Positions 1 through 64,000 of a stretch of DNA of 64,000 nt are shown piece after piece. Source of the DNA: Niabella sp. (GTDB lineage Bacteria; Bacteroidota; Bacteroidia; Chitinophagales; Chitinophagaceae). Below the pieces are notes generated by a model. That model did not search any database, was not told the DNA's origin, and worked only from the letters and a program-made list of their open reading frames with translations. The position numbers and the translations under genes were made by a program. Within the stretch, counting starts at the first letter, position 1. Each line of letters opens with the position of its first letter. The stretch spans positions 59,960 to 123,959 of the forward strand of contig JAPUDO010000011.1 of NCBI GenBank assembly GCA_027493055.1, read 5' to 3'.

Positions 1-187
1 AAAAAGAGCCGGATGAATCGGAAACAGCAGACCGGATAGCAGCGCTGTCAGATGGATTTAATAGCTGAACGGTGACGCCTTTTACCACAATCCCTTCTAC
101 AGGGTCCATTAAGGTGCCTTTAATGGTTTGCGCCTGAACAGCGATTGTAAAGAGCAAAAACAGCGATAAAAATCCGGTTACTTTCAT
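1..187 (-). CDS. Outer-membrane protein with carboxypeptidase-regulatory-like domain, N-terminal part
   Basis: The gene runs off the left edge, so only about the first 62 residues are visible. It starts at an ATG whose complement is at 185-187. The N-terminus is a signal peptide (MKVTGFLSLFLLFTIAVQAQ). The next segment, TIKGTLMDPVEGIVVKGVTV, looks like the start of a CarboxypepD_reg-like beta-sandwich, the module that precedes plug and barrel in many Bacteroidota TonB-dependent or outer-membrane beta-barrel proteins. The export signal and domain start are seen directly. The barrel is inferred because the rest lies outside the window. Confidence 0.6.
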   Translation of the reverse strand, partial: MKVTGFLSLFLLFTIAVQAQTIKGTLMDPVEGIVVKGVTVQLLNPSDSAAIRSAVSDSSGSF

Positions 188-608
188 GTGTATATTGTTA
201 TTGATTTTAGTCATCCCGACGTATCGGGAGAATTGCCGCATAAAAATCTATCATCGCTATGAACATAGTGTGCTTGAAAATTTTATGCTTCATTTCATAA
301 AAAACTTCTTGTTCGCCTTGTTGGACGCTCAAAAAAACGGAATCCTTCGGCATCACTTGATAAAAATCAAGTTGATAGCTCAGGCATTAACGTTTCTTTT
401 TACCGGAGCGGTACAGGTTGTTTACGCATAAATATTTAAACCGATAGGCAATTTTTCATTCATAAAATACACAAAGAATGAATGAATCCCGGATGCTTTC
501 GGGATAGGGAAGTTTCCCATGGCTAAAAACAATAATAAATATTCATGGGGAAAATTTAGCAGATTAAATGGCTTAGAATATTTATCTTGCGCCACTCAAT
601 ATTTTTGT
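188..608. other. Gene-free spacer with small TCCCG...CGGGA hairpins
   Basis: I see no convincing gene here. An 81-codon open frame at 186-431 has no recognisable features and overlaps the start of the divergent gene, so I treat it as chance. Two short hairpins are present: TCCCGA-CGTA-TCGGGA at 214-229, and TCCCG with an 8-base loop and CGGGA at 487-504. A third relative (a perfect 16-bp palindrome) occurs at 51879-51894, so this looks like a small dispersed palindrome family. Confidence 0.5.
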
Positions 609-1202
609 ATGGAATATTATAAGTTAGTTGCGGTTACGGGTTTACCGGGCCTGTATGAATTGATAAGCAGTAAAAAGGACGGTGCTATTGTGCGTTCTTT
701 ACAGGACAAATCAACAAAATTTGCATCAACCCGCATTCACCAGTTTTCGCATTTGGAAAGTATTGAAATTTATACTACCGGCGATAATGTGAACCTGATT
801 GAAGTGTTTAATGCTATGGACAAGGACGGCTCCGGATTGCCGGACGCCAAAGATGATAAAGCTGTAAAAGCTTATTTTCAGAAAGTTTACCCCGAAATGG
901 ATTTTGACCGCGTTTACAACAGCGATATGAAGAAGATTGTAAAATGGTTCGAGATCTTAAAGAAAAATGACATAGAGTTAAAGCTTTCTGAACCGGAAGA
1001 GGAAGTGGCTGAAGAAGCACCGGAAGCTGCTGCAGCAGTTACCGAAGCGCCAAAAGAAGAAGTATCAGCAGAAGAAAAACCTAAAAAGAAAAAGGCGGCT
1101 GAAAAATCTGCAGAGGCAGCAGTGGAAGAGGAAACGCCAAAAGCTGCACCCAAAAAAGCAGCCGCTAAAAAGAAAGCAGCCGCTAAGAAAAAAGCTGAAT
1201 AA
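609..1202 (+). CDS. DUF5606 domain protein with Lys/Ala-rich tail
   Basis: The N-terminal ~130 residues (MEYYKLVAVTGLPGLYELIS...) match the DUF5606 family, a small Bacteroidota protein family of unknown role. The C-terminal ~65 residues are low complexity: an acidic Glu/Ala stretch followed by Lys/Ala/Pro repeats (KKAAAKKKAAAKKKAE), resembling histone-H1-like tails and perhaps able to bind nucleic acid. An in-frame ATG at 519 would add 30 residues, but the family normally begins at the MEY motif, so 609 is preferred. A TATTTTTG box (600-607) sits immediately before this ATG. If it is the -7 element, the transcript would be leaderless or start inside the gene. The domain call is solid; function is unknown. 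Confidence 0.8.
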   Translation: MEYYKLVAVTGLPGLYELISSKKDGAIVRSLQDKSTKFASTRIHQFSHLESIEIYTTGDNVNLIEVFNAMDKDGSGLPDAKDDKAVKAYFQKVYPEMDFDRVYNSDMKKIVKWFEILKKNDIELKLSEPEEEVAEEAPEAAAAVTEAPKEEVSAEEKPKKKKAAEKSAEAAVEEETPKAAPKKAAAKKKAAAKKKAE

Positions 1203-1212
1203 TATTTGATAA

Positions 1213-1306
1213 TAGTCAGAAAAGTCAGGAAAGTCCGTAAGTCGGGAAGACAATATTTATAAAACTCCTAACTTACGGACTTTTGGACTTACTGACTTAC
1301 GGACTA
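1213..1306. repeat. Imperfect inverted repeat of AGTCCGTAAGTC units
   Basis: The spacer between the DUF5606 gene and pepF contains AGTCAG/AGTCCGTAAG words on the left (1213-1243) and their reverse complements on the right (1271-1306), separated by an AT-rich stretch. It could fold into a long imperfect hairpin and act as a terminator for the upstream gene. Related words recur near 54618 and 55660, so it belongs to a dispersed family of intergenic repeats in this genome. Confidence 0.5.
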
Positions 1307-1319
1307 TAATCAGGCAGCC

Positions 1320-3032
1320 ATGAACGCAGATATAAAACCGGTACCGAGGCATTTTTTACCCGCAGATTTTGTAATTACAGATTGGCCCGCGCTAGAGCCT
1401 TTTTTTACAGAATTGCTGAAAAGGGATATTGCTTCATTTGAGCAGCTGGAGCAGTGGCTGCAGGACGTAAGCGAGCTGGAAGCAGCCGTAAGCGAAGATG
1501 CCTGCTGGCGGCAGATCAAAATGACCTGTGATACAGAAAATCAGCAATTGGCCGAGTCGTTTAATTACTTTATGCTGGAAATTCAGCCAAAGATACAGGC
1601 CTGCTCCGATCTGCTTAACAGGAAACTGGTGGATTGCCCTTTTACGGAGAACCTGGAAGGCCCTGCTTATTTCACCTATTTAAGAAACGTAAAGAAGAAT
1701 ATTGATCTTTTCAGGGAAGAAAATATTCCGCTGCAATCTGAGCTGGCTGTAGAAGCCCAGCAGTTTGGTGTCATAAACGGGAAAATGAGCGTTGAGGTAA
1801 ACGGGAAGGAGTACACACTGCAACAGGCGGCCCGGTTTTTAGAAGATCCTGACAGGACCCTGAGGGAGTTTGTTTACAGGAAAATATGGGACCGGAGATT
1901 GCAGGATAAAGAGGCGCTGAATAAACTTTATGACAGTCTTTTGCACAAAAGGAACCAGGTGGCTTTAAACGCCGGCTTTGACAACTACCGCGATTACAGG
2001 TTTGCAGAGTTAGGGAGGTTTGACTATACCAAAGAGGATTGTGTGCAGTTTCATGAAGCGGTAAAACAATATGTTTTACCTATCGTGGACAGCATCTATA
2101 AAAAGAAAAAAGCCAGGCTGGGCGTGGATAGCTTCAGGCCCTGGGATGTAGATGCAGAACCTGTTGGTACAGCGCCGCTGAAGCCATTTCAAACAGGCAG
2201 TGAGTTACTGCAGAAAACAACAGATTGCTTTAACAGGTTAAACCCGTTTTTTGGTAATTGCCTGCAAAAAATGGATGAGCTGAAAAGATTTGACCTGGAA
2301 AGCCGTAAAGGTAAAGCTCCCGGCGGCTATAATTGCCCGCTGGCAGAAACCGGTGCGCCTTTCATTTTTATGAATGCTGCCGGTACGCTTAATGATGTAA
2401 TAACCATGGTGCATGAGGGCGGCCACGCCATACATTCTTTCCTGTCGCACCCGCTAAAGCTTACAGGGTTTAAAGATTACCCTACCGAGTTTGCAGAAGT
2501 GGCCAGTATGAGCATGGAGCTTTTTAGCATGAATGAATGGGGCGTGTTTTTTGAGAAGGAAGAGGAATTAAAACGGGCCAGGGAGCTTCAGTTGGAACGC
2601 GTGATCACTGTTTTCCCGTGGATTGCCACTATCGATAAATTTCAGCAATGGATATATGAAAATCCAGTGCATACGCATGAGGAAAGGTTGAAGAACTGGA
2701 CCCGCATTTTAAATGAGTTTACGCCTGAAACACTTGATGTAAGCGATCTGGAAGCGTACCGTAACTATAGCTGGCAGCGGCAGCTGCATTTATTTGAAGT
2801 GCCTTTTTATTATATTGAATACGGCATTGCCCAGTTAGGCGCCATTGGCCTGTGGCAGCAGTTTCAGCAGAATAAAGAACAGGCGTTAAGCAATTATACC
2901 AATGCATTAAGCCTCGGAGGCACGCGCCCGTTACCGCAATTATTTGAGGCAGCAGGTTTAAAGTTCGATCTTTCTCCGGCGCATATCAAAGGATTGATGG
3001 AGTTTGTGAAGGCGGAGATGGAGCGTGTGTAA
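1320..3032 (+). CDS. pepF: M3 family oligoendopeptidase
   Basis: A 570-residue zinc metallopeptidase of the M3 (oligoendopeptidase F / thimet-like) family, expected to cleave short peptides in the cytoplasm. The zinc-binding helix HEGGH is at residues 365-369 (MVHEGGHAIHSF). The third ligand should be a Glu near 390-393 in the segment YPTEFAEVASMSMELF. There is no signal peptide. The length is normal for the family. The C-terminus AHIKGLMEFVKAEMERV is of special interest because a diverged copy of its coding sequence occurs at about 4490-4543. The next gene is convergent and ends only 4 bases away. Confidence 0.93.
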   Translation: MNADIKPVPRHFLPADFVITDWPALEPFFTELLKRDIASFEQLEQWLQDVSELEAAVSEDACWRQIKMTCDTENQQLAESFNYFMLEIQPKIQACSDLLNRKLVDCPFTENLEGPAYFTYLRNVKKNIDLFREENIPLQSELAVEAQQFGVINGKMSVEVNGKEYTLQQAARFLEDPDRTLREFVYRKIWDRRLQDKEALNKLYDSLLHKRNQVALNAGFDNYRDYRFAELGRFDYTKEDCVQFHEAVKQYVLPIVDSIYKKKKARLGVDSFRPWDVDAEPVGTAPLKPFQTGSELLQKTTDCFNRLNPFFGNCLQKMDELKRFDLESRKGKAPGGYNCPLAETGAPFIFMNAAGTLNDVITMVHEGGHAIHSFLSHPLKLTGFKDYPTEFAEVASMSMELFSMNEWGVFFEKEEELKRARELQLERVITVFPWIATIDKFQQWIYENPVHTHEERLKNWTRILNEFTPETLDVSDLEAYRNYSWQRQLHLFEVPFYYIEYGIAQLGAIGLWQQFQQNKEQALSNYTNALSLGGTRPLPQLFEAAGLKFDLSPAHIKGLMEFVKAEMERV

Positions 3033-3036
3033 CAGG

Positions 3037-4434
3037 TCATCTCTTATTTGTACGCTTTGTTTCAAAGTAGATAAGATAAAAGGGGATGGGGTCATACACT
3101 GTCTCATGATGAGTCAGAGACTGGTAAAATACCCCTTTAGCTGTTTCAATTTCCAGCTTTAGCCCGTCAGATTGTAAACTACTGCTATTACTATAAGGAG
3201 GCAATAATAACTTTTTGCCCGAGACGTCTATTGCCCTGTCATATTTTGAAGCGCTATCCCAGCTATATGCAAAATTCCAGTTTTGAATATCAAACTCACC
3301 CTCTGGAAGCTGTTTGTAATAATCTAAAAGAAGTACCATTCTTCCCTCGTCAAAAAGGGGCGTATTAACCGGGAATAAAATTGATGAAGAGGGCATCCAG
3401 AAATTTTCCAGGATATGAGTAGCGATGAGAGTAAAGCCGCCACAATGCCGAAGATTAAGACGAGGGCCTTTCTTTCTTTTAATAAGAACACCATTCCTCA
3501 GATTATAGGTTTTCCTGTTAGGATATATTTTTTTAGTTTTATTGTCAATGAAGTTTGTTTCTGTTGTTTGCCATAACAGAAGCTCTCCTCCTGGGGTGGG
3601 ATAATACCTGTGCGATACTTTTTTTAAGGTATCAGCATTATTCACAAAATACACTTCGTTCAAAGAGCGGGTTCCTAATAATGTTTTTTCGTAAATCTTT
3701 CTCCCGGCTACAGTAAGGGTTTCATGAGTAGTATCTTTAATGATTTTTGTAAAAACGGAATCTAAAACGCACTGGTGTTGATATTGGATTATGCCTGCAT
3801 GGCCTCCGGATATTACGGAGTCATATATTGTCATAGCTCCATTCAGGCTTTGAGAAACATTGATACCATTGAAATACTTTTTATGTGTATATCCCTTCTT
3901 TGTAGTAAGCTGGTAACTCCATTGATCATCATTTTTGTTCAGAACTGTTGTAGTTAAAAGCTGTGCTAATGTATCGTTTGAAGCTTTTGAAAATACGTAG
4001 TTTTCTTTCTGTTTGATACCAGAATTTTCGGGGTAAGGGATAGAGATGCGTTCCAATGTATCTGTAATAGCGTCTCCATATTTCATTTCTTTAAATGCAA
4101 TGTCTGTTGCAGCAAACGGATAATGAATATAAAAAGACCTGTCGCTTTTACTGACGCTGTACAGGGAATCACAGGAGTTATAATACATTGTGTATAAAGT
4201 GTCCTGTTCCCTGTTCAAAATTGTCAAGGTATTCTTTAATGAATCATATTTGATGGTTTTAACGGGATGATCGGCTTTCAGAAGCGTTAGTGATTGTATT
4301 TTCTTCTCTCTGAATGTTCGGACGTTACCGTTAGCCAGTTCATGATAATTAAGAATTGGCTGGGAAAAGCTATTTTCCGATACTAGAGAAAATAATACCG
4401 CAAAAACCCGTGCAATATGTTTTTTACAGGACAA
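3037..4434 (-). CDS. Secreted protein of unknown function
   Basis: A 465-residue protein that I do not recognise. The N-terminus (MSCKKHIARVFAVLFSLVSENSFSQ) looks like a signal peptide. The body is rich in Ser, Thr, Tyr and Lys and probably mostly beta strand. It contains repeated phrases around DSV/DTL that resemble the repeat-rich extracellular proteins of Bacteroidota, but no catalytic motif is visible. It looks more AT-rich than the flanking genes and lies exactly between pepF and a duplicated scrap of the pepF 3' end, which suggests it arrived by insertion or by replacement of a second pepF copy. Confidence 0.6.
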   Translation of the reverse strand: MSCKKHIARVFAVLFSLVSENSFSQPILNYHELANGNVRTFREKKIQSLTLLKADHPVKTIKYDSLKNTLTILNREQDTLYTMYYNSCDSLYSVSKSDRSFYIHYPFAATDIAFKEMKYGDAITDTLERISIPYPENSGIKQKENYVFSKASNDTLAQLLTTTVLNKNDDQWSYQLTTKKGYTHKKYFNGINVSQSLNGAMTIYDSVISGGHAGIIQYQHQCVLDSVFTKIIKDTTHETLTVAGRKIYEKTLLGTRSLNEVYFVNNADTLKKVSHRYYPTPGGELLLWQTTETNFIDNKTKKIYPNRKTYNLRNGVLIKRKKGPRLNLRHCGGFTLIATHILENFWMPSSSILFPVNTPLFDEGRMVLLLDYYKQLPEGEFDIQNWNFAYSWDSASKYDRAIDVSGKKLLLPPYSNSSSLQSDGLKLEIETAKGVFYQSLTHHETVYDPIPFYLIYFETKRTNKR

Positions 4435-4489
4435 AGTTTATTTAATTGGGGCTAAAAATAGAGAATAATTAATTGGACCTTTGAAAACA

Positions 4490-4543
4490 GCACACATTAA
4501 AGGATTGATGGGGTTTGTGAAGGCGGAGATGGAGAAGGTTTAG
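4490..4543 (+). pseudogene. Remnant copy of the pepF 3' end
   Basis: Read on the plus strand, this segment encodes AHIKGLMGFVKAEMEKV followed by a stop. The intact pepF (ending at 3032) ends AHIKGLMEFVKAEMERV. Over 50 aligned bases (2983-3032 against 4494-4543), 42 are identical by my count. No peptidase coding sequence is seen upstream of the scrap. Its stop codon overlaps the stop codon of the convergent tonB-like gene, which keeps the same tail-to-tail arrangement one would expect for an original pepF neighbour. Confidence 0.75.
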
Positions 4544-5458
4544 TTGCGACGTATCTGAAATGTTACCGGCTGTTTTCTGTAGGCTTTAACAGCCCTGCCA
4601 TATTTTTTAGCCGGTATCCACCTGGGCGATTTTTTAAGCATCCTGAGAACCTCTTCTTCGGTACCGTAACCGTTATTGGTTAATGCCTTCATATGGGTGA
4701 GCGTGCCGTCCTTTTCCACTATAAACTGTACTATCACAGTAGCCTGCCCGCCGGTTGCTCCATTTCGGATGGGAACACTGCCATCGAGGTTTTTCTCAAG
4801 AAAAAGCCGCCAGCCATCTTTACCGGGGAACCTCGCATTTTCTTCATCGCGTGTAAAAAACACTGTCAACAGATGCTATGGTTCCATCTTCTTTAAATTC
4901 TTTCCATGTTCCGCGGTCAGCAATGAAACTAATTTCACGCAGTTTATGCCCGGTCGAATCATCGTCCGTATCAACCATCGTTTCGTTGATATTGTCCGTT
5001 ATCTTGGTATTAAACAGGTAACCTGTTTGAGTATAACGCATTTTTTTCTCATAGCACAGTTTGTCATTATCGTAAATAGCTGAATCGGTTAAATGACCTG
5101 CTGAGTCCCATTTTTGAGAAACACCTTTTAATTGATTATTAAAAACCTCTACACTTTCAGACTTTTTTCCGCTAGCATGATACATTTCCCTGGTGCCATG
5201 CGCTACTGCTAATGTTGAATCCTTATAACTTTCAATCATAAAAAGCCGGTTGCCCTTTGCAGTATAATATTGCATCTGGAATACCGAATCCCTGCGCATT
5301 CCTTTACCTATAATGAGCGCTTTTTCCCTGGGAACAATGTCCATATGCTCATTCATATAGTACACATACACTTTGTTTTGTGCCATGGCTTCGGTTAACG
5401 GAACTAATATAAAAAGGACTACTACAAGCAGTTTTGGTAAAAAAACAGTTTTTTTCAT
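4540..5458 (-). pseudogene. tonB-like gene split by a single-base frameshift
   Basis: Two overlapping frames together make one familiar protein. Frame one (5458 to 4844) has a signal peptide (MKKTVFLPKLLVVVLFILVP) and MORN/YwqK-like repeats (GTREMYHASGKKSESVEVF, GTWKEFKEDG). Frame two (to 4540) is a TonB C-terminal domain: FPGKDGWRLFLEKNL, VIVQFIVEKDG, NNGYGTEEEVLRM, YRKQPVTFQI. The join falls in a run of six T on the coding strand (plus-strand A at 4855-4860). With one T fewer, the reading continues ...DSVFTRDEENARFPG without interruption. It may be a real mutation, a slippage site, or a sequencing error in the homopolymer. If intact, the protein would be a periplasmic energy-transducer-like TonB. 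Confidence 0.8.
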
Positions 5459-5592
5459 CAGAAGGTACAGTTTTTACCTGGCAAAGGTAATAATTTGTCA
5501 GGCACCGGTTGTTCCGGTTCGAATTTTGCGAGCGCTTTTTTGAACTTTTTCCTGAAAGCTTTGTTCTAAACTACATCTTTACACTACTTAAA

Positions 5593-6264
5593 ATGAATCA
5601 ATTTATGAAGAGAATATTATCATTATCATTTGCGGCATCTGTTATTTTTGTCTCGTGCAACTCAGCGCCTGAGGCTGATAAAGCTGCCACTGAAGAACAG
5701 CAACTGGTGGCGGCTGCGGAGGGAGAAACCTATAAGGTAGATACAACCCAGGCAGCGCAGTTTATTGGCACCAAGCCGGTAGGTGAGCATCATGGTACTT
5801 TTAATGTAGCCGAAGGGGAAATTTTTGTAAAAAATGACGCTATTGTTACGGGCGGAAAACTGGTTTTTAACATCAACAGCCTGAAAATAATAGATAAAGA
5901 TACTTCGGGTGCTGCAAAATTAACAGGCCATTTGTTATCTCCCGACTTTTTTGACGCCGCTAATCACCCTACTGCCACGTTTGAAATAACTGCTGTTGAA
6001 GAATATGTGGCGGATAGTACTAATAAGATCATTCTGGACGGCGCTACCAATACCGTTAAAGGAAATCTTACTTTGAAAGGAGTAACTAAAAATGTTTCTT
6101 TCCCTGCCGTTATTACAGTAACTCCGGGTACTGTTACTGCAAGGGCTAATTTCAATATCAACCGTACGGACTGGGGCCTTGTGTATGGCAATGACCAGTC
6201 TTTAGGCGATAAGTTCATCAGGCCTGAAGTGAATATCAGTTTTAGCATAACTGCTTCTAAATAA
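5593..6264 (+). CDS. YceI family lipoprotein
   Basis: YceI proteins are lipocalin-like beta barrels thought to bind isoprenoid-type lipids in the periplasm. The start is taken at ATG 5593 (or 5605), giving MNQFMKRILSLSFAASVIFVSC with a lipobox-like Cys. The open frame extends upstream to 5509, but those residues are unlike the family. The YceI domain covers about residues 45-223 from this start, with typical segments such as GEHHGTFNVAEGEI, GHLLSPDFFDAANHPTATFE and NRTDWGLVYGN. It is transcribed divergently from the tonB-like gene and is followed by the DUF2911 gene 103 bases later. Confidence 0.88.
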   Translation: MNQFMKRILSLSFAASVIFVSCNSAPEADKAATEEQQLVAAAEGETYKVDTTQAAQFIGTKPVGEHHGTFNVAEGEIFVKNDAIVTGGKLVFNINSLKIIDKDTSGAAKLTGHLLSPDFFDAANHPTATFEITAVEEYVADSTNKIILDGATNTVKGNLTLKGVTKNVSFPAVITVTPGTVTARANFNINRTDWGLVYGNDQSLGDKFIRPEVNISFSITASK

Positions 6265-6367
6265 ATATTTTTGAAAGGAGCATACTAAAAAGCAATATTT
6301 TTCCGTTTGTAATTGGCAGGTTATTTGCAAATTGTAACCGGATTGATATTAATTAAAAACATCTAAA

Positions 6368-6880
6368 ATGAAGAAATTTTTACTGTTAGCGCTAAGTTTT
6401 ATGGTTATCATTTTTGTAAATGCACAGGAAAAGGCAGCTCCTAAAAGCCCTCCGGCATCTACTAAAGCTGAAATAGCCGGCGGTGCTGTTGTTACCATTA
6501 ACTATAGCCAGCCTTCGGTAAAAGGAAGGACAATTGGAAAAGATCTGGAGCCGCTGCCAGGGCAGGTTTGGCGCACCGGCGCTAATAAAGCTACTGTTTT
6601 TGAAGTAAGTAAGGATGTAACCATTGAAGGCAAAGCGCTGCCTGCGGGTAAATATGCGCTGTTTACTTTGGTGGACGGTGATATCTGGACTATTATTTTC
6701 AATTCAAACTGGGATCAGTTTGGCGCTTTTAAATATAAAGAAGCGGAGGATGTTTTACGCATTAATGTAAAATCAGTAAAGGCGGAATCTTTTGCTGAAA
6801 AATTAAATATTACTGCCGGTAAAGATGGTATTGTAACTATACTTTGGGGTGATAATAAAGTAAGTTTTACTGTAAAATAG
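6368..6880 (+). CDS. DUF2911 domain secreted protein
   Basis: A 170-residue protein with a signal peptide (MKKFLLLALSFMVIIFVNAQ) followed by the DUF2911 domain. Family hallmarks are NYSQPSVKGRTIG near the front, PGQVWRTGANKATVFEVSKD, LPAGKYALFTL, and IIFNSNWDQFGAF. The biochemical role of this Bacteroidota family is unknown. It probably acts in the periplasm. It lies downstream of yceI in the same direction and may be cotranscribed. A hairpin terminator follows at 6905-6932. Confidence 0.88.
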   Translation: MKKFLLLALSFMVIIFVNAQEKAAPKSPPASTKAEIAGGAVVTINYSQPSVKGRTIGKDLEPLPGQVWRTGANKATVFEVSKDVTIEGKALPAGKYALFTLVDGDIWTIIFNSNWDQFGAFKYKEAEDVLRINVKSVKAESFAEKLNITAGKDGIVTILWGDNKVSFTVK

Positions 6881-6904
6881 ACTTGTTTCCAGGATATTAT
6901 TATG

Positions 6905-6932
6905 AAAGCCGTTTCACAAGGAAGCGGCTTTT
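6905..6932. terminator. Hairpin terminator between convergent genes
   Basis: A perfect 7-bp stem (AAAGCCG at 6905-6911 with CGGCTTT at 6925-6931) followed by TTATATTT on the plus strand. It lies between the DUF2911 gene and the convergent hydrolase gene and overlaps the latter's stop region by one or two bases. Confidence 0.75.
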
Positions 6933-7791
6933 ATATTTCTGACAGCTTAAACATGTTACCGGCTCTGATGCCTCTTTCTGTTTGTGTTAAGGTGCAGCAT
7001 TCATTTACGGGGTCATGCTCAAAGAACAGTATATAATTATTTTCTGCAGCTTCCTTTAAAAAAAGCTCTTTTTCCGTCATTGTGATCAGGGGGCGGGTAT
7101 CGTAGGCCATTACATAAGGAAGTGGCAAGTGCCCTGCAGAGGGTAGCAGGTCGGCCATATATACAATGGTTTTTCCTTTATAATAAAGCTGTGGCAGCAT
7201 CATGGCATCTGTATGTCCATCAGCAAAACGTATCTGCATGTTTGCTGTAAAAGAAGTGTTGTCTAACTGGCCTGCCTGCCGGCTTCTGTTTGTAATAAAC
7301 TGCAGCTGCCCGCTTTCCTGTATAGGTAAAATATTTTCTTTTAGAAAAGAGGCTTTTTCCCTGGGGTTGGGTACAGTAGCCCATTCCCAGTGGGCTTCGT
7401 TGCTCCAGTAAGTGGCATATTTAAAAGCCGGAACCAGTTTTTCTCCTTCCCGTTTTATAGCGCCGCCGCAATGATCAAAATGTAAATGAGTAAGGAACAC
7501 ATCAGTGATATCATCCCTGTGAAAGCCGTGAGCCGCAAGGCCTTTGTCCAGATCATCATTGCCATGCAGATAATAATAGCCAAAAAATTTTTCACTTTGC
7601 TTATTGCCCATGCCGGTATCAACAAGGATCAGTCGCCCCTCATCCTCTATCAGCAGGGAACGAAGTGCCCAGCTGCACATATTGTTTTCATCGGCGGGGT
7701 TCAGCTCATTCCAGATGCTTTTGGGAACTACGCCAAACATAGCGCCTCCGTCTAACTTAAAATGACCGTGATTAACAGAATAGAGGTTCAT
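6931..7791 (-). CDS. Metallo-beta-lactamase-fold hydrolase
   Basis: A 286-residue MBL-fold hydrolase with the metal-binding motif THLHFDHCGG (His102, His104, Asp106, His107). Further ligands are likely in FADGHTDAMM and FEHDP. It has no signal peptide, so it is presumably cytoplasmic. The substrate cannot be read from the sequence; the family includes lactonases and other esterases. Its ATG overlaps the TGA of the upstream toxin gene (7788-7791), so the two are translationally coupled. Confidence 0.87.
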   Translation of the reverse strand: MNLYSVNHGHFKLDGGAMFGVVPKSIWNELNPADENNMCSWALRSLLIEDEGRLILVDTGMGNKQSEKFFGYYYLHGNDDLDKGLAAHGFHRDDITDVFLTHLHFDHCGGAIKREGEKLVPAFKYATYWSNEAHWEWATVPNPREKASFLKENILPIQESGQLQFITNRSRQAGQLDNTSFTANMQIRFADGHTDAMMLPQLYYKGKTIVYMADLLPSAGHLPLPYVMAYDTRPLITMTEKELFLKEAAENNYILFFEHDPVNECCTLTQTERGIRAGNMFKLSEI

Positions 7792-8123
7792 AAGGCTTTT
7801 GAGATTTCATTTAGCCGGGACTTTAACTGGGCATCAGAGATATTTTCTAAATCAGCTTTATCATAAATGCTCAATAAATAAACTGTGGATTGAATGATTT
7901 TTACACATGTTATGATCCTCGCCCCGCCGCTTTTACCTTTACCCTTTGACCTAATGGATAATCTTATTTTATAGCAATCTTTACCAATAGCAGTGCCTGT
8001 TTGAGGGTGTTGTTCCAGTATATCTAATAATGCAGCATAATCAGCTTTAAGGGAGCTGTGCTTTTTAGAGAGTGCCTTTAGTTCTCTGTCAAAAGATTCA
8101 ATTGTTTTTAGTTTATATTTCAT
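7788..8123 (-). CDS. RelE/ParE-family toxin
   Basis: A 111-residue basic protein with the RelE/ParE fold signature: an N-terminal helical part (ESFDRELKALSKKHSSLKAD) and the strand segment KIRLSIRSKGKGKSGGARII, which is typical of this Bacteroidota toxin group. RelE-type members cut mRNA on the ribosome and ParE-type members poison gyrase. The sequence alone does not decide between them. The gene overlaps the 3' end of the antitoxin gene by 11 bases, the usual antitoxin-first order, and its stop overlaps the start of the hydrolase gene. Confidence 0.85.
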   Translation of the reverse strand: MKYKLKTIESFDRELKALSKKHSSLKADYAALLDILEQHPQTGTAIGKDCYKIRLSIRSKGKGKSGGARIITCVKIIQSTVYLLSIYDKADLENISDAQLKSRLNEISKAL

Positions 8124-8343
8124 CTAACAATGCTCTTGCATCTTTCAACTTTATTTTCCCGTCCAGATGGTCCTGGACTTCCTGTAATCTTTTGGGCAGG
8201 CTGTCTAAAAACTCTTTTTCAGCTTTTGTAAGCTTTTTTACTTCATCTTTTTGTACCGAAGCCGAAATGTTCATGCGCTCCATAAGTGTACTTATCAGCT
8301 CCAGTTCTTCTTTATTCTTCGGTTTTATAATAATCGTATCCAT
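8113..8343 (-). CDS. Antitoxin partner of the RelE-like toxin
   Basis: A 76-residue acidic, helical protein (MDTIIIKPKNKEELELISTL..., ending KDARALLDEI) of the small DUF2683-like type that is commonly paired with RelE/ParE toxins in Bacteroidota. It should bind and neutralise the downstream toxin and repress its own promoter. The call rests on its size, composition, position directly upstream of and overlapping the toxin gene, and the typical N-terminal pattern. Only 23 bases separate it from the end of the MFS gene. Confidence 0.8.
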   Translation of the reverse strand: MDTIIIKPKNKEELELISTLMERMNISASVQKDEVKKLTKAEKEFLDSLPKRLQEVQDHLDGKIKLKDARALLDEI

Positions 8344-8366
8344 ACTTAAAGTTACTAAAAAAGCAT

Positions 8367-9677
8367 TTATAACATCTTCTTCTGTTTTACCAATGCTGCA
8401 TACAGCCAGAAAAAGCCGATCGTAAAAAATACGATCAGGGACAATATGGAATGTTTCATAGTGCCTGTTACTTCTTCAATACGGCCAAAAGTGAAGATTC
8501 CAATTACTATAGCAAACTTTTCAGTAAGATCGTAATAGCTGAAGAAAGACGCCGTGTCTTTAGTGGGTGGCATTAGCTTGGCGTAGGTAGAGCGGCTAAG
8601 CGATTGAATACCTCCCATTACAAGCCCCACCAGTACTGCCAGCCCATAAAACAAAAACTCGGCATTGGCGCCGCCCTCTGCTGCCACAGCAGTATAATAG
8701 GCCAGCAGGCAAATGATGATCCAGAAAATGATAACACCGAGCAGTACTTTAATATTACCAAAACGTGCCGAAAGCCTCGACATGCCCCAGGCACCCAGTA
8801 TAGCTACTAACTGGATAATAACAACGGTGATAATGAGGTTAGTATCAGGGAGCTTTAACAGCTTGCTTCCAAATATAGTAGCCGCCAGCATAACCGTTTG
8901 TACGCCCATGCTGTAAAAGAAAAATCCCCGTAAGAAACGTTTCAATACCGGCATTTCTCTTACCTGGTGGTACACTTTCTTCATTTCATTAAAACCGTCC
9001 TTTATTACGTTTTTCTTTTTTTCCTGCTTTGAAGAAGATGCCGGCAGGCGGGAAAATGTGATTTGCGCAAATGAAAACCACCATATACCTACCAGTAGAA
9101 AAGTGAGCCGGGTGGCCAGGCCCTGGTCAGCCATCGTTATCACCAATACAAAGCCTGCTATCTGCATCAAAACGCTGCCGATGTATCCAAAGGAGTAACC
9201 GCGGGCGCTGATCCTGTCCCTGTCCTCAGGTGCTGCTATTTCAGGTAAGTAGGCATTATAAAATACCAGGCTGCCCACATACCCCATAGCGGCCAGCATA
9301 AAAGCAATAACGCCTAATCCTAAAGTATCGGATTTAAAAAAGAATAAAGCGCTGCACCCGGCGGCGCCCATATAACAAAAAAAGCGCATAAAGTTTTTTT
9401 TGTTACCGCGGGTATCTGCAATAGAAGTGAGGATAGGGTACAAAATGGCTATAATAAGGTACGATGCCGCTAAAATGTAATCGTACAAAGAAGAATTGAC
9501 AAATTTTCTTCCCAGGAACGTTACTGTGTGGTCTGAGTTGTTATTGGTTACTGCCAGGAAATAGATGGGGAAAAACGTGGTAGTAATAACAAGGTTGTAA
9601 ACGCTATTGGCCCAATCATACATAGCCCAGCCGTTGATGATCTTTTTTGAAGCAGTTAGAGTGGTTCCTTTTATCAT
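8367..9677 (-). CDS. UMF1-type MFS transporter (Atg22-like)
   Basis: A 436-residue integral membrane protein with about 12 hydrophobic segments. The N-terminal GWAMYDWANSVYNLVITTTF motif and the later SLSRSTYAKLMPP segment are hallmarks of the UMF1/Atg22-like branch of the major facilitator superfamily. Substrates of bacterial members are not well established. It heads the minus-strand run that continues with the toxin-antitoxin pair and the hydrolase, and is divergent from the surface-protein gene at 9829. Confidence 0.88.
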   Translation of the reverse strand: MIKGTTLTASKKIINGWAMYDWANSVYNLVITTTFFPIYFLAVTNNNSDHTVTFLGRKFVNSSLYDYILAASYLIIAILYPILTSIADTRGNKKNFMRFFCYMGAAGCSALFFFKSDTLGLGVIAFMLAAMGYVGSLVFYNAYLPEIAAPEDRDRISARGYSFGYIGSVLMQIAGFVLVITMADQGLATRLTFLLVGIWWFSFAQITFSRLPASSSKQEKKKNVIKDGFNEMKKVYHQVREMPVLKRFLRGFFFYSMGVQTVMLAATIFGSKLLKLPDTNLIITVVIIQLVAILGAWGMSRLSARFGNIKVLLGVIIFWIIICLLAYYTAVAAEGGANAEFLFYGLAVLVGLVMGGIQSLSRSTYAKLMPPTKDTASFFSYYDLTEKFAIVIGIFTFGRIEEVTGTMKHSILSLIVFFTIGFFWLYAALVKQKKML

Positions 9678-9828
9678 TCAGTAAAAATATAAGAAATTCA
9701 GGAAGTCTGTCTTAAAAGACACTGTCTTAAATCAACAATGGGTATGATATTAAGCAATATTTATATAAGTTGAAAAAAATATTTTTGAACTCTTACTAAA
9801 ATTATTCTCTAATTAAAGTCAGAAACTC

Positions 9829-12312
9829 ATGATTAAATACTTGATAAACAAACTAAAGCAACCTCTGTGTATGCATATTAAGCTGACAATTATTTTTGTT
9901 TTCATCTGCTCTGTAGCTTTTGCTGAAGGCAGCAAAGATCTTTATTTAACCGGCGCCAATACCGGTTACCGGTCATTTCTTCTGAGCTGGCCATTCAGTC
10001 AGGCCGGAGCAGCCTTCAATCCCTTCCCTACACCAGGCCGCACATGGGTATATGCAAAAGCAGGAGAAACCATTTATATGGGCAGTAGCGTTCAGGGTAA
10101 AAATTATGGTGCTGGCAGCAGTACAGGTACTATTATATTACGCTCACCGTCAGGAACTGAATTTACATCCGGCTACAGCACTACCACCGGTCTGATAGCC
10201 GATAAGTCCCAGGAACAAAACGGACCAAACAGGACAGGGGTTAGCAATGGCTATACTCCATTTACAGTTTTGACTAATGAGACGGGTGTTTGGGAAGTGC
10301 AGTTTCTGTCAATGGGTACGGGAACCACTTTAACAGGGTTTCATTATCTTCCCTATATTAACTGGCTTCAGCCTGAAACATCGGCGGCTTCTTCATTAAT
10401 TGCAGCCTGGGATGTGTCAGTAGGAAATGCAGCAACCGGTGCATTGGTTGCAGGCAGGGCTTATACTACTTTACTGGCTTTGTGTGGCCCCAATGGTGTT
10501 TTTAATGAGCCTTCCTTTTATGGAAAAGTGTATGTGCTTACCCCGGCCGGCTATGTTTATGAAGTAGATAATAACGGTCAGAACGGCGCTTCCTTTAACT
10601 TTTTCAGTAATAATAAAGGTTCAAGGTTACCTGATGGGTCACCTTCCTATGCAAGCAGTTCTTATACATCGGGAACTTTAAGTACAATGATTGCCGGTTT
10701 CTATGATCCGCGCACACCTGATAATGGAACAGTAGATTTTACCAATAAAATTTTTTACAACAAACCGGCCACAGATTTGCCGGTAAGCGCTTCGGTATAT
10801 TTTAGCAATGGCACCTTAGCAACTAACACATGGCTCAGGCCCGCATCGGTAGCCACTCCTGTATTTACGTCATCAGGATTAACTGCGTCCTGTGGCGGCC
10901 AGTTTCAGTTTACTCCTACCGCCAGCGGCACTTACCGTATTGCATTGGATGTGGGGAACAACGGCAGTTTTGATGATGATATAGATGTTGTACTTACAGG
11001 GAATGCTATAGGAGGAAAAGTAAACTCAGTGCTTTGGGACGGCAAGAATGGTAAGGGCGTTCAAACGAGTCCCGGAGCAACTTCTGTGAGCGCTAAAATA
11101 TCTGTATCGCTACCTACTTCTGAAGTTCACTTTCCTTTTATTGATGTGGAAGCAAATACAAACGGTATTAAAATACAAAGGTTAAGCGCTGATTATAACA
11201 ACTATGCCGGCAATACTGTTTATTGGAACGATGCAGGACTAACCGGGGGTGTACCACCCAACCCCTTAATTAACAAAAGTGCGGGAGAAAACAGTATTGT
11301 GAACGGACATATATGGTCTGGTACATCAGCCAGTACTCAAACACTGTATTTTGGTAATGAAAGAATGCTGGATACCTGGGCTTATGTAAGCGGTGATAAT
11401 CAGGATTTTGATGCTCTAACAGTATGCCGCGTAATAAGTGGCAATGTTTGGTTTGACAGGGACGGCCTGGGAGATGGGATGGACAACAGGTACACCGAAA
11501 CAGGCGTAACCAAAGAGGATGATTGGCAAAAGCTGCCGTCTTCGGGTTTGTATGCTACACTTGTTGACAGGATTACCGGCAATGTGCTCCTGTCGGTACC
11601 GGTTATCTCAGGAAATTATATGTTTACTAATATAGCCAACAATGCAAGCGGTTATCTGGTTATCCTTACCAACCAATCATACAATACAGGTGATGCGCAA
11701 CCTTCATCCGCTTTACCTGCTGGAGATTGGGTACATGTGGGAGCTGGGCGGGGCACTACTTCGTCTGCAACAAATGGTGTAATAACCATTGGGGCTGTAA
11801 CCACCTCCACTTTATCTATTGCCAATGCCAATTTTGCAATCTACAGCGAGCAGGCATTACCGGTAGATTTTGGGGACCTTACTGCAGTTATTGTAAATGG
11901 AGAATTGAAAGTGAACTGGTCTACATTAACAGAAACCAACAACAGCTATTTTGAAATAGAAGTGTCTAAAGATGGCAAGGCATTTGTGAGTATTGGCAAA
12001 GTAAACAGTAAAGCAAAAAACGGCAACTCTGATACTTTACTTAGCTATAACTATACGACTGGTGAAAGCAGCGCAACAGGGTTATTGGGTATATCAGTGC
12101 TTTCTATTGCTCTTATAACTCTATTGAAAAATCGTAAAAATAAATGGGCTTATGCTTTAGCGGTTGTTTTTGGTTTAGCCGTATTTGGGGCTTCGTGTAC
12201 CCGGCAGGAATTTAATGAAACTAATAACAGCAGACTTTTTCTGCGTATCAAACAGATAGATAAAGACGGAACGTTTAAATACAGCAAAGTTTTTCAGGCA
12301 ATAATAAAATAA
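9829..12312 (+). CDS. Large exported surface protein with internal membrane hairpin
   Basis: An 827-residue protein with a signal peptide (MHIKLTIIFVFICSVAFA if started at the in-frame ATG 9871). The bulk is Gly/Ser/Asn-rich beta sheet without a recognisable catalytic motif. From about residue 676 a module of the kind seen near the C-terminus of secreted Bacteroidota proteins begins (LPVDFGDLTAVIVNGELKVN, ETNNSYFEIEVSKDGKAF). That module is interrupted at about 748-802 by two hydrophobic stretches (GLLGISVLSIALITLL and AYALAVVFGLAVFGASC) joined by the basic KNRKNKW. It then resumes as LFLRIKQIDKDGTFKYSKV. No complete type IX sorting domain follows. The role is unknown; a surface or envelope location is inferred. 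Confidence 0.7.
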   Translation: MIKYLINKLKQPLCMHIKLTIIFVFICSVAFAEGSKDLYLTGANTGYRSFLLSWPFSQAGAAFNPFPTPGRTWVYAKAGETIYMGSSVQGKNYGAGSSTGTIILRSPSGTEFTSGYSTTTGLIADKSQEQNGPNRTGVSNGYTPFTVLTNETGVWEVQFLSMGTGTTLTGFHYLPYINWLQPETSAASSLIAAWDVSVGNAATGALVAGRAYTTLLALCGPNGVFNEPSFYGKVYVLTPAGYVYEVDNNGQNGASFNFFSNNKGSRLPDGSPSYASSSYTSGTLSTMIAGFYDPRTPDNGTVDFTNKIFYNKPATDLPVSASVYFSNGTLATNTWLRPASVATPVFTSSGLTASCGGQFQFTPTASGTYRIALDVGNNGSFDDDIDVVLTGNAIGGKVNSVLWDGKNGKGVQTSPGATSVSAKISVSLPTSEVHFPFIDVEANTNGIKIQRLSADYNNYAGNTVYWNDAGLTGGVPPNPLINKSAGENSIVNGHIWSGTSASTQTLYFGNERMLDTWAYVSGDNQDFDALTVCRVISGNVWFDRDGLGDGMDNRYTETGVTKEDDWQKLPSSGLYATLVDRITGNVLLSVPVISGNYMFTNIANNASGYLVILTNQSYNTGDAQPSSALPAGDWVHVGAGRGTTSSATNGVITIGAVTTSTLSIANANFAIYSEQALPVDFGDLTAVIVNGELKVNWSTLTETNNSYFEIEVSKDGKAFVSIGKVNSKAKNGNSDTLLSYNYTTGESSATGLLGISVLSIALITLLKNRKNKWAYALAVVFGLAVFGASCTRQEFNETNNSRLFLRIKQIDKDGTFKYSKVFQAIIK

Positions 12313-12334
12313 CGCAGATTGAGTTACAGGAAAT

Positions 12335-12381
12335 AATAAGAGGAGATTGTCTTCCGGGTCCGGAGACAGGCTCCTCTTATT
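12335..12381 (+). terminator. Long hairpin downstream of the surface-protein gene
   Basis: The outer stem AATAAGAGGAG (12335-12345) pairs perfectly with CTCCTCTTATT (12371-12381). An inner stem (TGTCTTCCGG with CCGGAGACA, one bulge) extends it. There is no clear U-tract, so it may be a 3'-end-stabilising hairpin rather than a pure intrinsic terminator. Confidence 0.6.
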
Positions 12382-12465
12382 GATAAGATAATAGGGATAT
12401 CAGGTTAGATAGTAGTTTTCTGAAACTTCAAAGCTCCTTTGCTTTCCTGGATAAACAGGGTAAAA

Positions 12466-13296
12466 TCATCCTATTGCTCCCTTCCACAATAATATCAGCA
12501 ATATAATCCCCACAATGATCCTGTACCAGCCAAAGATCTTAAATCCATATTTTTTCAGATAATTAATAAAAAATTTGATGGCGATAACAGCCACTACAAA
12601 TGCTACCACATTGCCTACGATAAAAGCAATGGTATTTTCCTGAGATTGTACAATAAGCTCATATCCTTTCTGCTCGGTACCTCCCATATTCCACTTTTTT
12701 AAGAAGAGGGAATATAAGGTTGCTGCTGCCATTGTAGGTACGGCCAGGAAGAAAGAGAATTCCGCTGCCGCGCCCCTGGTTAATCCTTGTTGCATACCAC
12801 CTATAATAGAGGCTGCGCTGCGGCTAACCCCGGGTATCATGGCAATACACTGCCACAGGCCGGTCATAAAAGATTTACCGTAAGTGATCTCTTTTTCCGA
12901 ATGTATAACAGGGTTATTAAATGCTTTATCAATAAACAGTAAAACCACGCCTCCCACCAGTAGTGATACGGCAACCGTTGTAGGGCTTTCCAGCATTTCG
13001 TCTATTTTGTCAGAGAATAGAAAGCCCAGTAAAAGAGCCGGAATTACACCAATCAAAAGCTTGAAATAAAACTTCAAACGCCCTGTTTTGATGGGGTCTA
13101 TAAACTTCTTCCAGTATAAAACCACTACGGCAAGTATGGCTCCTAACTGGATAGCCACTTCAAACAGTTTGGTAAACTCCTCCTTTTCTATACCCATAAA
13201 TGAGCTGGCAATGATCATGTGGCCGGTAGAGGAAACGGGCAGATACTCGGTTATACCTTCAATAATGGCAATAATAACAGCTTCAATAATACTCAT
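12466..13296 (-). CDS. uppP: Undecaprenyl-diphosphate phosphatase
   Basis: A 276-residue polytopic membrane enzyme that recycles undecaprenyl pyrophosphate to the monophosphate carrier used for peptidoglycan and O-antigen synthesis. The two family motifs are present: [14 protein letters not shown] at residues 13-26 and the [12 protein letters not shown] segment near the middle. Eight or so hydrophobic segments and the length fit BacA/UppP. It lies 63 bases downstream of the DUF3098 gene in the same direction. Confidence 0.95.
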
Positions 13297-13359
13297 ACAT
13301 CAATTTTATAAAAAAAGGCGATACTGCTGCATCGCCTGTACATATCCTTACAAGAAAAC

Positions 13360-13596
13360 TTATTTAGATTTTTTGAAAATGGCAAAGCATTCAATAGCCA
13401 GACCTATAAAAATCAATATAGGGGCTACGGTTATCCGGGTAGTGCTGTAAACTTCATCAGGCTTAAACACGTTAGGATCTTCGCTTCTGCCACCAGCCAT
13501 TAAAAACATACCCAGTGCAATGATAATGACACCAACCAGCATCCACATATAATTGCTTTTTTCAAACAAACTGGCGGGGGTTTTATTTTCTGACAT
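13360..13596 (-). CDS. DUF3098 small membrane protein
   Basis: A 78-residue protein with two transmembrane segments (YMWMLVGVIIIALGMFLMAG and RITVAPILIFIGLAIECFAI) separated by a short loop with GGRSEDPNVF. This is the DUF3098 family, widely found next to ftsX and uppP in Bacteroidota and probably linked to cell-envelope synthesis or division. The function is unknown. The order ftsX, DUF3098, uppP on one strand supports the call. Confidence 0.87.
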   Translation of the reverse strand: MSENKTPASLFEKSNYMWMLVGVIIIALGMFLMAGGRSEDPNVFKPDEVYSTTRITVAPILIFIGLAIECFAIFKKSK

Positions 13597-13863
13597 TGTA
13601 AAAATTTTGATGCTGCAATATTAGCATTTTATTTCGGGCAAAGATGTGAAATAATGCACAATCTTGCTCCCTCTGCCGGTACAAGTATCGTTCGTAGCTG
13701 AATGAGACCCGCATTTCTATGTCCATGGCCAATAGTCCGTTGTCCATAGCCTACCGAAAATAATGAAACTGTTTCGCTTCTGGTAACGTATAATAGCAGC
13801 TTCCCTGTGGTGCTCCTTCGGAGAGTTTCGAACTATACATATTCAACACTATGCAGGGGCTGC

Positions 13864-14733
13864 TTAATACAGGTCATCCAGCTTCTTTTTCAGGTACTTC
13901 AATACGCTGGTATGAGTGCTTATCAGGGTAATCAGGATGCCGAGCGCCATCATCCCGGCAAAAAGCAATGCTAGCTGTGAATTATCCTGGATAGCCGCTA
14001 GCTCAGGTAACATTTTCCTGGCGCCACGAATGATAAGCAATACGCCTGCAATAGCAATTGCGCCACTGATAGCGCCGTTTATAATAGCCCTTATTCCCAA
14101 TGGCCGGGCAATAAAACCACGGGTGGCGCCTACCATCTGCATGGTTTTGATAATAAACCGGTTGCTGAACATGGCCAGGCGAATGGTATTGTCAATAAGA
14201 CCAATAGCCGCCAAAAGCAGTAAAAGAGAAATGCCCAGCAACACCCAGTTCACAATTTTTATTTTACTGTCCAGTCCTCCTACCAGCAGTTCAGGGTATT
14301 TCACTTCTGTAACATAAGTCTGCTGTTCAAGGTCGGCTTTAATATTTTTGAGCGTATCTACATTCAGGTAGTCCGATTTTAGCTTAAAATCAATGCTTTG
14401 AGGCAGTGGGTTTTCCGTTAAGATCCCATCCCAGCTTTCGTTACCGTCTGCCAGGTATTTCGCTTTTGCCATCTCTTTAGTAGTAAAAATATACTCCTTA
14501 ATGTATGGTTTTGCCGCAATATATTGTACCAGGGCGGCACTGTCGGCCGTTGCCAGGGGATCGCGCAGGTACACGTTAACCTCCACTTCCTCCTTAAAAT
14601 GCTGTCCCAGGGTGCGGGTATTAATTACCAGCCATCCTATTACCCCCAATAAAAAAAGCACCAGGGTTACGCCTAATATCGACATAAAGTAAGAGGCTTT
14701 GCCCCGTTTTACCGCTTTTGTTTTTTCAGCCAT
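13864..14733 (-). CDS. ftsX: Cell division protein FtsX
   Basis: A 289-residue permease-type subunit of the FtsEX complex, which couples ATP hydrolysis by FtsE to activation of peptidoglycan hydrolases at the septum. It has an N-terminal transmembrane segment (SYFMSILGVTLVLFLLGVIG), an extracellular domain (about residues 45-165), and three further transmembrane segments in the C-terminal FtsX permease domain, including the motif KTMQMVGATRGFI. FtsE is not in the window. A TAAATTTG box at 14765-14772 (minus strand) is a good candidate -7 element 31 bases ahead of the ATG. Confidence 0.92.
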   Translation of the reverse strand: MAEKTKAVKRGKASYFMSILGVTLVLFLLGVIGWLVINTRTLGQHFKEEVEVNVYLRDPLATADSAALVQYIAAKPYIKEYIFTTKEMAKAKYLADGNESWDGILTENPLPQSIDFKLKSDYLNVDTLKNIKADLEQQTYVTEVKYPELLVGGLDSKIKIVNWVLLGISLLLLLAAIGLIDNTIRLAMFSNRFIIKTMQMVGATRGFIARPLGIRAIINGAISGAIAIAGVLLIIRGARKMLPELAAIQDNSQLALLFAGMMALGILITLISTHTSVLKYLKKKLDDLY

Positions 14734-14764
14734 AATTGTACAATTTGCTTGTATGGTAGCCCCG

Positions 14765-14802
14765 CAAATTTAGGGTATTCACGCCTACAATGCTTACATT
14801 TG
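14765..14802. promoter_or_regulatory. Divergent -7 elements for ftsX and leuS
   Basis: Two exact matches to the Bacteroidota primary-sigma -7 element TAnnTTTG lie back to back in the 85-bp spacer. TAAATTTG is on the minus strand (14772-14765) for ftsX, and TACATTTG is on the plus strand (14795-14802) for leuS, 16 bases before its ATG. No convincing TTTG -33 box was found at the usual distance for either. Confidence 0.55.
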
Positions 14803-14818
14803 CGGCCACGTAAAGCGT

Positions 14819-17680
14819 ATGGACTATAATTTTAACTTGATAGAAAAAAAATGGCAGCAGCAGTGGAAAGAAACCGGTGCTTACCAGGTATTGAATGAAA
14901 GTGATAAACCTAAATATTATGTGCTGGATATGTTCCCTTATCCAAGCGGGGCAGGCCTGCACGTAGGACATCCTTTGGGCTATATAGCCAGCGATATTTA
15001 TGCACGTTACAAACGCCTGAAGGGATTTAATGTGCTGCACCCTATGGGATACGATGCTTTTGGACTACCCGCAGAGCAATACGCTATTGAACATGGCATA
15101 CATCCTGCTGTTTCTACCGAAAAAAATATTGAAACCTTCCGTAAACAACTGGATAATATTGGTTTTTGTTATGATTGGAACCGTGAAGTGCGTACCAGCG
15201 ATCCTAAATATTATAAATGGACACAATGGATCTTTTTACAATTATTCAAAAGCTGGTTCAACCGTAAAACGCAGAAGGCCGAGCCCATTGAAGCGCTTGT
15301 AAAAATATTTGAGGCGGAGGGAAACAGGAGCCATCCTTTTCCCAATGAAAAATTTCAGATTTCAAACTTCAAGTTTCAAATTTTTAATGCTGCTGACTGG
15401 AAATCGTTTGACGAAGCTACCCGCCAGCACATTTTAATGGAATACCGCCTGGCTTATTGCGGTTACGGAGAAGTAAACTGGTGCGAGGCATTAGGAACTG
15501 TACTGGCCAATGATGAGGTAGTAAATGGTGTAAGCGAGCGTGGTGGCCATCCTGTAATAAAAAAGCGATTACGCCAGTGGTACCTGCGCATCACCGAGTA
15601 TGCTGACAGGTTGTTAAAAGGTTTGCAGACCGTTGACTTTAGTGAAGCCATGAAGGAAATGCAAACCAACTGGATCGGTAAATCAAGTGGCGCGGAAATG
15701 GAATTCCAGATAGCCAACCACAGTCCCAATTTAAGGGTTTACACCACCCGTCCTGATACCATTATGGGCGTGGACTTTATGGTAATTGCACCCGAGCATG
15801 AGCTGGTAAGAGAAATTACCACAGCGGAGCAGCAAAAAGAAGTGGATGATTATATAGATTATGTAAACAGCCGCAGTGAAAGAGAGCGTATGTCTGAAAA
15901 GCGCATTACCGGCGCGTTTACCGGTGCTTATGCTGTTAACCCTTTTGATGACAGGCAGATCCCTATCTGGATCAGCGAATACGTATTGGCGGGATATGGT
16001 ACCGGCGCTATTATGGCGGTGCCTTGCGGCGATGAGCGCGATTACCGGTTTGCACAGCAATTCAATATTCCTGTTACTAATATCATTGGTGAGCATTTTA
16101 ACGGGCAGGACGCCAATCCTACGAAAGATGCAGTGCTGAGTAATTCGGGATTTTTAGATGGGGTTCCCATGCGTGAGGCCATGGAAATAGTGATAAACGA
16201 AATAGAAAAGAGAGGTATTGGTAAAAGAAAGACCAATTATAAAATGCGCGATGCTGCGTTCAGCCGCCAGCGTTACTGGGGGGAGCCTTTTCCCATAAAA
16301 TGGGTAAATGGTGTACCATACCCATTGGATGAAAAAGATTTGCCACTTGAGCTTCCGCCAATGGAAGATATAAAGCCGGGGAAGGATGGAGAAGGGCCGT
16401 TGAGTAATAATGAGGAGTGGCTTACCTCCCCCTCCTTTGGAGGGGGCCGGGGAGAGGCTTCTACAATGCCGGGCTATGCAGGTTCTTCCTGGTACTTTTT
16501 ACGGTATATGGACCCGAATAACGATCAGGAATTTGCCGGCCGCAAAGCAACGGATTACTGGAACCAGGTGGATTTATACATTGGCGGTACCGAGCACGCT
16601 GTAGGCCATTTGCTGTACAGCCGTATGTGGACCAAAGCCCTGTACGACTTAGGTTATATAGGTTTTGATGAGCCTTTTAAACGCCTGGTAAACCAGGGGA
16701 TGATACAGGGCGCTTCAAGGTTTGTATATCGTATTAACGGAACCAATCAGTTCGTATCTCATGGGTTAATCAGCAGTGAAGGTACTTACGAGGGTGCTGT
16801 TTTAGATAAAATTCATGCCGATGTAAATTTTGTGGATGGCGTTGTGCTGGATATAGAAGCCTTTAAACAATGGCGTAACGGAGAATATGCCAATGCCGAA
16901 TTTATTTTGGAGGATAGCAGTGTTTACTCCTCCCCTTCGGGGGGGAGTTTGGGAGGGGCTTATATCTGCGGAGCAGAGGTAGAGAAAATGTCCAAATCCA
17001 AGTTCAACACCGTTAACCCCGATGACCTCGTTACAAAATATGGTGCCGATACTTTCCGTATGTACGAAATGTTCCTCGGCCCGGTGGAAATGAGCAAGCC
17101 CTGGGATACCAAAGGTATCGAAGGGGTGCACCGCTTCCTCAAAAAATTATGGCGCTTGTTTTATAAAGAAACTAACGCCGGCGAGCACCTTTGGCAGGTT
17201 ACTGAAGACGCGGCTACCGATGCTGAAATGAAAGTATTGCATCGTGCCATTAAAAAAATTGAAGACGATACCGAGCGCTTCAGCTTTAATACTGGTGTGA
17301 GCGCTTTTATGATCCTGGTAAACGAGCTTACTGATCTGAAATGCCACAAAAAAGAAGTGTTACAATCCCTGCTTATTATGTTAGCACCTTATGCGCCGCA
17401 TATAGCCGAGGAATTGTGGCATGCTTTGGGAAATACTGCTTCTGTGCTGGATGCATCTTATCCCGGGCTGGAAGAAAAATACCTGGTTGAAACCAGTAAG
17501 GAATATCCCATTTCGGTAAATGGCAAGCTGCGCACCACCATGAACATTTCCTTAAACGCGGCACAGGAAGAAGTAGAAAAAATAGTGCTTGCCAATGAGA
17601 TTATTCAAAAATGGGTAGAAGGCAAAACACCAAAAAAGATCATCTACGTAAAAAATAAAATGGTGAATATAGTAGTGTAA
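14819..17680 (+). CDS. leuS: Leucyl-tRNA synthetase with in-frame repeat insertions
   Basis: A 953-residue class I synthetase charging tRNA-Leu. Visible landmarks are the HIGH-type motif HVGHPLGY near residue 47, the CP1 editing-domain segment TTRPDTIMGVDFMV, PGYAGSSWYFLRYMD, the KMSKSKFN loop at about 723-730, and the C-terminal anticodon-binding part. Compared with the usual family sequence as I know it, three extra segments stand out: FPNEKFQISNFKFQIF near 177-190, SPSFGGGRG near 538-546, and SSVYSSPSGGSLGGA near 702-716, just ahead of KMSKS. Each is encoded by an inverted-repeat DNA element of a kind also found between genes here. All keep the frame, so the enzyme is presumably active. 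Confidence 0.95.
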   Translation: MDYNFNLIEKKWQQQWKETGAYQVLNESDKPKYYVLDMFPYPSGAGLHVGHPLGYIASDIYARYKRLKGFNVLHPMGYDAFGLPAEQYAIEHGIHPAVSTEKNIETFRKQLDNIGFCYDWNREVRTSDPKYYKWTQWIFLQLFKSWFNRKTQKAEPIEALVKIFEAEGNRSHPFPNEKFQISNFKFQIFNAADWKSFDEATRQHILMEYRLAYCGYGEVNWCEALGTVLANDEVVNGVSERGGHPVIKKRLRQWYLRITEYADRLLKGLQTVDFSEAMKEMQTNWIGKSSGAEMEFQIANHSPNLRVYTTRPDTIMGVDFMVIAPEHELVREITTAEQQKEVDDYIDYVNSRSERERMSEKRITGAFTGAYAVNPFDDRQIPIWISEYVLAGYGTGAIMAVPCGDERDYRFAQQFNIPVTNIIGEHFNGQDANPTKDAVLSNSGFLDGVPMREAMEIVINEIEKRGIGKRKTNYKMRDAAFSRQRYWGEPFPIKWVNGVPYPLDEKDLPLELPPMEDIKPGKDGEGPLSNNEEWLTSPSFGGGRGEASTMPGYAGSSWYFLRYMDPNNDQEFAGRKATDYWNQVDLYIGGTEHAVGHLLYSRMWTKALYDLGYIGFDEPFKRLVNQGMIQGASRFVYRINGTNQFVSHGLISSEGTYEGAVLDKIHADVNFVDGVVLDIEAFKQWRNGEYANAEFILEDSSVYSSPSGGSLGGAYICGAEVEKMSKSKFNTVNPDDLVTKYGADTFRMYEMFLGPVEMSKPWDTKGIEGVHRFLKKLWRLFYKETNAGEHLWQVTEDAATDAEMKVLHRAIKKIEDDTERFSFNTGVSAFMILVNELTDLKCHKKEVLQSLLIMLAPYAPHIAEELWHALGNTASVLDASYPGLEEKYLVETSKEYPISVNGKLRTTMNISLNAAQEEVEKIVLANEIIQKWVEGKTPKKIIYVKNKMVNIVV
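15350..15384. repeat. AT-rich inverted repeat inside leuS
   Basis: An AT-rich imperfect palindrome centred on AAACTT-C-AAGTTT with flanking AAATTT words. It encodes the extra residues KFQISNFKFQI. Similar words occur in intergenic DNA at about 25470-25500 and 54370-54400. Confidence 0.55.
16425..16456. repeat. GC-rich REP-like palindrome inside leuS (first)
   Basis: A perfect 8-bp stem CCCCCTCC-TTT-GGAGGGGG (16428-16446) followed by CCGGGGAGAGGC. It encodes SPSFGGGRGE within leuS. The same pattern (C-run, TTTGGAG, G-run, then a GGGG/GAGG tail) is present in intergenic copies at 22574-22605 and 41462-41500. Confidence 0.75.
16926..16960. repeat. GC-rich REP-like palindrome inside leuS (second)
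   Basis: A stem of CTCCTCCCC with GGGGGGGAG around TTC (16927-16947, one G-U pair) followed by TTTGGGAGGGGCTTAT. It encodes SSPSGGSLGGA just before the KMSKS loop. The intergenic copy at 41281-41315 has the same head and a closely similar tail. Confidence 0.75.
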
Positions 17681-17732
17681 GCGTACTATATAACCCTGTA
17701 AAAAGAGCAAACAAGGCGTTCTGTTTAACAAT

Positions 17733-17770
17733 ACCGTTCCCTCACAGCAGATGGAACGGTGTTTATTTTT
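17733..17770 (+). terminator. Intrinsic terminator after leuS
   Basis: A perfect 8-bp stem, ACCGTTCC (17733-17740) with GGAACGGT (17753-17760), followed by GTTTATTTTTG. It lies 50 bases beyond the leuS stop. Confidence 0.85.
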
Positions 17771-17845
17771 GAATATTAGGAACATTTTTTGATTAACCTT
17801 AACTGTGCTGCTCAAAATCAATTTTAACAATTAAAAAATCAAACC

Positions 17846-19165
17846 ATGTCAATTAACATTGTAGATCTTGTAAAAAATTACATTTCACAGGATCTGATCT
17901 CCAAAGCCGGCGCATTTCTTGGAGAAAACGAAGGTGGTATTTCTAAAGCCGTTTCTGGTTTAATACCTTCCATACTGGGAGGTGTTGTGGCTAAAGGTAC
18001 CGGGTCAGAAGCCAATGCGCAGCAGTTGCTGGATGCTGCCAAAGAGGCTAATAACTCGGGCTTATTGGGCAACCTAAGCTCTTTATTTGGTAATGCTGAT
18101 CTGCTGTCCAAAGGTACCGGGTGGTTTAATAGTCTTTTTGGCGGACAGTCCAACTCTATTATTGATACTATTTCAAACTTTTCAGGCATTAAGTCTTCGT
18201 CTTCCAGCTCGCTGATCAGCATGATAACCCCGCTGATTATGGCGCTGCTTGGTAAAAAGGCCCAGGATGATAATTTAACAGCAAACGGATTTTCAGGTTT
18301 CCTGTCCTCTCAAAAAAGCAGTGTGCTAAACGCACTTCCATCAGGTTTAGGTTCTGTTGCTTCTGCGTTAGGTCTTGGTGCTATTGGTAGCGCGGCAAGG
18401 GAAACTGTGGAAGATGTAAAGACTACAGCAGCATCGGCCTATAATTATGCTGAAGGACAGGCAGAAAAAGCGGGTGGCGGTATGAAGTGGTTACTACCCT
18501 TATTATTACTGGCAGCCCTCGCATTTTTGCTTTCATGGATCATGGGTAAAGGATGTAATAAAGGAGAAGGTACTACCGGCGCCGATACTACGGCTACAGC
18601 TCCTGTGGATACAGACAGCGCTACATTAGAAGCAGTAACCGTTTCCGGCACGCTTGATACTACTACGGGTAATTATATTTATAATGTTGGCGCAGATAAA
18701 GAAATTAAGCTGGCAGATGGTACTACTTTATTAGTAGGTGAAAACAGTACAGAAGCCAAACTCTACAATATGCTGAGCGATGCGGCGTTTACCGTGGATA
18801 CCGTTAATAAATCTGCCAATTGGGTGGTGCTGGACCGCGTGTATTTTGAAACAGGCAAATCTGTACTTACCGCAGCCTCTGCTGCGCAGGTAAAAAACAT
18901 TGCTGTTATTCTTAAAAATTTCCCTAATGCTGCCATTAAATTAGGCGGCTATACCGATAATACAGGCGATGCTGCTGTGAATAAAAAAGTATCGCTTGAA
19001 AGGGCTAAAGTGGTAGCAGGCGAATTATTAAAAGCCGGTGCCGCAAAAAAGCAAGTAGCGGAGGCAGAAGGTTACGGACCTGAATTCCCCGTTTGCCCTG
19101 CTAATGACACGCCCGAATGCCAGGCACAAAACAGGAGGGTTGATTTAAAGGTTGCCGTAAAATAA
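17846..19165 (+). CDS. DUF937 and OmpA-domain membrane protein
   Basis: A 439-residue protein in three parts. Residues ~1-150 are a DUF937-type helical domain (MSINIVDLVKNYISQDLISK, GLIPSILGGVV). A transmembrane helix follows at about 212-232 (WLLPLLLLAALAFLLSWIMG). An OmpA-like peptidoglycan-binding domain fills the last ~110 residues, with VYFETGKSVLTAAS, GGYTDNTGD, LSLERAK-like VSLERAKVV and QNRRVDLKV. There is no signal peptide, so the helix presumably anchors the OmpA part in the periplasm. The role is probably envelope integrity. It is flanked by terminators on both sides and so is likely monocistronic. Confidence 0.87.
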   Translation: MSINIVDLVKNYISQDLISKAGAFLGENEGGISKAVSGLIPSILGGVVAKGTGSEANAQQLLDAAKEANNSGLLGNLSSLFGNADLLSKGTGWFNSLFGGQSNSIIDTISNFSGIKSSSSSSLISMITPLIMALLGKKAQDDNLTANGFSGFLSSQKSSVLNALPSGLGSVASALGLGAIGSAARETVEDVKTTAASAYNYAEGQAEKAGGGMKWLLPLLLLAALAFLLSWIMGKGCNKGEGTTGADTTATAPVDTDSATLEAVTVSGTLDTTTGNYIYNVGADKEIKLADGTTLLVGENSTEAKLYNMLSDAAFTVDTVNKSANWVVLDRVYFETGKSVLTAASAAQVKNIAVILKNFPNAAIKLGGYTDNTGDAAVNKKVSLERAKVVAGELLKAGAAKKQVAEAEGYGPEFPVCPANDTPECQAQNRRVDLKVAVK

Positions 19166-19188
19166 ATTACAATAATGCTTACTTAAAG

Positions 19189-19213
19189 AACCGTCTCATG
19201 AGGCGGTTTTTTG
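19189..19213 (+). terminator. Intrinsic terminator after the OmpA-domain gene
   Basis: Stem AACCGTCTC with GAGGCGGTT (one G-U pair, very short loop) followed by TTTTTTG. It lies about 23 bases after the stop codon. Confidence 0.85.
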
Positions 19214-19282
19214 TTTGTGTACGATTTACGAATCAGGAGAAAGGCAGGGATACAGATTCAATAGTTATCTTTGGTAATAATA

Positions 19283-20320
19283 ATGAGCAACCCAAATTTG
19301 AATAAAGAGAAGCAGGGCCTGAATGCTGCGGAACGTGAGTTTGAGAATACCATCCGCCCGGGGCAGATAAAGGAATTTGCAGGACAACCGCAGCTGATTG
19401 AAAACCTTACCATCTTTATTAAAGCCGCTAAAATCCGCGGTGAAGCATTGGATCATGTACTTTTTCATGGCCCTCCCGGTCTGGGGAAAACCACCCTGTC
19501 GCGCATTGTAGCCAATGAACTGGGCGTTAACATAAAAGAAACCAGCGGCCCTGTGATTGAAAAGCCCGGAGATCTGGCCGGCCTGCTTACCTCGCTGGAA
19601 CCTAATGATGTATTGTTCATTGATGAAATACACCGGTTAAGTACGGTGGTGGAAGAATACCTGTATGCAGCAATGGAAGATTACAGGCTCGATATTTTAA
19701 TAGACAGTGGCCCCAATGCCCGTAGTATTCAGCTATCATTGAATCCGTTTACTTTAATAGGAGCAACAACAAGAAGCGGCCTGCTTACAGCGCCTTTGCT
19801 TTCAAGGTTTGCCATCAAATCGCGCCTGGAATATTATTCTGCGGAAGTATTGCAGAAGATTGTATTGCGGGCTGCCCGTATCCTGGAAGTTACCATATCA
19901 GTAGATGCTGCAAAAGAGATCGCCAAGCGCAGCCGTGCTACGCCACGTATTGCCAACGGCCTGCTGCGCCGGGTAAGGGATTTTGCACAGGTATTGAATG
20001 ATGGTGAGATTGACCTGGGCATAACCCAGCACGCCCTGAAGGCATTGAACGTGGATGAATACGGGCTGGACGATATGGACAACCGCATTCTCCTTGCTAT
20101 TATTGAAAAATTTAAAGGCGGCCCGGTAGGTATTACTACTATTGCTACTGCTGTTGGCGAGGAAGCCGGTACATTGGAAGAAGTGTATGAACCGTTTTTA
20201 ATACAGGAAGGTTTTTTACAGCGTACCCCACGCGGCAGGGAAGTTACGCATAAGGCTTACGAGCATTTGGGCAAGAAGCCTGGCCGTGGAGGGCCTCAAA
20301 GCCTGGAGCTTAATTTTTAA
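19283..20320 (+). CDS. ruvB: Holliday junction helicase RuvB
   Basis: The motor of the RuvABC branch-migration complex, an AAA+ ATPase of 345 residues from ATG 19283. The open frame begins at a TTG 12 bases earlier, but MSNPNLN fits the family better. Walker A is GPPGLGKTT at 63-71, Walker B/DEIH near 113-116, and sensor regions and the C-terminal winged helix ([30 protein letters not shown]) are present. A TATCTTTG box at 19266-19273 ends nine bases before the ATG, so the mRNA leader would be only a few bases long. RuvA and RuvC are not nearby. The stop overlaps the convergent Uma2 gene by 4 bases. Confidence 0.96.
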
Positions 20321-20916
20321 ACCGGCAGCCGGGTACCCTTGTAAATATCCCGGAGGTAAATGGAGACATCAATAGCTTTAATGATTAAAGCATCTTCAAG
20401 TGTTTTGTACTCTTCCAGTTCCCAATGTGCGTGGGCATTTAGCCTGAAAACTTCTATGTTTACTGATTCGGAATCAACCAGGATATATTCTTTCAGGGAA
20501 GGGATGTCCCTGTACAGCTTAAATTTCTCTCCGCGGTCATAATTTTTTGTTGAAGGGGATAAAATTTCAATGAGTATAACAGGCAGCATGGCAGTATCTT
20601 CATCTTCCTGCGAAGGAGTAATATCGCCGCAGATAACCGAAATATCGGGATAGGTGAATAAGGTGTTTTCAGGAATATGGATGCGCATATCGCTGCCATA
20701 AGGTTGGCAGGAGTTGCCATCCAAAGCTATAAAAAGTCTCCCCTGTACATTTTTCGAAATAATATTATGCCTTGCACCTGCTCCTGCCATAGCAAAAATT
20801 TCTCCCCTGAAAAATTCGTGCTTTGTAACCGATGCTTTCTCCATGTCAAGGTATTCTGCCACGGTGTAAAAAGCTTTTTGATAGGTCGGCTCTGGTTCAT
20901 TCAATATGTTATCCAT
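20317..20916 (-). CDS. Uma2 family (DUF820) putative nuclease
   Basis: A 199-residue protein of the Uma2 family, a PD-(D/E)XK-fold group found in many copies in cyanobacteria and some Bacteroidota. Family segments are [42 protein letters not shown] (with the conserved Asp), [19 protein letters not shown] (Glu and Lys of the core) and [16 protein letters not shown]. Nuclease activity has not been generally demonstrated for these proteins. The gene is convergent with ruvB with a 4-base overlap. A repeat-rich spacer lies upstream. Confidence 0.87.
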
Positions 20917-21534
20917 ATATGCAATTTACGATTTTTTTGCAGGCAGTTGCCTGGCGTGTTTTTTAGCATCAGGGTGGACGCAAATCTAAACGTATCGCTG
21001 CTATGCGGCTCTTAGGGATGTTTACTTTCAGGCTTATTAATATAATCGCCGCTCTGCGGCTGAATGGGAGTCTTTATCTTACCGCATAGCGGTAACCCAT
21101 TTATATAAAGATGTTAATTCCGTTTTTAAAAGAACAGCAGAGTTGTTCAATGTTTTTTGAAGGTTTAGTATATTGTCGCTCCTCTGCGGCTGAGTTGGAG
21201 TCTTTATCTTACCGCATAACGGTAACCCATTTATATAAAGATGTTAATTCCGTTTTTAAAAGAACAGCAGAGTTGTTCAATGTTTTTTGAAGGTTTAGTA
21301 TATTGTCGCTCCTCTGCGGCTGAGTTGGAGTCTTTATCTTACCGCATAGCGGTAACCCATTTATAGAAGATGTTAATTCCCCGGTTAAAAGCGCTGCGGT
21401 AGCTGCGCAATGTTGCTCTGGTATTTAAGGAAATAAATTTGTATGCCCGCCCTGTTTTTAACATATATATTGTAACAAAAATATCCGCCTTTTGGACGGA
21501 TACTCTTGATATTACTTACGTATAAAATAGTAGG
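20917..21534. other. Gene-free spacer dominated by a tandem repeat
   Basis: No gene is supported in these 618 bases. Positions about 21041-21420 hold three tandem copies of a 130-bp unit, described separately. A partial relative of the unit's head (TCGCTGCTATGCGGCT) lies at about 20994-21010. The remainder is ordinary AT-rich DNA next to the asd stop codon. Confidence 0.6.
21041..21420. repeat. Three tandem copies of a 130-bp unit
   Basis: Identical words recur exactly 130 bases apart: CTCTGCGGC at 21052, 21182 and 21312, and TATTGTCGCTCC at 21171 and 21301. Copies two and three are almost identical over their first 70 bases. The third diverges after about 21365. Each unit carries the hairpin TTACCGC-ATA-GCGGTAA (ATAACGGT in copy two) and a GCxGCTCTGCGGC element. 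No open frame crosses the units convincingly. Confidence 0.85.
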
Positions 21535-22542
21535 TTACACGAGATTATTTGCTACAAGATATTCTGCAATCTGTACGGCATTGGTAGCAGCACCCTTGCG
21601 CAGGTTATCGCTTACCACCCACATATTTAAAGTTTTAGGCTGGGTTTCATCTCTGCGGATGCGCCCTACAAATACTTCATCTTTTTCATGTGCATCCATG
21701 GGCATGGGATATTGCTGGCTGGCCAGGTCATCCACCACTACTATTCCCGGCGAGCTTTCCAGCAGGTCCCTGACTTCTGCCAGATCAAACTCATTTTCAA
21801 ATTCAATATTCACGCTTTCACTGTGGCCGCCCATTACAGGTATGCGCACTGTGGTAGCCGTAACTTTAATGTTATCATCCCTCATGATCTTTTTGGTTTC
21901 ATTCACCATTTTCATTTCTTCTTTGGTGTAACCATTATCTGTAAATACATCAATCTGGGGAATCACATTCAGGTCAATAGGGTATTTATAAGCCATAGGA
22001 TATTCGGCTTCTTTTCCTTCTACCGATTTGGTCCTTTCCCCCATTAGCTGGTCAACCGCTTTTACACCGGTCCCTGTTACACTTTGATAAGTGGAAACCA
22101 CTACCCTTTTTATTTTATACTGCTTGTGCAAGGGAGCCAGCGCTACTACCATTTGTATGGTAGAGCAATTGGGATTGGCTATAATTTTATCGTTGGTAGT
22201 TAAAACATCTGCATTAATCTCTGGTACCACCAAAGGTTTGGCGGGGTCCATTCTCCAGGCAGAGGAGTTATCTACTACTGTAATTCCTGCAGCAGCAAAC
22301 TGAGGTGCCCACTCTGTAGACGTACTGCCTCCTGCCGAAAATAAAGCTACAGCCGGTTTGGCGGTAATAGCATCGGCCATGCTTACCACTTTATATTTTT
22401 TACCTTTAAACTCCACTTCTTTTCCCACACTTCTTTCAGATGCTACGGGAATAAGCTCCGTAACAGGAAAATTTCTTTCGGCCAGTACCTGTAACATTTT
22501 GGTGCCTACAAGGCCGGTAGCGCCCACAACTGCAACTTTCAT
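21535..22542 (-). CDS. asd: Aspartate-semialdehyde dehydrogenase
   Basis: A 335-residue NADP-dependent enzyme making aspartate semialdehyde, the branch point to lysine (and meso-diaminopimelate), threonine, isoleucine and methionine. It has the N-terminal Rossmann motif VGATGLVGTKM, the catalytic Cys126 in ANPNCSTIQ, and GGHSESVNIEF with the substrate-site residues. It is of normal length and starts MKVAVVGATG. About 190 bases upstream is a canonical promoter. Between promoter and gene lie a short Lys/Thr/Ile-rich open frame, an intrinsic terminator and a REP-like palindrome, so the gene is very likely controlled by transcription attenuation. Confidence 0.96.
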   Translation of the reverse strand: MKVAVVGATGLVGTKMLQVLAERNFPVTELIPVASERSVGKEVEFKGKKYKVVSMADAITAKPAVALFSAGGSTSTEWAPQFAAAGITVVDNSSAWRMDPAKPLVVPEINADVLTTNDKIIANPNCSTIQMVVALAPLHKQYKIKRVVVSTYQSVTGTGVKAVDQLMGERTKSVEGKEAEYPMAYKYPIDLNVIPQIDVFTDNGYTKEEMKMVNETKKIMRDDNIKVTATTVRIPVMGGHSESVNIEFENEFDLAEVRDLLESSPGIVVVDDLASQQYPMPMDAHEKDEVFVGRIRRDETQPKTLNMWVVSDNLRKGAATNAVQIAEYLVANNLV

Positions 22543-22573
22543 TTTTTTCTGTTTTAATATTTAAAGTTTTATT

Positions 22574-22605
22574 CTCACCCTCTCCTTTGGAGAGAGAAGG
22601 GTGAG
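22574..22605. repeat. REP-like palindrome in the asd leader
   Basis: CTCACCC (22574-22580) pairs with GGGTGAG (22599-22605), with an inner TCTCC-TTT-GGAGA stem. It lies between the attenuator U-tract and the asd start codon, and belongs to the same family as the leuS and 41.3-41.7 kb palindromes. Confidence 0.75.
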
Positions 22606-22608
22606 GCC

Positions 22609-22638
22609 AAAAAAAACCTTCCGTTTGTACGGAAGGCC
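22609..22638 (-). terminator. Attenuator terminator in the asd leader
   Basis: On the minus strand the RNA reads CCUUCCGU (22636-22629), a 4-base loop, ACGGAAGG (22624-22617), then eight U (22616-22609). It is a perfect 8-bp stem with a U-tract, located about 67 bases upstream of the asd ATG and after the promoter, so it must be read through for asd expression. Confidence 0.9.
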
Positions 22639-22683
22639 TGTTTAAAAAATTTTATGTCTGCACACAAAAACCACAACCTTCCG

Positions 22684-22725
22684 CTAAGGATGTTTCTTAA
22701 TCTTTGTATGTTTCTTTATTGTCAT
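22684..22725 (-). CDS. Leader peptide of the asd attenuator
   Basis: A 13-codon open frame with its own ATG (complement of 22723-22725) and TAG stop, encoding MTIKKHTKIKKHP. Five codons are Lys, two Thr and two Ile, all end products of the aspartate pathway that asd feeds. It begins seven bases after a canonical -7 box. Directly after the stop is CGGAAGGUU, complementary to the CCUUCCG arm of the downstream terminator. Ribosome release at the stop would cover this segment and let the terminator form. Stalling at Lys, Thr or Ile codons would leave it free to form an antiterminator. It is too short to be found by ordinary gene callers. Confidence 0.8.
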   Translation of the reverse strand: MTIKKHTKIKKHP

Positions 22726-22732
22726 CGGGCTG

Positions 22733-22763
22733 CAAAAATAGAGCGATGATTTAAATCAACAAA
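22733..22763 (-). promoter_or_regulatory. Canonical Bacteroidota promoter for the asd leader
   Basis: On the minus strand, TTTG (22763-22760), a 19-base spacer and TATTTTTG (22740-22733) match the Bacteroidota -33 TTTG and -7 TAnnTTTG elements exactly. The predicted transcript starts only a few bases before the leader-peptide ATG. Confidence 0.8.
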
Positions 22764-22917
22764 AAATTTTTTTATTCATTAGTAATGCTGTGTCAATGTT
22801 GTTTATTTAAGATGTTGGTGATAACACCAATATTGGCGGAATTATCACCCGCAACTACACTGAAACGTTAAGTAAAACGGTATTAAATGCTGTATGGCAG
22901 CTCTCTTCTTTATATTA

Positions 22918-23847
22918 TTACACTACCGTAGGAATGATGGCATTGTTGAACTCATATTGCGTACCAAACAGCGCATCTGTTTCCATACAGGCCTGCCTGC
23001 TTAAAGACGCTCCATAACTCCTTGAAGCCGGGGTCATATACCCGAATTTGCGTGATACAACTGTTTTGATGGTGGTAACAAAATCTTCTCCTATGGTGTA
23101 AATAGATGAATATTTGCCAATAAGTTGCTGTATTTCAGCTACTTTTTCCAAATGGCCGTCGTTGAAGGTGTCTATAGCCTGTACAAACAGTTCGGGAACA
23201 ATATTATTAAGCCCCGAAATAACACCAGATCCTCCGGAGAGCAAATTGGGTATAAAATACTCATCAAAGCCGGAAAGTACCTGGAAATCTGGCCTTATGG
23301 CTTTCACTTCCCGGATAATGGCACGGGTATGAGATAAAGTATCTACAGTATCTTTTATTCCCACAAAGTTGGGCATTTCTGCGGCCAGTGCCGCAACCAG
23401 TTTGGCATCCAGGCTACATCCTGTGCGGGCCGGAAAGTTATAGGCCAGCCATTTGCCCTCTATGGCGCTTCCTATTTGCAGGTAGTATTCAAACATTTGG
23501 TTGTACGTTTGGCCAAAGTAGTAATGAGGAAGAAACATTACTGCATCATACCCAACGGTATAGGCCCTGTCTGCCAACTGTTTCAGATCGTCTATGCATG
23601 TGGAAGATACATTCGCTACCAAAGGTATATCGGTCATATTCCTGGCTTCGTGTATCAGTTGTAACTTTTCATTCTGGTTAAGCGAAGTAAACTCGCCAAT
23701 GCTTCCCATAATAAGGATTACATCTGTACCGGCATCTGTAATTCTGCATAAATGCTTTTCCAATGCCCTGAAATCTAATTTGCCGTTTGTAGTAAATGGT
23801 GTTACTGAAGGACACCATGCACCGGAGAAGATAGACTTTTTATTCAT
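22918..23847 (-). CDS. DapA-family aldolase/lyase
   Basis: A class I aldolase-like TIM barrel of the dihydrodipicolinate synthase / N-acetylneuraminate lyase family, about 309 residues from the in-frame ATG at 23847 (MNKKSIFSGAWCPSVTPF). A longer frame starts at 23877. Expected active-site features are the Schiff-base Lys in FVGIKDTVDTL and the Tyr in LAYNFPARTG, where true DapA usually has YNVPGRTG. MGSIGEFTSL replaces the usual GTTGE-type motif. These differences suggest a catabolic lyase or dehydratase rather than the lysine enzyme, so I give no gene symbol. It lies on the same strand upstream of asd but has a separate promoter region. Confidence 0.82.
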   Translation of the reverse strand: MNKKSIFSGAWCPSVTPFTTNGKLDFRALEKHLCRITDAGTDVILIMGSIGEFTSLNQNEKLQLIHEARNMTDIPLVANVSSTCIDDLKQLADRAYTVGYDAVMFLPHYYFGQTYNQMFEYYLQIGSAIEGKWLAYNFPARTGCSLDAKLVAALAAEMPNFVGIKDTVDTLSHTRAIIREVKAIRPDFQVLSGFDEYFIPNLLSGGSGVISGLNNIVPELFVQAIDTFNDGHLEKVAEIQQLIGKYSSIYTIGEDFVTTIKTVVSRKFGYMTPASRSYGASLSRQACMETDALFGTQYEFNNAIIPTVV

Positions 23848-24041
23848 CTGTAACGTATTATTTTCCTGTAAAAACAATGAGCAAAGTACTCAGGGTTTGA
23901 TAATGGCCGCCTAATTTGTGTCAGCAATAAGGATGATTGTCATCAGAAAATAAAGTAGGGAGGTGTTACAGTCTGGTTATGCCAAAAACTCCCGCATACA
24001 TTGCTGCTGCCGGGAGCTGTGTTGAACTAATCAACGATCCC

Positions 24042-24344
24042 CTATTTTGCCTTTACAGGAATAATATCTGAACGCCTCGATGCACCAGCCTTGTTGGTGA
24101 GAAACCACATAATAGTAAAGGACGGAATAAAGTCCATGCCGGGCATAGCCTCTTCTATAAAGTTAAAAATACCACCCAGCACTCCTTTGGTGCCACCAAA
24201 TGTTTTAGCAAAAATGATGGCTGAAACAGGTGCCCAGATCACATCCGAGAATTCCCCTATACCCGGGATGGCAAAGGATAACATGCCTATAGCATCCATA
24301 AGCATACAAAACAATAATGACGGTGATTTCTGGATATTGTTCAT
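24042..24344 (-). CDS. Small conserved membrane protein
   Basis: A 100-residue protein with about three hydrophobic segments (LLFCMLMDAIGMLSFAIPGI, VIWAPVSAIIFAKTF, FIPSFTIMWFLTN). It contains the phrases PGIGEFSDVIWAPVSA and FNFIEEAMPG, which I have seen in small Bacteroidota membrane proteins of unknown role. The length, hydrophobic pattern and charge ending (SDIIPVKAK) support a real gene. An overlapping antisense frame on the plus strand is considered a shadow. Confidence 0.7.
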   Translation of the reverse strand: MNNIQKSPSLLFCMLMDAIGMLSFAIPGIGEFSDVIWAPVSAIIFAKTFGGTKGVLGGIFNFIEEAMPGMDFIPSFTIMWFLTNKAGASRRSDIIPVKAK

Positions 24345-24436
24345 TTTTTATTTGTTTGTATTAATGATACCAAATGCCGTGCAAACGTTGTATGGTAAAG
24401 CTTCATTTTACCGGAGTTTTCACCGCTTTTACCGAT

Positions 24437-24474
24437 AACAAAAACGGCCTTCGCTGTATTGTGAAAGCCGTTCT
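24437..24474 (-). terminator. Intrinsic terminator after the PfkB kinase gene
   Basis: Minus-strand RNA: AACGGC (24472-24467) pairs with GCCGUU (24448-24443), with an inner UUC/GAA extension, followed by UUUGUU. It lies about 22 bases beyond the kinase stop. Confidence 0.75.
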
Positions 24475-24495
24475 TGTTATAAATACCTGTAATTC

Positions 24496-25416
24496 TTATA
24501 GTTCCGTTTGGTAGTGGGTAAGCTCTTTAAATTGCTGTAAACGGTCATGAATATCTTCTTTTGCGATCTCTTTTAACCGTGTGGTGCCAAATTTTTCTAC
24601 ACAGAAGCTGGCCAATGCACTACCTGCAATGATGGCGGCTTTCATATTTTCAAAAGAGATATCGCCTGTTTTAGCCAGGTAGCCTACAAATCCTCCTGCA
24701 AAACTATCCCCGGCCCCTGTTGGGTCAAATACGTCTTCTAAGGGTAATGCAGGTGCTACAAACACTTTATTCTGGTGAAAAAGTAAAGCGCCGTGCTCTC
24801 CTTTTTTAATAATGAGGTATTTGGGCCCCATTGCAAGGATCTTCTTGGCAGCTTTTACTAAGGAGTATTCGGCTGTAAGCTGACGGGCTTCGCTGTCATT
24901 TACCAGCAGCACATCTATTTTACTGATGGCCTCTTCCAGTTCGGGCAGGGCCACGTCCATCCAGAAATTCATGGTATCCAAAATAATCAGCCTGGGCCGG
25001 GTCTTTAACTGGCTGATAACGCTTAACTGCACAGCCGGCGCCAGGTTGCCCAGCATCAAAAAGTCTGCGCCCTGGTAGCTTTCAGGTATAACCGGCTTAA
25101 AATCGCCCAGTACATTCAGCTCCGTTACCAGCGTATCGCGGGTGTTCATATCTAAATGATATTTACCGGCCCAATAGAATGACTTCCTGTCCTTAACCAC
25201 TTCAACGGCTTCTGTATGCACGCCACGTTTACGCAGCTCCTCCAGCTCTTCCTCGGGGAAGTCATAGCCCACTACCGAAACCTGCTTTACCGGCTGAACA
25301 AAATGGGTTGCTGCATAAGCAATATAGGTTCCGGCGCCGCCAATAATTTTGTTTGATTTTCCAAAAGGGGTTTCAATATCATCAAAGGCCATAGAGCCTA
25401 CTATAATAACAGACAT
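24496..25416 (-). CDS. PfkB-family sugar/nucleoside kinase
   Basis: A 306-residue ribokinase-fold enzyme. The C-terminal anion-hole and catalytic motif DPTGAGDSFAGGFVGYL is intact, and the N-terminal GG-containing motif is present as IIGGAGTYIAYAATHF. A sugar or nucleoside is the likely phosphoryl acceptor, but the sequence does not identify it. The phrases SVVGYDFPEEELEELRKRG and NDSEARQLTAEYS are typical of the group. It lies between rpoN and a small membrane protein gene on the same strand. Confidence 0.88.
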   Translation of the reverse strand: MSVIIVGSMAFDDIETPFGKSNKIIGGAGTYIAYAATHFVQPVKQVSVVGYDFPEEELEELRKRGVHTEAVEVVKDRKSFYWAGKYHLDMNTRDTLVTELNVLGDFKPVIPESYQGADFLMLGNLAPAVQLSVISQLKTRPRLIILDTMNFWMDVALPELEEAISKIDVLLVNDSEARQLTAEYSLVKAAKKILAMGPKYLIIKKGEHGALLFHQNKVFVAPALPLEDVFDPTGAGDSFAGGFVGYLAKTGDISFENMKAAIIAGSALASFCVEKFGTTRLKEIAKEDIHDRLQQFKELTHYQTEL

Positions 25417-25661
25417 AATTTATTTGCGATTTATAATTTTGATTCCTGATTATGGCCGCAAACTTATGCGAAAAGTTCCAGGTTCCAAGTTTCTGGTTTC
25501 AGGTTTGTGCGTTTAAAGTTTAAAAGTTGTTGAAAATGGTTGAAGGTTGTTGAAAAGGTTTAAATCTGTGTGCGATGTACTATTACACTAAATATGGAAC
25601 TTGCAACCAGAAACCGGTAACCAGCAACTGCATCTATAAACTATTAACCACGAACCTCCGG

Positions 25662-27152
25662 CTACACCAGCTCCTTTCTTAACCTTGCAACAGGTATATT
25701 CAGCTGTTCGCGGTATTTGGCAACCGTGCGGCGTGCAATATTGTAGCCTTTTTCCTGTAATAATTCTGTAAGCTTTTCATCGCTTAGCGGATGCTTTTTG
25801 CTTTCAGATTCTATCATATCGCTCAGGATCTTTTTTACTTCCCGGGTAGAAACTTCTTCACCGCTATCAGTGCTCAATGATTCGCTGAAGAAAAATTTCA
25901 GCCGGTAAGTACCAAACTCGGTTTGTACAAATTTACTGTTAGCCACCCGGCTTACGGTAGAGATATCCAGGTTGGTTTTTTCTGCAATATCTTTAAGGAT
26001 CATAGGTTTGAGGGCTGTTTCATCGCCGGTAAGAAAAAATTCTTCCTGGTGGTGCATAATAGCGCTCATTGTATCAAGCAAAGTGTGCTGCCGCTGCTTA
26101 ATAGCATCAATGAACCATTTGGCGGCATCTATCTTTTGTTTGATGAAGAGCACCGCTTCCTTCTGCTGTTTATCTTTTTTATTGCCACGGCTGTATTCCT
26201 TCATCATGTCCTTATACCCTTCGCTGATCCGCAGCTCGGGAGCATTGCGGCTATTTAATGTAAGCTCCAGCTTGCCGTTGTTGTTCAGTATGAAAAAGTC
26301 GGGCACCACATAGCTTTCTGCCTTATTTACGGAGCCTATGTTACCGCCGGGTTTAGGATTGAGCCGGATGATCTGCTGCATTACCTCTTTCAGCGCTTCA
26401 TCTTCAAGTCCCAGCCCCCGCTGTATTTTTTCATAATGCTTTTTGGTAAACTCATCAAAATATTTTTCTATAGCAAGAATAGCGGTGTCCACCTCTTTTC
26501 CTTCCTGCTTTTGCCTTTTAAGCTGTAATAGAAGGCATTCCGGCAAATCCCTTGCTCCTACTCCGGGCGGGTCAAACTGCTGTATCTGGGAAATAATATT
26601 ATTGACTTCTTCAACAGATGTTTCTATATTTTGCCTGAAGGCCAGATCATCAACCAAAGCGGGTGTGTCCCGGCGCAGATACCCGTCCTCATCTATGCTG
26701 CCGATAATATGCTCTGCGATCTTTTTTTGCTTATCATCCAGCGAAAGCAGGCCCAGCTGGCTTACCAGCATATCGTAAAAAGTAGCTTCCGTTCTAATAG
26801 GCAGCTGACGGCCTTCATCCTCATCGGAATAATTGTCATCGCGGGTCTTATACTCCGCTATCTCACCATCATCATCATGCAGGTATTCAGTAACATCAAT
26901 GCTATCATAATCGTCTACGCTGCCATCCTGTTCTTCATAAGGGTCTGGCTCTTCATTACCGGCAAACTCATCAGCATATTCATCCTCCTCTTTTTGCTGA
27001 CCCTCCTCTTCCAGTGCAGGGTTAGCCTCCAGTTCTTCTTTAATTCTTTCTTCCAGGTTTGCAGTAGGTACCTGCAGCAATTTCATGAGCTGAATTTGCT
27101 GGGGTGAAAGCTTCTGTAAAAATTTTTGTTGTAAAGATTGTCCTAATGCCAC
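25662..27152 (-). CDS. rpoN: RNA polymerase sigma-54 factor
   Basis: A 496-residue sigma-54. Region I is the Gln-rich start (MALGQSLQQKFLQKLSPQQI, KLLQVPTANLEERIKEEL). Region II is strongly acidic (DEYADEFAGNEEPDPYEE). The core-binding domain and the C-terminal RpoN box ARRTVAKYREQLNIP close the protein. It directs polymerase to -24/-12 promoters and needs AAA+ activators, none of which is in the window. The 245-base spacer downstream contains inverted words such as GGTTCCAAGTTTCTGGTTT matched by GGAACTTGCAACCAGAAACC. Confidence 0.95.
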   Translation of the reverse strand: MALGQSLQQKFLQKLSPQQIQLMKLLQVPTANLEERIKEELEANPALEEEGQQKEEDEYADEFAGNEEPDPYEEQDGSVDDYDSIDVTEYLHDDDGEIAEYKTRDDNYSDEDEGRQLPIRTEATFYDMLVSQLGLLSLDDKQKKIAEHIIGSIDEDGYLRRDTPALVDDLAFRQNIETSVEEVNNIISQIQQFDPPGVGARDLPECLLLQLKRQKQEGKEVDTAILAIEKYFDEFTKKHYEKIQRGLGLEDEALKEVMQQIIRLNPKPGGNIGSVNKAESYVVPDFFILNNNGKLELTLNSRNAPELRISEGYKDMMKEYSRGNKKDKQQKEAVLFIKQKIDAAKWFIDAIKQRQHTLLDTMSAIMHHQEEFFLTGDETALKPMILKDIAEKTNLDISTVSRVANSKFVQTEFGTYRLKFFFSESLSTDSGEEVSTREVKKILSDMIESESKKHPLSDEKLTELLQEKGYNIARRTVAKYREQLNIPVARLRKELV

Positions 27153-27342
27153 AATATTGAATTAATATTTGAGAGCTCGGGTACTCAAAAATCAAGCCAC
27201 TCTTGCAAATATACATACTATGAAATTGTCCGGCATATTTGATTACCAATTATTAGCAGCCCCGGGAGAATAAATGTTCGTCATTAAACAATAATGTTAA
27301 AAAATTGTTGTATTTTCAGGTACCAAATGGAAACGATTTTGC

Positions 27343-27936
27343 ATGTTAGAAAAAGACTTCAATAAAGAAGCAACCGGGCTCCTCGAACAGATTGATAACA
27401 GCAATGAGACCGCTTTTGCGCGGCTATATGCCATGTATGCCAGGAGGCTTATTGTTTTCTCCGGCTCTATACTTCATTCCAGGGAAATGGCCGAAGAAGT
27501 GGTGGAAGATGTTTTTGTGAAGATATGGAATAAGAGAGGCACATTGGCAGGTATCGAAAATATATCTGTTTATTTATATACCGCTATAAAGAACCAATCA
27601 TTAAGCCGGCTTTCGGATAAGGCCCACAAGCTGATAACAGCACCATTTGATGATCTTAATCCTTCTGTGGAAGCAATAAACCAGGACCCTTATTCTATAT
27701 TTATCACTTCCGAAATGCTGAACCGTGTAAATGATGTGGTAGAAACCCTGCCACCCCGCTGTAAAATGATCTTCAAGCTGATCAGGGAAGATGGCTTGAA
27801 GTATAAAGAAGTAGCCGCTATATTAAATATATCAGTAAATACCATTGATGCACAAATGGCCATTGCTGTAAAGCGTATTTGTGAAGCTATAGGCATTACA
27901 AAAACAACGGATAAAGCCACCAAAATAACCGGATAA
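27343..27936 (+). CDS. ECF-type sigma factor of glycan module 1
   Basis: A 197-residue extracytoplasmic-function sigma factor. Region 2 spans about residues 22-90 (FARLYAMYARRLIVFSGSIL, EEVVEDVFVKIWNKRG). Region 4 spans about 130-180 (LPPRCKMIFKLIREDGLKYK, AAILNISVNTIDAQM). In Bacteroidota such factors are paired with a FecR anti-sigma factor and activate an adjacent SusC/SusD locus when the cognate glycan is bound. The FecR gene follows 73 bases later, and then SusC and SusD. Confidence 0.92.
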   Translation: MLEKDFNKEATGLLEQIDNSNETAFARLYAMYARRLIVFSGSILHSREMAEEVVEDVFVKIWNKRGTLAGIENISVYLYTAIKNQSLSRLSDKAHKLITAPFDDLNPSVEAINQDPYSIFITSEMLNRVNDVVETLPPRCKMIFKLIREDGLKYKEVAAILNISVNTIDAQMAIAVKRICEAIGITKTTDKATKITG

Positions 27937-28009
27937 AAAAAAATTTCAAGATTCTTTTAGTAGATCGTCTTCTTTTAGCAGTCCTTACTAGTATAAGGAT
28001 TGTTTGTAC

Positions 28010-29086
28010 ATGGAGAACGAAGCAGATATATGGGCACTGATGGCCAGGTGCGCTTTTAAGGAAGCTACTGAAGAAGAGTACAGCTCATTTCAGGCGCTGC
28101 TGCAGCAAAACCCTCAGCTGCAACAGCAATATGACTGGTTCCTGCAGCTTGTTAGCAGGGAAGGCGCCCCGGCAAATGATTTTGCAGTACCTGAAGCCGA
28201 TACGATCAATAAGATACTTTCCCGGGCAGCCTTGCTGGAGAACGAACAACAATTCAAAAAAGAAAGAAAGATCACAAACAGAACGTGGGCCGTTGCAGCC
28301 AGCATTACAGCGCTTATTATTGCAGGATATTTTTTGTTTTTTTCCGTTAAACAGCCTCCCTCTGCTGTAATAGCCATGAAACCGCTGGTAACCAAGGCTA
28401 CCGCTATGCACGAAGCCACAATTTTACCGGATGGAAGTAAAGTATGGCTGAATGCCGGATCAAAATTGTTTTTCGAAAATGATTTTAAAGGCGCTACCCG
28501 CGAGGTAAGATTAGTGGGGGAAGCATTCTTTGATGTAGTTAAAAATCCCGCCAGTCCCTTTATTGTACATATAAATGATGTGAACATAAATGTTCTGGGC
28601 ACAGCTTTTAATGTTAAAGGTTATGAAGAGGATAAAGAAATACAAACAACTTTATACAGGGGTTTGGTGAAGGTTACAAAAAATAACGACAGCCATTTTC
28701 AGCCCATCATGCTGTATCCCAATCAAAAAATTGTAATTCCGAAAACTGTTTTAAATCACCGGGAGGAAGAAGCTGTTACCCATAATACCGCAGCCATAGC
28801 GCTGCTGCCTGTTGACAGTTCTGTGAAAGAAGAGCTGCGGACAGAAACGGCGTGGATATATGGCCGGATTGATTTTAAAGGTGAAAGCCTGGAGCAGGTA
28901 ACAAATAAAATGGCCTACCGCTACCAGGTAAGCTTTGTGTTTGAAGATGAAGCCGCAAAACAGCTGAATTTTACAGGCTCTTTTGAGAAAGAAACCCTGG
29001 AGGAGGCGCTGAAAGCCTTACAAACAGCCATTCCATTTCATTATAAAATAAATGCCCATGAAGTTATTATCAGTACAGCCAGATAA
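28010..29086 (+). CDS. FecR-family anti-sigma factor of glycan module 1
   Basis: An inner-membrane anti-sigma factor of about 358 residues from ATG 28010 (the open frame starts at a TTG six bases earlier). The N-terminal cytosolic part (MENEADIWALMARCAFKEA) should bind the sigma factor. A single transmembrane helix is near residues 88-110 (WAVAASITALIIAGYFLFFS). The FecR domain follows (ATILPDGSKVWLNAGSKLFF, GEAFFDVVKNPASPFIVHI, NINVLGTAFNVKGY). The C-terminal DUF4974-type segment includes IYGRIDFKGESLEQVTNKM. It relays a signal from the SusC N-terminal domain across the periplasm. Confidence 0.92.
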   Translation: MENEADIWALMARCAFKEATEEEYSSFQALLQQNPQLQQQYDWFLQLVSREGAPANDFAVPEADTINKILSRAALLENEQQFKKERKITNRTWAVAASITALIIAGYFLFFSVKQPPSAVIAMKPLVTKATAMHEATILPDGSKVWLNAGSKLFFENDFKGATREVRLVGEAFFDVVKNPASPFIVHINDVNINVLGTAFNVKGYEEDKEIQTTLYRGLVKVTKNNDSHFQPIMLYPNQKIVIPKTVLNHREEEAVTHNTAAIALLPVDSSVKEELRTETAWIYGRIDFKGESLEQVTNKMAYRYQVSFVFEDEAAKQLNFTGSFEKETLEEALKALQTAIPFHYKINAHEVIISTAR

Positions 29087-29158
29087 ACCGCTGCCCAACT
29101 AAAAGGCAGCCCTTTAAAAAAACCGATTAAATATTCAATCAATTAAATAACCGTTTGT

Positions 29159-32100
29159 ATGGAAAGCTTGCTAAAAAGGATGATCTATCCATTAAAATTA
29201 AAGTCTTTGCTTGTTATGAAACTGACGCTTGCCTTTTTGCTTTTATTTACCTTAAACCTGTCTGCCAGCAGTTTTAGCCAGGACCGTGTAAACCTGCGTA
29301 CTAAAAAGGTGGAAATAGCAGAGGTGTTAGCGTCTATTGAACAGCAAACCCATTACCGTTTTTTGTATAATGATGATTTGACTGCCTTAAAGGATAAGGT
29401 AACCATCAATGCAAAAGACGCCAATATTACAGATGTGCTGGATATGCTGCTGTATGGTACCGCGCTCACTTATACCGGCATGCCTAACAGGCTCTTTATC
29501 ATTAAAGAAGACCCGCTGGGTAAGAAAGACGTTATCATCAGGGGTACTGTAACTGATGAGAAAGGATTGCCGCTTGCCGGGGCCTCGGTTCTGGTAAAAG
29601 GAACAACCATTGGTACCACAAGTGACGCCGCGGGTAAATTTTCTTTGAGTATTCCCAATGCCAATGTAACCCTTGAGATCAGTTCTGTAGGATATGAGCC
29701 CATGGAATATCCGCTCAACGGAAGCACAGAGATAACCGTTGCCCTGAAGCCATCGCAGCAGGTGATGGACCAGGTGGTAGTGATTGGTTATGGTACGGCT
29801 ACCAAAAGAGACCTGACGGGGTCAATAGCAAAAATTGAGGGTAAAGAAATTGCCGATAAACCCAATACTAATCCTGTTGCATCATTACAGGGTAAAGTAG
29901 CGGGTTTAAGTGTAGTAAATAATGGTACGCCGGGTGCTGCGCCTGATATCAGAATAAGAGGTACGGGTAGTATTGGCCAGGTAAAACCTTTATATGTTGT
30001 AGACGGTATATTTCAGGATAATATAGATTACCTGAACCCCAATGATATAGAATCTATAGAAATTTTAAAAGACCCTTCTTCCCTGGCCATATTTGGGGTT
30101 AAAGGTGCAACAGGTGTTATTGCCATAACCACCAGGCGTGCAAAGTCCGGCCAGGTAACTGTTAATTTTAATACTTCTTATGGTTCTAAACAACTGGTTG
30201 ATAAAATAAAGCTGGCTAATGCCCAACAGTTTGCTGAGCTTTATGCCGAAGAGTTAAGGTATTCTGGCACTACAGATATTCCTAATATTATTGGCGGTGC
30301 AAATACAGACTGGATCGATGCAGTTACACGTACCGGGCATCAGTCCATAAGCAATTTAAGCCTCACTGCAAGCACAGACAGAAATAAACTGAACCTGGGC
30401 GTTGGATATATTTATGATGAAGGTATTATCAAGCACCAACAGTTAAGCAGGTTCAACATCAATTTTTCCGATGAGTTTAAAGTTACCCAAAACATTAAGG
30501 TGGGTGTAAACCTTATAGCGTCAAGGCAGCACAATCCTTACGATGTAGGTAACATTTTAGATGATGCAAGAAAAGTTGTTCCTCAAATTCCTTCAGGCAC
30601 AAAAAGAATGCGGGTAAGGGATCTTTATGGAACTCCTACAGATTTTGTTGATCTGGATCTGTATTATTCGCTGGATCCCAGCCTTCAAACTGCGGGAGTG
30701 GTAAATCCTTTGCTTAGACTGGAGAATGAGTGGAATAAAGTAAAAAACTTTGAATACAGGACAGTAGGTAGTTTTTTCTTTGACTTTAATATTACGAAAG
30801 ACCTGAATTGGCGCTCCACAGTATATGCGGATATAAGTAATGTAAATAAGCGTCAGTACACTCCTGCCTATTATGCATATAGCCCTGTTTTTGATTCAGC
30901 AGTTGTATATAGCCCTCTTACAAAAGTTCAGGAAAACGATGATACCTACAGAAAATTCCAGCAGGATCATATATTAACTTATAAAAAGAAATTTGGTGAT
31001 CATAATCTTACCGCCACAGCCGGATTCACCACTTATTATTTTGGCTATTTTGGCAGACAAGGTACTGCAAGCCAATCCACTAAGGTAGGAGCAAAACCTA
31101 TTCCGGATAATGAAAGGTTCTGGTATATAAACAACGGTTTCCAGGATCCATTGTCAACAACGGCTTCATCTGGTCAAAATGAATATACAACCGTTTCAGG
31201 TTTAGCACGGGCTTTATACAACTATAAGAATAAATACTATTTCAATGCCTCTTATCGCAGGGATGCTTCTTCAAGATTATACAGGTCTGTACCTTCTCAA
31301 AGCTTTTGGGCAACAGGAGCTGCCTGGGAAATATCAAGAGAGGATTTTTTCGCTACTATAAAAGATAAGATCAATTTCCTGAAACTTAAAGGATCCGTGG
31401 GTGTTTTGGGAAATCAGAGCGCATATAATCAAAATACAGGAACACAATTGGATTACCCGTTATATCCTTTGCTTTCAAGCGGACAAACTGCGGTATTCGG
31501 GACAAATGTTTATACTGCGGCTGATGAGCTGTATTTCCCTAACCCCAACTTAAAATGGGAGCAGGTACACTCTCACGAAATTGGCCTGGAAGGTACCGCA
31601 TTTAGAAATAGCCTGAATTTCGAGATCAATTATTTTAGCAAAACCACAAAGGACCTGATGACCTTTATTGATAATAGTGCATTAGGACTGAAGAGTGCAT
31701 TATTAAATGCAGGTAGCTTAAAAAACTGGGGCACTGAAATTTCTGCAGGCTACAATAAAGAAATTGCCACAGACCTGACGTTGAATGTTTCAGGTAACAT
31801 TACTTTTTTGAAAAATAAGGTACTGTCTTTAAGTAGTGACCTTCCGGCAGGTAAAGTAATACGCGGATTTACTAATAATAATGCTGCACAAGCCGTAACA
31901 CAAGTGGGATACCCTATTGGCTATTTTTACGGATATGTGGTTGAAGGTATTTATCAAAGCTGGGCTGATGTGATTACCTCTCCTGATGCAAGTGGCATTG
32001 GCGGCGCCTATGGCCCCGGGGATTTTAAATTTAAAGATGTGAACGGAGATGGCATTATTACTCCTGATGACAGAACCATTATCGGAAATCCAACACCTGA

Positions 32101-32581
32101 TTTTACTTATGGAGGTGGTTTTTCCATTAACTATAAAGGGATAAGCCTTGGAGTGGATGTTAACGGAGTTTATGGTAATGAAGTATTCAGAACCTGGGCA
32201 TCGCTTGAGTCTCCCTTCCAAAGGGTTAACTACGCCGAAATGCAAACAGCAAGATGGCATGGTGAGGGTACTTCTAACTGGACCCCCATTCTTGGACAGG
32301 CACACAGGTTTAATTATAACGGTTCTACTTATAATATTGAAGATGGAAGCTATATACGTATAAGAAACCTTCAGCTGGGTTATTCTTTACCACAATCGCT
32401 GGTATCTAAAATTGGATTTAAAAGTGCAAGAATATTTGCCAATATACAGAACCTGAAAACGTGGAAGCATAACAGTGGATATTCACCTGAATATGGCGGT
32501 GATGCCACGGCGTTTGGTTTTGATTTTGGAGGCAATGCAATCCCAAGAATCACAACCTTTGGTTTAAATGTGAATTTTTAA
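29159..32581 (+). CDS. SusC/RagA TonB-dependent transporter of module 1
   Basis: A 1140-residue outer-membrane transporter. After the signal sequence comes an STN signalling domain (about 50-120: VEIAEVLASIEQQTHYRFLY), which ties it to the sigma/FecR pair. A CarboxypepD_reg-like domain follows (about 125-200: GTVTDEKGLPLAGASVLVKG). Next is the TonB-box/plug region (VVVIGYGTATKRDLTGSIAK, VASLQGKVAGLSVVNNG), and then the long beta barrel ending ITTFGLNVNF. It should import oligosaccharides delivered by the SusD partner encoded 19 bases downstream. Confidence 0.96.
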   Translation: MESLLKRMIYPLKLKSLLVMKLTLAFLLLFTLNLSASSFSQDRVNLRTKKVEIAEVLASIEQQTHYRFLYNDDLTALKDKVTINAKDANITDVLDMLLYGTALTYTGMPNRLFIIKEDPLGKKDVIIRGTVTDEKGLPLAGASVLVKGTTIGTTSDAAGKFSLSIPNANVTLEISSVGYEPMEYPLNGSTEITVALKPSQQVMDQVVVIGYGTATKRDLTGSIAKIEGKEIADKPNTNPVASLQGKVAGLSVVNNGTPGAAPDIRIRGTGSIGQVKPLYVVDGIFQDNIDYLNPNDIESIEILKDPSSLAIFGVKGATGVIAITTRRAKSGQVTVNFNTSYGSKQLVDKIKLANAQQFAELYAEELRYSGTTDIPNIIGGANTDWIDAVTRTGHQSISNLSLTASTDRNKLNLGVGYIYDEGIIKHQQLSRFNINFSDEFKVTQNIKVGVNLIASRQHNPYDVGNILDDARKVVPQIPSGTKRMRVRDLYGTPTDFVDLDLYYSLDPSLQTAGVVNPLLRLENEWNKVKNFEYRTVGSFFFDFNITKDLNWRSTVYADISNVNKRQYTPAYYAYSPVFDSAVVYSPLTKVQENDDTYRKFQQDHILTYKKKFGDHNLTATAGFTTYYFGYFGRQGTASQSTKVGAKPIPDNERFWYINNGFQDPLSTTASSGQNEYTTVSGLARALYNYKNKYYFNASYRRDASSRLYRSVPSQSFWATGAAWEISREDFFATIKDKINFLKLKGSVGVLGNQSAYNQNTGTQLDYPLYPLLSSGQTAVFGTNVYTAADELYFPNPNLKWEQVHSHEIGLEGTAFRNSLNFEINYFSKTTKDLMTFIDNSALGLKSALLNAGSLKNWGTEISAGYNKEIATDLTLNVSGNITFLKNKVLSLSSDLPAGKVIRGFTNNNAAQAVTQVGYPIGYFYGYVVEGIYQSWADVITSPDASGIGGAYGPGDFKFKDVNGDGIITPDDRTIIGNPTPDFTYGGGFSINYKGISLGVDVNGVYGNEVFRTWASLESPFQRVNYAEMQTARWHGEGTSNWTPILGQAHRFNYNGSTYNIEDGSYIRIRNLQLGYSLPQSLVSKIGFKSARIFANIQNLKTWKHNSGYSPEYGGDATAFGFDFGGNAIPRITTFGLNVNF

Positions 32582-32600
32582 ATTATAAAATCTGTAAACG

Positions 32601-34166
32601 ATGAGAGCGTATATAAAATATTTTGCATTTTTAGCTTTTGCAATGGCTTTTGTAGGTTGCAAAAAATTCCTCGACAGAGAGCCGCTTACAGCAACATTGC
32701 CCGATTTAAAGCAAGGGGCGCTGGAATCACAATCCTATAATATGTACCGGCTGATGAGGACTTACTCGGGTCTTACCGAATTGGTGTGGCTGGATTTTCA
32801 CAGTATCAGGGACGATGATGCCCAAAAAGGCAGTGATGCAGGTGATGGTACAGAAGTAACAGGAATGTATGACCAATTCCAATACGCAAAAAGCGGCTGG
32901 GCTCCGGATACTTACTGGAACGATCATTATACACTTATTAATGCGGCTAACACTTCGCTGCACCTGGCAAAGCAGGGCAATCTTACGGATGCTGCTTCAT
33001 TAAGAAATGTAGGAGAAGCCTGCTTTTTTATGGCGTATAGCTACTTTGAGCTGGTAAAAACTTATGGGGAAGTGCCAATTATTAATTTTCGCGTTGAAAA
33101 GCCTGCCGATGCAATCAGGCCGAAATCCACAGTGGCCGAAGTATATGCATTTATAGACTCAAACCTTCATGCTGCGGAAAACCTGCTTCCCCGTAACTCA
33201 GAAGAGTATGGCGCCGGTTTTCAGGGAAGATTAACAGTAGGCGCTGCTTACGCTTTGGCCGCCCAAACATTTTTGTTCCGGCAAATGTGGGATTCTGTTA
33301 TAAACAGATGTGATAAAGTCATTGCACTAAATAAATATTCCCTGCCCAAATTTACCGAGGTTTGGAAAGATGGTTTAGACGGCAAGGGTAAAAACGGGCC
33401 CGAATCCATATTTGAAATGCAGGCTATGGTAGGGGCAAATGCAGCAACCGTGGGAGCAAACGACCAGGGCTCCAACTGGGGTGTTTGTCAAAATATCAGG
33501 CAAAACGGAGCATCAGATTACTGGGACTTTGGCTGGGGCTGGAATACGCCTACGGATAAACTGGTAGCTGACTGGCCCGCAGACGATCCGCGTAAAAGAG
33601 CCACTATCCTGTATTCAGGGCAACATGATGGCGGGGAGACTGACGGCGGATATGGCCTTACAATACCGGCATTTACCAACTATAACGGTTCTGGTGGGTT
33701 AGCGCAAAAATACTGGAATAAGAAGGTATATGGAGATCCGGCAATGCGGACATTTGCCGGATGGGCAAAAGGAAATGTGGGCAGATGGATCAACAGAAGG
33801 ATAATAAGATATGCTGATGTTATATTAATGAAGGCAGAAGCTGCCAATGAAAAAGGAGATGGCGCTACTGCTGCTGCTATGTTGGAAATGATTAGAAGCA
33901 GGGCCAGTGGTTTTCTGGGACAAGGCAGAGCAATTGTACCATACATTCCTTTTAGCAACCAGGTTCAGATGCGCAATGCCATTAAGAACGAACGGCGATG
34001 GGAATTTGCCATGGAAGGATACCGGTTTTACGACCTGGTGAGATGGGGAGACGCTGTTTCCGTATTAGGACCATTAGGCTATTCAAATAAGTGCCGTTAC
34101 CATCCTATCCCACAGGCAGCAATTGATTTAGCGGGAGGGGTATTAATACAAAATCCCGAATGGTAA
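32601..34166 (+). CDS. SusD/RagB glycan-binding lipoprotein of module 1
   Basis: A 521-residue outer-membrane lipoprotein with signal peptide and lipobox MRAYIKYFAFLAFAMAFVGC, then KKFLDREPLTATLPD, the usual SusD opening. Tetratricopeptide-like helices are interspersed with loops. Family landmarks are ACFFMAYSYFELVKTYGEVP, AQTFLFRQMWDSVINRCDKV, RYADVILMKAEAAN and the C-terminal RRWEFAMEGYRFYDLVRWGD. It forms the lid over the SusC barrel and captures the glycan. Confidence 0.95.
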   Translation: MRAYIKYFAFLAFAMAFVGCKKFLDREPLTATLPDLKQGALESQSYNMYRLMRTYSGLTELVWLDFHSIRDDDAQKGSDAGDGTEVTGMYDQFQYAKSGWAPDTYWNDHYTLINAANTSLHLAKQGNLTDAASLRNVGEACFFMAYSYFELVKTYGEVPIINFRVEKPADAIRPKSTVAEVYAFIDSNLHAAENLLPRNSEEYGAGFQGRLTVGAAYALAAQTFLFRQMWDSVINRCDKVIALNKYSLPKFTEVWKDGLDGKGKNGPESIFEMQAMVGANAATVGANDQGSNWGVCQNIRQNGASDYWDFGWGWNTPTDKLVADWPADDPRKRATILYSGQHDGGETDGGYGLTIPAFTNYNGSGGLAQKYWNKKVYGDPAMRTFAGWAKGNVGRWINRRIIRYADVILMKAEAANEKGDGATAAAMLEMIRSRASGFLGQGRAIVPYIPFSNQVQMRNAIKNERRWEFAMEGYRFYDLVRWGDAVSVLGPLGYSNKCRYHPIPQAAIDLAGGVLIQNPEW

Positions 34167-34203
34167 AAATTATTGATTCATCAATATTAAAAATTTACGT
34201 TAA

Positions 34204-35064
34204 ATGAAAAAACAATATATATTAATTATAGGGCTTTGCCTGCTGTTTTCTGCCTGTCAGAAAATGGAGCGCCCGGTTTTGGGAGAGTATCCTTCTGATA
34301 TACCTGTTACACCAGCTACTCCTTTGCGTTTTTATGTTCCTTTTGATTCTATGAGTACTGATGTTAGTAAAAAGTTAAGTTACCGGTTTGCTGACAGTAT
34401 ATCAACATATCCTTCCTTTCCGGTAAATAGCGATATTGGTTTTTCCAATGGAGTGCGGGGAACAGCTTATAAGGGAGCAACGGGTACCGCTATAAAATAT
34501 GTTAATGCGAATGATCTGGGGTCAGCCACCAGCTTTTCCATTTCAATGTGGATAAAACAAAGTGCGGAGGCGGCAACAGGAAGAACGGAGTTCTATTTCT
34601 CTTTAGTGGATGACCAATACGGATGGTCGCATAGTGCACTGTTTATGATGATAGAGCACGCTACAACTACTGCGGCAACGTTAAAGGTTGGTGTTATGGA
34701 TCAATGGATGGAGTTTCCTGATGGCAACCAATTTAAAAAGCCAATTTTGGACGGTAACTGGCATCATTTGGTACTTTGCTACGATGAAGCAACTTCAAAA
34801 ATGTCCTATTATTTTGATGGAGCATTAGTTGCCGATGCTCCAGCCAGTGCTACAGATGTAAAAAATGGCGGAGCACCAAGAGGTAAATTAAATTTTTCAA
34901 AATCCAGTTTTTTTGTAATAGGTGGATGGAATGCGCATGTTGGTTTAACAGGTCCAACGGATGATTGGGTAAAATCTTATACCGGTGCATTGGATCAATT
35001 TAGAGTGTACAATAAAGTTCTTACAGCTTCGGAAATTATGGGGCTTTATACAGGAAAATTGTAA
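34204..35064 (+). CDS. LamG-domain surface lipoprotein of module 1
   Basis: A 286-residue lipoprotein (MKKQYILIIGLCLLFSAC) with a concanavalin-A-like LamG domain covering most of the protein. Typical segments are SATSFSISMWIKQSA, DGNWHHLVLCYDEATSKMSY, YFDGALVADAP and the ending YTGALDQFRVYNKVLTASEI. It most likely acts as an accessory surface glycan-binding protein. A paralogue is encoded at the same position in module 2 (48885-49811). A hairpin follows at 35084-35109. Confidence 0.9.
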   Translation: MKKQYILIIGLCLLFSACQKMERPVLGEYPSDIPVTPATPLRFYVPFDSMSTDVSKKLSYRFADSISTYPSFPVNSDIGFSNGVRGTAYKGATGTAIKYVNANDLGSATSFSISMWIKQSAEAATGRTEFYFSLVDDQYGWSHSALFMMIEHATTTAATLKVGVMDQWMEFPDGNQFKKPILDGNWHHLVLCYDEATSKMSYYFDGALVADAPASATDVKNGGAPRGKLNFSKSSFFVIGGWNAHVGLTGPTDDWVKSYTGALDQFRVYNKVLTASEIMGLYTGKL

Positions 35065-35083
35065 TAGGGCAGCGATCAAAGAC

Positions 35084-35109
35084 TGAGAGTCTTTTATGAC
35101 TCTCATTTA
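35084..35109 (+). terminator. Hairpin after the module 1 LamG gene
   Basis: Perfect 8-bp stem TGAGAGTC (35084-35091) with GACTCTCA (35098-35105), followed by TTTAATAAAAAG. The weak U-tract suggests partial termination, leaving lower expression of the downstream cytochrome and hydrolase genes. Confidence 0.6.
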
Positions 35110-35164
35110 ATAAAAAGAGAGCGCTATAAATAAACTGAATATTATAAAAGTAAAACTCCCCGTT

Positions 35165-36349
35165 GTGTTTGGAGTTATCATTGCTATGGCGTACCTGTTG
35201 ATAAGGTGTGCGGACTATAATGAAAATAATACTGCTAGCCAGGCTTTGATAAATCTTGGTTATGTAGGGTCCCAATCCTGTGAAGGATGCCATAGCAATG
35301 TTTATAAAGAGCATATGTCTTCTGCACATTTTAACACATCAGGGCCTGTAAAAATTGATTCTATTAAAAATAACTGGAAGTTATACAACGGCGCTTATAA
35401 ATTCCCTGATGGGGATTGGGTGGAAAGCAGGTATACAAATGAAGGCGTATACCAGGTTGCGCATACCAGTATGGATAGTGTAAAACAAAAAGCTGATGTT
35501 TACTTTGGCTTTGGCAGGCATGCTCAGTCTTTTGCGCACTGGGAGGGTAATACCTTAGTACAATTACCTCTTACCTATTTTAATAATGCACAGGGATGGT
35601 ATAACAGTCCCGGTTACCCGGATAAGGTCTTTCTAAACAGGGTAATAACGTCCAGATGTTTGGAATGCCATACTTCTTATGCAAAAGTTACAGAACAAAA
35701 GGGGCTGGTTGAAAAATTCGATCCTGCATCTGTGATGTATGGTATAGACTGCGAAAAATGTCATGGCCCGGGGGCAGGGCATGTTGAATGGGCAAACAGG
35801 AGTAACAATGATTCATCGGACAAGCATATCATTAAGGCCGGGAATTTCTCCAGGCAACAAAGTATTGATCTGTGCGCTCTGTGCCATTCGGGCGTTATGA
35901 GCAATTTGAAACCTGCTTTTTCTTTTAAACCAGGAGATAAGCTATCTGAATTTTATGCCTATAATTTAGTAGCAACCAGCGTTGAAGATCTTGACGTTCA
36001 CGGAAATCAATATGGCTTGCTGAGCATGAGTAAGTGCTTTGAAAGAAGTGAAATGACATGCATTTCATGCCATAGTCCGCATAATGATGAAACGAATAAT
36101 ATAAAAGCGTTTTCTCAAAAATGTATGAGCTGTCACACACAACAGCATAATTTTTGCTCATTCAAAGGTGTTAATAAGGATATGTTGACCGGTAATTGTA
36201 TTAGCTGCCACATGCCGGAAAAAGAATCCAGGTCAATTGTCTTTAAAGAGCAGGGTACAGGAAAGGCATTGGCCGCTATCATGCGTACTCATGTAATAAA
36301 AATATATCCTGAAGAAGCAAAAAAAATGATTGCGTTTATAAAGCAATAA
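35165..36349 (+). CDS. Heptaheme c-type cytochrome lipoprotein-like
   Basis: A 394-residue protein with seven CXXCH heme-binding motifs, at Cys39 (CEGCH), 165 (CLECH), 196 (CEKCH), 237 (CALCH), 299 (CISCH), 320 (CMSCH) and 345 (CISCH). The arrangement recalls multiheme cytochromes of the c554 type. The N-terminus is a hydrophobic anchor ending AYLLIRC, possibly a lipidated Cys. The start is uncertain. GTG 35165 gives only a short n-region, while in-frame codons back to 35114 (with an ATA at 35126 but no ATG) would add a basic n-region. It sits between the LamG gene and the two GH30 genes, which is odd for an electron-transfer protein. Its redox partner is unknown. Confidence 0.88.
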   Translation: MFGVIIAMAYLLIRCADYNENNTASQALINLGYVGSQSCEGCHSNVYKEHMSSAHFNTSGPVKIDSIKNNWKLYNGAYKFPDGDWVESRYTNEGVYQVAHTSMDSVKQKADVYFGFGRHAQSFAHWEGNTLVQLPLTYFNNAQGWYNSPGYPDKVFLNRVITSRCLECHTSYAKVTEQKGLVEKFDPASVMYGIDCEKCHGPGAGHVEWANRSNNDSSDKHIIKAGNFSRQQSIDLCALCHSGVMSNLKPAFSFKPGDKLSEFYAYNLVATSVEDLDVHGNQYGLLSMSKCFERSEMTCISCHSPHNDETNNIKAFSQKCMSCHTQQHNFCSFKGVNKDMLTGNCISCHMPEKESRSIVFKEQGTGKALAAIMRTHVIKIYPEEAKKMIAFIKQ

Positions 36350-36354
36350 CAGGT

Positions 36355-37827
36355 ATGAACCGAATAAATAAAATTTTGCACATGAAATTTAATGTTGCTT
36401 ATTTCCTGGCATTAGTAGTGCTGGTTAGTCTCTCCGCCCAATGCAATAAAAACGGCAATGGCGGTGGCACTAACCCGCCACCCGGTCCGCCACCTGTAAC
36501 CTCAAATTACAATGCTGAGGTATGGCTTACTACCGGCAATCAATCTACGCTGTTTCAAAAACAGGCATCAGCGCTTGCCTTTTCCAGTGCATCCAATAGT
36601 TTCCCTATGATAGATGTGGATTCTGCACAAACGTTTCAAACTATTGATGGATTTGGATACACGTTTACGGGCAGCAGCGCCTATCTTATTCAAAAAATGG
36701 GTGCGTCAGAACGCAGCAATTTGCTGAAAGAACTATTTAGCAGTGATGGTATAGGCGTCAGCTACCTTAGGGTAAGCATGGGCGCTTCTGATCTGAGCCC
36801 GTCTGTATTTACTTATAACGATCTGCCCGCAGGCGAAACGGATACAGAGCTTGCAAAGTTCAGCCTCTCAAAAGACCTGGAAGATGTAATACCCTTACTG
36901 AAGCAGGTACTGGCTATCAACCCGTCTATAAAAATTTTAGCCACACCCTGGACAGCGCCCGTCTGGATGAAGACCAATAGCAGCGCTATCGGGGGCAGCC
37001 TGAAACCCGAATATTATGGCGTTTACGCAAAATATTTTGTAAAGTATATAGACGCTATGAAAGCAAACGGCATAACTATAGATGCCGTTACCATTCAGAA
37101 TGAGCCTGAGCATGGGGGTAATAATCCCAGTATGTTAATGACCGCAACAGAACAGGCCGGTTTTATAAAAACCAGCCTGGGGCCTGCTTTTAAAGCAGCC
37201 GGTATTTCAACCAAAATTATTACCTGGGATCATAATTGCGATAAACCCGGTTATCCGATCGCTATTTTAAATGACGCAGATGCCAGGCAATATGTTGACG
37301 GGTCGGCCTTTCATTTATATGCCGGGGACATCAGCGCTTTATCTACAGTGCATAATGCATATCCGGACAAGAACCTGTATTTCACAGAACAATGGACCTC
37401 CTCCACCGGTGATTTTGGGGGCGATCTGAAATGGCATTTGAAAAACGTTATTATCGGCTCTATGCGCAACTGGAGCAAAATAGCATTGGAGTGGAACCTG
37501 GCTAACGATCCTTCGTTTGGACCGCATACAGAAGGAGGGTGCACACAATGTAAAGGCGCTTTAACTATTAGTGGTTCTGCATATACAAAAAATGTAGCGT
37601 ACTATATTATTGCCCATGCATCAAAATGGGTTAGCCCGGGCTCGCAACGTATCAATAGCAGCCAGCATTCCATTGTACCAAACGTGGCTTTCAAAAGACC
37701 CGATGGTAAAAAGGTGCTGATTGTTTTAAATGATGGCAATAATCCTTTCAGCTTTAACATCAGGTTCAAAGGCGCATGGGCCACAGCCAATCTTGCAGCG
37801 GGGGCTGCAGGAACTTATATCTGGTAA
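36355..37827 (+). CDS. GH30 glycoside hydrolase (first)
   Basis: A 490-residue secreted hydrolase of family GH30 (clan GH-A). The N-terminus is lipoprotein-like (FLALVVLVSLSAQC), followed by a Pro/Gly linker. The catalytic acid/base is Glu250 in TIQNEPEHG and the nucleophile is Glu345 in YFTEQW. Other landmarks are TIDGFGYTFTGSSAYL and ATPWTAPVWMK. A C-terminal beta domain ends the protein. GH30 members include glucosylceramidases, beta-1,6-glucanases and others. The SusCD context favours a beta-glucan. It starts 5 bases after the cytochrome stop and is followed at 26 bases by a second GH30. Confidence 0.92.
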   Translation: MNRINKILHMKFNVAYFLALVVLVSLSAQCNKNGNGGGTNPPPGPPPVTSNYNAEVWLTTGNQSTLFQKQASALAFSSASNSFPMIDVDSAQTFQTIDGFGYTFTGSSAYLIQKMGASERSNLLKELFSSDGIGVSYLRVSMGASDLSPSVFTYNDLPAGETDTELAKFSLSKDLEDVIPLLKQVLAINPSIKILATPWTAPVWMKTNSSAIGGSLKPEYYGVYAKYFVKYIDAMKANGITIDAVTIQNEPEHGGNNPSMLMTATEQAGFIKTSLGPAFKAAGISTKIITWDHNCDKPGYPIAILNDADARQYVDGSAFHLYAGDISALSTVHNAYPDKNLYFTEQWTSSTGDFGGDLKWHLKNVIIGSMRNWSKIALEWNLANDPSFGPHTEGGCTQCKGALTISGSAYTKNVAYYIIAHASKWVSPGSQRINSSQHSIVPNVAFKRPDGKKVLIVLNDGNNPFSFNIRFKGAWATANLAAGAAGTYIW

Positions 37828-37853
37828 AATCACAAGCAATAAAAAATATACGA

Positions 37854-39329
37854 ATGAAAAAAATCCTGGGTCTAATATTTGCAGCGGCAGCCCTCTCCTG
37901 TAATCAGGGCGCTACCAACGAGAGTAAAGAAGGCCAAACAACAGCTTCTGGTAATATCTCATTAGACAATAAAAAGATCACGGTTTATACAACAGCCGAC
38001 AGTACGGATCTTCGTTTAAGTACATCTGATACAGCTTCGTTTACAGCAATGGGGCAACCTTTAGAGTCGCAGGTTTGTGTGTTTGTGGATCCGGATAAAA
38101 CCTTTCAAACCTTTGTGGGCATAGGCGCGGCCCTTACAGATGCTTCTGCCGAAACTTTTTATAAGCTGCCGGAAGAGGTGAGGCAGGAATTTCTTACCGC
38201 GCATTTTGATAAGGAAAAAGGAATAGGATATACCATCGGAAGAACAAATATTAACAGTTGCGACTTCAGCAGCGATACGTACACTTATGTAAAGGACAGT
38301 GATAAAGAGCTCGCCTCCTTTAATATTGATCATGACAGGAAGTATAAGCTGCCTTTTATTAAAGAAGCTATTAAAGCCGCAGGTGGTGCGCTCACGTTAT
38401 TTGCAAGCCCCTGGAGCCCGCCCGCATGGATGAAAGATAATAATAATATGCTTCAGGGAGGAAAGTTGAAGCCGGAGTTTTATGATAGCTGGGCATTATA
38501 CTACACTAAGTTCATTAAAGAATATGAAAAGGAACAGGTACCGGTATGGGGCATTTCGGTTCAGAATGAGCCAATGGCTACGCAAAAATGGGAAAGCTGT
38601 ATTTATACTGCAGAAGAGGAAGCCGGCTTTTTGAAGAACCATTTGGGACCCACCATGCAAAAAGAGGGATTGGGCGATAAAAAAATTATTGTATGGGATC
38701 ATAACAGGGATTTGATATATCAGCGTGCGCAAACTTATATGAAAGATCCTGATGTGGCCAAATACATTTGGGGTATAGGCTTTCACTGGTATGAAGACTG
38801 GAGCGGCGGAACGCCTATGTATGAAAACCTGAAACGTGTACAGGAAGCATTTCCTGACAAACATATCTTTTTTACAGAAGGCTGTGCAGAGAGCTTTAAT
38901 CCGGCCCGCTATAATGCCTGGGTATTAGGTGAGGAATATGGCCGGTCTATGATCAATGATTTCAACAACGGGATGGTGGGATTTACTGACTGGAACATTT
39001 TGCTGGATGAAACAGGCGGCCCCAACCATGTTCAGAATTTCTGCTTTGCACCGGTACATGCTGATACTAAAACCGGTAAGCTGATCTACACTAATGCGTA
39101 CTATTATATTGGTCATTTTTCAAAATTTATTAAACCTGGTGCAAAGAGAATAATAGCTTCGGCTACCCGCTGCCAGCTGCTGACAACCGCATTCAGAAAT
39201 GAGGATGGCAAGCTTATTGTGATAGTCATGAACCAGGGCAGCCAGCATACGCCCTATTTTTTATGGATAGATGGCAAAGCTGCTTCATTAACAGCCTTAC
39301 CTCATTCTATTCAGACAATTGTGATCTGA
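37854..39329 (+). CDS. GH30 glycoside hydrolase (second)
   Basis: A second GH30 enzyme, about 491 residues from ATG 37854 (MKKILGLIFAAAALSC, lipoprotein signal). The open frame extends upstream into the first GH30 gene, but that part is not protein-like. Acid/base Glu239 is in SVQNEPMATQKW and nucleophile Glu342 in FFTEGCAESF. ASPWSPPAWMKDNNNM and FHWYEDWSGG are typical of the glucosylceramidase / beta-1,6-glucanase-like members. The two GH30 proteins are clearly diverged from each other, so they probably cut different linkages or act at different stages. Confidence 0.92.
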   Translation: MKKILGLIFAAAALSCNQGATNESKEGQTTASGNISLDNKKITVYTTADSTDLRLSTSDTASFTAMGQPLESQVCVFVDPDKTFQTFVGIGAALTDASAETFYKLPEEVRQEFLTAHFDKEKGIGYTIGRTNINSCDFSSDTYTYVKDSDKELASFNIDHDRKYKLPFIKEAIKAAGGALTLFASPWSPPAWMKDNNNMLQGGKLKPEFYDSWALYYTKFIKEYEKEQVPVWGISVQNEPMATQKWESCIYTAEEEAGFLKNHLGPTMQKEGLGDKKIIVWDHNRDLIYQRAQTYMKDPDVAKYIWGIGFHWYEDWSGGTPMYENLKRVQEAFPDKHIFFTEGCAESFNPARYNAWVLGEEYGRSMINDFNNGMVGFTDWNILLDETGGPNHVQNFCFAPVHADTKTGKLIYTNAYYYIGHFSKFIKPGAKRIIASATRCQLLTTAFRNEDGKLIVIVMNQGSQHTPYFLWIDGKAASLTALPHSIQTIVI

Positions 39330-39590
39330 TGTAGCAGGCAGACTAAAGGATGTGGCGATGCAAAATCAATGATGTGAGGATAAGATTTTTATTGTCGTTT
39401 CGTAGTTCTGATAACTATCGGAAGAGAAATCTCAACGTGCAGTTGAATTGTATAACAGGCATTTCGTTGAGCCATCTCCCTCCGATCGATGTGACGACCC
39501 TTATTATATGTCATCGTATCATTGATTTTGCACCACAAATTTTTAATCCGGAACCACAATAACTTCTTCCTTTATATTGCTTAATGTGCT

Positions 39591-41279
39591 ATGCAAATAA
39601 AAAATAAAATAGCAGCTTTTGTATTTGTCTCATTATGGTTTATTTTCTCCTGTGGTAGTAAGGATGATACTATTACACCACCGGTAGAAACCCCGCATAA
39701 GCCTGCTTTAAAGAGTATTATTTTAAATGGAGCTGCGTTCAATACGGCCCTGTTGAATGTTCCTGTTACTCCGCAAATTAAAGTGAGCTTTACCCAGCCC
39801 ATAAAATCATCAACACTTAATGCTGTTATTTTAACTGATCATAACGGCACAAACATCGCTCATGCAGCTTCTTTATCCAACGGAGATTCAGTAATAACTA
39901 TTCAGCCGGCGGCCAGCCTCTCCTACCTTACAAAATACAACCTAACAGTTGGAACCACCTTGCAATCCGCTTCAGGCGGTAACCTTCAAACAGCAGTTAC
40001 CGGTACTTTTGTTACGCAGATCGATTCTTCCCGCAAGTTTCCCGCAATCAGCAATGAAGCATTGCTTGATACCGTTCAAAAACGAACCTTAAAATACTTC
40101 TGGGATTTTGCGCATCCTGTTTCCGGCCTGGCGCGTGAAGGTTCAAAGCATAGCAGCAATATAGTTACCAGCGGTGGCAGTGGTTTTGGTATCATGGCTT
40201 TGCTGGTTGCTACGCACCGGGGTTTTAAAACAAAAGCAGAAGTGCTGGACCGTTTACAAACTATTGTATCCTTTTTAAAAGATAAGGCACAAACCTTTCA
40301 TGGCGTTTACCCGCATTGGTTAGATGGCGCGTCAGGTGCTGTTATTCCCTTTAGCGCCAATGATAACGGGGCCGACCTGGTAGAAACTTCTTTTTTAATA
40401 CAGGGGTTGCTGTGCGCACGTCAGTATTTTAACGGTGCCGCTGCAGATGAGGTAAAGCTGCAGAATGATATTAATACAATAATTGACCGGGTTGAGTGGA
40501 GCTGGTTCCGGCAAAATGACCAGGAAGTTTTGTATTGGCATTGGAGTCCGGACAAAGCCTGGACTGCTAATTTAAAGATCCAGGGCTGGAATGAATGCCT
40601 GATCACGTATGTTTTAGCGGCGGCTTCAAAAAACTACAGTATCCCCAAAACAGTATATGACATGGGCTGGGCCCGGAATGGCGCTATGAAAAACGGCAAA
40701 ACATTTTATAACTATACGTTACCGCTGGGGCAGGATTATGGGGGGCCTTTGTTTTTCTCCCACTATTCATTTTTGGGCATTAATCCCAATGGGTTAAGCG
40801 ATGCTTATGCAAATTATGAAACACAAACCCGGAACCATACATTGATCAATTATAACTTCTGCAAAGCCAACCCTAACGGCTATTTTGGTTACAGCGATTC
40901 GGTTTGGGGATTAACAGCAAGCAATATTAAGGGTGGCTATACGGCAAGCTCGCCGGCCAATGACCGGGGATTTATAGCGCCAACAGCAGCTATCTCCTCC
41001 ATACCTTACACGCCCAATGAGTCTATGGCTGCTTTACAGTTTTATTATTATGTGCTGGGCGATAAGCTGTTTAAAGACTACGGTTTTGTTGACGCATTTA
41101 GTCTGGATGTAATAAAAAATAACGGAGCCTGGTTCGATGATGCGTTTTTAGCTATTGACCAGGGGCCGGTAATAGTAATGATTGAAAACCATCGCTCCCA
41201 ACTTTTGTGGAATTTACTTATGAGTTGTGATGAAATACAAAAAGGATTGAAGAAATTAGGGTTTGAAGGATTCCAATAG
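39591..41279 (+). CDS. GH144-like (glucoamylase family) hydrolase
   Basis: A 562-residue lipoprotein (AAFVFVSLWFIFSC) with an Ig-like domain at about 35-145 (NVPVTPQIKVSFTQPIKSST) and a C-terminal (alpha/alpha)6-barrel domain. Segments such as LKYFWDFAHPVSGLAREGSK, GGSGFGIMALLVATHRGF, GVYPHWLDGASGAVIPF, YWHWSPDKAWTANLKIQGWN and PNESMAALQFYYYVLGD match the group annotated as glucoamylase family. This group includes GH144 endo- and exo-beta-1,2-glucanases such as one from Chitinophaga. The beta-1,2-glucan specificity is an inference. A 261-base spacer separates it from the GH30 genes. Confidence 0.85.
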   Translation: MQIKNKIAAFVFVSLWFIFSCGSKDDTITPPVETPHKPALKSIILNGAAFNTALLNVPVTPQIKVSFTQPIKSSTLNAVILTDHNGTNIAHAASLSNGDSVITIQPAASLSYLTKYNLTVGTTLQSASGGNLQTAVTGTFVTQIDSSRKFPAISNEALLDTVQKRTLKYFWDFAHPVSGLAREGSKHSSNIVTSGGSGFGIMALLVATHRGFKTKAEVLDRLQTIVSFLKDKAQTFHGVYPHWLDGASGAVIPFSANDNGADLVETSFLIQGLLCARQYFNGAAADEVKLQNDINTIIDRVEWSWFRQNDQEVLYWHWSPDKAWTANLKIQGWNECLITYVLAAASKNYSIPKTVYDMGWARNGAMKNGKTFYNYTLPLGQDYGGPLFFSHYSFLGINPNGLSDAYANYETQTRNHTLINYNFCKANPNGYFGYSDSVWGLTASNIKGGYTASSPANDRGFIAPTAAISSIPYTPNESMAALQFYYYVLGDKLFKDYGFVDAFSLDVIKNNGAWFDDAFLAIDQGPVIVMIENHRSQLLWNLLMSCDEIQKGLKKLGFEGFQ

Positions 41280-41280
41280 C

Positions 41281-41500
41281 CTCCCCGATCGGGGGAGGTT
41301 GGAGTGGGCTGAGTGCCCCCGAAGTAAAAAGCAGCTTGTTGAAGCTGGGTTTTTCAGAATTCTGACCTATAGCCCTGTAAGGTATTGAACACAGAATCTT
41401 ATAGGCCTGGTGCCCAACATTTTCAGTTTAGAATAAATTAAGTATTGAATGGAATCGGAATATCCCCCTTTGGAGGGGGTGGCCGAAGGCCGGGGGAGGA
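41281..41500. repeat. Two GC-rich REP-like palindromes
   Basis: The first, CCTCCCC-GAT-CGGGGGAGG with the tail TTGGAGTGGGCT, is at 41281-41315. The second is at 41464-41500: CCCCC-TTTGG-AGGGGG, then TGGCCGAAGGCCGGGGGAGG. They match in layout the copies inside leuS and in the asd leader. Confidence 0.75.
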
Positions 41501-41507
41501 CCTGTCC

Positions 41508-41764
41508 AGGAGTGCATTCCAAATTGTCGCGGTCCGGAAGCTTATTTTGTGGACACAAATACTTACTAAAAAAAGCCGCAACCCTTCTTACTGCATTTCC
41601 CGCACCCTCACCCTATTGCGACTCAAACAGTTGGAGTCTCCGAGGACCCTCTTCTTGAGAAGAGGGTGGCAGGGGCTCAGAAAATTCGGAAGTTTTGCAA
41701 GGGTGAGGTAGACTATGAATTGATAAGGAGATTTTTTCTGTGCGACAATTTGGAATGCACTCCT
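41508..41764. mobile_element. MITE-like element with perfect 23-bp inverted ends
   Basis: The 23 bases at 41508-41530 (AGGAGTGCATTCC...) are the exact reverse complement of 41742-41764. The 211-base interior has no open frame of note but contains another REP-like palindrome (CCCTCTTC-TTGA-GAAGAGGG). No clear target-site duplication was seen at the outer borders. The structure is that of a miniature inverted-repeat element that would depend on a transposase encoded elsewhere. Confidence 0.7.
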
Positions 41765-41821
41765 TTATCTCTTATAAATCTTTACGTCAAAAAATATCCT
41801 CTATATTTGTTTTAGCGAGCC

Positions 41822-41851
41822 TTTTATTGGGCGGGTTCCCGGCCAATAAAA
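41822..41851. promoter_or_regulatory. Hairpin upstream of the module 2 sigma gene
   Basis: Perfect 9-bp stem TTTTATTGG (41822-41830) with CCAATAAAA (41843-41851) around a GC-rich loop. Followed by AAGAAC rather than U, so not a typical plus-strand terminator. A one-mismatch -7 box TATATTCG lies at 41907-41914, about 30 bases before the sigma-factor ATG. Confidence 0.45.
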
Positions 41852-41943
41852 AGAACAGGAGTAAACCCTATGGGTAGAAATAGTGTTATCCTGGTATACT
41901 TCGGGGTATATTCGCAGTAGCGATTGCTTAAGTGTTACATGAG

Positions 41944-42540
41944 ATGCTGGAAAATGGTCATCATAATGAAAAAGAATTGCTTACGCGCATTTCCATGGGC
42001 GACGAAGGAGCATTTGCTCAACTGGTACATATTTACGAACAGCTGGTCCGTTCTTTTATAAAAAAACATGTACAGCGCTCAGACTGGCTGGAAGAGATTG
42101 TTGATGATGTTTTCCTTCAATTATGGCAAAACCGTGCAGCGATCACCGGAATACAGGATTTTAACCGGTATTTATTTGTGCTTTGCAGGAATAAGGCCAT
42201 TAATGCTATGAAAAAAGAGCTCAGGGAAATAATTCGTAACAGAAACTGGTACCAGGATTACCAGGCCAGCCAGCCGGTTAGCCATCCTGATAAAGAAGTC
42301 CATCTTGCCCTGCTCGAAAATGCCGTTCAGACACTTTCGGAGCGCCAGCGCGAAGTGTGGGTAATGAGTAAGGTCAAAGGACTTACCTATGAACAAATAT
42401 CCAATACGCTGCATATAGGAAAAGAAACCGTGAAAAGCCATTTGCAGGCAGCCAATCACAGTATTAAAAGCCATGTATTAAAGCACGCAGGATCCCTGCT
42501 TTTAGCAGGCATGATCATTTCGGTATGTTGCGAAGGGTAA
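41944..42540 (+). CDS. ECF-type sigma factor of glycan module 2
   Basis: A sigma factor of about 198 residues from ATG 41944 (a GTG lies 12 bases earlier in frame). Region 2 (FAQLVHIYEQLVRSFIKKHV, EEIVDDVFLQLWQNRAAI) and region 4 (LSERQREVWVMSKVKGLTYE, NTLHIGKETVKSHLQAANHS) are complete. The C-terminus is unusually hydrophobic (HAGSLLLAGMIISVCC), a feature seen in some Bacteroidota ECF factors. It should respond to the FecR factor encoded 94 bases downstream and drive module 2. Confidence 0.92.
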   Translation: MLENGHHNEKELLTRISMGDEGAFAQLVHIYEQLVRSFIKKHVQRSDWLEEIVDDVFLQLWQNRAAITGIQDFNRYLFVLCRNKAINAMKKELREIIRNRNWYQDYQASQPVSHPDKEVHLALLENAVQTLSERQREVWVMSKVKGLTYEQISNTLHIGKETVKSHLQAANHSIKSHVLKHAGSLLLAGMIISVCCEG

Positions 42541-42634
42541 TAAAAATGGATCCAGAGCAAAAAAATCTTAAAAAAAATCAGCTGACCACTCCCCCTTTTC
42601 TTTTTTGGCGTTGTTCCTCTTATAAACGGGTAAA

Positions 42635-43834
42635 ATGGATTGTTTGCCGGAAGAGATTTCATTACTCTACAAAAAATGGTTGAGCGGCGCTGCCTCGGAA
42701 GAAGAACAGGAAGCGCTTCTTAAATGGCTCGAAACGCCTGGTATTGAAGAAATTTTATCTGCAGATATGTGGAATACCTGGGAAGAGCTGAGAGCTAAAC
42801 ATATCGGGGAGCAGGAAAGCGCAACAGAACCATTGCTGCCTGCAAAAGAAGCGCCAATTGTACCCATAGTAACAAAAAAATCCTCCAAAATAGTGTGGTT
42901 CAGAAGAGCTTTGGCAGGAGCTGCAGCCATACTCATTATTGTCACAGGCTATGTTTTTTTATTGCAGCCGGGGCAACCCGTAAATACGGTTAGTTCAGGA
43001 ACTGGCCCTGAAGAAGTTTCAAGCAGTAACGATATGTTACCGGGCCGGGCCGGGGCCATTCTTACATTAGGAGATAAAAGCACTTTAGTGCTCGATGCAA
43101 TGTCACAGGGTGTTGTTGCCCGTCAGCAGGATGTAGTAGTACGTTTAGAGCAGGAGCAGTTAAAATATTTGCAGGAAACAGATGTAAATACCCCGGTGGT
43201 TTACAATAAAATGACCACGCCCAAAGGACGCCGTTTCAGGGTGGTATTGGCCGATGGAACAAAAGTATGGCTCAATGCAGGAAGCTCTATCTCATACCCT
43301 GTACCGTTTGCAGGCACGGAGCGCAGGGTAGAAGTAAGTGGCGAAGCCTATTTTGATGTGGCGCCCAATAAGAAAAAACCATTCAGGGTAGTTTCAAAAA
43401 ATGCAGAAGTGGAAGTGCTGGGAACGCAGTTTAATTTTAGCGCTTACGAGGATCAGTCGTTTGTCAGCGCCACGCTACTGGAAGGTTCATTGCGGTTCAG
43501 CTCTGGTAAGGAGCAGGTGTTGCTGAAACCCGGCCAGCAGGCAGTAAAAAGTGATGAGATACAGGGTTTAAAGCTGGTAAAAAACATTGATTCGGTACAC
43601 GTAGCAGCCTGGAAGCGCGGAGTGTTTGATTTTAATAATGCATCACTTCAGGAGGTGCTGCGCGAGCTTTCCCGGTGGTATGATTTTGAGGTGGTGTACC
43701 AGGATGCCGCAGCTTCGGATATAGTATTTGGTGGTAGAATGGGGACCGATCTCAGCCTGTCGCAGGCATTAAAAGCCCTGCAGGTAATGGGAGTAAAATT
43801 CACTTTACAAAATAAAACGCTATATGTAAAATAA
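42635..43834 (+). CDS. FecR-family anti-sigma factor of glycan module 2
   Basis: A 399-residue FecR-type protein. It has a cytosolic N-terminal helix region (MDCLPEEISLLYKKWLSGAA), a transmembrane helix near residues 92-110 (ALAGAAAILIIVTGYVFLL), and the FecR domain (TPKGRRFRVVLADGTKVWLN, VEVSGEAYFDVAPNKKKPF, AEVEVLGTQFNFSAY). The C-terminal DUF4974-type segment reads FNNASLQEVLRELSRWYDFE. It is longer than its module 1 counterpart because of a larger periplasmic linker (about 112-190) containing LTLGDKSTLVLDAMSQG, a typical feature of this subgroup. Confidence 0.92.
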   Translation: MDCLPEEISLLYKKWLSGAASEEEQEALLKWLETPGIEEILSADMWNTWEELRAKHIGEQESATEPLLPAKEAPIVPIVTKKSSKIVWFRRALAGAAAILIIVTGYVFLLQPGQPVNTVSSGTGPEEVSSSNDMLPGRAGAILTLGDKSTLVLDAMSQGVVARQQDVVVRLEQEQLKYLQETDVNTPVVYNKMTTPKGRRFRVVLADGTKVWLNAGSSISYPVPFAGTERRVEVSGEAYFDVAPNKKKPFRVVSKNAEVEVLGTQFNFSAYEDQSFVSATLLEGSLRFSSGKEQVLLKPGQQAVKSDEIQGLKLVKNIDSVHVAAWKRGVFDFNNASLQEVLRELSRWYDFEVVYQDAAASDIVFGGRMGTDLSLSQALKALQVMGVKFTLQNKTLYVK

Positions 43835-43940
43835 AAGAGGTTTATAAAAACAAACCGCCATGCGGCCAGGCATGGCGGGAGATGTTTTAAATAAATAACA
43901 GTAAAAGCAATTATTCATTTATCCAAAACTTTTCAAAAGT

Positions 43941-46900
43941 ATGCAATTATTCATTATTTGTAGAAGCGGTGCCGCGGCCATACGAAAAGCCCTTCTTACT
44001 AAAAAAAACATGCGTATTATGAGGATAACAGCAGTCTTAATGTTGGTATTCTGTTTACAGGTCAGCGCGGAGGGGCTCTCCCAGAAGATCACATTTAACG
44101 CCAAAGGAATTTCCTTAAGAAATGCGCTTGAACAGGTTGAAAAACAAACAGACTATTTTGTTGTGTACAACCAGCTGATGTTAGGGAAAAACGACAACCG
44201 GATCTCCCTGAAAGTTACTAATATGTTGCTTAGGGACTACCTGGATCTTGTATTGCGGGAAACAGACCTGGACTTTATCATGGAGAACAAAACGATTATT
44301 TTAACACAAAAAAGCGGAGTTGCCAGGCCGGCTGAAGTTTACCAGCCACCCACAAAAGGTGTGGTTCGCGGTGCTGACGGAACCGCTCTTTCAGGAGCAT
44401 CAGTAAATGTAAAGGGAGGAACCGCCGGTACTACAACTGATGAGAACGGAAGATTTTCTATTGATGCCGGGGTGGGACAAACACTTATTATCACTTTTGT
44501 AGGATATAGCCCACAGGAAGTTGCCATAACCGGTACGGAAGATCTTAACATAAGCCTGGCCCCTTTAGATAATAAGCTTGAAAGCGTTGTGGTGGTTGGT
44601 TATGGTACCCAGAAAAAAAGAGACCTTACCGGATCTATTGCATCCGTAAGCGGCGAAGAAGTGACTAAGGCGCCAAATTTAAACCCTCTAAGCTCTCTGC
44701 AGGGTAAAGTGGCTGGTTTGACGATTAGTAATTCAGGCGCTCCGGGCGCAGCGCCTACTGTTAGGATCAGAGGTGTTAATAGTACGAATAGTGCCGCTCC
44801 GTTATATGTTGTAGATGGAATACTTCATGATAATATTGACTTTTTAAACCCTGCAGATATTGAATCGATAGATATCTTAAGAGATCCTTCTTCTATAGCA
44901 ATCTATGGTTTACGCGGCGCCAACGGTGTAATAGCAATTACATCAAAAAAAGCGGCGCGAGGACAAACTATTGTTCAGCTGCAAAGCTCAATAGGTATGC
45001 AGCGGGTGACAAATAAAATTGATGTTGTAGATGCCGAAGGCTTTAAAAAGCTATACTCAGCACAGCTAGCAAACTTAAATGCCCAACCTTTCAAATTCGA
45101 CAACTTTACTGCAAATACGGACTGGCAGAGCCTTATATTAAGAAATGCCATGATGCAAAATCATACAATTAGTGTTTCCAATAGTGGTGAAAAGTCTAAT
45201 ACCTTTTTTAGTTTGGGTTATAATAATCAGGAGGGTGTTGCAAAATATGGTGAGTATGACAGGGTAGTTGCAAGGCTAAATGAGGAAATAAGAATTACTA
45301 AGAACATTAAAATAGGAGGAGATGTAACCGGAACCTATTGGAATTTACAGCCAACGTCGATAAGCTTTAATAGCGGAATATGGCCGGCGCCCATTGTTCC
45401 TGTACAGGCTGGCGACGATTTATATTATAGTATGCCTTCGTTTCAAAGGGTGCAGGTAGGGAATCCAATAGCTGCAATAAACAGGAGCAGGGGCACTTCT
45501 ATAAGCAGGGGTTATCGGTTTATAGGAAATGTATTTGCGGAAATAAAGTTATTTAATGACCTGACCTTTAAATCTACATTTTATACAGACTTAGGGTTTA
45601 ACAATACCCGGAGTTATTCTCCATTACCATACACATATATAAATATTAATGAAACAGGTGCGCCTGATACGACATTTGACAATAATGCGAAAACAACCGT
45701 ATCGCAAAGTCAGGCAGAGTATAGAAAGTTCCAGCAGGACTATACGCTTACCTATGATAAAAACTTAGGCAGGGGACATCGTTTAACTGCTGTTGCGGGG
45801 ATTACTTCTCTTTCTGAAGCCAGTACATCACTTAGCGGAAACAGAAGAGATACAACTGTTAATGTACCTAATGATTCTGACTATTGGTTTATTGATGTTA
45901 TCAACCAGAATAATCCTACAACATTAAGCGGGGGAGGAAGTAAAAACGCGATATTAGGTGCGTTTGGCCGTGTTAATTATGCTTTTAAGAACAGGTATTT
46001 AATTAATGCTACGGTAAGGAGAGACGGGAGTTCAAAATTTGCACCTGCAAACAGGTGGGGGACATTTGGTAGTGTTGGTCTTGGTTGGGTGATCTCTGAC
46101 GAAGATTTTTTCTCAGGTACTAAAGGAATTGACTTTTTAAAGCTGCGGGGCGCCTGGGGTAAACTGGGCAATGCCAACGGTTTTGCAAATAATTTATGGC
46201 AACCCGGAATCAGCAATGCTTCTACAGCCATATTTGGTGATAATATTTACACTGCTATTCAGGCTGCTTATATACCAGATCCTAATTTAAGATGGGAAGT
46301 AGTGCGGGGTATTGATCTGGGTGTTGATCTAAAAGCCCTGGATAACAGGTTAAATGCCGAAATCAATTTTTATGATAGAACAACATCAGATATATTAACA
46401 CAACTGCCTATTCCTAATGACAGCCGGTTTTTCTTTACTAATTTGGGTAAAATAACAAACAGGGGTGTGGAAGTATCAATGGGATGGAATGACGAGATTA
46501 CCCAGGACTTTACTTACGGAATTAATGCAAACTTCAGTTACAATAAGAATGTTGTAAATTCTATCGGGGATAACATAAATTTCCAGATTCTGGGTAATGG
46601 AGGTGCCAACAAAACAGAAACCGGGAAATCTATCGGTTATTTCTACGGATATAAGCAGGTTGGAATTTATCAGACTACCGCTGATCTGGTAAATATGCCA
46701 TCCTTTACTACTTCAAGGCCTGGCGACATTGCTTATGCCGATGTTAATGGTGATGGATTGCTGACTCCTGATGACAGGACCTATCTTGGTACGCCATTTC
46801 CTCCTTATAGTTTTGGTTCCAGCATTTCCCTGGGGTATAAAGGTCTCGATTTTCAGATAGACGGGCAGGGTGTTGCCGGCAACAAAATATATACACAAAG

Positions 46901-47282
46901 GCGAAAAGCAGATTTTGCCCCGGTAAACTATGAGACAAACAGGCTTAACGCATGGACGGGACCAGGGTCAACCAATATTGAGCCCATCTTAGATAATTCA
47001 AGAAGCAATAACTATTTGTTTAGCAATTATTATTTAGAGCCCGGTGATTTTTTCCGGATCAGGTTGCTGCAGTTAGGCTATACTTTTAGTAACAGCCTTT
47101 TGCAGGGAACTTTTATTAAAAAAGCGCGGCTCTATGTAAGTGGTCAAAATATAAAAACATGGTCCAGGGTAACAGGGTATTCACCCGAAGCTCCTATTTC
47201 AAGTATTACAGGCGGTGGCGCTGATAATGGCACTTATCCCATCCCTGCCATATATACTTTTGGTGTGAATCTCACTTTTTAG
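43941..47282 (+). CDS. SusC/RagA TonB-dependent transporter of module 2
   Basis: A 1113-residue outer-membrane transporter with the same layout as module 1. The signal sequence is MRITAVLMLVFCLQVSAEG. An STN domain follows (about 52-118: ISLRNALEQVEKQTDYFVVY), then a CarboxypepD_reg-like domain (about 133-205: VVRGADGTALSGASVNVKGG). The plug contains VVVVGYGTQKKRDLTGSIAS and LSSLQGKVAGLTISNSGAPG, and the barrel ends TFGVNLTF. In-frame ATG codons at 44010 and 44019 are alternative starts. The plug regions of the two SusC proteins are very similar while the barrels diverge, suggesting an old duplication with a different substrate. Confidence 0.95.
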   Translation: MQLFIICRSGAAAIRKALLTKKNMRIMRITAVLMLVFCLQVSAEGLSQKITFNAKGISLRNALEQVEKQTDYFVVYNQLMLGKNDNRISLKVTNMLLRDYLDLVLRETDLDFIMENKTIILTQKSGVARPAEVYQPPTKGVVRGADGTALSGASVNVKGGTAGTTTDENGRFSIDAGVGQTLIITFVGYSPQEVAITGTEDLNISLAPLDNKLESVVVVGYGTQKKRDLTGSIASVSGEEVTKAPNLNPLSSLQGKVAGLTISNSGAPGAAPTVRIRGVNSTNSAAPLYVVDGILHDNIDFLNPADIESIDILRDPSSIAIYGLRGANGVIAITSKKAARGQTIVQLQSSIGMQRVTNKIDVVDAEGFKKLYSAQLANLNAQPFKFDNFTANTDWQSLILRNAMMQNHTISVSNSGEKSNTFFSLGYNNQEGVAKYGEYDRVVARLNEEIRITKNIKIGGDVTGTYWNLQPTSISFNSGIWPAPIVPVQAGDDLYYSMPSFQRVQVGNPIAAINRSRGTSISRGYRFIGNVFAEIKLFNDLTFKSTFYTDLGFNNTRSYSPLPYTYININETGAPDTTFDNNAKTTVSQSQAEYRKFQQDYTLTYDKNLGRGHRLTAVAGITSLSEASTSLSGNRRDTTVNVPNDSDYWFIDVINQNNPTTLSGGGSKNAILGAFGRVNYAFKNRYLINATVRRDGSSKFAPANRWGTFGSVGLGWVISDEDFFSGTKGIDFLKLRGAWGKLGNANGFANNLWQPGISNASTAIFGDNIYTAIQAAYIPDPNLRWEVVRGIDLGVDLKALDNRLNAEINFYDRTTSDILTQLPIPNDSRFFFTNLGKITNRGVEVSMGWNDEITQDFTYGINANFSYNKNVVNSIGDNINFQILGNGGANKTETGKSIGYFYGYKQVGIYQTTADLVNMPSFTTSRPGDIAYADVNGDGLLTPDDRTYLGTPFPPYSFGSSISLGYKGLDFQIDGQGVAGNKIYTQRRKADFAPVNYETNRLNAWTGPGSTNIEPILDNSRSNNYLFSNYYLEPGDFFRIRLLQLGYTFSNSLLQGTFIKKARLYVSGQNIKTWSRVTGYSPEAPISSITGGGADNGTYPIPAIYTFGVNLTF

Positions 47283-47309
47283 AAATAATTATTAAATCAG
47301 CGATAAAAT

Positions 47310-48872
47310 ATGTTTATCATGAAAAAATATAAGAAACTAAACTATTCCCTCGGCATGTTCTTTTGGGTGCTTGCATTGGGTCTTGGTTTTACCGGTTGTA
47401 AAAAATTTTTAGATGTTGATCGCCAGGGATCATATACTGCGGATGATTACCCCTACCCGGGAGGCTCCGGTCCTTACGATCAATTTATTTTTGGAGCGTA
47501 TAATGATTTGCGGAGCTACGATGTACATGTGGATGGGTTTGTTGGCGCCACAAGCATCAGAAGTGATGATGCTGATAAAGGAAGTACTCCTTCTGACATA
47601 GCGGATCAAATTGCAATGGATAACTTTCCGGTGCTACCCGATAATGGACGTTGTAACGCATTGTGGAGAGGATATTATACACTTATTAGTAAATGTAACA
47701 GTGCTATAGCTAATATTGATACTAACAAGGTTATTGTAGCTTCGGAGGCTGTAAAATTACAATCAAAAGCAGAAGTGAAATTTATCAGGGGGTATGCTTA
47801 TTTTATGTTAGTCAGGCTGTTTGGTGGCGTACCTAAAGTTGACTCTGTGTATGCAGATGTGGCCTCTACACCTGTATTGGCACGTAGCACAGCCGCAGAA
47901 ATTTATGCATTCATTGAAGAGGATTTGAATTTTGCTAAATCTTACCTGCCCGTAGAATGGGATAAAACAAAATTTCCGGGCCGCATTACTTCCGGTGCTG
48001 CACATGGTATGCTTGCAAAGGTATATTTAACCCAAAAGAAATGGGCAATGGCGATGGCAGAGGCTCAGGTTGTTATGAACTCAGGTCAATACAATCTTTC
48101 TACACCATATAGCACCATTTTCAGCGAAGAGGGAGAAAATAGTAAAGAATCTGTTTTTGAAGTGCAGGCTACGGCATCTGCAACTGTAACCCAGGCTAAC
48201 GGTATTCAGTACGCAAGTTTCCAGGGTGTGCGTGGACCCAATAACTGGAACCTGGGCTGGGGCTTTAATTCGCCCAGTATTTACCTGGTAAATGCTTACG
48301 AAGCAGGTGACCCGAGAAAAAACCGGACAATATTCTTCGCAAGTACGGCAACTACTACTAATACTTCAATTTTTGGTGAAACAAACCCGATTTATCCTAC
48401 CCAGGTTCCCAACGAAAGATATAACCAGAAAGTACTGGGAAATCCCGCTTTACGAAACTCCATCACGCGCGGATGCTGGTGGATGAATGTCAGGATACTG
48501 CGTTATGCTGATGTTGTTTTAATGTTTGCTGAAGCGGCCAATGAGGTTGGAGGTGAAGCAAATATCACAGCTGCCAGAAATGCCTTAAACTCAGTAAGGG
48601 CAAGGGCAAGGCAGGGCGCTGCCGCAGGGGTGTTACCCGATGTAACCGCTACAGCACAGGATGCACTACGGGCAGCCATCTGGCATGAAAGACGAATTGA
48701 ACTGGCAATGGAACATGATCGCTTCTTTGATTTGGTAAGATGGGGTGTGGCCGCAGAAGTTTTGAATGCCTCTGGCAAACCTAACTTTTCTGATGCGAAA
48801 GATGTGCTTTTGCCTATACCACAGGCCCAAAGAGACCTGAACAGTAAACTAACCCAAAATCCCGGATATTAA
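47310..48872 (+). CDS. SusD/RagB glycan-binding lipoprotein of module 2
   Basis: A 520-residue SusD-type lipoprotein. The hydrophobic signal FFWVLALGLGFTGC ends at the lipid-modified Cys and is followed by KKFLDVDRQGSYTADD. A second ATG at 47319 is an equally good start. Landmarks are AEVKFIRGYAYFMLVRLFGG, LAKVYLTQKKWAMAMAEAQV, RYADVVLMFAEAANEVGGEA and RRIELAMEHDRFFDLVRWGV. It is the partner of the SusC encoded 27 bases upstream. Confidence 0.95.
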   Translation: MFIMKKYKKLNYSLGMFFWVLALGLGFTGCKKFLDVDRQGSYTADDYPYPGGSGPYDQFIFGAYNDLRSYDVHVDGFVGATSIRSDDADKGSTPSDIADQIAMDNFPVLPDNGRCNALWRGYYTLISKCNSAIANIDTNKVIVASEAVKLQSKAEVKFIRGYAYFMLVRLFGGVPKVDSVYADVASTPVLARSTAAEIYAFIEEDLNFAKSYLPVEWDKTKFPGRITSGAAHGMLAKVYLTQKKWAMAMAEAQVVMNSGQYNLSTPYSTIFSEEGENSKESVFEVQATASATVTQANGIQYASFQGVRGPNNWNLGWGFNSPSIYLVNAYEAGDPRKNRTIFFASTATTTNTSIFGETNPIYPTQVPNERYNQKVLGNPALRNSITRGCWWMNVRILRYADVVLMFAEAANEVGGEANITAARNALNSVRARARQGAAAGVLPDVTATAQDALRAAIWHERRIELAMEHDRFFDLVRWGVAAEVLNASGKPNFSDAKDVLLPIPQAQRDLNSKLTQNPGY

Positions 48873-48884
48873 AACAAGCGAAGT

Positions 48885-49811
48885 ATGAAAAATAATAATA
48901 TATATCAACTTTTTACAGGGACAGTATTCTTTTTATTAATAGTGTTAAGCTCGTGCAAGAAAGATGGTAACCCCAATAACCTTCCCCCTGTTTCTCCAAA
49001 GGATTATGAAGGCAAGGTAGACGGTTTCACCAGCTCAGATGAAATTTTCCCGAATAATCTTGTTGCATACTGGTCCTTTGATGGCACAAATAATGAACTG
49101 AAAAGCGGCACAGCTCCAACAGCAACGGCAAACGTTTCTTTTTTTGATGCAGGAGTAAGAGGAAAGGCTATAAAGCTGAATCAAGGGTATCTGTATTACG
49201 CTAAGCAGTTTGGGGCATTTAAGAAAGACAGCCTTAAAAGTTTTACCATTAGTGAATGGATACAGATCTTAAATAACGGATCCAAGCGTACTATGATCTT
49301 CCAGATTGCACGACCCGGAATTTTTAACGGGAATCTGAATTTCCGTTTAAATACCCAGTCATTCCCCGCTTCAAATACTTCAGAACTGAAGATTAACCCC
49401 TTTTTTGTTACAGTTAACGGAACAGGGACTCAGGATAATGTAAATACTTTAAGAGATTCTCCGGGAATGCCTAATTACTTTCCTTATTTAACCCCTACTA
49501 TCGGAGCTGATGTTTGGGTACATTTAGTTTTAACTTACAATGCAGAAACCGGATTTTTTTACATTTGGGCCAATGGAGTTCAGGTTGGAGCATACTCAAG
49601 CAGGGGAACAGGAAATAACCTTTTTACATCCCACGAACCAAATGAGGTTATAATTGGAGCAAATTATAACACCATACCTGATAAAGCAGTTAGCACAAAT
49701 ACAGACTATGTGGCAATGACAGGAAGCATAGATGAAATAAGAGTATATAATACTGTTCTGCCTGATGCTTTTATCTATGCTTTGTACAATCTTGGTAAAG
49801 CTAAGATGTAA
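48885..49811 (+). CDS. LamG-domain surface lipoprotein of module 2
   Basis: A 308-residue lipoprotein (TVFFLLIVLSSCKKDG) with a LamG/concanavalin-A-like domain: NNLVAYWSFDGTNNELKSG, VRGKAIKLNQGYLYYAKQFG, SFTISEWIQI, ADVWVHLVLTYNAETGFFYI and the ending GSIDEIRVYNTVLPDAFIYA. It is a probable surface glycan-binding protein and a counterpart of the module 1 protein at 34204-35064. It is the last gene of module 2; no hydrolase follows. Confidence 0.9.
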   Translation: MKNNNIYQLFTGTVFFLLIVLSSCKKDGNPNNLPPVSPKDYEGKVDGFTSSDEIFPNNLVAYWSFDGTNNELKSGTAPTATANVSFFDAGVRGKAIKLNQGYLYYAKQFGAFKKDSLKSFTISEWIQILNNGSKRTMIFQIARPGIFNGNLNFRLNTQSFPASNTSELKINPFFVTVNGTGTQDNVNTLRDSPGMPNYFPYLTPTIGADVWVHLVLTYNAETGFFYIWANGVQVGAYSSRGTGNNLFTSHEPNEVIIGANYNTIPDKAVSTNTDYVAMTGSIDEIRVYNTVLPDAFIYALYNLGKAKM

Positions 49812-49816
49812 TAAAA

Positions 49817-49893
49817 AAGAGCGTGTTATTATTACGCTCTTGTTAATGTTTTGTATCAGCCGGTTTCCTTTAATTCTAAAGAAAACCGGCTTT
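49817..49893 (+). terminator. Two consecutive hairpin terminators after module 2
   Basis: The first is AAGAGCGT (49817-49824) with ACGCTCTT (49834-49841), followed by GTTAATGTTTTG. The second is AGCCGGTTT (49858-49866) with AAACCGGCT (49883-49891), followed by TTATTGTTG. Both stems are perfect. They separate module 2 from the convergent zwf. Confidence 0.82.
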
Positions 49894-49933
49894 ATTGTTG
49901 CCTTTGATCACGGAACTTGTGCCTCCCTGTATA

Positions 49934-51460
49934 TCATCCCTCCCTTTTCTGCGGCGGCAGTGTGATCCAGTTCCGGCCATCTCTGGCAATCAGCGCTTCC
50001 GCATCTTCCGGTCCCCAGCTGCCCGGCGCATAATTAGGAAAATCAACCGGCGGACGCTTTTCCCAGGTATCCAGGATAGGTTCTATAACCTTCCAGGCAA
50101 TCTCCACCTGGTCGCTCCGCATATATTGTGTAGGATTACCCATCATCGCGTCCAGTAATAAGGTTTCGTAAGAGTCGGGCTGCGGCTCATGAAAAGTATC
50201 CAGGTAGCTGAATACCATGTTCACAGGACTGAGCGACATGGTTTGTCCCGGCCGCTTTGCCTGGAAACGCAGCCGTATATCCATTTCAGGCTGAATGCTG
50301 ATAGTAAGCCTGTTAGACCGCCATGTTTCAGAAGCTTCCGGCGGGAAGGCGTACTTGGGCCCCTCTTTAAACTGTATGGTAATAAGTGTGGTCTTTTCCT
50401 TTAAAAATTTCCCGGTGCGCACATAAAACGGAACGCCATGCCAGCGCCAGTTATCCACGTAAAACTTAACGGCCGCAAAAGTCTCTATTCCTGAGTTAGT
50501 ATCCACTCCTTTTTCTTCGCGGTACGCCTTTTCCTGCACTCCCTGCATCCAGCCCTGCGAATATTGTCCGCGAACCGCATATTTCTGCACATCCTCCTTT
50601 TTTATTTTGCGGATGGCATTTAATACATCCGATTTTTTATTACGTATCTCATCTGCGTCAAACGAAACAGGAGCTTCCATAGCCACCATGCAAAGCAGCT
50701 GCAGAATATGGTTCTGCACCATATCGCGCAACGCACCGGAGCGTTCATAATAGCCCCCACGGCCTTCCACACCTACTGTTTCTGAGGCAGTGATCTGAAC
50801 ATGATCAATATAATTGCTGTTCCAGAGCGGCTCAAACAAAGCGTTGGCAAAGCGCAGCGCCAGTATATTCTGAACTGTGTCTTTACCCAGGTAATGGTCT
50901 ATCCGGTATATCTGGCATTCATCATACATATTGGTCAGCAGCTTATTCAGCTCCTGGGCGCTTTTAAGATCGTGGCCAAAAGGCTTCTCCACCACAATAC
51001 GCATTTTATCCCTGGCTATGTCCAGTTCAAGCCCGTGAAGGTTAGTGGTAATTTCCGGAACCAGCTGCGGCGCCACTGCCAGGTAAAAGATAACATCGGC
51101 TTTTACGCCCCAATCTGCTTCATATTCTTCTATGATCTTTTTTATAGGCTGATAGGTTTCAGGTTTGTCCACATCCATTCTTAAATAAGAGATATGAGCC
51201 GAGAAGTCGTCCCATACCCCATTGGTATTTCCTTTTCTGCGCGAAAACTCTACAATGCCTTCATGCAGGTGCTCCCTGAATTTTTCATTGCTGTAATCCG
51301 TACGGCCGGTGCCAATAATGGCAAATTTATCAGGCATTAAACCGTCTATAGACAGGTTGAACAATGCTGGCGTAAGCTTACGCTGGTTTAAATCGCCGCT
51401 GCCACCAAATATAAAAAGTATGGTTTCGTTAGGCCTTCTGTTATCTGATTCTGTTTGCAT
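49934..51460 (-). CDS. zwf: Glucose-6-phosphate 1-dehydrogenase
   Basis: A 508-residue enzyme catalysing the first step of the oxidative pentose phosphate pathway, making 6-phosphogluconolactone and NADPH. The nucleotide-binding motif is FGGSGDLNQRKLTPALFNL near residues 14-32. The substrate-site motif RIDHYLGKDTVQNI carries the catalytic His region. KPFGHDLKSAQELN is also typical. Length and ending are normal. It stands alone; no 6-phosphogluconolactonase or gnd gene is adjacent, although pgl often follows in relatives. Confidence 0.96.
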   Translation of the reverse strand: MQTESDNRRPNETILFIFGGSGDLNQRKLTPALFNLSIDGLMPDKFAIIGTGRTDYSNEKFREHLHEGIVEFSRRKGNTNGVWDDFSAHISYLRMDVDKPETYQPIKKIIEEYEADWGVKADVIFYLAVAPQLVPEITTNLHGLELDIARDKMRIVVEKPFGHDLKSAQELNKLLTNMYDECQIYRIDHYLGKDTVQNILALRFANALFEPLWNSNYIDHVQITASETVGVEGRGGYYERSGALRDMVQNHILQLLCMVAMEAPVSFDADEIRNKKSDVLNAIRKIKKEDVQKYAVRGQYSQGWMQGVQEKAYREEKGVDTNSGIETFAAVKFYVDNWRWHGVPFYVRTGKFLKEKTTLITIQFKEGPKYAFPPEASETWRSNRLTISIQPEMDIRLRFQAKRPGQTMSLSPVNMVFSYLDTFHEPQPDSYETLLLDAMMGNPTQYMRSDQVEIAWKVIEPILDTWEKRPPVDFPNYAPGSWGPEDAEALIARDGRNWITLPPQKREG

Positions 51461-51749
51461 GTTTTATTTTTCTGGAGATAAGCTCTTGTTTTTTTGCCCG
51501 GCAAATGTAGGTCAGATGTTTTAAAATATAAAGTCTGCGTGAAAGATAGACAAAATACAGACAAACGGGCTCCAAACTGTCTTATTCATTGCGGCAGCAA
51601 TGATCATTCCATATTTTCCATGCGCGATGGCCCCCAAAGGGTTTAGTTATTTGTATAAAGTCGTCTTCCGAATGGCCCGTAAATACTTACTGTAAGAAAA
51701 TACAATTCTTCTTATAGGACTATCACCAACATCTTAAGTGACGAAATGC

Positions 51750-51922
51750 CAGGGCAAACGCATAAATATTTCAACATCGTGTTTATCCGTCGATTTTAAT
51801 GCCACAGATGCACAGATATGCGCCAGAGGCGCATATCTGTGCTATCATATTTCAATTATTCATTAATTTCTATCTGTGTCCCGAATATTCGGGATGGCAA
51901 AATAATTTATGCGTTCGCCCTG
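51750..51922. repeat. Inverted-repeat-bounded element upstream of guaB
   Basis: The left arm at 51750-51767 (CAGGGCAAACGCATAAAT) and right arm at 51905-51922 are reverse complements at 17 of 18 positions. Between them lie a perfect 13-bp hairpin, ACAGATATGCGCC with GGCGCATATCTGT (51812-51840, loop AGA), and the 16-bp palindrome TCCCGAATATTCGGGA (51879-51894). There is no open frame. It resembles a small non-autonomous element or a structured repeat. Confidence 0.6.
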
Positions 51923-51963
51923 TAGATTCTGCATTTTCCATTCCCCGTTTATTTCCATTCCCT

Positions 51964-51971
51964 TAATTTTG
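51964..51971 (+). promoter_or_regulatory. -7 element directly before guaB
   Basis: TAATTTTG matches TAnnTTTG exactly and ends three bases before the guaB ATG at 51975, implying a leaderless or near-leaderless transcript. No clear TTTG -33 box was found. Confidence 0.5.
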
Positions 51972-51974
51972 CAC

Positions 51975-53471
51975 ATGGCAACAAGAAATATTCATGCAGC
52001 AACTGCAAATTCCCCCAAAATTTCATTAGAAGGTTTAACATTTGACGATGTACTGTTAGTACCGGCATACAGTGAGGTTTTACCCAGAGACGTAGATATC
52101 CGCACCAGGCTCACCAAAGATATCAGCTTAAATACCCCTGTTCTGTCCGCAGCAATGGATACGGTAACCGAAGCGGCGCTGGCTATAGCCATTGCACGCG
52201 AGGGTGGGCTGGGCATTTTACATAAGAACATGAGCATAGAGCAACAGGCAGCCCATGTACGTAAAGTAAAAAGAAGCGAAAGCGGGCTGATACTGGATCC
52301 CCTTACGCTTTTAGAAGATGAAACTATTGGAGATGCGCTGAGGCTGATGAAGGAGAATAAAATTGGCGGTATTCCTATTATAGATGCCGGCCATAAACTC
52401 AAAGGTATTCTTACCAACCGTGATCTGCGTTTTGAGCATGATCCTAGCAGGAAGGTGAGGGAAGTAATGACCAGCGAAAACCTGGTAACAGCGCCTGCCG
52501 GAACCGACCTTAAAAAAGCAGAAACCATCCTCCGTAGACATAAAATTGAGAAACTACCCGTGGTAGACAAGCAGGGTAAGCTGGTGGGGTTAATCACCTA
52601 CCGCGATATTTTGCAGGTAACCAGTTTCCCCAACGCTATAAAAGATTCGTTCGGAAGATTGCTGGTAGGCGCCGGTATTGGCATTACTGCCGATGTGCTG
52701 GATCGCATCAGCGCACTTACGGCTGTAGGCGTTGATCTGGTGGTATTAGACAGCGCGCACGGCCATACCAAAGGGGTGATCGAAACCCTTAAAAAAGTAA
52801 AAAAGAATTTTAAAAAGCTGAACGTAGTAGCAGGTAATGTAGGTACGGCCGCCGGTGCGCTGGCGCTGGCAGAAGCAGGCGCCGATGCGGTAAAAGTAGG
52901 TATCGGACCAGGCTCAATCTGTACCACCCGTATTGTTGCCGGTTCCGGCATGCCGCAGCTTTCCGCTATTATGGAAGCGGCAAAAAGCCTTTCCAAAAAA
53001 GGTATCCCGCTGATTGCAGACGGAGGTATCCGCTACACGGGCGATATGGTAAAAGCCCTGGCAGCCGGTGCCGACTGTATAATGATGGGCAGCGTATTTG
53101 CCGGAACAGAAGAAAGCCCTGGCGAAACCATCATTTTTGAAGGCCGTAAGTTTAAGGCCTACCGGGGTATGGGCTCCTTGGGCGCTATGGCTACTGGCAG
53201 CAGCGACCGCTACTTCCAGGATCCAGAAGATGATGTAAAGAAATTTGTACCCGAAGGAATAGAAGGTCGTGTAGCCTATAAAGGTTCTTTAAAAGAAGTG
53301 ATTTATCAATATGTTGGAGGCTTACGCGCCGGTATGGGCTATTGCGGCGCTAAAAACATCGCTGAGCTGAAAAAAGCACAGTTTGTTCGCATTACCAATG
53401 CCGGTATGAACGAAAGCCATCCGCACGATGTAATTGTAACAAGAGAAGCGCCTAATTACAGCAGGAAGTAA
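51975..53471 (+). CDS. guaB: IMP dehydrogenase
   Basis: Converts IMP to XMP with NAD, the committed step to GMP. About 498 residues from ATG 51975 ([20 protein letters not shown]). The open frame extends 22 codons upstream but that part is unlike the family. The catalytic barrel begins [20 protein letters not shown]. Two CBS domains follow at about 110-225 ([40 protein letters not shown]). The catalytic Cys lies in [17 protein letters not shown], with the flap segment [17 protein letters not shown] after it. guaA, the next enzyme of the pathway, lies 2.2 kb downstream on the same strand. Confidence 0.97.
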
Positions 53472-53521
53472 GCCGAAGGCTTGGGGTATAAGGCTTAAAG
53501 CTTTTAGCTTCCAGCTTTTGG

Positions 53522-53681
53522 CAAAAGAGCATTGATTGTTTATTACACTGAGTATAGAATTTCTGTATTATGTGAAAGCTAAGGGCCGGAAACGTTGAAG
53601 ATGCATAATGCTTTTTGCTTCCGGCCTTCTGCTTTTAGCCTTTAGCTTTCATCTCGTACATCGTACACCTTATATCGTACA
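53522..53681. repeat. Long intergenic repeat, copy A
   Basis: About 160 bases that recur at 54661-54805 with high similarity, including the shared words GAGCATTG/CAGCATTGG, AGTATAGAATTTCTGTATTATGT, AAGCTAAGGGCCGGAA and a TCTCGTACATCGTACACC end. The two copies flank the SelW-like gene in direct orientation. Confidence 0.75.
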
Positions 53682-53754
53682 TTTTACTGTCGCTGTACTA
53701 ATGTCTAAATACTAAGTACTAAAATCTAATGTCTTAAATCTTTTCAACCTTACC

Positions 53755-54033
53755 ATGAAACCCGTTATCACCATAGAATATTGCCCCAGGTGCAACTGGA
53801 TGTTGCGCGCAGCCTATATGGCGCAGGAATTTCTAAGCACATTTTCCGATCACGTAGAATCCGTATCCCTGAAGCCAGGAGCTGTCAGCGGTGTTTACAG
53901 GATATCTGTCAATGATACAATCATTTTCGACCGGAAAGAAAGCGGAGGCTTTATAGAAGTTAAGGAACTAAAGCAATTGATAAGAGATAAAATAGATCCT
54001 GGAATGAGTTTGGGCCATTCGGACAGGAAGTAA
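53755..54033 (+). CDS. SelT/SelW/SelH-type thioredoxin-like protein
   Basis: A 92-residue Rdx-family protein with the redox motif CPRC in ITIEYCPRCNWMLRAAYMAQ near the N-terminus, and the typical later segments VSLKPGAVSGVYRISVNDT and RKESGGFIEVKELKQLIRD. In selenoprotein W relatives the second position of the motif is selenocysteine; here it is a normal Cys. The function in bacteria is unproven but a thiol-disulfide role is expected. It lies alone between two copies of a long intergenic repeat. Confidence 0.88.
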   Translation: MKPVITIEYCPRCNWMLRAAYMAQEFLSTFSDHVESVSLKPGAVSGVYRISVNDTIIFDRKESGGFIEVKELKQLIRDKIDPGMSLGHSDRK

Positions 54034-54162
54034 GCCAGAGGATGGATGACAGATGACAGGATGGTTGCAGCGATGCTGGTTATCGGGTTGCTGGTTAGAG
54101 TTATGTGTGTGTGTCTAAAATAGGTTCACATTTTTTATAATACCCAATTTTCAATACGCAAT

Positions 54163-54299
54163 AATCCCCGCCTGACCAATCATTTGGGCAGGAATGTTCA
54201 GTTATTGTCTCCGAAACGGATGTCCAATGAATATTGAAAGTTGAGCATTCCCGCCCCCGTCCGTACCGGCACGGGCGGACGTCCGGTCAGGCGGGGATT
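54163..54299. repeat. Inverted-repeat element in the 54-kb spacer
   Basis: AATCCCCGCCTGACC at 54163-54177 is the exact reverse complement of 54285-54299. Inside are GGGCAGGAATG matched loosely by CATTCCCGCC and a GC-rich core (CGTCCGTACCGGCACGGGCG). The whole 137 bases could fold into one long branched hairpin. Confidence 0.65.
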
Positions 54300-54660
54300 G
54301 TTGATTATTATCTGAGTATAGAATTTCTGTACTGTATGGTTGATCGTTCAGATGCTGGATACTGATTGTTGGATACTGGAACTTGGAACCTCAAACTTGA
54401 AACTGTCTAATGTCTTAATACTAACGTCTAAGTACTAATATCTAACTGTCTTCAACTTTAACCTTAATCAAATATATGATATAGAAATTCTGTACTCGTA
54501 CCTTCTGTCTGTCTGAAGCCAGAACCATGTACGATATCAGATGTACGGGGTACGAGCATCCGGCAACCAGTATCCAACAAACTATTAAACCCTGTCAGCC
54601 GGCATTTGTCCTCTTGATAGTCCGAAAGTCCGAAAAAGAAGCCTGCTTTGAGCTTCGGCA

Positions 54661-54805
54661 AAACAGCATTGGTTATTGATTATTCAAGTATAGAATTTCT
54701 GTATTATGTAAAAGCTAAGGGCCGGAAGCGTTGAAGATGCATCCAGCCTTCTGCTTTTTAGCCTTTAGCTTTCATCTCGTACATCGTACACCTAATATCG
54801 TACAG
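54661..54805. repeat. Long intergenic repeat, copy B
   Basis: Second copy of the repeat at 53522-53681, about 15 bases shorter because part of the central CTTTTTGCTTCCGG segment is missing. Same orientation as copy A. Confidence 0.75.
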
Positions 54806-54904
54806 GCACAGCCTGAAACCTGGAGCCGTGTACCAGCAACCAGTATCCAACAAACTTTTAAACCTTTAAACTCTGTCAGCTGTCATCTGTCAACCGTCAT
54901 CTCC

Positions 54905-55627
54905 CTAATCCCCCTTGCTCACGCTGCCTGCCCCGCCGGCTTCAGATGTTACCTGGGGATTGCCTTTATATTTTATGGTGCTGGCCCCGTTAGCTTTAGC
55001 CTTTAAAGCAATGCTGCTAAATACACGTACGGTACTGGCCCCCGAAGCATCTGCATCAGTCTTTTCCGCCATCAGGTTAAAAGCATTAATAGTAGAAGCT
55101 CCCGAAGCATCTGCCTTTACATCGCGGCTTTCCCCATCAGCAGTAAGTGTGCTTGCCCCGCTGGCTTCCAGTTCCACCACAGGAGCCCTTACTGAAACTT
55201 TGCCGCTGGAAGCACCCGAAAGATCAAATTTAATTTTCCTGTCCTGGGTAAACTTTCCCCGTGTTTGCAGCTGTGCTGCGCCAGAAATATCTACCTTATC
55301 CAGCCAGGGCGCTGTAATATATACTTTTACCTCGCCCGTAGCATCAAGGTAGGTATTGTTGATAACGTCCACTTCCAGCTTTTTACCCTCATGCACATTT
55401 ACATCCAGGTATTTAAACAGGTTTTCATCAGTTTCTATTTTCACACTGTAATCTGTTCCCTGCTGAATGTAAACATCCATATTATCCCCAATGTCTATTT
55501 GCGCAAAATCTTTCAGGTTGTATGTTTTGGAAATAACATGTCCGTTGCCTTTAACACGTTTCTGGTCAATAATATTGCAGGAGCTCAAAGCCATCACTGC
55601 AATCAAAAAAACACTTAAATATTTCAT
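54905..55627 (-). CDS. Head-GIN domain lipoprotein
   Basis: A 240-residue lipoprotein (MKYLSVFLIAVMALSSC) with a DUF2807 / head-GIN domain that forms a right-handed beta helix. The body contains repeated (D/G)ASGAST turns: LSGASSGKVSV, EASGASTLTAD, DASGASTINAF, DASGASTVRVF, KANGASTIKY. It begins GNGHVISKTYNLKDFAQIDI, typical for the family. It probably acts at the outer membrane or in the periplasm; the role is unknown. Divergent from guaA. Confidence 0.92.
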   Translation of the reverse strand: MKYLSVFLIAVMALSSCNIIDQKRVKGNGHVISKTYNLKDFAQIDIGDNMDVYIQQGTDYSVKIETDENLFKYLDVNVHEGKKLEVDVINNTYLDATGEVKVYITAPWLDKVDISGAAQLQTRGKFTQDRKIKFDLSGASSGKVSVRAPVVELEASGASTLTADGESRDVKADASGASTINAFNLMAEKTDADASGASTVRVFSSIALKAKANGASTIKYKGNPQVTSEAGGAGSVSKGD

Positions 55628-55711
55628 ACCCCGGTTTTATTTTTTTAAACAATTACTTCCGGACTTTCTGACTTCCGGACTAACTTCAAATTGTATTACC
55701 TTCGCCGCATT

Positions 55712-57247
55712 ATGACGGAAAGAATACTTATTCTCGATTTCGGCTCTCAATATACCCAGCTAATTGCCCGTGCGGTGAGAGAAGCCAGTGTTTACTGCGA
55801 AATTATCCCTTATTCAAAGCCTTTCGAAATTAATAGCAATTTAAAAGGAATTATTCTTTCCGGCTCACCATTTTCGGTGAACGACCCGAATGCTCCTGTT
55901 ATTGACCTAAAAGCCTTAGTAAAAAACCTGCCGGTGCTGGGTATTTGCTATGGTGCGCAGCTTACAGCAAAAACCTTTGGTGGCCGTGTAGAAAAGAGCA
56001 GCAAGAGGGAATATGGCCGCGCTTCCATGCTGGTACAAGATGAAACCGATGTATTAATGCAGGGCGTAAGTTCCAAAAGCCAGGTATGGATGAGCCACGG
56101 CGACAGCATCCTGGAATTGCCCGAAGGATTTGAAGTGCTGGCCACAACCGATAGCATACCGGTAGCGGCTTTCAGGAATAAAAACGATGAAAATGCGCTA
56201 TACGGATTACAGTTTCATCCCGAAGTATATCACAGCACAGAAGGCAAGCATATCCTGAAAAACTTCCTGGTAAATATTTGCGGCTGCAGCCAGGACTGGA
56301 CACCGGCGCACTTTGTTACAGATACCGTGAACGCTTTAAAAGAGCAGATTGGCGATCGCCATGTAATTATGGCTCTGAGCGGTGGGGTAGATAGCACGGT
56401 TGCTGCTACACTCATACATAAAGCCATCGGGGACCGGCTGCATGGCATTTTTGTAGATAACGGCGTATTGCGCAAAAATGAGTTTGAAGAGGTATTAGAA
56501 ATTTATAGCCAGTTAGGCCTGAATGTCAAAGGTGTAAATGCCAGCCAGGTTTTTTATAACGAGCTGAAGAACAATCCTGAACCGGAAGCAAAACGTAAAA
56601 TAATCGGCCGCCTGTTTATTGAAACCTTTCAGCAGGAAGCCAGCCTGTTAAAAGATATTGAGCTTTTAGGTCAGGGAACTATTTATCCTGATGTGATTGA
56701 GAGCGTGTCCGTGCATGGCCCTTCGGTTACCATCAAATCGCACCATAATGTAGGCGGGCTGCCGGCCACTATGAAAATGGAACTGGTAGAGCCGCTCCGG
56801 TATTTGTTTAAAGACGAAGTACGGAAGGTGGGTCGTGAGCTGGGTATCCCGGCTAACCTGATCGACAGGCATCCCTTCCCCGGTCCGGGCCTGGCCATCA
56901 GGATTTTAGGAGAAGTTACAGAAGAAAAGGTAAAATTGCTCCAGGAAGCAGACCATATTTATACTAACGCCTTAAAAGAAACCGGCCTGTATGCAACGGT
57001 TTGGCAGGCAGGCACAATCTTATTACCGGTAAAAAGTGTGGGGGTTATGGGCGATGAACGTACGTACGAATTTACCGTTGCCCTGCGTGCTGTAACCAGT
57101 GTAGATGGAATGACGGCTGATTGGGCCCACCTGCCTTACGATTTTCTGGCTGATGTGAGCAATGAAATAATCAATAACGTAAGAGGTATTAACCGCGTGG
57201 TGTACGATATCAGCAGTAAACCCCCGGCTACCATTGAGTGGGAATAG
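55712..57247 (+). CDS. guaA: GMP synthase (glutamine-hydrolysing)
   Basis: Makes GMP from XMP, ATP and glutamine. About 511 residues from ATG 55712 ([20 protein letters not shown]); the frame opens at a TTG seven codons earlier. The glutaminase domain has the nucleophile Cys in [10 protein letters not shown] and the His/Glu pair in [10 protein letters not shown]. The ATP-pyrophosphatase P-loop is [14 protein letters not shown]. The dimerisation domain ends [10 protein letters not shown] near-match -7 box, TACCTTCG, lies at 55697-55704, again only a few bases from the start codon. Confidence 0.97.
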
Positions 57248-57276
57248 CGGTTGAACGCCAAAAGCTGGAAGCAGAA

Positions 57277-57323
57277 AGCTAAAAGCATTATGCCTCAAGC
57301 CTTCAGCTTTGTGCTTTTTAGCT
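57277..57323 (+). terminator. Hairpin after guaA
   Basis: AGCTAAAAGCA (57277-57287) pairs with TGCTTTTTAGCT (57312-57323) with one bulged base. It is made of the same AGCTTTTAGC-type words seen in the 53-54 kb spacers, so a dispersed repeat seems to double as the 3' hairpin. Confidence 0.5.
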
Positions 57324-57413
57324 ATGAACCAGTAACTAATTAGGAACAATATTTGCTAAGAATAGTCCATCGTCAGCCAGGCAATGGACTATTGACTTAA
57401 AATACCGAGAATA

Positions 57414-58583
57414 ATGAAACCCTTTTATTTGTTATTGATCTTCTTTTTATGCTTCTCCTCATTAGTACAGGCACAGGGTACCCTATCGGGAGCAAGACAT
57501 AAAATGGCCATTTTTACCCCGCTCTATATTGATGAGGCTTTTGATAATGCAGGCTCTTACCAGTATGCAGGAAAAAATTTTCCCAAACAAACCATCAGTG
57601 GCCTGGAGTTTTATCATGGGGCATCGCTTGCTATAGATTCTCTTAATAAGCAGAACCTTCCGCTGGATGTGTATATATACGATTCCAAATCAGAAAGAGA
57701 AACGCTGGAGCAGCAGTTCAGCAAATGCGCCGCAGACGGGGTAGAGCTGATCATTGCCCACTGTTCCCTGGCCGACCTGACTACACTGGCCCGGCTGGGA
57801 GCCGATAAAAAGATCACGGTAATCAATGCCACCGTTCCCAATGATGCCAATGCTACGGATAATCCCTATTTTGTAGTGATCAACCCCACTATCCAAACGC
57901 AGCTGGAAGGCCTGTATAATTACATGAAAGCCAATTATACCGGCAGGCAGGTAACGGTTATTACCCGCAAGCAGAGCTCTGAAAAATATATCCGGTCTGT
58001 GTTTGAAACGCTCAGTAAACATTACAAAGACTCGGTAAAATTTATATTCAGAGAGGTGAACGATGAAATAGCCTTGAATGCGCTGGGAACTACCACACAG
58101 CCTACCGAGACAGGTTTATTTGTGGTAGGTTCTCTTGATACAGATTTTGGAAGCAAAGTGCTGAAGCAGTTTGCAGCAAGCAGTAAAAATTACGCTTCCT
58201 TAACGGTAATAGGCATGCCCACCTGGGAAAATATAAACATTGCAAAACCAGAGTATAAAGGTGTGGAGATTATTTACAGTATCCCGTTTTATAATCCCAA
58301 AACAGATGCCGCCAGCAGAAGTATCACCGGCTATTACAATAAAAAAATGTATGCGCGTCCCAGCGATTTAGTATTCAGGGCCTACGATCTTACCTGTAGG
58401 TTTGGCAACCTTGTTAATAAATACGGAAAGGGCATCAATAAAAAACTGGAGGGAACGGAGTACCGTACTTTTTTTGATCTTGATATTAAGCCTGTGTACC
58501 AGAATGGTAAGATAAGTCGCTATGAGAACAAAAAATCATACTATCTCACCTATCTGAACGGAGTTTTAAAGGTGGTGAACTAA
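57414..58583 (+). CDS. Periplasmic-binding-protein-like protein
   Basis: A 389-residue exported protein (MKPFYLLLIFFLCFSSLVQAQ) with the type 1 periplasmic-binding fold of amino-acid / branched-chain substrate-binding proteins: KMAIFTPLYIDEAFDNAG, GLEFYHGASLAIDSLNKQ, VELIIAHCSLADLTTLARLG and ATVPNDANATDNPYFVVINP. No ABC permease or ATPase genes are adjacent. In Bacteroidota, stand-alone members of this fold are often fused to or paired with LysM domains in cell-wall contexts. Ligand unknown. Confidence 0.82.
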   Translation: MKPFYLLLIFFLCFSSLVQAQGTLSGARHKMAIFTPLYIDEAFDNAGSYQYAGKNFPKQTISGLEFYHGASLAIDSLNKQNLPLDVYIYDSKSERETLEQQFSKCAADGVELIIAHCSLADLTTLARLGADKKITVINATVPNDANATDNPYFVVINPTIQTQLEGLYNYMKANYTGRQVTVITRKQSSEKYIRSVFETLSKHYKDSVKFIFREVNDEIALNALGTTTQPTETGLFVVGSLDTDFGSKVLKQFAASSKNYASLTVIGMPTWENINIAKPEYKGVEIIYSIPFYNPKTDAASRSITGYYNKKMYARPSDLVFRAYDLTCRFGNLVNKYGKGINKKLEGTEYRTFFDLDIKPVYQNGKISRYENKKSYYLTYLNGVLKVVN

Positions 58584-58677
58584 TTAAAGCATTGTTGCAT
58601 TTAAAGTGAGTAATGAATGATCAGTTGTGCGTATATCTGTAATTACTCACTATTCACTACTCACACCTGACTTAACA

Positions 58678-59274
58678 CTAATTGATCTCAGCTTTCAGAT
58701 CATTCAGCATCATTTTCTGGGAATCAACTATTTTTTGCTGGGCTTCCTGTTTAGCTTTATTGGCAGCAAGCTTTTCCTCCAGCTCTTTTTGCTCTTTTTG
58801 AAGGCTGGCAAGGATTTCTTCTTCTTCTACAAGGAGGGTTTCCTGCTTCCTGATATTCGTAATATTATGGCTTCGCTTTACTTCAGCAGCCATGTTTTCC
58901 AAAAAAGATTTTCCCCTGCTGCCTAACAATTCGGCGCCTTCAATATCACCCGCGCCATGCATTACCATATAAACAGTGGTTTTTTCCTTAGCTGTGGGGT
59001 CTATTTTGAAATAATAATCCAGTTTGCTTTTACTTATTTCAGGGATCACAGCGTTAGGGTAAAGCCGGAAATCTTTATTTAAGCTTCCTGTGAGCTGGTT
59101 ATCAGTAAATTTTGCAACAAAGGCATTCTCTACAATTGGCTGCGGATAATTATATACCATCACTAATGCAGGCTCTTCGGTTTTGCCGTTCTTTACCTTT
59201 CCTTCAAACGCCTGCGCCGAGGCATTCATTGTAATAATTCCCAGTCCTGCAAAAATTGCCAGTTGTTTAAACAT
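58678..59274 (-). CDS. Secreted coiled-coil protein of unknown function
   Basis: A 198-residue protein with a signal peptide (MFKQLAIFAGLGIITMNASAQA). A ~110-residue globular part contains KVKNGKTEEPALVMVYNYPQ and VYMVMHGAGDIEGAELLGS, and the C-terminal 55 residues are strongly charged and predicted coiled coil (EEEEILASLQKEQKELEEKL). I do not recognise a named family. It is convergent with the binding-protein gene; the short spacer contains words such as GTAATTACTCACTATTCACTACTCAC in inverted arrangement, which may act as a terminator. Confidence 0.7.
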   Translation of the reverse strand: MFKQLAIFAGLGIITMNASAQAFEGKVKNGKTEEPALVMVYNYPQPIVENAFVAKFTDNQLTGSLNKDFRLYPNAVIPEISKSKLDYYFKIDPTAKEKTTVYMVMHGAGDIEGAELLGSRGKSFLENMAAEVKRSHNITNIRKQETLLVEEEEILASLQKEQKELEEKLAANKAKQEAQQKIVDSQKMMLNDLKAEIN

Positions 59275-59374
59275 AAAAACGTATTAAGTTAGATGAATGG
59301 ATCCTGCCGCAAAGTTATATTAACTCGGCGTTTTATTTTAAGTACTTTAAATTTGTACGAATAATTTTTTAGTA

Positions 59375-60880
59375 TTGAGCGGAATTAAGAAACTGGCAGG
59401 ACAAACTATTTGGTATGGCGTAAGTTCTATAGCAGCAAGGTTTATCAATTACCTGCTTACACCTTATCTTACCTATAAATTTACTACCGGAGAGTACGGG
59501 CAGATGAGCGTATTATACGCTTTCATTCCTCTTATGAATATCATCTTCACCTATGGAATGGAAACCGGCTTTTTCAGGTTTTCGCAAAGCAGCGATAAGG
59601 AGAAGGTTTATAGCACTACCAGCCTCTCATTAATATATTCCACTGTAATACTTACCCTGCTTTTGATTGCTTTCAACAGGCCGCTATCCCATTTATTAGA
59701 GTTTGGCAATCATCCCGAATACCTGGTGCTGGCAGCAGCCATTATTGCTTTAGATGCGCTCACTACCATACCATTTGCCAAACTGAGGCAGGACGGGCGC
59801 CCCGTAAAATTTGCTTTTGCTAAAATTTTAGGAATTGTAGTAAATATAAGCGCCACTATTTTTTTTCTCAGCATAGGCCCTGACCTGGCAAAAACACATC
59901 CCAATAATATTTTGGGGCATCTCTATAAAGAAAACTGGGCGGTAGGGTATATTTTACTTGCCAACCTGATACAGAACTTTATTGTTTTCCTGGTGCTGTC
60001 TAAAGAATTCTGGGGATTCAGGTTCAGATTTGACAGAGCGCTTTGGCGGGCCATGATGGTGTACAGCCTTCCGCTTATTATTGCAGGGCTGGGTGGTATG
60101 ATCAACGAAACGGCTGACAGAATTATGCTTTTAAAGTGGTGGAAACCTGCTGCAGGCGGTGGTGATGCCGAAGCCCAGGTAGGTATTTATTCAGCATGTT
60201 ATAAGCTGGCCATCCTTATCAGTTTAGGTGTTCAGGCATTCAGAATGGGTGCCGAACCGTTTTTCTTTAAACAATCAACTACAGAGAATGCACCGCGTAC
60301 TTATGCAAGAGTGATGAAATTTTTTGTAATTACCTTATGCCTGATGTTTTTGTTTGTGATGCTGTACCTGGATATCTGGAAGGAGTTTATCCGGAATAAG
60401 GAAATGTGGGTTGGTCTCAAAGTGGTGCCTATTCTACTACTGGCTAATATGTTCCTGGGTATTTATTACAACCTGAGCATCTGGTATAAGCTGGGTAATA
60501 AAACCATTGCCGGGGCTTACATTACATTAATAGGCGCTGCGGTTACCTTACTGATCAATTACATCTTTATTCCGCATTACAGCTATGTAGCCTGTGCCTG
60601 GGCCACTTTTGCCTGTTATGGTATAATGATGGTGGTATCTTATATATGGGGGCAGAAAAATTACCGCATTCCTTATGCCAAAAATAAGCTGATGGCGTAT
60701 ATGGTTATAGCGGTATTATTTTATGTAAGTCATTATTATATTAAAGCACAGTTTCCTGTAACCTGGGTGAATTATGGCGCTGCAACGCTGTTATTCCTGC
60801 TCTACCTGCTGTTTATTCTCAGGATTGAAAAGAAAGAGTTTGCACAAATGCCTGTTATAGGAAGATGGGTTAGCCGGTAA
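59375..60880 (+). CDS. Oligosaccharide flippase (MATE/MOP type)
   Basis: A 501-residue polytopic membrane protein of the polysaccharide-biosynthesis / flippase family, with about 12-14 hydrophobic segments. The opening IKKLAGQTIWYGVSSIAARF and the segment GEYGQMSVLYAFIPLMNIIF are typical. It should flip lipid-linked sugars across the inner membrane. The start is TTG 59375; no in-frame ATG fits. A TAAATTTG -7 box lies at 59348-59355. No glycosyltransferase genes are adjacent, so its pathway partner is elsewhere. Confidence 0.9.
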   Translation: MSGIKKLAGQTIWYGVSSIAARFINYLLTPYLTYKFTTGEYGQMSVLYAFIPLMNIIFTYGMETGFFRFSQSSDKEKVYSTTSLSLIYSTVILTLLLIAFNRPLSHLLEFGNHPEYLVLAAAIIALDALTTIPFAKLRQDGRPVKFAFAKILGIVVNISATIFFLSIGPDLAKTHPNNILGHLYKENWAVGYILLANLIQNFIVFLVLSKEFWGFRFRFDRALWRAMMVYSLPLIIAGLGGMINETADRIMLLKWWKPAAGGGDAEAQVGIYSACYKLAILISLGVQAFRMGAEPFFFKQSTTENAPRTYARVMKFFVITLCLMFLFVMLYLDIWKEFIRNKEMWVGLKVVPILLLANMFLGIYYNLSIWYKLGNKTIAGAYITLIGAAVTLLINYIFIPHYSYVACAWATFACYGIMMVVSYIWGQKNYRIPYAKNKLMAYMVIAVLFYVSHYYIKAQFPVTWVNYGAATLLFLLYLLFILRIEKKEFAQMPVIGRWVSR

Positions 60881-60939
60881 AAAATACCGGCCGGGGCGAA
60901 TAGTGGGACAGTTTTTTTGAAATTGACCTGAAAATTACC

Positions 60940-61410
60940 TTACGATAGCAGGTTTTGTCTCAATAAAAACTCTAATTGTTCGTTGGTGAGCATTAACTTT
61001 TCCGTCAGTACTTCTTTATTTTTGCTGCTGGTGTACAGCTTTAGTGCCTCTTCAATAGTGGCTCTAAGCTCCTCTTCGGACCAGGGCTTTTGAACGTATT
61101 TGTACACTGATCCTTTATTAATAGCGTCTATTACAGCATTGATATCTGTGTAGCCGGTTAATAAAATCCGGGGAACATGAGGGTGATCTTTGATAATGGA
61201 TTCCAGAAACTCTATACCTGTCATTTCAGGCATTCTTTGGTCCGTAATAATAAGATGGATATCGTTTTCCTTCAATATTTTTCTACCCTCATCTGCTGAA
61301 AGAGCGGTAAAAATGTTGTACGATCTCCTGAACACTGCCCTGAATGAGTTAAGGTTATGTATCTCATCATCTACGTATAGAATATTCTTATAAATATTTT
61401 CCTCAATCAT
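60940..61410 (-). CDS. Single-domain response regulator
   Basis: A 156-residue protein starting at ATG 61410 (MIEENIYKNILYVDDEIHNL). It is a CheY-like receiver with acidic Asp14/Asp15, phosphorylation site Asp57 in ITDQRMPEMTG, the conserved Thr in LLTGYTDI and Lys in VQKPWSEEEL. After the receiver there is only a ~40-residue helical tail (LTEKLMLTNEQLEFLLRQN) and no output domain. The pattern DQRMPEMTG is that of the group usually linked to HD-GYP or histidine kinase proteins. It is divergent from the ThiF-like gene and could serve the sensor encoded at 63341. Confidence 0.9.
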   Translation of the reverse strand: MIEENIYKNILYVDDEIHNLNSFRAVFRRSYNIFTALSADEGRKILKENDIHLIITDQRMPEMTGIEFLESIIKDHPHVPRILLTGYTDINAVIDAINKGSVYKYVQKPWSEEELRATIEEALKLYTSSKNKEVLTEKLMLTNEQLEFLLRQNLLS

Positions 61411-61490
61411 AAAAAGCAATTATTGTTAAAATTCTGTCTATATTTATATCCAATAAAATTGTATAAAATACAAAAAAAAAAAATAAATCT

Positions 61491-62612
61491 ATGCGTTTAG
61501 GTTTAAAGGGGCCCACCGAATACTGCAATGAGTATAAACCGGTTTTTTACAGATTGAGAAAAGAAAATGAGCATGAACTGCTCAAAGAGCTTTTATCACA
61601 TGACCCTTTAATACAAATATACGATACTATTAACAGTCAACTCGCTGAACTGTTAAAAATAAATAATCCTCAAAAACAGCTGTCCCCCGATGACATCAAC
61701 AGTAGTATTGCAGCCCAGGAAAAAAACGGGAGTCTGGATCATATAGGTGTTTGGGTGTACTATCCCTGGTCCCGTAAGCTGGTTCATATACTGGATGAGG
61801 AAGATTTCATAAAAGTGAGGACCAGCAGGAACCTGTACAAGATTACCCCTGAGGAACTGGCTGTTTTAAGGAAAAAGAAAATCGGGATCATAGGTTTATC
61901 AGTGGGGCAATCCATTGCGCTGACCATTGCTACCGAAAGAGTATGCGGATCACTGCACCTGGCCGATTTTGATAATATAGAGCTGAGCAATATGAACCGG
62001 CTGAGTTTTACAAATTTGTATAATTTAGGGGCAGCAAAAGTGATTACAACTGCTCAAAAAATTGCCGAATTAGACCCATTCCTGGAAGTTACCTGCTTCA
62101 CAGAAGGTATTCTGGACAGTAATATAGATGAATTTTTAGGGGAAGGGCCTGATAAACTGGATGTATTGGTAGAAGAATGCGATGGCCTGGATGTAAAAAT
62201 ATTGTCGCGGGTAAAAGCAAAGGAAAAGGGTATTCCGGTAGTGATGGATACCAATGATAAGGGAATGCTTGATATTGAACGTTTTGACCTTGAGCCCAAC
62301 CGGCCAATATTACATGGAAGGGTAGCAGAGCTGGAAGCTATGGAAACCCCTGAGTTAATTGAAAAGCTGCAGACCCTGACGCCCGAAGAGAGAATAAGGT
62401 TTGTTACACAGATAATAGGGGTGGAGAATGTTTCGGAAGAAATGATGCATTCACTGATGGAAATAAGAAAGACTATTACGGGCTGGCCGCAATTATCTTC
62501 TGCCGTTACTTTGGGCGCTGCTATGGTTACAGATACTTGCCGGAGAATAGCCCTCGGTAAACTAACAACTTCTGGTAGGCATTTCGTGCATTTTACTGAC
62601 TTATTAAATTAA
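61491..62612 (+). CDS. ThiF/E1-like adenylating enzyme
   Basis: A 373-residue protein. The N-terminal ~120 residues (MRLGLKGPTEYCNEYKPVFY...) are of unknown type. Residues ~120-373 form a ThiF/MoeB/E1 fold with nucleotide site IGIIGLSVGQSIALTIA and the motif ADFDNIELSNMNRLSF, where E1 enzymes bind ATP and Mg. CxxC zinc ligands of ThiF/MoeB are absent. It resembles the adenylating half of Mycobacterium Rv1355c, but the nitroreductase-like second half found there is missing. It could adenylate a carboxylate on a small molecule or peptide. A 12-A run lies at 61472-61483 ahead of the start. The GNAT gene follows after 9 bases. Confidence 0.8.
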   Translation: MRLGLKGPTEYCNEYKPVFYRLRKENEHELLKELLSHDPLIQIYDTINSQLAELLKINNPQKQLSPDDINSSIAAQEKNGSLDHIGVWVYYPWSRKLVHILDEEDFIKVRTSRNLYKITPEELAVLRKKKIGIIGLSVGQSIALTIATERVCGSLHLADFDNIELSNMNRLSFTNLYNLGAAKVITTAQKIAELDPFLEVTCFTEGILDSNIDEFLGEGPDKLDVLVEECDGLDVKILSRVKAKEKGIPVVMDTNDKGMLDIERFDLEPNRPILHGRVAELEAMETPELIEKLQTLTPEERIRFVTQIIGVENVSEEMMHSLMEIRKTITGWPQLSSAVTLGAAMVTDTCRRIALGKLTTSGRHFVHFTDLLN

Positions 62613-62621
62613 TAGCCCGGT

Positions 62622-63317
62622 ATGATTCGAATTAGAGCATTCAGAGCTCCAGATGATCAGGAAACTTGCAAAAAGTTTATTGCCGGGCACAGACATATAC
62701 TGGAAGTATATTATGGTATTATAAAAATCACCTCTGACAGTACAGAATGGACTAAAGATCCGTTTTGTATAGTAATAGTAGCAGAAGATGCAGAGTCGGG
62801 CCGGGTTTATGGAGGGGCAAGAATCCAGTTAGCCGGAGGTATGCACAAACTTCCGCTGGAATATGCTATTATGAAATATGATAAAAACGTAACAGTGGAA
62901 ATTAACAATAGCCAGTTAGAAGGTGGTACAGGAGAAATATGTGGTCTTTGGAACTCAAAAGAAATAGCCGGAATGGGAATTGGAAGCAGAATATTATCGA
63001 TGACCGCTGTAGGGATTGGGGACCAGCTGAATATAAAAAGCATATATGCTTTATGTGCACCAGGTACTTTGAAAATAACACATAGAATGGGTTTTTCTAT
63101 TGTGAAAACACTGGGTAACGAAGGCACTTTTTTTTATCCGAAAGATAACTTTGTTGCTACGGTAATGAAGCTGAATGATATTTATGACCTTAGTTTGGCT
63201 GCAGAAGATGAGCGGCAAAGAATACTGTTCTACCGGAATAATATTAACGGAACATCAACCGAAACAGGGCCTAAAGGTACCTATGATGTGATTTTTGATT
63301 TAAAAATATCCAAATAA
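62622..63317 (+). CDS. GNAT-like acyltransferase
   Basis: A 231-residue protein with a GNAT / autoinducer-synthase-like fold. Features are VYGGARIQLAGGMHKLPLEY, TGEICGLWNSKEIAGMGIGS (the family's E-x-x-x-L/W strand followed by a pantetheine-loop-like stretch) and IYALCAPGTLKITHRMGFSI. It recalls LuxI-like or N-acyl amino acid synthase proteins more than protein acetyltransferases, but this is a fold-level impression. It is tightly coupled to the ThiF-like gene (9-base gap) and is followed at 23 bases by the 7TMR-DISM sensor gene, suggesting one operon. Confidence 0.7.
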   Translation: MIRIRAFRAPDDQETCKKFIAGHRHILEVYYGIIKITSDSTEWTKDPFCIVIVAEDAESGRVYGGARIQLAGGMHKLPLEYAIMKYDKNVTVEINNSQLEGGTGEICGLWNSKEIAGMGIGSRILSMTAVGIGDQLNIKSIYALCAPGTLKITHRMGFSIVKTLGNEGTFFYPKDNFVATVMKLNDIYDLSLAAEDERQRILFYRNNINGTSTETGPKGTYDVIFDLKISK

Positions 63318-63340
63318 ACAAAACAACTAGCATATAAAGA

Positions 63341-64000
63341 ATGGGCTTTATTTTCCTGATTAAAAGACTTTTCCTGTTTTCTTTTCTGGCGTGGCTGCAT
63401 CTGACAGTTTCGGCTGACGATAGTATCAATACATATAAAGGTGATGTAGTGCAGATTCATAGCTATAAGGTTTTGGTTGACGAAACAGATAGCCTTAAAA
63501 TTGAGGATGTGGTCAATCGCCGTTTTGAAACTACGACCAATTTATCAGAGGCATTAAGTCGGGGAACTGTATGGATCAGGTTGTATTTGCATAACTTAAG
63601 TGGAAGTGATAGTCTTTTCCTGGAGTTAAGGAACCCGTTACTTGAAGAGGTTGGTTTTTTCGAGTACATGAATAATCAGATTTCAAACGTACAGATTACC
63701 GGTACTAGATATCCATTCTACCAACGTTCTTATGAGCTTCCTAACTTTTTGTATCGTTTACACTTAGCCCAGGGTCAAACATCAACAGTTTTTATTCGTG
63801 TAGAATCCGTTTCGCAGGGACACCTTCCTATTTATATCGGAAGTGAAAAACTCATTATTGATAAATCGTTCAATAACTTTTTATTCATAGGGTTGTACTG
63901 CGGGGTCATTTTTATTATGATATTCTACAACCTGTTTTTGTACTTCAGCATAAAAGACGTCAGCTATCTTTATTATATATTTTATATCTTTTCTGTAGGG
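63341..64000 (+). CDS. 7TMR-DISM sensor protein, N-terminal part
   Basis: The gene runs off the right edge; 220 residues are visible from ATG 63341. There is a signal peptide (FLFSFLAWLHLTVSADD), then a beta-sandwich 7TMR-DISMED2 extracellular domain (GTVWIRLYLHNLSGSDSLFL, YELPNFLYRLHLAQGQTSTV). The start of the 7TM region is FNNFLFIGLYCGVIFIMIFY with NLFLYFSIKDVSYLYYIFYI. The C-terminal part is probably a histidine kinase or adenylate-cyclase-type output, which lies outside the window. It may sense a carbohydrate-like or other small ligand. Confidence 0.85.
   Translation, partial: MGFIFLIKRLFLFSFLAWLHLTVSADDSINTYKGDVVQIHSYKVLVDETDSLKIEDVVNRRFETTTNLSEALSRGTVWIRLYLHNLSGSDSLFLELRNPLLEEVGFFEYMNNQISNVQITGTRYPFYQRSYELPNFLYRLHLAQGQTSTVFIRVESVSQGHLPIYIGSEKLIIDKSFNNFLFIGLYCGVIFIMIFYNLFLYFSIKDVSYLYYIFYIFSVG

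Follow-up and report, generated by a model that had tools for sequence, protein, structure and literature searches.

Attenuation by leader peptides is textbook knowledge for Proteobacteria, whereas for Bacteroidota we found only hints in print. The thrL leader and the his, phe, trp, leu and ilv attenuators of Proteobacteria, considered here from general knowledge of their layout and not by sequence comparison, share with the locus described below a short ORF carrying codons for products of the pathway, a stop codon beside the antiterminator arm, mutually exclusive antiterminator and terminator hairpins, and a hairpin that can form when no ribosome is present. They differ from it in four respects: here the target is asd, the codons are Lys plus Thr and Ile (and Met), translation is predicted to start 2-5 nt from the RNA end, and the antiterminator arm lies inside a predicted protector hairpin.

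Several published observations come closer in phylum or in design. In F. psychrophilum, which belongs to the same phylum, 'strong clues' for leader-peptide attenuation before amino-acid operons have been reported, with structured 5' elements before pheA and hisG, both of which bear leaders in Niabella sp. too; the available sections give no peptide, structure or asd case (PMC9723704). That study also places a TAnnTTTG box at -12 to -5, finds leaderless mRNAs to be 5.5% of those of 890 CDSs, and describes Bacteroidota mRNAs as being without Shine-Dalgarno sequences (PMC9723704). Small ORFs of B. thetaiotaomicron have been called 'reminiscent of leader peptides' (PMC7366714). Mycobacteria carry leaderless cysteine-rich upstream ORFs, which resemble the asd leader in being short and leaderless (a prediction in our case) with codons matching the downstream pathway, but are rich in cysteine where the asd leader carries Lys, Thr and Ile (PMC4633059). 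In the parts available of a survey of Actinobacteria, no conserved terminator hairpins were seen for the cys leaders of Mycobacterium, and in other species lysine genes are assigned riboswitches and those for histidine, threonine and phenylalanine attenuators (PMC1262725).

Here we analyze a candidate attenuator on the minus strand at 22609..22763 of a 64-kb stretch of DNA from Niabella sp. (64,000 nt in all, hereafter the window). Synthesis of lysine, threonine, isoleucine and methionine depends on the asd product. Very probably, the element regulates asd by ribosome-mediated transcription attenuation, with the charged tRNAs of the aspartate family as its signal. This reading is supported by anatomy, conservation, codon content and position, co-variation, and likeness to leaders of other pathways. 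Searches of open-access literature brought up no asd or lysine leader-peptide attenuator by title or abstract start, and we therefore judge the asd case to be a variant of known attenuation: its work is that of classical attenuators, while its centring on lysine, its position before the branch-point gene asd and its predicted start almost at the RNA end seem new. The preliminary description of this DNA had held that a Bacteroidota example for asd is not widely described; that claim is softened by the attenuation already noted in F. psychrophilum, although asd is not named in the parts of that paper available (PMC9723704).

Anatomy of the asd leader

The features of the locus are collected in the table. 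The preliminary description had proposed a TTTG-N19 promoter followed after seven bases by a 13-codon frame, and direct reading bears this out: TTTG is followed by 19 nt, TATTTTTG, 7 nt (CAGCCCG) and the leader ATG, which opens a frame with 5 Lys, 2 Thr and 2 Ile codons and lies 183 nt upstream of the asd ATG. It had also set the segment GCGGAAGG immediately after the stop codon. The adjacency is correct; the first G of that segment, however, is the last base of TAG, and what follows the stop is CGGAAGGTT. The distance from R to T5 is 40 nt, after which come a short loop, T3 and eight T. The eight U described for the terminator therefore stand, whereas the stem of 8 bp does not, since the folded stem has 11 bp.

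Features of the asd attenuator candidate in the Niabella sp. window
Feature	Position	Strand	Basis
-33 element, TTTG	22760..22763	-	read from sequence
-7 element, TATTTTTG, Bacteroidota sigma-A type TAnnTTTG	22733..22740	-	sequence reading
Leader ORF, MTIKKHTKIKKHP, with TAG stop (22686-22684)	22684..22725	-	sequence reading
Putative protector strand P1, CAUACAAAGAUUA, within the ORF	22698..22710	-	fold, partner swaps, 70.8% of aligned cells paired
Putative protector strand P2, UGGUUUUUGUGUG	22661..22673	-	fold, partner swaps, MFE core-linker pairing
R, antiterminator 5' arm, CGGAAGG, adjoining the stop	22677..22683	-	sequence, partner swaps, alignment
T5, terminator 5' arm and also antiterminator 3' arm, CCUUCCG	22630..22636	-	sequence, alignment
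T3, terminator 3' arm, CGGAAGG	22617..22623	-	sequence, alignment
Terminator T-run (T8)	22609..22616	-	sequence reading
asd, aspartate-semialdehyde dehydrogenase, 335 aa, presumed regulated gene	21535..22542	-	NCBIfam

The identity of asd rests on NCBIfam TIGR01296 (454.2 bits, cut-off 324.2) and NF011456 (471.7 bits, cut-off 223). A composite pattern of TTG, TAnnTT[TC]G, ATG, short ORF, arm, complement, arm and T-run occurs a single time in the window, with both strands scanned, at the asd leader, and did not occur in 150 first-order Markov sequences of 64 kb. Folding of the 141-nt leader gave z -2.24 against dinucleotide shuffles, with 4 of 200 shuffles equally stable, which is modest alone; the strong evidence for the attenuator is comparative.

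The spacing of the box suggests a transcription start near 22728 and thus a 5' UTR of about 3 nt in the window. Because the box lies at -12 to -5 in F. psychrophilum (PMC9723704) and the ATG follows close behind it in these leaders, a near-leaderless start, with a 5' UTR of 2-5 nt, is predicted for the asd leader, which is an unusual prediction.

Two neighboring features were seen beside the element. The stretch from the attenuator to the asd start holds a second inverted repeat (CTCACCC..CTCTCC AAA GGAGAG GGTGAG; window 22574-22605, minus strand), which has no T-run. Since the genome has its core 16-mer at just two places, this repeat is not of the high-copy kind; it may act in asd translation. 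Upstream of asd, the neighboring gene (22918-23844, minus strand) encodes a DapA/NanA-family aldolase that scores 149.3 bits with TIGR00674, below the cut-off of 206; the closer dapA match of the Niabella sp. genome is on another contig.

Conservation of the element and its reading frame

We collected 193 asd loci: 3 from a first search, 80 from GTDB contigs and 110 from genomes of the family. The family genomes were the best 110 by score of 185 with an asd match (one with too little upstream DNA was omitted), so this sample favors close asd genes. The asd start was placed in 191 loci, and removal of 2 short and 7 duplicate regions left 182 unique upstream regions. An exact search for arm, complement and arm found 58 of them, including some chance AT-rich matches, and was for that reason replaced by a DNA profile built from 48 seeds, which match by construction. 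With this profile, frame and hairpins proved to be conserved in relatives, the element being present in 126 of the 182 regions (100 of the 104 best-scoring family regions and 26 of the 78 GTDB-set regions). The 52 GTDB-set regions without it include four titled Chitinophaga and one titled Sediminibacterium, and 35 of them are presumably Sphingobacteriaceae or Cytophagales, to judge from the genus names in their titles. A looser rule found no element in any of the 56 regions without a profile match. Among named relatives, Niabella ginsengisoli has the closest asd (94% identical). Its leader peptide, like that of a same-genus genome (L085), is identical to the one in the window, and the remaining upstream DNA looks unlike by eye.

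A covariance model was run on a draw of 394 family genomes, which avoids the bias that comes from choosing close asd genes. At E<=1e-7 it matched in 229 genomes, representing 67 of 101 genera, and not in the other 165, so the family is not uniform. All 10 same-genus genomes among the matches listed carry a match at this threshold, and there is no same-genus genome among the 20 listed of the 165 without one. At E<=0.01, a threshold at which chance matches enter, 85 of 98 genomes matched. The biased family sample and the weaker prevalence in the wider draw bear on the spread of the element and not on its mechanism. Within the Niabella sp. genome itself, 17 of the 18 matches (best E among these 0.0011) were set aside as chance, and 12 of them, when inspected, showed no leader by rule.

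Leader frames were called by a rule blind to amino acids, namely the first ATG starting at most 13 nt past the -7 box and opening 9-32 codons. Such a frame was found in 108 of the 126 elements, two from a wrongly chosen box, and its ATG lies 6-9 nt after the box in 89 of the 108. When the box rule was dropped, 17 of the 18 remaining elements also had an ATG ORF of 9-32 codons (ranked by Lys/Thr/Ile/Met content; a few are doubtful). Without the two wrong box choices, the set for composition held 106 leaders and 1814 residues; TTG was present within the searched range in 99 of these, and 94 of the 106 TTG spacings counted are 19-20 nt.

Lys, Thr, Ile and Met together make up 51.9% of residues in frame versus 20.2% and 23.4% in the two other readings, and average 52.9% per ORF versus 32.9% (sd of mean 0.9) in base-shuffled ORFs. 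The match between codon content and the asd pathway noted in the preliminary description is thus kept across the leaders of relatives. His and Arg codons, which lie outside the asd pathway, are also common in the leader core. The entropy of the three codon positions is 0.55, 0.95 and 1.25 bits, that is, variability rises from first to third position; the out-of-frame readings contain 145 and 87 stops; and in an alignment of 73 leaders with less than 80% identity the length changes of the core are mostly 3 nt.

These coding features bear on whether the element could instead be a structured RNA that binds a ligand, a riboswitch for lysine for example, with an incidental open frame. The first 60 nt and a hairpin are strongly conserved, as a riboswitch would have it; the keeping of start, stop and frame, the 3-nt length changes, the variability toward third positions and the many stops out of frame all speak against it. 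Rfam gave no match at gathering score across the whole 64-kb window, and no Rfam leader family reaches its cut-off on the asd leader. Permissive thresholds yielded nothing relevant: the best leader-strand match was to a Bacillus sRNA (22 bits, cut-off 60), nowhere near a gathering score. A Phe_leader match (29.7 bits) was rejected, being on the opposite strand and far below its cut-off of 55. The lysine riboswitch (L box, PMC1262725) is likewise an RNA device for lysine genes, but in other species, and unlike it the sensor here would be the codons of an ORF. We consider a riboswitch very improbable.

The position of the codons points instead to a ribosome-mediated attenuator. R was located by a GGAAGG-type motif in 101 of the 106 leaders. 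In these, Lys, Thr, Ile or Met codons account for 851 of 1223 codons (69.6%) at least 12 nt before R versus 53 of 512 (10.4%) closer to it. About 12 nt separate the A site from the leading edge of the ribosome; a ribosome stalled at any of the sensing codons would therefore not cover R. The low Lys/Thr/Ile/Met content near R has a second possible cause in the pairing of the adjoining codons, often UUCC, with R, which is seen in the MFE structure of 71 of the 73 aligned leaders folded without the terminator; co-variation between the last codons and R is weak (z -2.0; 38 better and 35 worse than with nearest relatives). In every one of the 101 leaders, the first base of the stop codon falls -6 to +14 nt from R, a placement by which a terminating ribosome would be expected to cover the antiterminator arm.

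Alternative RNA structures and the proposed switch

RNAalifold on the alignment of 73 leaders returned the terminator alone; the antiterminator and the protector were tested as named structures and by partner swaps, in which each strand was paired with its own partner or with those of other species. Of the 9 consensus pairs of the terminator, 7 show one or more double changes. For the antiterminator R:T5, 93.7% of cells are paired and 5 of the 7 pairs have changed on both sides; for the protector as aligned, the values are 70.8% of cells and 5 of 8 pairs. Swaps gave z -13.5 for the terminator, -9.6 for the antiterminator and -7.6 for the ORF-linker protector, versus z 0.6 for the control R x T3. 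The second half of the ORF pairs worse with its own linker than with swapped linkers (z +2.3). A leader's own partner was better than the mean of the partners of its five nearest relatives in 62 (terminator), 53 (antiterminator) and 52 (ORF-linker) of the 73 cases. Among 14 sequences below 62% identity, the swap z was -6.2 for the terminator, -1.8 for the antiterminator, which is weak, and -3.1 for the protector. The pairing of R with CCUUCCG, exclusive of the terminator, was part of the preliminary description and has thus found comparative support; across relatives, frame, stop position, codon content and alternative helices are all kept or co-vary. The protector was not part of that description, nor were the near-leaderless start and the kindred leaders before hisG, pheA and some dapA genes. 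Pairing of core and linker is present in the MFE structure of all 73 leaders folded without the terminator, and the protector hairpin, as a predicted structure, could hide the antiterminator arm.

Stalled ribosomes were modeled by folding the window RNA from 12 nt past the first base of the A site, before T3 is made. The antiterminator formed for all seven stall positions tried at codons 4-11, and with the ribosome at the stop only weak structure was found. Without a ribosome, again before T3, the lowest energy in the window belongs to the antiterminator and not to the protector. In the full-length RNA with a ribosome at codon 8, the terminator reaches -24.5 kcal/mol versus -20.2 kcal/mol for the antiterminator before T3. 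As the terminator is favored in the full RNA and the antiterminator before T3 even without a ribosome, the choice between the hairpins would have to be kinetic.

The same arrangement recurs in many related bacteria, and for this reason the element most likely turns asd on when the amino acids of its pathway are scarce. In the mechanism that we propose, we infer where transcription starts, that the leader is translated, that ribosomes stall on it and respond to amino acids, and that the hairpins are chosen kinetically. Transcription would start about 3 nt before the leader AUG, so that a ribosome could load once the 5' end emerges. With plentiful aminoacyl-tRNAs, the ribosome would reach the UAG and cover R, the terminator would form and the RNA would end near 22609. 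When Lys-, Thr- or Ile-tRNA is short, the ribosome would stall at codons 4-11, masking the ORF strand of the protector and leaving R free; R would then pair with the terminator 5' arm, and asd would be transcribed. If no ribosome loads, the ORF core would pair with the linker, R would be hidden and the terminator would form. The classical attenuation logic of the preliminary description thus appears right in substance, and the response to starvation would follow from it.

The terminator might instead end a separate small RNA or stray transcription, with asd served by a nearer promoter of its own. The 66 nt between the T-run and the asd start leave room for a second promoter, yet the conserved antiterminator and protector pairings would then have no role. 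Moreover, in the four family regions that lack the element, a TAnnTT[TC]G box is seen by eye at about 4, 22, 27 and 31 nt ahead of asd (L157, L159, L191 and L187, respectively), as if the attenuator otherwise parts promoter and gene. A separate transcript is therefore hardly to be expected, and we retain the attenuator controlling asd. In L157, asd itself would be leaderless.

Kindred leaders and what the asd leader senses

Strong extra matches of the covariance model sit before dapA in some genera, and weaker ones lead to hisG leaders with His runs (genes of relatives are named here from N-terminal pieces or after the family used in the search). In a dedicated search the start could be placed in 21 of 30 hisG loci and not in the other 9, and 16 of the 21 have His-run leaders. 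The Niabella sp. genome has a hisG leader, MTKNNVHIHHHFAYLQQ, and a pheA leader, MSTARFFTGFYFSFFYKMRPGIL, both with the arm/complement/arm layout. No leader was seen by eye at its two ilvD loci. Upstream of thrA, Thr/Ile runs occur in 16 of 18 regions, where the run was itself the selection rule and GTG and TTG starts were allowed, and the exact arm/complement/arm layout occurs in none of the 18; the thrA leader is only a lead.

Nascent-peptide arrest, for which the erm and tna leaders are examples, would offer another way to stall: a small molecule or stress, and not codon hunger, would cause the basic peptide KHTKRTKK itself to halt the ribosome. A codon-hunger leader would not strictly require so well conserved a core peptide (His in 49, Thr in 58 and Lys in 64 of the 73 aligned leaders). 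However, much of the conservation of the His codon and its neighbors can be put down to their place in the protector strand, leaders that have lost the motif keep the composition, and the similarly laid-out leaders of hisG and pheA consist of simple codon runs. Arrest by the peptide thus seems quite improbable.

A different question is whether the same attenuator responds essentially to lysine, or to lysine and general translation speed, with chance, history or RNA pairing accounting for Thr, Ile and Met. No residue is more frequent than Lys in the 106 asd leaders (25.1%), 64, 64 and 66 of the 73 aligned leaders retain it at three positions, and dapA, which belongs to the lysine branch, has near-identical leaders in which Lys is likewise retained (mean 5.0 in 9 distinct dapA leaders versus 4.29 in the asd leaders). 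The same dapA leaders are nevertheless poorer in Thr, with 1.22 versus 2.31 per leader (one-sided rank p 4.5e-4, uncorrected for relatedness, as these tests ignore it). In addition, where Thr is replaced at two of its positions, the substitute is mostly Ile (Thr 58 and Ile 10 at one position, Thr 43 and Ile 15 at the second), and divergent asd leaders such as MNTTIITKNSKKHIS and MMNTIITKRAKKRS keep Thr and Ile though the common motif is lost. A signal that is essentially lysine is thus unlikely, and we favor an asd leader that senses the aspartate family more broadly.

The dapA leader is present in just 4 of the 29 loci with a located start, and so is not general (1 of 30 loci was not located, and a match at L268 without a Lys run was not counted); there is none before the dapA of the Niabella sp. 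genome. Other matches lie before further genes. A Lys-rich short frame, IKTIKTKKPYLYG, precedes a lysA-like gene at L253 (G001:C21:55917-56047), its start codon not settled, and another, MTRKLHKSKKHLPNR, precedes a PLP-dependent aminotransferase of unsettled family at L249 (G094:C1:724255-724374). At L248 (G079:C152:864-993) and L261 (G069:C23:302897-303029), attenuator-like matches stand directly before YciA-like hotdog thioesterase genes; their short frames suggest no clear amino-acid pathway, and the family score of the L248 piece is weak (43 bits of 162).

Taken together, we lean slightly toward a wider hypothesis, in which near-leaderless attenuators form a family in the Chitinophagaceae, the asd leader combines signals of Lys, Thr, Ile and Met hunger within a single peptide, and duplicates or parallels before dapA and lysA have been retuned to lysine. 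If this is true, ribosomes would load on the very 5' end of the RNA, and lysine would be sensed by a leader peptide, a job that riboswitches do in the Actinobacteria survey, as far as its available parts tell (PMC1262725). A codon-matched set of leaders across one family would provide testable regulators for the supply of lysine, threonine, histidine and phenylalanine, as well as candidate new RNA families. The asd leader would also lend itself to asking whether ribosomes can load on near-leaderless RNA quickly enough to keep up with RNA polymerase.
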